Shown: positions 1 through 30,383 of the stretch, piece by piece
Layout of the letters: each line of letters begins with the position of its first letter
Numbering within the stretch: position 1 is the stretch's first letter
NCBI RefSeq assembly: GCF_000003605.2
Contig: NW_003125886.1
Span: forward strand, 448,133 to 478,515
Origin: Saccoglossus kowalevskii
Lineage: Eukaryota > Hemichordata > Enteropneusta > Harrimaniidae
Direction of reading: 5' to 3'
Length of the DNA stretch: 30,383 nucleotides
Notes under the pieces: generated by a model
Databases searched by the model: none
What the model saw: only the letters and a program-made list of their open reading frames with translations
What the model was told of the DNA's origin: nothing
Made by a program: the position numbers and the translations under genes

Positions 1-145
1 AAGAAATAGACAAGGGATGAAGGCTCCAGCCAGCTCGCATTTTTTAAACTCGAAAAAACAGACGAAAAAAATAAAAAATAAAATCTAAAAAAAATTAACA
101 GGTTGAAGAATATTAGTTGCTCCTTCGAATTTCGCCAAAGCCTTA
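1..145 (-). repeat. Partial copy of a dispersed repeat, cut by the window edge
   Basis: Read on the minus strand, this stretch matches 11168-11294 on the plus strand. The two share GGCGAAATT, ATATTCTTCAACCTG, AGATTTTATTTT, TCGTCTGTTTTT and a TATTTCTT/CATTTCTT end in the same order, with scattered substitutions and small indels. The match stops near 145, so that is probably one boundary. The other boundary lies outside the window or at its edge. The family is not identified. The second copy lies inside an element that interrupts the LINE. Confidence 0.7.
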
Positions 146-1020
146 CCTACATTTTACCAATATCTGCAGAAAAAATCAAGAAAACTACACAAATTGACTC
201 CATTTAGGAATTCCTAAAGGTTAGTTCGAACGCACGACACCGTTGGAGGCGTGACCAGTTCAGCATTTGTCAACAACCAATCACAAGATTGGTTACGAAC
301 CAGTTGAGCAAGGCTAACCGAGTCGTGACCTCGATGTGGTTCCCTTGTGTTATATATATATATATATTTTTTTAAACTTATGGTTCCCGGAATATTTTTT
401 CCGTTAATGGTTTTAGAGTTTAAAAACTTATTGTATTTTATTTTCCTGCCATAAAGTCTTATGTATTAACTCCAAAATCAGCGTTGAGTAATTTTTCATT
501 TTTATCTAACCCGTTTTGTTTAGTTTGCATTTGGCGTTTTATGTTTTATAGTGATATATTCACAAAGTCTCAGCAAAAATAAAATATTGTAAATCACTCA
601 GAATTAGAGATTTTTTATGATCTCACAGATTTAAATCATTACACGATAATGTATACCTCATATAAATTTATTTCAATAGAAACACTCAAATTTAACAGAT
701 TTTGCTTAATTCAAATAGAGGTGATTTATAACAATAATGAATCCCCCACAACGTCATATTGGATTCGGAGAAGGGTCTAATTTAATGCAATAATGTGTTC
801 TGCTTCGCTTCATCTATTATCATGCTATAGACTTCTTCTCTATGCCCAATATGGTGCTGTGAATGAGTCATAATTGTTTAAATACCAGGGCTCGGATGAA
901 TGTGTTCACTCAAATATAGTGCTTGGCTCCGTCTCGTCCATTAATGTGCATATCCTCGTCCTTGTTATAACGCAATACTGGGTATCGCGTCGTCCTCTTA
1001 ATTTTTTAATTACATTCTCG
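146..1020. other. Non-coding stretch with a hairpin and a TA microsatellite
   Basis: No gene is supported here. A perfect 8-bp stem with a 4-nt loop (AACCAATC/GATTGGTT) lies at 275-294, inside a locally GC-richer block at about 210-345 that may be part of an unidentified repeat. A (TA)n run at 353-366 follows. The rest is AT-rich and unremarkable. Confidence 0.5.
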
Positions 1021-1041
1021 AGTACATGCGTAAGCAGTATG

Positions 1042-1155
1042 ATGACGTATCGTGTGTCACGTGACTCGTTGTTTACAATATAGTATATTAGTGTTTCAAT
1101 TATAATAATCGGCGTCCGGGGTTGTTAATGATTGAACAGGTGGGTGCACGTGCAC
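1042..1155. promoter_or_regulatory. Pair of palindromic E-boxes with a CRE-like half site
   Basis: GTCACGTGAC at 1056-1065 is a perfect 10-bp palindrome and matches the known consensus for MiT/TFE and USF bHLH-zip factors. GTGCACGTGCAC at 1144-1155 is a perfect 12-bp palindrome with a CACGTG core. A TGACGTA CRE-like site lies at about 1042. The motifs are seen directly. A regulatory role is inference, and no TATA box or first exon is apparent beside them. Confidence 0.3.
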
Positions 1156-2360
1156 ATAGTCGGTGTGTTAACAAGACGATACTATACTCGGAAACGAACA
1201 AAGCATGTCTGAAATCAGTACAGAGTGCATTCACCGGAATTTTGAGTCTATGTATAAAGACTTAGTGGATGGACAAATCAATAACACTTGTCAGGATACG
1301 TAAACAATTAAACCATGTTGGAAATGAAAGCTGTAAGGAAAAACACCACTCATACGTATGGTAAACAAACTTGTCTGTCAACTGTCTGAATAGACATTAC
1401 TAGTACCAACAAACTTTCACAAGGACAAATTTATTTCAGGGGGGTGAACTGACATAAAAAACAAGATTAATGATTTTAACAATGAAAACATAGAAATACC
1501 TACGTCAGAAATACAATACGGGGCGAAAATACACGGTCGAAACCCTACGATTTGGGAGTTGTTGTTTTGTTTTTTTTGGAGGGGGGTATAAATCTATAAA
1601 TTAATCAATACGTCGCCATAACGACGGGTACCGGTAAAAGAACAACGAATTTTGTTCAAAATGTATTGTTGACATGGATGATGGCAGAAAATATATCATA
1701 CATCAAATATGATTAATTGGGCTTCGAATTTTATTCTTAGTCTAGAAAAGAGAGCACACAACAATAATATCCATTATCGAATTACTGATTTAAACGTAAT
1801 TACGTATCAATAATAAATTATCATTGTTGAAGTAACAATAAATAATAATGACGTGTAATAAAAACACAATAAATCTTCACGTTTCTTAAATTACTTTTCT
1901 GATTTTGAACTGAGACTCCCATAAGGCAAAATATGTGATAGCCACTCTTGTTCACGAGTTCGCAAAGCCGATGGATTAAGATATCGTTACAATAGAAGAC
2001 AACAGTTTTCTAATTTAAATTAGTTTGAAAGCAGCCAAGATGAAAAACAAATGCGGGTACACACGGCTTGCCTCATGTACGAGGAAAAGTTGGAATGGAC
2101 GAATCTAGGCGGGGATAAGCCCAACCAATGTCAACGTGGTAGGAATACGCGTCCGAGAGCTCAAAGAAAACTACCCATAATAACGAAGGGAGAGCATAAA
2201 AGTGGCAATCATCGATTACGTGTTTATAACATAAGAATAGCGTACAGCTCTAATAACTATGGAAATGCTCGAAGGGGTACATGAACACATATCGTCGTAA
2301 TGAATGTGGGAACAATCAAACGCGTAAATGGTGCATGACGCCAGTCTAAGAATAGCATTC
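1156..2360. other. AT-rich stretch without a recognisable feature
   Basis: A 77-codon open frame at 2051-2284 shows no domain, splice context or promoter that would support it. I see nothing else above background. Confidence 0.45.
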
Positions 2361-2363
2361 TTC

Positions 2364-3349
2364 ATTTGCATATTGTGTCATTCATGCTTTATAATGCTGG
2401 AGGGCTTCTTGAAATATGATGTAGTTTATATGCATATTCATCAACTTGTGGGTAAATAAATTGACAACATGAATACAGCTAAATTGACAAGTAATTTCGA
2501 AGACTTCGACTTCGTTTTTGAAGATTTAGAAAAATATAAACCATTTTTTAAACACTACGCAAAATGCATTGCCAGCAAGCAACATCTGCGTGATTGGAGT
2601 GGTTATGAAGTGGTGGATCATTTTATTATTGTTTCGGGTGGGTCGAACATGCGAAATGCGAACATTTTGACTACACTGTGACGTCAAACGTTTATATTTA
2701 TGTCAACCAGTATGCGACTATGTGATACCAAATGCCGCTCACTAACTCACGAAATGTTGAGACAACATTACCCACGTGACAACATTACCCACATGATGTT
2801 AACCAAACTTCTTTTTTATTAGCATGGTAATTTTTATATACGGCAAATCTGTAACTGTTTATCATTCAAGATCCCCGCAAAAAATACAATATAGGTGATA
2901 TTTTAATTGACATTTGTGAGCGAAAACTCTCATCTCAGTAGTGCTTGACGAGAACGAATATGCAAATATGGGCAGCAACCACGAGAGTGGGTGTGGTATA
3001 TAATCTTGGTAATTATCATCCCTTTCGTGCGATGCAAGTGATAACGAGTTTATCGGAATATATGCGTTTAAATACAAAAATGTAGAACGGGACTCGTAAC
3101 TGTCAAAGCGGAATTCAAAATATAACTGTGTTCCTTTGTCGAAATACAGGGCTAAGATTGTTTTGGGGTTCATCCACAGCCATAGTTTATGCTGTATGGA
3201 TAGCATGTACTAATATTTCCCCCATATATCATGACAGTTCTGTGTAATAAAGCAGTGTAATAACTGTCTATGTCTCAATACCACGTAATAACATTCTCAG
3301 CAATCTGACAAACAGACAAGAAGCTTGCGTGGCGGTCGGTTATGCAAAT
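2364..3349. promoter_or_regulatory. Cluster of POU octamer motifs
   Basis: Three perfect octamers (ATGCAAAT on either strand) occur at 2364-2371 (minus), 2959-2966 (plus) and 3342-3349 (plus). ATGCATATTCAT at 2430-2441 is one base from the palindromic POU-dimer motif ATGCATATGCAT. A further octamer lies at 5285-5292 in the first intron of the peptide gene. For this base composition I estimate well under one octamer per kilobase by chance. POU factors bind this sequence in animals. Their use here, possibly as an enhancer of the peptide gene 2-3 kb downstream, is inference. Confidence 0.35.
2469..2681 (+). CDS. Possible coding exon or small ORF of unknown function
   Basis: This is an open frame of 70 codons starting MNTAKLTSNFEDFDF and containing an aromatic- and acid-rich stretch followed by KYKPFFKHYAK and LRDWSGYEVVDHF. 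The residue composition looks protein-like rather than random, with mixed charged and aromatic residues and few repeats. A potential splice donor (G|GTGGGT) at 2638 would end the reading after IIVSG, so it may be a first exon rather than a complete gene. The start is the first ATG after an upstream stop. I recognise no family, and no partner exon was found downstream. It could equally be chance. Confidence 0.25.
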   Translation: MNTAKLTSNFEDFDFVFEDLEKYKPFFKHYAKCIASKQHLRDWSGYEVVDHFIIVSGGSNMRNANILTTL

Positions 3350-3502
3350 GAGCAATAACGCTTTATGATGTTTCGAACACGCGCTCACGAACAAAGATCA
3401 TTGTTTTTAGCTTTTAGAAGCTGCGAAATAGATACATGGCATAAACAGGATATCAAATACTGGACAAATGACAGTTGAAACACTCATTTAATGCAATCAC
3501 AG

Positions 3503-3809
3503 AATAATAGACTCGCATACGTCTCCAATCACGCCAAAGACGTGAGGTTACTAGGAGTCCGGTGGCATGCTCCCACTTAAAAATGTTGAAATCTAGACCC
3601 ACTGAAACGTTATTTTCTTTATTTTGAGGGGAAATTTTGCTGACACAAAGCGTTTCGGCTTGATTTTAGAGAGGCGACGCCCCCAACATTATTTTCAAGA
3701 GAGATACCGCTCCTTCTGCTCCACCCCTGTGCCGTCGCCGCTGGACTCGCATACGTCTTGCAATCACGCAATAATAGACTCGCATACGTCTCGCAATCAC
3801 GCAATAATG
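3503..3809. repeat. 33-bp tandem duplication with a third copy 230 bp upstream
   Basis: The unit GACTCGCATACGTCT followed by GCAATCACGCAATAAT occurs twice head to tail, starting at 3744 and 3777 (period 33). A near-identical single copy is at 3503-3534. The copies differ by one or two bases, so the duplication is fairly recent. The block between them (3535-3743) is not repeated. Open frames overlapping it on both strands have no recognisable content. Confidence 0.65.
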
Positions 3810-3810
3810 G

Positions 3811-4742
3811 GCAGTACTGGATATTTCAATTATAATACCATGAAATGACGAAATATTGATAGCTTGAAAAGTGAGAAATCAAATGTTTGGTTTAGTGGGG
3901 ACACGAGCAGAGGCTGAGGCGAGAGGCGATTTTGTGCCGGTCGCAAGTAGCCAATCAGCAGCTGATGATTTATTGCATTAATAAAGCGACAAGTCATGGT
4001 GTTACTGATCATAACGCTCCATAAGCTGGCCTGAAAGCTTCGGTATGTTGTTGAGAAGATGGAGATATTGTAAGCAGTGAAGTCATAAAGCAGGTGTAAT
4101 CGTGATCTCTGTATGATCAGGGTAAACTGATGATAGAAATTATGGAATGATTTGCAGACAGGAAAATCATGTTGACCTGTCCCAGTACTTTGAATTAAAT
4201 TAAAGCAGTCAGAGTATTAGTACCTAAACCTACGAGCTATCAGGGTATTTTTTCAGGCTATGCGCTTACAACACCCTCTGATTCACACACAATCTTGTTC
4301 GTATACTGACCTCAAAAACTAACAGAACTATGCGTTGTAGGGATCGCTGTTTCAATGATAGGTAGAACATGTTATAATGTTGGTATTGTTTTAATACCGT
4401 CTCGTGATGACAAAATAATGAACTTATCTTTTATCGTTCGATGATAAATTTAAAAAAAAAAACATTAATAGGTAGTGATTGTCAATGTACGTATCAAACA
4501 ATTGCTGTACTTACGTATTATATCAAATAAGTGTTTGTTTCATCGAACAAATCCTAAGGTATATGTTATTGAAATTTACATGTGAAACTTACAAAGTGCA
4601 CTGACATTAAACGTGTTCATTGTTATCCATGAAATGCGTTCACTCTGCCGAGAATGTCACAAGCGCCACATTCACCGTGACGTACACTCTGATTGTGTTA
4701 CATACATACGATATACGCACAAACTTTGTAGTATTTTAACAT
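3811..4742. other. Non-coding stretch, nothing recognised
   Basis: This is AT-rich sequence with no gene, clear repeat or promoter structure. A TGACGTA CRE-like element lies at the peptide-gene side, near 4678. Confidence 0.4.
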
Positions 4743-4850
4743 TTGATTTTCTTATTTTATTCTAACTTTGCTTGGTACATTAACTTTAGCGGAAGTGACC
4801 CTATAAAAAAACAAAATATAATCTACGAGGATTCTGAATGTTTCCGTTTC

Positions 4851-5042
4851 AGGCACAACATGTGGGCGGGGACAGTGCCTATATGTGGCGGCCACATGCG
4901 ATGCATCGATAATCACACCGTCGCAGGACGTTTAAAGATCAAACGATGCCGAGAGCCGGCAGATCGCGTAAATGCCAAGCGCGTGTATCTAAACAAAAAT
5001 GCATACAATAGCCACAGGTTGTTCGTAAAGGGTAAACAATGA
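4851..5042 (+). CDS. Coding-like stretch of unknown function, possible terminal exon
   Basis: This frame is preceded by a plausible acceptor (CCGTTTCAG) and runs about 62 codons to a TGA. It contains HNMWAGTVPICGGHMRC and later LKIKRC and NSHRLFVKGKQ. It is richer in G+C and in mixed codons than the flanking DNA, which is why it stands out. Three cysteines and many basic residues are present. I recognise no domain. It ends about 110 bp before the TATA box of the peptide gene, so it could be the last exon of an unseen upstream + strand gene. No AATAAA follows it before that promoter, which argues against this. Confidence 0.25.
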   Translation, partial: RHNMWAGTVPICGGHMRCIDNHTVAGRLKIKRCREPADRVNAKRVYLNKNAYNSHRLFVKGKQ

Positions 5043-5148
5043 TAAGGTAATTGTATTTATAGATCGGTCCGTGGATCTGCAAACTAACCCAATTGATATG
5101 CTTCCGTAAGATGTTTAATCGTGGGGAAGTACGGTCACAATACGTAGC

Positions 5149-5185
5149 TATATAAGACGACGATAAACTCGGGAATTCAGATCAA
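5149..5185 (+). promoter_or_regulatory. TATA box and initiator of the peptide-precursor gene
   Basis: TATATAAG at 5149-5156 is followed by an initiator-like TTCAGATC, with its A at about 5179. That spacing of about 30 bp is the standard distance from TATA to transcription start. The ATG lies 45 bp further on. Core promoter, short leader, ATG and donor site occur in the right order within 100 bp, which makes this the best-supported promoter in the window. Confidence 0.65.
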
Positions 5186-5223
5186 CAACGCTCGTAACAG
5201 TATTTAAACACACGAAGGAAGTA

Positions 5224-7303
5224 ATGGCCAACACACAATTTGGTAAGTACACATATTGCTTTGAGAATAATTTCAACAATTGCTGATGCAAATTTCGAAA
5301 ATCGAAATCTACAATGTTTATTATTATAATTCATTTCGTAAATAGATTACCAAAGTAATCAATCAATATTACATCTGAAGCATATATTTTTTTATTTATT
5401 TACTTGTTTGTTTGTTTACTTGTTTGTTTATTTATTTTATTCATTTATGTCACGGGTGATAGTGGTAAGAACCATCTTTGTTCATGAAAACAGTTTCCTT
5501 AAAACTTAAAAATCCATCAGTAAATAAACGGCAGTTTGCTCGCATGAAAACCCCTGTGCGTGCACACATCGACGTCGATTACATAAAAAGTTGTAAATCT
5601 AATGAACGCACAATAACTAACATCTAACGTATACATGTCTCGTTTCTGAAATGCAAAATATACAAATTTAGCAAGATTAATCAGTGTGGTGAAATATATA
5701 TTTTTATATTTAAATGTGTTCTGTAGGAGCGATGTATATATATATATATATATATTCTTCGTACAACGTGCATTGAAGACAACAATTATATACTCGTCTT
5801 CGATTGCGTTCAATTTACAAACCAGACAAACGCCGTTTGCTCTAGGGACCTGCAAGTGTGTATCAGATTCGATCATTATTTTGTGTGCAGATGATATAAA
5901 CCTACATAACGAGGCTCGAAATGTTTCAGAAAAGTTGAACAGTTTCGCAAATATCACTCAATTCCCAACCCCTTGGGTCAACCCAGACTTCTCATTTTAC
6001 CCAGTATACACAACAAATTGAATCGAATTGAAATTTCCAACATTTATATACATTATATATTTACTGTAAAATAATTATATTACAAGTAATGTAATTATTT
6101 CATAATTTTATTATTATTTGCATCTTTTGTTTATGGGGTTTTTTTTCTTATTTTCAAGGCATTGTAGTGGTTTTGTTCGTCTTTATGGCCATTCGTCTTG
6201 ACATGGTTGCTGCAAGCTGGAAGTATTGTCCGTTTCCTCCTTATTGTAAAAGAGAAAGTCATGCCGATTCGCTGAAATTACCACTTAGCAAACAAATAGA
6301 TATGCTTCAGTTTTCAGACATCGACGCTGATGGCGCTATCGACACATTACTGCAATCACTGAGGAAGCAACACAAAAACGGTGAGAACCAATATTTATAA
6401 AACAACAAATTAAATGAATGATAGACATTGAGTTGTTTATAATATAAGAAACATTAAAACATTTATTTTAAATATAATTCAAAATTTTCATTCCCAATAT
6501 TTTGCGTTTTCAACAAGTTAACTTTAGTGTAAATGGCAAAATATTGCGGGTTTCTAGTTACAACAACACAATTTGTCAGAAACGTGTGATTCTTTTCAAA
6601 AGTATGTTTTGAAACCACAAATAAGTGATAACTCATATTAATTTGCTGTATTTATTCCGGCGTTTACAATTGCATTTCAGTATATGTTATGATTATTTTA
6701 GCATTCCTATAGCCCCTTGTTTGCATTTAACCATCGAAAAATAAATACATATAAGCTCACTAAAATCAAAATCAAATGATTTCTGTTTTCTCTTAAAAGA
6801 GCTTAATTTTTTTCCTTTCACTTTTGTTGCGAAATTTCGTTCTTGTGGTTATATTTACACAACAATGCCACATTGACAGCCGACTTTTGGAAGGATATAG
6901 TCTATAAGCATAAGACTTCAATCGACGCACAGCGTCGATTTCGACTTTTGTCCCATGCGCCGTATAGAACGCGTGTAAATACGTTTGTTACTGTATCACT
7001 TTGTAAAAAAACTAACCATAGAAGCCACTTTCTCTGCCAGCATTCAACACATCACATTATCACGCATGGAGCCATACATAGATACAACTTAGTGTAGTTC
7101 AAAAGGCGTAGAACTTCACACGACCAATATTCAAAGTGAAATGAGACCGTTCCCTTTTCTTCTTCTGAGATCACGCATTGAAAATAGCCAACGACATCTT
7201 CGGTTGTATGATATATAATAATAATTTTTTTGTTGTCATTTTAGATGATGATCTGTTTGCTATAAATGAGTTTTTGGACAAGTCCAGTGAAAGAAAAGAC
7301 TAG
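5224..7303 (+). CDS. Secreted neuropeptide or peptide-hormone-like precursor, three exons, 99 residues
   Basis: Coding exons are 5224-5242, 6159-6380 and 7245-7303. Donors are G|GTAAGT and G|GTGAGA, acceptors TTTTCAAG and CATTTTAG, both introns phase 1, total 300 nt including the stop. Seen in the product: a hydrophobic N-terminus (IVVVLFVFMAI at residues 8-18) ending in VAA, giving a likely signal-peptidase cut after Ala25; then SWKYCPFPPYC (26-36) with two cysteines five residues apart; then the dibasic KR (37-38); then an acidic tail with one internal RK (75-76) and a C-terminal RK. The first ATG lies in good context (G at -3, G at +4). Known of such precursors: a signal peptide, a small disulfide peptide and a KR convertase site mark secreted signalling peptides. 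Inferred: the mature peptide is an 11-residue disulfide ring released into the secretory pathway. The C-terminal Cys is followed directly by KR with no Gly, so no amidation is expected. There is a loose resemblance to elevenin-type peptides (aromatic/proline-rich core, Cys close to a dibasic site), but Cys spacing differs. The family is unassigned. Confidence 0.75.
5380..5753. repeat. Low-complexity and TA-microsatellite tracts in intron 1 of the peptide gene
   Basis: A TTTA/TTTG-rich simple-sequence run lies at about 5386-5450 and a (TA)n run at about 5734-5754. Overlapping open frames on both strands of this intron (5517-6021) depend on these tracts and have no recognisable content. I take them as chance. 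Confidence 0.6.
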
Positions 7304-7361
7304 CGCAAACGCTCGGAAAGTGTCATCACCGGCAAGTAAAGCCATGTCAGTCTGAGTACCG

Positions 7362-7367
7362 AATAAA
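7362..7367 (+). terminator. Poly(A) signal of the peptide-precursor gene
   Basis: AATAAA lies 59 bp after the stop codon and is followed by T-rich sequence. It gives a short 3' UTR and closes the transcription unit that begins at about 5179. Confidence 0.6.
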
Positions 7368-7737
7368 CATTCTTAATATAACATTTTGTCATTTTACCGA
7401 TTTTATTTTTACGGATTTAATTATGTTTCTTTCGCTTGATTGTATTTCATTTTCTAACTAATCTGAACTTTCATATAGAAGAAATACAACCTTGTATATT
7501 GCAACAACAACACCGGATAATTATTCTTACTTTACTGCGCACGCGTCAGAACCTGATTCTAAGGCAGTAGGTGCCGAAGTCTAATTTTGCACTATATGGA
7601 AAATAACCCTCATTATATATTTTGCAAAACTATTATCACATTCAAAACTGAATTAAATGTCATTTTAGATTAAAACTATAGGATTCTATCAATAATAATA
7701 TATGACTGGCACCATGTCACCGAACAAAAACAAATTC

Positions 7738-8238
7738 TTAAAGAGGGAGGGTCGTCACCTGCGCACGCGCGGGAATTGAGTCCCAAGCGACACCACACGC
7801 TAAGAACGCAAAGGTTCATAGATAGATGCTTGTTTGTAAACAATAATAATACCTTTTGGAAATTGTTACACGGGATAAACATGATATCACAGTTAGTGAC
7901 CCTAGAATGTCAGATTTTATTGAACTCGTGTAGTTATTTTTATTTGTTTGTTTTTTCGCGAAAGACTCGGAACCTGATATTGTAGTGTCATTCATGGAAT
8001 ATCCGCTATACATATTTTTACTTGTACTGTGGTGTACATGTATATCTTTTGTTTTTGGTCGTTCTTTTGTCAATTATTTTAAAGATTGTCATATCATTTT
8101 GTGTTCCCGGGCTTGTAAATTCGCTTTATTTCTACTTTCGAGATTCGAACTTTGCATTAGAATCAGTTTGGAAGTGGTATTTTAATGAGATGCCATGGCC
8201 ATCTGACGCATGCGCAGGTGACGACTCTCCCGCTTTAA
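7738..8238. mobile_element. Non-autonomous DNA transposon (MITE) with TTAA target sites
   Basis: TTAA at 7738-7741 and 8235-8238 flank inverted ends at 7742-7769 and 8207-8234 that match at 25 of 28 positions and share the core GTCGTCACCTGCGCA. Total length is 501 bp. Open frames inside on both strands are short and unlike any transposase, so it depends on an enzyme supplied elsewhere. TTAA targets are known for the piggyBac and Kolobok superfamilies. The end sequence does not let me choose between them. A shortened, older relative lies at 24812-24940. Confidence 0.85.
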
Positions 8239-10477
8239 TTAACCTGTTTCATTTTCCATTACAAATACATATACATATACACCACAGGTAAACAAAAAGA
8301 GAACGAGTCGATGAGTACCAAGGATGATAATATTATATTATTAAACATACTCTGCACTGTTTATAGAATTATTACATTTAAACAATACAAAATCAATGGC
8401 TTAGATCGAGTTGCAATTAGACTTGTGGAACCAAAACATGCAGTATCGTGCTGTTCCGATACGCCACTAAAGTTACTCTATCATTTCCATTCATTAATCC
8501 ATAGGCTTTGCCAATTTACCCAAATTTTTAATAAAAATTACCTTACTATTTCTGGCCAAATACTTTCTATTTCTAAAAAAAATTTAAGATACCGACAAAA
8601 AAAAACAAAAGAAAAGAGGCAATTTATTTGTTTTGCTTACATTGATATATATAGTAGCGTGTACATAATAAGATCTGATTAATACGTCTGGCATTTGCAT
8701 TGTTTTCAAAAATTCCCAATATTGCAAATTTCACTGATAATCTAAATCTATGGCAAATTTTACTCTATTTCTTCTCACAAGTTTTGTGCAAATTCACAAA
8801 ACCAAAAATAATATTTCATGCTTTCAATATCTGAACTGCACCAGTTACATAGTGCTGTATCCACCCCTCTTACATATAGCCAATTACCTGTAGAAATAAA
8901 TCTATAAAGCACCTTAAATTGAAACAAATCTCAATCTTCTATCAATTGTTGTATTTTTTGTGAATGTAAAATATTTTTTTCCAGTCAGCATCAGGGATAT
9001 TGAATGCACATTTATTTTGGCATTGAATTTGTAATTTTTCAATACAATTTTTTTGTATTTGGTAATAGCTTTTTATAAATATATTTTGTCTCACTTACCT
9101 TCATGTTCATCAAAAAGTCACCTGATTCATGAAGCTTAGATTTTCTCTGTTTAATCCACCCTCTACATGGACCAGGTATAGCCTCAACAAAACCCTGATA
9201 TGTAACACAATGTACTGTAATATTGAACTTGAGCTTTAACTGCTCCATGGAGAGGAGGGAATCATTATCATCTTGAATATCATTCAATACCCTGATACCA
9301 CTTTTATTCCACGTCTTGTAATATATGCTCTTGTAACCAACTTGTATATTATCATTAAACCACATGAACTGTTTCATGTAATACACTGTAGTATTTATGT
9401 ATGCTGAAATATACTTTAGCCACGATAAGTTAATATCTTTCAAAAAACAATTCACTAATGCCATTCTTGCAGTCGAAAATTGTTAAAATGATTTCTAGTA
9501 ATAATGTTAAAGAGCGATTCACATTTATGGCTGGACACAGTGAAGCGTTTAATCCAGCTAATTTAGTTGCACGGATTAAAGTTTCTACATCAGTCATGTT
9601 CAGGCCCCCTTCCTCCCCATTACAAATTAATATACGCCTTTTCACCTTATCCCGCCCACCATTTCAAATGAAGTCGTAGAGAACAGCATTTAATTATGTG
9701 GTGTGTGCTGCTGGTGGATGGATAATGAATAATTTAATTTGGATAAAACAAGGCTTATGCTAATAAGAATTTTTCCTATTACTGTTAGGCTCCTAATTTT
9801 GCACATAGTGAGTATTCCTTTAATTTCTTTTAGAATTGGAAAAAAGTTCAGGTCGAATGTCAGATAGTCAGATAGTTAGTAAATAAATATCCCTAAAATA
9901 TTAAATGTTCCACTGAATTAATTTCCCTTTTTTCACACAAAATTCTGGGAGAACCATTCATCGTGCCCAACCATATCACACTCGTCTTGCTGTAGTTTAT
10001 ATAACACGTCCAAGATGTTACACGTTGCATTCAAAGTGCCTTTTGTTATATCAAGTAGAAATATCATCTGCATATTGACCAATTACAAATTCCTGACCAT
10101 CAATATTAATCCATTTTCATTACATGCCTTCATCCACCCGCCAATCAAACAAACACTTTAGGAACATCCGGGGATTTTTGCGGTCAACTGAGCCATGTAC
10201 GGTCCGTCGCCAATAGCACCAGAGAGGTCCAATGATCAGAGAAATTCCCGGAACTACTTTCGTTTGCTTGGAGTAAATTTATAAAAAATAAAAAGGACAA
10301 TCATGATGATGTTAATATTTAATATCTTAATAAAAGTTTGCAACCGCACACAAAACCAATTTTACAACAATACATGTAAAGACAACTCACATCGGATACA
10401 TGAGCTTGTCAACCTAAAATGAAATTCAAACAATCGATAACTCGCAAATGATCAACAACTTGTGACAACAGTGCATA

Positions 10478-10711
10478 CTAATCCTGGCTAGATTCTGAGC
10501 TAGGGTCAATAACCCGTATATGACTGAATTTGCGTGATTTAACATGCGTGGGTGATACATTCTTCCGTGTTCCCGAAACAGTTACATTCAATGTGGTGGT
10601 ACAATTGTTCATAATGGCGTCGGCAAACGTATTCTGAAACTTGTCATTTTCGGTTACCATTAGTGAGACAGGGTCCAAACGTCGGGCACTTGATCACCTG
10701 CGCCGGGCACA
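10478..10711 (-). CDS. Unrecognised ORF inside the DNA that interrupts the LINE
   Basis: This open frame of about 78 codons begins SSARRLDPVSLMVTENDKF and ends SSESSQD before a stop. It is rich in Thr, Ser and Asn. Its codons look more balanced than the AT-rich surroundings, suggesting a once-coding segment, either a captured exon or a piece of another element. It does not fit the LINE reverse transcriptase on either side. No family is recognised. Confidence 0.25.
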
Positions 10712-10889
10712 AGCGTCCATATTCGAGCAGTAATATATAATACTTGTTTTTATTTTTCACAGCAGTAGCTAATACCTTAACACACAAAAGAAATAGATAA
10801 CAAAAGTGGAACCCACTGGCGCTCCCCCCCCCCTACTGAGCTTGAACCACCTGGAGGAAAAATATTGTTCTATACACAACTGCAATTAG

Positions 10890-11430
10890 TGGCGATCCGC
10901 TCCGCTAGGATTGCCCTTATAATCACTTTTGTCGTTTTGTGTGTGTGTGATTTCCAGTGTTTTCACGTATGATTTCTTCTGTGATTTTTTTGGCTTGGCC
11001 GATTTTGCTCAAACTTGGCAGGCAGGTCACACATTTACCCTATGTTTTTGGCCCACCGTTGCCATAGCCACAAAACTGAATTTTGGATAGCTTCGCGCCA
11101 AATGTATCTCCTCCTACAAATTCAGGATAAAACATAGCTTATTCTACTCAGCTTGAGTGTGGGCACAAAGCCTTTGGCGAAATTTGAAAGAGCAAAAAAT
11201 ATTCTTCAACCTGGTATTTTTTATAGATTTTATTTTCGTTCTGTTCGTCTGTTTTTCAGTTTAAAAAGCTTTCATCATTTGTCCATTTCTTACACTAGAT
11301 ACCAGCCGGTACCCCCCCCCCCCACCGCTCATAGTACAGTTGATCATAGTTCCTGGGCTCCCTGTGGTTTATGTCACACAATGGAAACAGCCAAAACATG
11401 TTGCTTGTTATTGAGCGGAGCGGATCGCCA
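10890..11430. mobile_element. Inverted-repeat element nested in the LINE reverse transcriptase
   Basis: TGGCGATCCGCTCCGCT at 10890-10906 is repeated perfectly in inverted orientation at 11414-11430, enclosing 541 bp. The right end abuts LINE reverse-transcriptase sequence, which reads up to about 11435 on the minus strand, so the element entered the LINE. No clear target duplication is visible, so the arms may not be the exact termini. Inside are C-tracts (about 10827-10835, just outside the left arm, and 11311-11320) and the block shared with the window start. It has no coding capacity. Confidence 0.6.
11168..11294 (+). repeat. Second copy of the dispersed repeat found at the window start
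   Basis: This block is homologous to the minus strand of 1-145 over its whole length. It lies in the middle of the 541-bp inverted-repeat element, so the copy at the window start may be part of another member of the same family. Confidence 0.65.
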
Positions 11431-12599
11431 ACCAGCCTACCGGCTTGTTCTTGTAAAAGTTGTAATCCATTTTTTTGCATCTCCCCAAAATTCATTCTAA
11501 TCATAATTTTTAAAATCAAATGCCATTCAACTGAATTATAAGCCTTTTGAAATCAACAAGTAGAAATAGACCTGATAATCCCTTATATTCTAAATAACTC
11601 ATTATATCATAAACTAATCGGATATTCTCACCAATATAGCGTCCACTGAGAAATTCCAGTTAAGAATTAGAAATAATATTTGGCGAATCTATCTTCATTC
11701 TAGCAGCTATAACTTCTGAAGCAGTTTTGTAATCAGTGTTTAACAATGTGAACCGTCGCCAATTTGATAAAAATCTTCTATACTTTTCTTTTTTTAAGGA
11801 TAGTATTAATATTAGAATTAAAAGGCCTTGTTTCTGCTAAACAGACATTTCCCCCTTAATAAATGCAAGTTTATATATTCGTATCAGGATTGGGAATATT
11901 TTGTTCCAAAACATTTTATGGATTTCACAAGGCAAACCATCCTTTCCTGGTGACTTACCATTATCAAAGTTTTTCAATATTTTGGCGCACTCATTAAGTC
12001 CAATGAGGCCATCTTAAACTATTTTATTTTGATCTGTTGGCGAGGGGGAGTTTTGCCAAAGTGTCAAACGATTCTTCCTTGTTAGGGAGGTATTTTGTGC
12101 AGTAAAGATTCGGGTAAAAATTGTCCTGTTTTTTTCAATATATCTTTTTGGCTAGTTATAATTTTATAATAAGAACTTAGAATTGCTGTTTTTGTCACCA
12201 TCCTCGACCCACAATTTCCAGAGCCTTTTGAACTTTATGGTTATTTTGGTTTGCATATCCCTGGTATCATTATCATAATTATGTACCAAGTTCCAATCAC
12301 CAGCTAAAATAATTGACGATTTTTCAAGTGTTCGTATCATATTATTTATCTTATCATAAAATAATACTTCATCCGTATTTGGCCCATAAATAAAGCCGAG
12401 GGTTACTTTGCAATCACGAATAGTCATATCTAAAAATAAATAGTTTCCGGTAGGATCCTGAACCTTTCTGTGAATAGTAAAATCTAAAGAGTTACTAAAA
12501 TGAATGCCGACTCCCCTAGAGTTAATAGCTCCTTGTGCAAAAATGGACGGTGAGCCCCACTTTGCTCCTACTGATGAATAAAGTTAATATTATGGTGCA

Positions 12600-13690
12600 A
12601 ATCCTGTACCTTGCCTTGCGTGCCTTTTTGTTCTTCAAACAGTTAAATACATCATTCATACAAACACAAAAATAAGATAACACAGAAAAACAAAACAAAG
12701 TGTGAACAATTAAGAAAAGATTAACCGGAGTGTCGCTAAAACATTTACCTATCAAAAATAAGAACATAAGGACAAAAGGTTATTGCTAGTATGCCCCGTC
12801 ACAATAGTAAAATTCTAATGATACTGAATATTCAGCTTGCAAAATATTATACTCGTCAATTTATTTTAAGGACGATTCCGAGCTTGCAAAGACAAGAATG
12901 ATCATGTTTACCATTGTCACTAATTAAATATGCACTAAATAAACATTTTACAATCCATACTAATCATAAGAGAAAATATCAAAATCTACTGTCACTTTTG
13001 ATATTGAAGTATAACAAGACAAAAACAAAAATAAAAATCCAAAAACCTTAAAAGATGTAAAAACGAAATAGTTTATATGTAAATCAAAAGACCGTATCTC
13101 AGTATATCTTAGGTTATCTTACACAATGAACATCTCATGAAATAAAAAGCTAATATTCACGGCACCTATTATAAAAATTTATCACAGACCTTGCATGTAT
13201 ACTACCAGCCAGGTACAGTGACAGGGGACTGGTCGACAGTTTTTTTTTTTTTAATTTTCCACTTCAGCTGTAGATCTGATTACCACCAAGAACCATTCAT
13301 TAATTCCTTCATATCACTTTCATATATCTATCTTCATTAAACCATGCCATGGGGGACAGGGGCGGATAGCTGGTACAGGTTACAAGAAATAAAAACAGCA
13401 TTTTACGTTTTTACAGGAAATAAAATGAAAATTCCATTTACAGTAAAAAATAGGTTTTTACACTTTACAGATAAAGAAAATTACTTTATACATTTTTATA
13501 ATAATTTTGATAATTTGAGTTTAAGAATCAAAATTAGAAATTGCTTAATAAGCTTACAAAAATAATATCCTTAATTACGGACGAATGAAATTACACTGAT
13601 TTTACACCTTGCTCATATGTACGTTTTTTATTTATTTAAATCACACTATTACAAAAATAAAATAAAAATTATTACAGCTTACTAATACCC
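12600..13690. other. AT-rich block between LINE ORF2 and ORF1
   Basis: In L1/Tx1 elements ORF1 and ORF2 lie close together, yet about 1.1 kb separates them here. The sequence is A/T-homopolymer-rich, with a T run at 13241-13252. It includes a 73-codon plus-strand frame at 13344-13565 built largely of Lys, Phe, Asn and Ile codons with repeated TTTACAG words. I recognise neither the missing endonuclease N-terminus nor another element. It is probably an old insertion plus decay. Confidence 0.4.
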
Positions 13691-13721
13691 CTTGCCGACC
13701 CTCTATAGTTTCTGGATGGTT

Positions 13722-14349
13722 CTAAAACACACGCTTCTCACTTGCACGGAGCTCTTCAAATCTCGGTAATTTCAGTCTTCTTTCTTCCCTGACTTCGTCG
13801 TTAAAATCCTGTTCAATAAATATTGTGCTGCCACCGAAAACTTTGCCTTTAAAATGCGTTGCCGCGTTACGAAGTATACTTTTTTTCAGAGTTGCGGAGA
13901 AATGACACGTGTATTGGTCTTAGTGTACGGTGAGTACGGTGCGCTCTCTCAATAGTTACTTTATAACCGGTGTTATCACGTTATCACGTTTTTACAAATT
14001 ATGTTCAATAACCGCCGTCGCATTCCTTATAAATCACCAAATTGGCACACTTCTTTTTTAACGCGTTAAATTGCCGTCCGATTTTGTAATCACTTACCGC
14101 GTCTTTCATACGCAGATTTTCTTCCTTTAATATTTTTACTTCATTTACCAATACATCGACTTTACATAAACTGGATTCAACCTCATCTAGTCTTTGCCAC
14201 AGTTTATTCCAATTTTCAGTTTCGTATTCGGTCACGCTACTCATTGTATTTCCCTTCGGAGTAGACTGGGTGGCGACGCCATCTTGACTCGCCTCGTGGT
14301 GTGTTGTCAGGGGCATAATTCCAGTAGACGTGCCTACACTTTTTTGCAT
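13722..14349 (-). pseudogene. LINE ORF1 remains: coiled coil and RRM-type RNA-binding domain
   Basis: The first frame (14349-14005) starts MQKSVGTSTG and contains NWNKLWQRLDEVESSLCKVD, a heptad-like segment typical of the ORF1 coiled coil, followed by ENLRMKDAVSDYKIG. After about 100 bp of disrupted frame, 13901-13722 reads FSATLKKSILRNAATHFKGK, then FIEQDFNDEVREERR, LPRFEELRASEKR and a stop. The pattern of iDFs-type acidic motif, evrxxRR and a following basic helix is that of the RRM/C-terminal part of L1-like ORF1p (Transposase_22 family). At least one frameshift separates the two parts. The protein bound LINE RNA in a particle. Confidence 0.75.
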
Positions 14350-14645
14350 TTTTCTTATGCTAATTTATTCATGGCGTACAGTTTCTGTGCTCATTCGTGA
14401 ATATTCATTAATTTGAAAAGAAGGACCAATTTAAAAATAATTATTGTGGCTGTTTGTGTACATGTGACGTGCAGCTGTACGAACCTGTACGAACTTTGAA
14501 TTTTCGCGCACTGTCTTATCCACTGTACCACGAGAAATATATACTACGAATTGCCAAGACACGATCCTGTTAATAATTGTAGTTCAATAATGATACTCTC
14601 TTGTGCACTGTCCGCTGGTAAGTTGGAATGATGTCAAATGATTAA

Positions 14646-15060
14646 ACAAGTCGTGTTTAATTAATTTCCACTATTACAAGTTGTTAAATTGTGAAAATAA
14701 ATGTGTGGACAAATATTTTAGACTAATTTTGGTGTAGACAAGTCGTGTTTAATTAATTTCCACCATTACAAGTTGTTAAATTGTCAAAATAAATGTGTGG
14801 ACAAATATTCTGGGACTTATTTTGGTTTAAACAACTCTCATTTAATTATTTTCCACCATTACAATTTGTTCAATTAAGAGAATAAATGTGTAAATATTGG
14901 CAAAGTATGTGTGATACCTGTCATTTAATTAAGTTCCACCTCTACGAAATTGTTAAACTGAGAGAATAAATGGGTCGACAAATATTTGATACTTATTTAG
15001 GTGTGAAAAACTCGTGTTTGATCAACTTCCACCGTTGCAAGTTATTCAAATAATTAAATT
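14646..15060. repeat. Minisatellite, about five diverged 83-93-bp units
   Basis: Units carry the words TTTAATTAATTTCCAC, TTACAAGTTGTTAAATTG and AATAAATGTGTGGACAAATAT. Starts are near 14646, 14738, 14831, 14914 and 15005. The first two copies are nearly identical and later ones increasingly diverged, so the array seems to have grown from the left. It lies just outside the 5' side of the LINE ORF1. Confidence 0.8.
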
Positions 15061-15127
15061 ATTATATTGGTATCATTGGATATTTGATTTAAATATGAAA
15101 CTAGAGACACTGTTACTGTATTCCCGT

Positions 15128-15140
15128 CACTAGGGGGCGC
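15128..15140 (+). promoter_or_regulatory. CTCF-like motif
   Basis: CACTAGGGGGCGC matches the core of the bilaterian CTCF consensus (CCASYAGRKGGCRS) at every position after the first C. It sits in otherwise AT-rich DNA between the LINE/minisatellite block and the ARHGAP19 region. The motif is seen; an insulator role is inference. Confidence 0.4.
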
Positions 15141-15160
15141 GATTTGTAGAACTGGTATGT

Positions 15161-16960
15161 TATTCTATGTATAATTTGCCATTGATAAGATCGACGCTAA
15201 ACACAATAGACCCACTGAGCAAACACATACGTAACAATTTGGAGGCGTTGCGTCAGAGACACTTACTCGACGTATTTCAGACTAAAGACAGAGAGCAGTT
15301 TGGGAAAAGAAATGCCTTTATGTTTTAAATTTAAGGTAGTATTCCAGTGTTTGTAAATGTTGATATAACTACACATCCTTGGTTGCTATGACAACCTTCT
15401 GACAGAAGTATGATACAGAAACGACGATATACAGATATTTGATCGAACACAACAAATATCTTCGATGTATGTAAATTAAATTAAATTGACGATTAATAAA
15501 AACAATATTAATTTTATGTGATTTAATGATGTCGTTTGTATAAGTTCTTCCGATAAACATGAATACAGAATTGAACATATACTTACTTTATATACGAGAC
15601 TGTGTGCTTTATGTATGTCCATTGTGAATACAGCTAAATGCATCTACGATTATCAGTTGAACCTCTGGCATGAACGTTATTGTACAAATTGAATATGAAT
15701 ATAAAAACCTGCTGTGATGCTATAAATTGGATGGAATTGTCAACGAAACGAACAATGAGTCCCGTTTATAACATTGTATATTATTCAGTATATTATTCTT
15801 CGTTTATGTGTTTTCCTTTGTTCTTCGTCTTCATCGACGTTATGGGAGTTTTTAATTTAGACAAAAATGATAGGAATAAAAGAAGGTAAACTAAGGCTCA
15901 ATTGCACAGTGAGTTATATTGACTTAGACATGGCGATATTTTTTAACAGATCTTAAAAGAGATCATACATTATGTACATCTGGGTGTACGCGACTCTAGT
16001 AGAGTGGTTTGGATGAACAGTTAATTACCGTACACGGCTAGTTTACGGCCAGAACGTTCCATGCGCCCTCCAGTTCCCAGCTGCCAACAAAGTAAGCTCT
16101 CCATCAGAACTAAAACACAGAAATGAAAGTCTAATTCAGTACTAATACTGCGTTTAATAATATCTCGGAAACTTCAGTGTGTCACGAACTATCAGAGAAA
16201 AACTGCCAATGTTATGTTGTTTATCTCTGTCATGTCTATCTTGATAATAAACTAAAGAGTTGTGTGCGATTCACTGTATGCTAATTATGTGATTTTTTTT
16301 AATTACCGTGACGGATTATAATAAACTGCAAATACTGGATTCTGATTGGTCGCCAGGTATAGTCGTGTGGTAATAGAGTTTAATTCCGTGATGTAAGAAA
16401 TATGGAAGTAAAGTCAAATTAAAGGGTTATAACGGTGGTACAAAAAGTGACACTGAAAACATGTTACGTAACACGGAAACAGAAGAACATAACAGAAGAC
16501 GGCGAGGGCTGGCATGTATGAGCAACTTGTTAAATGTAAGCATATTGACTTGTATACGGCAGAATTATGTGGAGACCGCAAACACCAACGTTCTTTTAGA
16601 ATACAGTGCTTATAATAAATAAAAAAAGTCGATATTGCCATATCTGAGCGTTTGTCCTCACCCAACCACACCTCATCGCACCCCCAGTGACACATGAAAT
16701 AACACTCGGAGTCGGTCATATATCAAATCTCCAAATAGTTTTCGTTGCATACATAATTTACACACATTGAAACCATCATCTGAGTTTTTAGTCAAAATGC
16801 ATATAAAAGAAACTCGCATTGAGTGGCACATATCTTGATGAAAAAAAGAGTTTTCGCGAATCATTGATGACGTCAGCAGTGAAAATAGCAATTTTATGTG
16901 TGTGTGTTTTAAATAATGGAGACGGCACGTTCTGAATTGTATCACGGTAAATAAACTGAG
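15161..16960. other. Stretch without a supported gene
   Basis: Overlapping open frames on both strands (for example 16414-16719 and 16673-17054 on the minus strand) have no domain or splice context. A 64-codon frame at 15134-15328 ends in charged sequence (LEALRQRHLLDVFQTKDREQ) but has no supporting context. The N-terminal exons of ARHGAP19 would be expected upstream of 17949. I looked for their conserved motifs here and did not find them. Confidence 0.4.
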
Positions 16961-16974
16961 TTGGTGTTTTGTCA

Positions 16975-17490
16975 GTCACGTGACGTTGGTACATGTAGAG
17001 TAGCTGACACACGTGGATTATACACAGTATAATGAATTGCTTCGCTTTTATCATTACTTGATCAGGTCCGTTACATATTCATAATTGTAAAAGATTCAGT
17101 AAGATGGCGTTAATAGTATGCTGTCAAGCGAACCGTCGATTAACACGGTGAGCGTAAACTGCTTGTTCCTATCTGATACGAGATCAATATACCACTTTCC
17201 CCGAAGTAGCGAGACTGGGGTGCAAAAATACTTCTGCTTTGTCATGGCGGAAAATACAAACATGTCAGTTTGATATTCGATAGAAGGGAGTTTTATTTTT
17301 GTAACGTCAATTGGTGCACCTGTAAGCACAATATCACGCGTGCAAGTTTACGTTACATCCCGAAACGTTATGCGCGCGCGCATCATCGGCTTCCTGACAT
17401 AGTGATCTACATTTAAACAATAATGAACGACCCGCCAACCCATAATGGGCGAAAGTAGCGTTGTCAGTCAGCTGGTGCACACGTGATATT
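16975..17490. promoter_or_regulatory. E-box and YY1-like motif cluster upstream of ARHGAP19
   Basis: GTCACGTGAC at 16975-16984 is the same perfect 10-mer palindrome found at 1056. Further CACGTG cores lie at about 17011 and 17480. AAGATGGCG at 17101-17109 is a YY1-type motif on the plus strand, and an inverted one (GCCATCTTG) is at about 17522. A CG-rich run (GCGCGCGCGC) lies at about 17372. YY1 motifs of this form mark starts of transcription in many animals. This makes 16.9-17.5 kb a candidate promoter, for ARHGAP19 or for a minus-strand unit, but no first exon could be read. Confidence 0.3.
17096..17319 (-). CDS. Possible terminal exon of an unknown minus-strand gene
   Basis: On the minus strand an acceptor (ATTGTGCTTACAG) is followed at 17319 by an open frame to a TGA at 17096-17098. 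It reads GAPIDVTKIKLPSIEYQ, then FVFSAMTKQKYFCTPVSLL, then RGKWYIDLVSDRNKQFTL and TVLIDGSLDSILLTPSY. Codons are balanced and the alternation of hydrophobic and polar residues suggests a beta-sandwich. I recognise no family. No upstream exon or minus-strand poly(A) signal was found, so it may be an isolated or captured exon. Confidence 0.35.
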
Positions 17491-17599
17491 ACAATAAATA
17501 CGATATTTACTATATGGGAGCAGCCATCTTGAATGCAGCATAAAACTAAATACATTATCGCAAATAATCTGCTGCAATGACGTCATAAAATCCACTGGT

Positions 17600-17890
17600 G
17601 TTGATATAATAATAATAATAATTTATTTACCTAGAAAATATTTCATACAATACTCAAAATTGTACATGCAGTCTAGGTAAAATGGAATCTGAAATAGCTT
17701 AAAAGATAGTCGAGTCAGATCCCTGACATGCGAATATACTTTTTTCCCTATATTTCACATTAAACTCATCAAAGATCAGTGAAAATAAATTCCATATATA
17801 TGCGTCTTTAATATATTTATCATACATTAAAGGGCGGTTGCTGCTTGCGCCAGGTCCTGTTTGATATGGCACTAGCGACAGATACAACTT
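17600..17890 (-). repeat. (ATT)n microsatellite with adjoining coding-like tail, possible LINE 3' end
   Basis: (AAT)n at about 17608-17622 follows, in minus-strand terms, a 62-codon frame (17887-17699) with LVPYQTGPGASSNRPLMYDK and WNLFSLIFDEFNVKYREKS. A short 3'-terminal coding piece followed by an (ATT)n tail is a common ending of non-LTR retrotransposons. The protein piece itself is not diagnostic, so this is a tentative reading. Confidence 0.3.
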
Positions 17891-17948
17891 GTGTAAAATA
17901 CAATGTTTTGTTTACATGAAATTAATGTGCTGTGTTTTATTTATTTAG

Positions 17949-20900
17949 TTCTTGGAGGAGTTTTTGGAGCGCCATTAACTGCTGAAGGCTATTGTCAAGC
18001 CAAAGTACTGACAGAAGTACCTTAGAAAGCGTGAGTAGATTCTGACTGAGTGTTCTCACTGCTGATTACACTCTGATCTTCAAATTCTTGTCAAGTTTGA
18101 GATTTAGGATACCATTGTGTTACCGGTATATATTTATAAAGGACATTAGATAAAGGACGTTAGATAATTATTTATGATGTCTTTTGATTCAGATTTGGGT
18201 CTCATGTAATGTATACAACAACCTTAAAATATACATTACCTTAAAAATGGCATTTTTAAACTAGGGTATATGCTATACAAATTTGATTGCAAGCATGACG
18301 TACAACATGTACCAGTGAACATTAACGATGACGATCAGAACTTATTTTTATATACTTTATAATTTTATATTCTCAATTATGTAGATTATATTGGAAACGT
18401 GTGTCAAATTTGCAGACACTAGTTTTTTTTCTCTTTTGAGTTCTATTGTGAACATACATACAGACATATACACACATAATGTACTTGCCTCCCTACATAC
18501 ATACATACAGCACTGTACGCTCTACCTATCCACTGCTTTGTCATGGTGCTGGTATTAAAGTGGACAGTGAACATTTTCGTTGATTATTTTGTAAATGATG
18601 AGACAAACTATATATTATTGTGTGATTATGTTAAATCAACGTGGTATTTTGAATTGTTTTAGATCTTCACATTGAAGGTATTTTCCGAGTTCCTGGGAAT
18701 GCTGAAAGACAGAGGTTGTTAAAAGAGAAGATAATAGCGAGTGAGATACTTGACTTAGATACAGATATTTTCACTCCTCATGATGTAGCATGTGTGTTGA
18801 AAACATTCCTTGGTGAACTGCCTGAACCACTATTATCAGACAAACAGTTCCAAGCACAAGTACAAGCAGCAGGTAACTTTTTGTGTTTTTTATTTCTTTA
18901 AAAAGCTGAGGTCAACCAATGTCACCTTTCATGAAATATTTATTCAGCAATTTTAATGAAGACCTAAAGCCAATGGGAAATTTAATTTAAATTACATAAA
19001 TACAAATAATCGTCTACATCTCCTTACAAGTGATGCAATGCCAGATTGCATATGTTGCACATGTTTGTATTTGAAGTACAGAACTACAAGTTTTTCACTG
19101 TAATGATTCCTTGACAAGATCATACGATTTTTTGTTGTGCCAGGCTTTGCTAATATTGAGTGAATTGCTTTTTTATGTGTAGGTTGCAATTGATAGTACA
19201 TATATGGTCATTTAAAACAGAATTTGAACTCTAAAACACCATCTATGATACAAGAAATAGTTTTTTGACCAAGATGATACATTTTGTATGCACATGTCTC
19301 ATAGCATGAAACCCAACTATAAATTCATTATATGACAACAACCACCACCCATGACCCATTCATCTCAACTACTACTTGTTTTCAAATGAAATTTTGATTA
19401 AAATTTGCATGCTGTACTTAAGATTAATATGGTGCATGAAATAATATCAAGAAAATTAAGACTCTTGTTTCGTTTAAAGATTTAACTTACAAGTTAGAAG
19501 AATATAAGCCAGCAGCCATGAGTGAAGAGAATTTACAGAAATGGAGAGATAAACGAAAACAAGACCACATCACATCCCTGACATATTTATTTTTAATGTT
19601 GCCGAGTCACAGCTATAAACTATTGCAGGAGTTGTTGGAACTGCTTTATTTGGCTGCTAAAGAACAGACTCATAATAAAATGACAGCATATAATCTTGGG
19701 GTTATGTTTGCACCTCATGTGTTATGGCCAAGATATGTAAGTATATCTATGACCTCATTTCTTAATGGTCATACATTCTGGTATTGGGGGGAGGGTATCG
19801 CTACTTTGACATGTATGGTACGACAGTATGTGGAAGATTGTTATCTGAGATTGGCCAATTCATGCCAATGTTATCGTTTCATATGTTATTTCCATTTAAG
19901 AGTAAATTTTGTAGAATTCCTTGAGTTCGCATGACATCTTCACAACTGGTCTGTTCTGCTACACACACACACACACACATTTTTTTGATGGTAAAGTATG
20001 CTAATGACTAGCATGAATTGTAAGGTGCAAACATAGACTATGCTGCAAGCAAAGGATAGTTTAGATCTGACCTATTCTACGCAACTGTAATCCATGCATA
20101 ACCTTGATGCGTTGAATTCTTTGCGTAAATACACATCTACTTTCCCTTTTTAGAATTCAGCTACTCCTGGGTGCCATAATGTCACTGCATATTGTGAATA
20201 ATCAACAATGAATACACCTCCAGTCATAATTTGGCCATAATCTGACCATGATTTAAAAGAAAAAAAAAATTATAAAATTACCACTGCTGGGCCAGTCTAT
20301 TCAACATTATATAAAGTTATGTATTGGTGTGTAATCAATTGTTTCCAATCATTTCAAGGGTTGAATTTACCTTGACACCTTATTATCCAAAGTTCAATCT
20401 TATTGGGTAAATAACTACACACTGGAGATTTTCAGCCAATGAAAAATGTGGTTACACTGTGTAGCATGTTTCATTTATTGATCGTTTGTGTGTTTCAGTT
20501 TACTACAGATGATGTCAGAGATCAAAATTTTGTCAACAAATTGAATAAAGGTGTGGAGTTTATGATAAAATATTCTCAGAAGATTTTTAGGGTAAGTGAC
20601 TTATTTTTGTTCTACAATCCTCTGAAAAAAAGAATTTAGTTTATCTTGTGTCAAAATAATTCAACTGTAGTGTGTGTTTTTAGGCACATTCAGTATTGTA
20701 TTTTTCACAAATGTTCAGCTGGCATGTTTAGGGATCATGACACCCAACATTTGTTCACTTCATAATCGGTAGCTTCAACTTGACTGGAACCTCACCTAAT
20801 TATCGTTTGCATTTCATTTTGTATCAGCATTTGACAAAAGGTAATTGAAAGGTACCCACTATGCACTGTGTCAACATAAAATATCCAAGTAAATGTTTCA

Positions 20901-23900
20901 AATATCCATACTGCATTACCGGTAATATTACTTTTATGGCTATCATGGTTCAACTGATTAAATTATTGCAGGTACCACCACTTTTACTCGCTAAATGTGA
21001 AGCTCATATCAAGAATGAATCATTACAACACAATCAGAATGAGTTGAAAAACCTTCAAGACACTCAAGATGGCCCCATTATAAGTAATCCACAAAGTGCC
21101 AATGTCCGTGTGAAAACTCGTCATACAACGGAAGACGCACTGGGAAAGTTATTCGATGGAGTTAAAAGTATGGAACCAAGTGCAAAGAGGAGAAAACTGA
21201 TGAAAAATGTATGTGCATTTATATATTGGTTAATCTTCATCAAACACTTTTTCTTTTTTTCATGCTGTATTTTAATTTTTTGTGCTTCTGAAAAGTTTCT
21301 GCGTGGCTCAATATAGCTTTCTTACACACCAATAAATACATTTCTTTCAGTTTGCCAAGAACTGTCGCATGCCTACTGTCCATTCAATTCTTAATTTGCC
21401 AAAAACTGTCACATGCCTACTGTCCTATTCAATTTTAGTTTGCCAAAAACTGTCACTTGCTTTACAGTCCATTAATTTCTTTCAGTTTGCCAAGAACTGT
21501 CACATGCCTGGTACACCAGAAAGCGTTAGAGATGATGCTGCTAGATTCATGAGAGAGAAAAAACACAGTCGGAGTAAATCGTTTGGTGGCGTCATCAAGG
21601 TGTGTAAAAGTTTATTGATGTTTTAAATCTTTTTTTTTTATGGAGCTAATTTAAGCCACATTCCTAATCTGTTTTTTTGGAAATAAAACATCACAATTGA
21701 TAGTGTTGTGACGAAAATGTTGCTATTAGATAACAAATGATGCACCATGTGTGCCATCCAATGTTTTCATAATCACTGATTTTTACAAACCGTTTTTCAA
21801 TACTATTTATTTAAATAGCCGGAATCTGGTATGCGATAGACTGCTACATGTATTGCTCACAAATAAGCATCTACCCATAAACCTTTGCATTTTTAATGTG
21901 CATTGTTATTGTCGCTTATGACTCAATTGCCACGTGTGCACAGGTGACTTTGCTTTAAAATTCTTACAGTGAGTGTGTGAAAAAAACCAATAGAAAATTT
22001 TTACCCTTGGCTGAGCATATTGAATACAACACTTATTTCTACAGAAACACATAGTTACACCTTTCAACAAAAAGCAAAGAAAAAACCGGCCAGGATCACC
22101 CCCAGCAACAACAGCTGCCCCTAGAAGTCGGGTAAGTTTTTAACAAGATAAGTATATCCTGGACATGCATTTATTTTAACTTGGTATATTCCCAATTCTA
22201 CAGTATTCATCTGTCTTCGAATTGCTTAGAAAAATGGGATTTAACTTTGTCGTCTCATGAATGAGTGAAGTGACTGAACTATTATGTTAAGAACTGTTGT
22301 GTTCTTCTGTATTCTGTTTGGTCTTTACCATCATTACATATCTTATACATTCAACTGCAATATTGACTGTAAAGGGCTACACATATCTCTGTTATCATGA
22401 CAAATATTCAATCAAGAACAACCCCAGAATACATACACATACATGCCACATATCTGTTCTATGCAGATTTGGCAGTTTTGCAAGGAATATGAACAAGCTG
22501 CCAGCCTTCATAACATGCACAAAAAACATAGAAATCATGTATCACAGTTATCAATACACGATGTACGAGTTGATTCGTTCATTATGATCATATTTGGTGA
22601 CCCCAATCAAGCATTGTTTTTAGTACCAATAATCAATATTGCTTTCCATTCTCAGCTTTGTAGCATGCATTACAGCAATCAAGCTTTTAATACTTTGGGA
22701 TTCTCATCACAGAATCTCAAATACTTCTTTTTTGAGTGAGATTTGTCGGTTTAGGTTTAATTCCACGTAAACACCATTGGCATAATACAGGTAACAATTG
22801 GGAATTATCTGTGACTTTGAATCCCATTATTAAAATCACATATTATTATTTGCATGTTTTTGTTTTTATTTTTCATAGATGATATTGCATGATGATACAA
22901 CTAACTCACCAAATCGTCATTACATCATCCATTTCCCCTAAACACAAACGCGATACTTTGATCCTTCGACTATTTCACGATGATGGCACGCCAGAAAAAT
23001 CTGCAAGTCCTAAAACTAGTGTACCGAGACAGGTAAAGAGAGTGGATCACTAATTTTAAATTATTTCTCAATAAGGGACGGTTGTGAGAATTGAGTATGT
23101 GTTTTAAAATTTCATAAACTAATCAGTGATCCTTATGTTCCTTTTCAAACTACACCATAATTAAAAATAGCTTCTGTTTCTACAGAGAAAAAATAATTAA
23201 TTCTTCGACACTACTCAAAGAACACCTTTACCCATTATCCATTATCTATGTGAAACAATTTTTTTATCTTATTGGCCATGCAAATATATTCAAACTGAGG
23301 GTCGGCATTTTTGCAGACAATTGAAGTAAAATGAGTAATCTCCATATATTAACATTAATGGCATTTTCACTCAAATTTACGGTGAATATCTGACTGCGAC
23401 CGAGTCCACTCTGAGCCCTTGAGAAGCACATAGCTTCCAGACTAAGAGCATCTAAATATCACTATGAATTATACACTCACAACCCTCCCTTCTGAAGGAA
23501 ATAATTACACTATTTGTTTTTGCATGTTTTTTTTTTTTTTTTGCTTTAATTACAGAGTAATAAACTGGCTGGCATGAAAAATTATGTGTTAAGACATAAT
23601 AAAAAGCGTTTGTAAGAATAACTTTCAATATACAATTTTTAATTGATAACAATCTCTAGTTCTTTGTAGAATAATTTCACTTGGTATGGTGATGTGAATT
23701 GTCAGTGTTTATCAATCCAAAGCCTGATAAGTGGCATACTGATATTGATTAGTGAGTCCGCGTTCTGGGGTTGACACTTACCAGGCTCATGATGATGGCG
23801 AGTGGCATCCTCCTGTCAATGAAGAGTGGATACTCATGGGTTATAATAATCTTCTCTAACGAAGACTATTAATAGGACTTGCTTTCCAAACATATTATTA

Positions 23901-23999
23901 AATCTTGTTCTCTTGTATTTAGGTTACATTTTCAATTTTTTTTTTTTTTTGTAGGTGATTTCAACCTCTAAACCTCCACTGCAAACACATAATCTTTAA
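17949..23999 (+). CDS. ARHGAP19: ARHGAP19-type Rho GTPase-activating protein, nine exons, N-terminus not found
   Basis: Exons: 17949-18030, 18663-18872, 19480-19736, 20499-20591, 20972-21208, 21486-21599, 22045-22131, 22879-23032, 23955-23999, all GT-AG; from 19736 onward the junctions are phase 0. The RhoGAP domain shows GVFGAPLTAEG, HIEGIFRVPGN with the arginine finger (codon 18686-18688), LKTFLGELPEPLL, NKMTAYNLGVMFAPHVLWP with the conserved Asn, and KGVEFMIKYSQKIFR. The tail has the ARHGAP19 signatures HTTEDALGKLFDGV, SAKRRKLMKN and SRSKSFGGVIK, then a basic, Pro/Ser-rich end finishing TSKPPLQTHNL. Family role: GAP for RhoA, acting at the cell cortex and in cytokinesis. About 424 residues are present; about 100 N-terminal ones are missing from view. 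Oddities: exon 1 here has one extra base near 18017 (TEYLRK becomes TEVP-stop); exon 22879-23032 changes frame once between about 22912 and 22940. Removing one base from each restores every exon phase. These are sequencing errors or real lesions. Confidence 0.92.
19961..19978. repeat. (AC)n microsatellite in an ARHGAP19 intron
   Basis: A pure run of nine AC dinucleotides lies about 220 bp after the donor of the third exon seen. It is probably length-polymorphic. Confidence 0.85.
21341..21497 (+). repeat. Tandem duplication of a splice acceptor plus exon start
   Basis: Four 44-47-bp units begin with TTTGCCAA(G/A)AACTGTC at 21351, 21395, 21439 and 21486. Only the last is the conserved exon start (FAKNCHMPGTP). 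Units one and four are preceded by the identical acceptor TTTCTTTCAG, unit three by ATTTTAG, and unit two has no AG. From unit one the frame stays open for 45 codons straight into the true exon, so its use would add 45 residues. Unit three would shift the frame. Confidence 0.85.
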
Positions 24000-24380
24000 G
24001 AATGTATAACGCTATATACGAATGATGAAATACTCAACACTGCCATCAACTCGTACATAAATGCACTACCAGTATGCACATTTGTGCAGCATTTGGTCCA
24101 AAGGGTGTATTCTGCTGAATCTCTGTTCATCCAATGGTTGCAGTTTTTAAACAAGATACACCATCAATTTTGCATTTGAAGTGTCTACTGCTTAACAAGC
24201 CTTAGACCATGTAGTTAACACAGAGTACTGTCCACAAGCTCATTATTCCAAGTAAAAATACAGTACTTGTACTGTTGAAATATTCTATTTTAGTTTCCAA
24301 AAGTCTCGGTGAGATACACATTGTGCGAGTGGTAGTGTTACCAAGGAATTTCTGTCCTCTTTACAATTATGTACATATTT

Positions 24381-24386
24381 AATAAA
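24381..24386 (+). terminator. ARHGAP19: Poly(A) signal of ARHGAP19
   Basis: AATAAA lies about 380 bp after the stop codon in AT-rich sequence with no better candidate before it. A weaker ATTAAA at 24811-24816 overlaps the TTAA of a MITE copy. Confidence 0.5.
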
Positions 24387-24811
24387 CAGCATTACATATT
24401 TACTAACATTACTTTAATTATTCTGATTATTACTTATTGCTGTAAATAAGATGTATCATTTTCTATAGCTTTCCATTTTACACGCGTCTATTGTATTTTT
24501 TAAATACAAAGTTAGTACACTTGTTCATGTATGGGATAAATATGACATGGGGGGGGGGGGTTCTGACAAGCAAGTCTATGAAAACAATTTTCCTACTCTT
24601 ACAAATGACCAGTATATATTTTGGGGGATTGTTTGACTATACATTATTAACATCCAAGACGAGAGCACTATGCCAATTATTAGTTTTCCACTCTAAAATA
24701 TTCATAATTTGACATAAACACAATTTCTTCCTCACTCTTTCCCAAGGTGCCAGAGGAGTTTAAAATTATTTGTTTTAGTATCTTGTACATGTTCTTTATT
24801 CTGTAAAAGCA

Positions 24812-24940
24812 TTAAAGTCGTCACCTGCGCATGTGACAGTCAGTCATACAGTTTGATGTATACAAACTGGCATCTACTTATGAGCTTTGCGATTTTAGCA
24901 TGCTTTAAGTGTTGCTTAGGACTTGATTCCCGCAAGCTTC
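24812..24940 (-). mobile_element. Internally deleted, older relative of the 7738-8238 MITE
   Basis: TTAA at 24812 is followed by AGTCGTCACCTGCGCATG, the same end core. Further in, read on the minus strand, GCGGGAATCAAGTCC, AAGCAACAC, ATCGCAAAG and TAGATGC(N)2GTTTGTA match 7768-7835 in order. The middle (about 370 bp of the longer copy) and 8 bp of the end are missing. The far inverted end has decayed. Confidence 0.7.
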
Positions 24941-25507
24941 AACTTTCACTGGTATTTAATTTCACTACTTTGATCACATTCACTTGATTTCAGAATCATA
25001 GATTTTCCAGCATAATTATGAGTTTATTGTACTTTTTACATTGATTAATTTAGTGAATTTCACTTGTTAAAACCAGTGAATGTGTTTACTGTTTGTGAAA
25101 TTCTGTTCTTGTGATGCTCTGTTAATCAAGCATTTCGCATGTAATCATATCGTACAAATGTCTATAAAAGCTCAGTCTAGTCAAACAATCCTCCCAATAG
25201 AATAGGAAATCCCAAAACTTTGCTAAAAATTGCAATTGATTGATAGAAATAAATAGCACTATCCACAATGAACAGCACATTTTAGCACTTTATTGTTTCT
25301 AACCTGTTAATTTTTATTTTCACTGTACAGAATTAAAGTTTGATTTTAACTTGAGAATTGTACATGCAGTTTGTTCATACTTGCTCTGCAGCGGAGAACA
25401 TTTCCTCAGTTTGTGTCTTGAATATCAGTGTTCTGTGGTTCAGCAAATTTTAGACCTCAATACTGGTACAAGCTTAAGCAGCAAATTTAAAGAATCGTTT
25501 TCACTGC
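24941..25507. other. Non-coding stretch, nothing recognised
   Basis: This is AT-rich sequence without an open frame, repeat or promoter structure that I can support. Confidence 0.45.
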
Positions 25508-25789
25508 TTAAACCGCGGTAGTCGCCGCGCTGCGCATGTTCAACATTTGTGTTGATAAACATTGATTTTCCCACAATCCAATGCGCTCTTCAAATGGAAA
25601 TCGCAAGTATGAAGTTTGACCTGGGCGCGACTTGCACTGATTACCGACGATGACTCTTTCGATACTTTCCAATCACATGAAAATTACCTAATTAAAGCTT
25701 GGAAACATGTCAGTTCGTACTGCGCAACAGTCAAAGTCGCCATCTTTGTTTATACGAGACCCATATATGCGGCGACAACCGCGCTTTAA
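25508..25789. mobile_element. 282-bp inverted-repeat element with TTAA target sites and CpG-rich ends
   Basis: TTAA at 25508-25511 and 25786-25789 flank ACCGCGGTAGTCGCCGC (25512-25528) and its inverted partner AGCGCGGTTGTCGCCGC (25769-25785), matching at 15 of 17 positions. There is no coding capacity, so it is a MITE of a TTAA-targeting superfamily (piggyBac or Kolobok), different in sequence from the 7738 family. The ends are unusually CpG-rich for this window. The body carries TGCGCATG (NRF1-like) and GCCATCTTTG (YY1-like, inverted). Confidence 0.75.
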
Positions 25790-27400
25790 CATTTTGACAG
25801 TTTCATTTGATTCAAGCTAAATTTGTGCCTCCCATTGCACAAGTCTGGGAATATCTGAGCCATGTTAACCAGGTGACTTGTAGGTAATACTACTTTTTAG
25901 CTTGTCTCTAATTCAACCGTTTTCATTTTCGAATTTACTTCCCATTTACTAGGACAGTTTTTCAGAACTAAGTTGTGCTTGTATTACCGGTACTCAAAAT
26001 AAAGAGCACAAAGTTCCCCTAACTACTTTAATATGGTAAATTTTCAAGCAGCAATACTCAATCTCACAGGCAGTTCTATTTCTACAATTATATCCACCAC
26101 CATGCGATCTTGTGCTTGTTGATTGGTCGATGCATCATATTGGTACTACTTTCAAATCTGATAAAAGCGTACGTGTTTGTGGATTTTTTTTCACTTTTTG
26201 TGGCACAAACTGAATGGCAATAGAACTAGTTAGCTGTCAATACCATGAAGTGTTTTAGTTTGCCTGGCACCTTAGTAATTTGAGATGAAATTATTTACTT
26301 TTCTAAATTTTCAGTGCATTTACGAAATCATTATCAACCATAGATAACATATTTTTAAACTTGTTTACCAGTATGAAGAAAGCAACACGAGAGCCCTTTA
26401 ATGACAACATGCCAAAAAATACGCATAGTAAAAGTTTTGTGACGTTTCACCTGTGTAGTGGCAGAGATATTTTCAGTGTCCTGGCGCAAGGATGTCTGGG
26501 GGGAAGAAGAATGAGCAACACCGTGTGAATGCATGGCGACTACTGAATGAGCTTAATTAAAGCAAGTGGTAGATAGTTGATTGTACCTGATATTAATGTT
26601 ATTATTAATAAATAGTGAACACCAGGACAGGAAGTATGGAGAAACTAAAGTCCCTTGCATGAATTGCTTCGGTGTTTGAATGTCTAGGATACACAATTAC
26701 ATTAGGCCAGAGGACTGTCTAAGCAGGTGGTTGAAAGCAGCATGTAGTTTACTATATGAATTGGGTGCGATTGCTACAGGTCAGTGTCCTATACAAAGAG
26801 TTGCACGACACACAACCTGCGATAAGGATGCAAACATAAATTTGCAGTATTACTTTGTTCATCAAAGACACTAGTGTCTTTGCTTTGTTAAAGTATGACA
26901 GAGACCAACTGTCTGTTTCTGGTCTGTTGTAGTAAACTACCTCTACCCGGCAGGTATTTACTAGAACCTTTTCTTCGTGCATTATCTGAAATTTGTCTTA
27001 TCATGTACACTAATTTTTAATTTTGGTAATGAACCATTTGGGGGTGGGAAGGCAAACGATTTTGCACATACTGTTTACTACAGAAGCATGTAGCCATTTT
27101 AGTATTATCTCAACTTTTTGACACATTTCAATTGAACTTTGCACGGAAGTGCCCCAAGGAAAATCACATGCCTGCATTACCCAATAGATTACACTTTCTG
27201 GAAAGCTACATGTAGTAACAGTAATATGGGAATTCTTTAATTAAAAACAAAGTAATTGTCAAGTTTGTAGTATAGCCATGAAATATTGCATGACTACCCA
27301 GGCAATGTCTATAATATCTAGACATGCACGAGTTCTGGAACTGCAGTCGATAAAAATACACAAGTTTGTCAGATATGAGGCAAGCATGATAAAGATGAAT
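25790..27400. other. Long stretch without a supported gene, with one perfect palindrome
   Basis: Open frames at 26680-26874 (+) and 26752-26982 (-) overlap each other and have no recognisable content. The notable feature is the 20-bp perfect palindrome at 26863-26882 centred on ACTAGT. Otherwise I see nothing. Confidence 0.45.
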
Positions 27401-27470
27401 TAAAAATGAAGTTCAAACAAAATCTGTCCGCACATGACAGATCTGGTACCAGAAAGGTGAACATATATGT

Positions 27471-27744
27471 TTTTTAGTTGGATCATGAAACAAATGCATG
27501 TGCACATGTCCAATATAATGTACTCGTGAACTACATTCTTAAAAACAAAATGACCACCGATCGGCCATTTTTAATTTGATCAGAAAAATGACATGCACCA
27601 AAGTCCCAATGTATTCAACGTACATTCCAAGTTTAAACAAAATCCATCAACACATGAAAGAGTTCCAGTTTCAAAATGGTGAAAATGTTTGACATCAAAA
27701 AGTATGCCATCTTCAATTGGATTATGAAACAAATTCACATGTGC
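27471..27744 (+). repeat. Three diverged copies of a short repeat plus a flanking duplicated block
   Basis: A motif of the form (A/T)TT-AATT-GAT-ATGAAACAAAT-ACATG recurs near 27471, 27564 and 27707. An adjoining block (GTT-AAACAAAATC, CACATGA, GGTGAA) occurs at 27409-27460 and again at 27629-27685. The copies are substantially diverged, so this is an old internal duplication or two insertions of one dispersed family. It ends exactly at the left arm of the next element. Confidence 0.55.
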
Positions 27745-28729
27745 CGGATTCTGCCATAAATTAGCTCAGGGCCATTAAACGGCAGTTTGGGTTTAAAAAA
27801 AATAAAATGGGACCAAGAAATAGCCCAGGGAGATTTTTCGGCAGTTTTTAAAGTTTTTTTTAAAAATATTTTGGCGTAATCTTTTCTGACGCCTAAAATA
27901 GTCAAGAGTATGGTTATTGTGACTAGCGTGAATAGGTTAGCTTCATTTCAACAATGACATGTTATCACTGTAAACAATGTTAAATTATTCTTCTAATGCT
28001 CAGTTTATCTTTTGAAAACAACTATTTTTTTATTTGAAAAAAAAAAAAATCATGCCATTTTCCCATCAAAATCCAAGCCAAAAGATCCTACTGCAACATC
28101 GGCAAATCTCTTCCGGTAATTTGAACACGTTGGAATCATCCAGCATTTTATTGGTTAATCAGCGATTTGACCTATTGGGTCAACTATGCAAAAGAAAGGA
28201 CATGGCGGAAACTCTACAGCATTATATGCGACCGGAATCATTTGCTTACAATGAAACTAAGTTGAATTTTATTTGCATTTCATAACAATTCAACGAATTT
28301 ATTTTTTGTGCATTATTATAATCACTACTGAGTAATAATCAACAATTGTGAAACGCAGCATGACCGGATTGCGCTACCGTGATCATTTCCTACAAAGCAA
28401 TGCAGTTAGTTGGTTTTCGTTTATATTTAAAAACTTTGTTTAGAATATACTTTCGTTACCAATAAAATAAAAACAAATGTATTTGAAAAATGACACTGGG
28501 TGACATTGTAATGAAATTTCAGGCGGTCTACTTTTTAATTCTGCAATGATTTCTTTTGTCTTGGGTGGCCCAACTGCTGGCGTTGAATGTCGCGTGGGTG
28601 GTTTTAATGAAAATAGAAGTACCCAACAAATATTTGATTATTTTTTGAAATTTTGAACCTCAAATAAGCGCCAGCAGTGAAATTGTCCACGGCGATTTTT
28701 CGGATGGGCGAATTTACGGCAGAATCCGG
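27744..28729. mobile_element. 986-bp inverted-repeat element, no transposase recognised
   Basis: CCGGATTCTGCCATAAATT at 27744 is repeated in inverted form ending at 28729; 20 of 22 positions match. Inside is one plus-strand frame of 83 codons (28034-28285) with LLQHRQISSGNLNTLESSS and LVNQRFDLLGQLCKRKD, unlike any transposase I know. The flanks show no clear target duplication, so the superfamily stays open. Confidence 0.55.
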
Positions 28730-28804
28730 TATAATGTCTGGTGTATGTGTGGAGTCTGGACTTGATTGATGTGTGATATGGCTGGAGAGAAGCATGCAAG
28801 CATT

Positions 28805-29036
28805 AAAAGGAGCATGAAGGCGCGACAATGTCATATAAATCATTATCGGATAATTATCGTCTAATAAAATCTAATGAAATGCTGGCAGAGATGTCTAACA
28901 TTTTTAGACGATAATATTGGAGAAAAAACGAACTGGCCCAATAGTTGCACAGACAGACCTGTCTAACTTAGACATTTTTAGACGATAATATCGGATAACG
29001 TTAAAAAGTGCAATGTCGCGCCTTCCTCAAAAGGAG
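28805..29036. mobile_element. hAT-like MITE, 216 bp, with 8-bp target duplication
   Basis: The direct repeat AAAAGGAG at 28805-28812 and 29029-29036 encloses 28813-29028. The ends are inverted: AAGGCGCGACAATG at 28817-28830 against AAGGCGCGACATTG read from 29024 to 29011. The similarity continues inward to TTATC-GATA-TTATCGTCTAA. An 8-bp duplication with short inverted ends and no coding content indicates a non-autonomous hAT element. The intact duplication and close ends suggest a fairly young insertion. The subterminal TTTAGACGATAATAT word is also repeated directly inside. Confidence 0.85.
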
Positions 29037-29614
29037 GTCAATCAATAAGCCCAAATGGGGCCTAAAAATCATGCAAGAGATTTCAATAGTTGCAGCTGAT
29101 GACACTTTAATGTACATAAATTAGCAAATGTCCAGCTATGAGATTGTATACTTATTGGTTATCTAGGACTATGCACACATAGGGGAGATTGGTAGGGTTT
29201 TCTGTTTGTACAGTATTGTGGATCAAATTACTCTCACATCTGTGATTCTCACAGCAGAACAATCCTTAAATTTTTAATTAGCTTCCAATACTTTCTTTCT
29301 GTTTCATGTCTTCAATTCCCTCAGCACACTTGAGTTTGTTCCAAGGTTTCTTTGATTCTTGTTTGCTCATGAATCTGTTTTTTAAGGACATTTTGACATA
29401 TGTGGATGTAATCATAAATTTAGTATACAAGCTGTAGCTACAAAAAGGCAGGGTTATCGAACAGTGAGATGTGCTGGTTTTCTGTTTCTTGCATCACAGG
29501 TGTTGCCTGTATGCTGGGGTTAGAGACATTATGAATCATCTTTGTTCTAGGTCCATCATATCGTCAGAATGGGTGTTTAATAACGGTACGACTTTTAACT
29601 ACAAGCTGGTGAAA
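29037..29614. other. Probable 3' UTR or intergenic DNA of a minus-strand gene
   Basis: No coding content is seen. On the minus strand, ATTAAA (29581-29576) lies about 35 bp after the stop codon of the exon at 29615-29756 and is a possible poly(A) signal. Confidence 0.35.
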
Positions 29615-29756
29615 TCAGAAATCTGTAACCTGCGTCAAATGACGATCATTAAAATAATGATGCTTTTTCAATCTTGGATCAGAGTCTTTTGAACTGAAGA
29701 ATGACATCACTGAAGGGGTACCTTTCGCACCATTGTCTCCATCCTCATCATCATCC
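29615..29756 (-). CDS. Probable last exon of an unidentified minus-strand gene
   Basis: Read on the minus strand, a strong acceptor (TTTTCATCTTTACAG) is followed at 29756 by 46 codons and a stop: DDDEDGDNGAKGTPSVMSFF, then SSKDSDPRLKKHHYFNDRHL and TQVTDF. The acidic run followed by a basic, Ser-rich tail looks like a genuine protein C-terminus. A good acceptor, continuous frame and nearby ATTAAA support an exon. The upstream intron runs into the satellite array at the window edge, so the rest of the gene is out of view. The protein is not recognised. Confidence 0.5.
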
Positions 29757-29800
29757 CTGTAAAGATGAAAACTGATATTAGCACTACATGTTGTCTCCTT

Positions 29801-30383
29801 CTGCTATGTGTCTTATCTCTGTATATTCACCAATAGTCTGTCGATAAAAACCCTAATATAAGACAACGCCCACCTCCCATGCTGTGTTTTATCTTAGTAT
29901 AATCACTAATACAGTCTGTCGATAAAAACCCTAATATAAGACAACGCCCACCTCCCATGCTGTGTGTTTTATCTTAGTATAATCACTAATACAGTCTGTC
30001 GATAAAAACCCTAGTATAAGACAACGCCCACCTCCCATGCTATGTGTTTTATCTTAGTATATTCACTAATACAGTCTGTCGATAAAAACCCTAATATAAG
30101 ACAACGCCCACCTCCCATGCTGTGTGTTTTATCTCAGTATAATCACTAATACAGTCTGTCAATAAAAACCCTAATATAAGACAACGCCCACCTCCCATGC
30201 TATGTGTTTTATCTTAGTATAATCACTAATACAGTCTGTCAATAAAAACCCTAATATAAGACAACGCCCACCTCCCATGCTATGTGTTTTATCTTAGTAT
30301 ATTCACTAATACAGTCTGTCGATAAAAACCCTAATATAAGACAACGCCCACCTCCCATGCTATGTGTTTTATCTTAGTATAAT
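29801..30383. repeat. 80-bp satellite array, at least seven units, running off the window
   Basis: Units share AGACAACGCCCACCTCCCAT at 29861, 29939, 30019, 30099, 30179, 30259 and 30339 (periods 78, then 80 throughout), with GATAAAAACCCTAATATAAG just before it. Copies are over 95% alike from the second onward. The first is shorter and more diverged, marking the array edge. A few sites vary (CGATAAAA or CAATAAAA; TATAATCAC or TATATTCAC). Confidence 0.95.

Follow-up and report, generated by a model that had tools for sequence, protein, structure and literature searches.

Neuropeptides that are closed into a ring by a disulfide bond and are not amidated constitute an established kind (PMC10175484 and PMC5627052, in excerpt). 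These include the elevenins (L11) of protostomes, the precursors of which carry a signal peptide, a basic cleavage site and a single disulfide-ring peptide that is not amidated. The elevenin peptide holds two cysteines with eight residues between them, along with the conserved residues I4, D5, F11, P13, R16, G17 and V18, as set out in the excerpted parts of PMC10175484; the same parts record elevenin-like receptors predicted for Saccoglossus kowalevskii and no predicted precursor. Elevenin receptors cluster with the receptors of other disulfide-bridged peptides (excerpt of PMC5818035), and the excerpt of PMC6188537 holds nothing further on a hemichordate elevenin. CCHamides are amidated, whereas elevenins and endothelins are not (excerpt of PMC5627052).

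Other ring-peptide families serve as further points of comparison. Peptides of the vasopressin/oxytocin type have four residues in the ring, are amidated and are followed by a neurophysin domain, while those of the calcitonin type carry an N-terminal cysteine pair (both from an excerpt of PMC4772807). The first intron of bombesin-type genes is of phase 1 and interrupts the peptide (excerpt of PMC12002301), and the allatostatin-C of Aplysia has six ring residues (excerpt of PMC10175484).

Here, a window of 30,383 nucleotides, the whole stretch of S. kowalevskii DNA that was analysed, is found to contain a three-exon gene at 5149-7367 on the plus strand. It is, in our judgement, probably a real gene of the acorn worm, apparently in single copy, encoding a prohormone for the 11-residue peptide SWKYCPFPPYC.

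The gene and its surroundings

Read from the letters, the gene runs from a TATA box and an initiator through an ATG, two introns and a stop codon to AATAAA, and specifies a protein of 99 residues. Its features, all on the plus strand, are as follows.

5149-5156, plus strand: TATA box TATATAAG
5177-5183, plus strand: initiator-like TCAGATC, with its A at 5179, 30 nt past the T that opens the TATA box
5224-5242, plus strand: coding part of exon 1, MANTQF and base 1 of codon 7
5243-6158, plus strand: intron 1, phase 1, GT-AG, 916 bases, GC 0.296
6159-6380, plus strand: exon 2, with the remaining signal peptide, the ring peptide, the KR site and the greater part of the tail, GC 0.423
6215-6247, plus strand: predicted mature peptide SWKYCPFPPYC, residues 26-36, given the presumed signal cleavage and disulfide
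6248-6253, plus strand: KR dibasic cleavage site, residues 37-38
6381-7244, plus strand: intron 2, phase 1, GT-AG, 864 bases, GC 0.317
7245-7303, plus strand: exon 3, with the end of the acidic tail and the TAG stop (7301-7303)
7362-7367, plus strand: AATAAA polyadenylation signal

The ATG at 5224 is the earliest 3' of the initiator, and it has G at both -3 and +4. The splice donors read G/GTAAGT in intron 1 and G/GTGAGA in intron 2, the slash marking the exon boundary. Long T-rich tracts precede both acceptors, that of intron 1 being a slightly unusual AAG. Among 54 combinations of splice positions, the GT-AG choice yields the open 99-residue product MANTQFGIVVVLFVFMAIRLDMVAASWKYCPFPPYCKRESHADSLKLPLSKQIDMLQFSDIDADGAIDTLLQSLRKQHKNDDDLFAINEFLDKSSERKD followed by TAG; five shifted combinations, none of them GT-AG at both introns, likewise keep the frame open as far as this stop, and differ by one or two residues that are altered or missing. 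Each element that a prior sequence-only reading had assigned to this locus, namely the TATA box, initiator, ATG, two phase-1 introns, stop and AATAAA, was found at its place.

Elsewhere in the window, RhoGAP-domain pieces (PF00620, E 1.1e-14 and 3.2e-11) lie downstream at 18653-19930 on the plus strand, and are presumably ARHGAP19-like. They represent the sole Pfam-recognised gene downstream within the subset of the window's frames that was scanned. Frame pieces at 9042-12583 on the minus strand look like a decayed LINE-type element, with an endonuclease match at 12167-12583 (E 0.016, below the Pfam cut-off) and, by eye, a reverse-transcriptase-like motif at 11840-12013. The window also holds two tandem arrays: one at 29802-30383 that reaches the window edge (80-base unit, 7.3 copies, 95% match), and a diverged one at 14642-15051 (93-base unit, 4.5 copies, 72% match).

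The encoded protein and described ring peptides

The spliced 99-residue frame bears out the product that had been proposed from the letters: a hydrophobic leader, SWKYCPFPPYC, KR and an acidic tail of 61 residues, in that order. Hydrophobicity on the Kyte-Doolittle scale is strong at the N-terminus only, the maximum 11-residue mean being 3.54 over residues 1-35, as against 0.78 from KR onward. Judged by eye, a VxA^S cleavage site (after VAA) stands just before SWKYC, such that the predicted peptide is bounded by an N-terminal hydrophobic signal sequence on one side and a dibasic site on the other. As a signal peptide the leader has two less typical traits, namely an RLD between the hydrophobic core and the cleavage site and an N-terminus devoid of positive charge. 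The protein holds just two cysteines, which lie directly before KR with five residues between them, three of which are proline; the ring thus spans seven residues including the cysteines (30-36 of 99). An amidation glycine is absent, as the ring runs on into CKR. The tail contains 14 D/E and 8 K/R residues and a further RK, at which cleavage could also occur. An AlphaFold model of the exon-2 product alone, from a single sequence, has a mean pLDDT of 62.4 and places a helix at its residues 2-18, with a mean pLDDT of 86 over the first ten residues; residues 32-43 fall below 50, and the ring is not confidently modelled.

Taken as a prohormone, the protein would lose its signal peptide before Ser26, and a PC2-like prohormone convertase would cut after Lys37-Arg38, upon which the KR would be trimmed by a carboxypeptidase. 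Oxidation of the two cysteines to a disulfide would then give the non-amidated 11-residue SWKYCPFPPYC, with a proline-rich seven-residue ring and, in the disulfide form, a calculated [M+H]+ of 1388.580 ([M+2H]2+ 694.794); reduction would change the mass by 2.016. Neurons or secretory cells would presumably release the product, whose most likely target would be a G-protein-coupled receptor. Juveniles of S. kowalevskii express PC2 together with two further enzymes of peptide processing, and among the neuropeptides named in 12 of the 18 relevant places in the same paper none is like SWKYCPFPPYC (PMC10508912).

Elevenin had been called the nearest family in flavour. The precursor is indeed like those of protostome elevenins, as excerpted, in having a signal peptide, a basic cleavage site and a lone disulfide-ring peptide with no amidation, and the F-x-P-x-C at its second cysteine corresponds to the conserved F11, P13 and C15. 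However, the ring of SWKYCPFPPYC has five internal residues rather than eight, I4, D5, R16, G17 and V18 are absent, and the peptide stops at its second cysteine. When anchored on that cysteine, it matches three of nine conserved elevenin positions (I4, D5, C6, F11, P13, C15, R16, G17, V18). By these tests of cysteine spacing and conserved residues it is not an elevenin, and what stands of the earlier comparison is the F-x-P-x-C motif. A search of the animal's own genome with an elevenin protein, an insensitive query of 20 residues, gave no match. It is extremely unlikely, in our estimate, that SWKYCPFPPYC is a divergent deuterostome elevenin-type peptide serving as ligand of the Saccoglossus elevenin-like receptors. 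The predicted receptors that have no known precursor, the common precursor plan and the shared motif would all suit such a ligand, but the shorter ring and the five missing residues argue against it, and one of the latter is the Gly17 whose replacement by Ala was the most damaging substitution in an Aplysia study (excerpt of PMC10175484).

The precursor shares with the vasopressin/oxytocin type a ring peptide that directly follows the signal peptide and precedes a dibasic site. Unlike the excerpted description of that type, it has no four-residue ring, and the absence after the ring of both an amidation glycine and a neurophysin domain (Pfam gave nothing at E up to 10) rules the type out. In somatostatin and allatostatin-C, the ring peptide is located at the C-terminus of the precursor, and in the mature peptide the ring stands at its C-terminal end or close by. 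The latter placement, seen also in Aplysia allatostatin-C (excerpt of PMC10175484), is found in SWKYCPFPPYC as well, with five ring residues to the six of Aplysia; the position of its ring at the front of the precursor (residues 30-36 of 99) excludes these families by their general rule. Calcitonin-type peptides continue after the cysteine pair as a longer amidated peptide, and on this general rule of length and amidation they are excluded, as SWKYCPFPPYC ends at its ring and has no glycine. CCAP is a specific nine-residue amidated ring peptide; its ring is of the same size, but by eye only the cysteines are shared within it and the amidation glycine is missing, which rejects CCAP on the general features of that family. 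The sequence-only statement that the peptide could not be matched to any of the vasopressin, somatostatin/allatostatin-C, CCAP and calcitonin types is hence upheld, in part by such general family rules.

Cone-snail contryphans resemble SWKYCPFPPYC in having a small disulfide ring that is rich in proline and equal in size, and are amidated venom peptides placed at the precursor end. The likeness consists of ring size and proline richness only. Within the bombesin, CCHamide and endothelin comparison group, the bombesin-type first intron is, from the excerpt cited above, likewise of phase 1. In the SWKYCPFPPYC gene the phase-1 intron 1 follows residue 6, inside the signal peptide, and this position outside the peptide, along with the absent glycine, rules out the bombesin type. 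The starfish peptides Arnp22 and Arnp23 were rejected as well, since their cysteines are four apart and their layout differs (excerpt of PMC4772807). A paper on doppelganger peptides deals, in the parts excerpted, with families other than contryphans (PMC10501145).

Chance, relatives and copy number

A spurious frame, set among plausible splice signals and giving rise to no gene product, is an unlikely account of the locus in our view, albeit one to be taken seriously. The exon 2 open frame comprises 101 codons only, and frames of 146-147 codons that bear no signs of a gene occur in the window, for instance at 5520-5957 on the minus strand inside intron 1; frame length therefore carries no weight. 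The arrangement of signals was instead compared with dinucleotide shuffles. The layout sought was a TATA box with initiator, the first ATG, a donor and a T-rich acceptor; the frame had to stay open for 45 codons or more, begin with a hydrophobic segment and contain C-x(3-10)-C with a dibasic site after it. These criteria were derived from the gene itself, and AAG acceptors were allowed after a rule admitting CAG or TAG (200 shuffles) had missed the gene. With the promoter included, the window gave one match, the SWKYCPFPPYC gene, and the shuffles none (0/300). When the promoter was omitted and any ATG was accepted, the layout was present in 25 of 300 shuffles. Genome-wide, the peptide layout by itself is thus no rarity, whereas its combination with a promoter is rare.

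Codon usage was scored with a model trained on 30 receptor ORFs from the same genome and compared with 468 non-coding and 155 coding chunks. The full score of exon 2 lies at the 95th percentile of the non-coding and the 12th percentile of the coding chunks, and its synonymous score at the 88th and 15th, respectively. Two other frames of exon 2 outscore its coding frame by the full score, and three do so by the synonymous score. Per codon, exon 2 scores 0.023 and the two Pfam-matched RhoGAP pieces -0.098 and -0.198; because these recognised pieces fall below exon 2, the codon test has little power in this window. The weak codon signal, the 25 shuffles that carry the layout without its promoter and the selection of the gene from a larger scan all favour chance, as does the want of relatives in the Pfam, NCBIfam, PDB, plasmid, viral and prokaryote searches. 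Against chance stand the TATA box, initiator, first ATG, splice signals, stop and AATAAA, which follow one another in one correct order, and the absence of the layout with promoter from all 300 shuffles.

The product gave no match at E up to 10 in Pfam or NCBIfam, and in the PDB one chain of an engineered protein (E 0.11), which was dismissed as chance. No relative was confirmed among plasmids, viral contigs and prokaryote genomes, where none was expected; short-pattern matches numbered 2 stretches in the viral and 43 in the prokaryote collections, with none confirmed. A paralogue search of the animal's own genome (572 Mb, E up to 10) returned matches only at exons 2 and 3 of the gene itself, from which the gene appears to be single copy. 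The ring letters CPFPPYC and six letter variants are absent from the open-licence papers searched. The word "undescribed", which the sequence-only reading had used, is accordingly supported within Pfam, NCBIfam and PDB, the collections of plasmid, viral and bacterial sequences, the animal's own genome and papers under open licence, and its support is limited to these; the gene may already be present, named or unnamed, in existing annotations.

The same secretion and KR-processing route could also serve a peptide of defence or of the mucus, with antimicrobial or deterrent action, that epidermal gland cells would make instead of neurons. A signal peptide and a disulfide ring fit such a peptide equally well, the sequence holds nothing that is specific to neurons, and the missing relatives in Pfam, NCBIfam and PDB would be in keeping with it. 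We nevertheless regard it as quite improbable: the predicted SWKYCPFPPYC is short, mildly basic by its one lysine and not cysteine-rich, and the genome search revealed no second copy. Defence peptides are often multicopy.

The genome contains at least 149 7tm_1 matches (147 of 713 candidates scored) and two neurophysin-domain matches, the latter on contigs other than that of the SWKYCPFPPYC gene. The two neurophysin frames (L036 1480-1713, L037 1353-1595, minus strand), one of which is interrupted by a stop within the matched part, are as we would expect for vasotocin-type and NG-peptide-type genes.

The mitochondrial contig (17,037 bases) was observed to have TGA inside the frames of COX1 and four other genes. 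In these five genes, which lie within a 10,000-base stretch, inspection by eye puts ATA at conserved Ile sites, AGA at conserved Ser sites and AAA at conserved Lys sites, two of the latter being in ND1, and AGG is absent. At L005 3466-9942 the order is rrnS, rrnL, ND2 and ND1, all on the same strand, and COX1 is inverted relative to the rRNAs. Code and gene order agree with those published for S. kowalevskii in the excerpted Rhabdopleura paper, in which ATA is Ile, AAA Lys, AGA Ser and AGG absent, and which reports a COX1 inversion and an ND1 or ND2 transposition relative to Balanoglossus (PMC3121625). An excerpt of PMC2697986 agrees on ATA and AAA; in echinoderms AAA is Asn (PMC3121625, PMC2697986). 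On these mitochondrial features the host is taken to be S. kowalevskii or a near relative.

Together, several lines support a prohormone for SWKYCPFPPYC: a gene anatomy that is complete in its parts and gives one open product in compatible phase, a promoter-to-ring layout in 0 of 300 shuffles, the N-terminal hydrophobic leader, two cysteines right before KR and acidic tail, a host genome that carries the animal hormone and receptor toolkit (7tm_1, neurophysin), and the established standing of non-amidated disulfide-ring neuropeptides noted at the outset. The anatomy is as expected for a single-peptide prohormone gene, and to this extent the neuropeptide interpretation of the sequence-only reading is sustained. 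Counted against the prohormone are the codon percentiles, the 25 of 300 shuffles that hold the layout without a promoter, the RLD and uncharged N-terminus of the leader, and the want of a relative in the collections searched.

Significance for acorn-worm peptide signalling

Acorn worms are closely related to chordates. At the time of a 2014 paper and a 2023 paper (PMC10175484), both in excerpt, no ligand was known for several of the neuropeptide receptors predicted in them. That SWKYCPFPPYC should be the missing deuterostome ligand of the elevenin-like orphan receptors is a very unlikely proposition, faintly suggested by the prediction of such receptors in S. kowalevskii alongside no predicted precursor (PMC10175484, in excerpt). 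It could take two forms, one being an elevenin with a shortened ring and minus the RG tail, and the other a new ambulacrarian ring-peptide system that replaces elevenin.

For the favoured prohormone, its interest to the field would depend on expression and conservation. If it is not conserved, SWKYCPFPPYC would be a lineage-specific secreted peptide of modest interest. If it is expressed and conserved, it would be a ready candidate ligand, of exact predicted mass, for receptor finding, and might supply a missing piece of ring-peptide history among deuterostomes.
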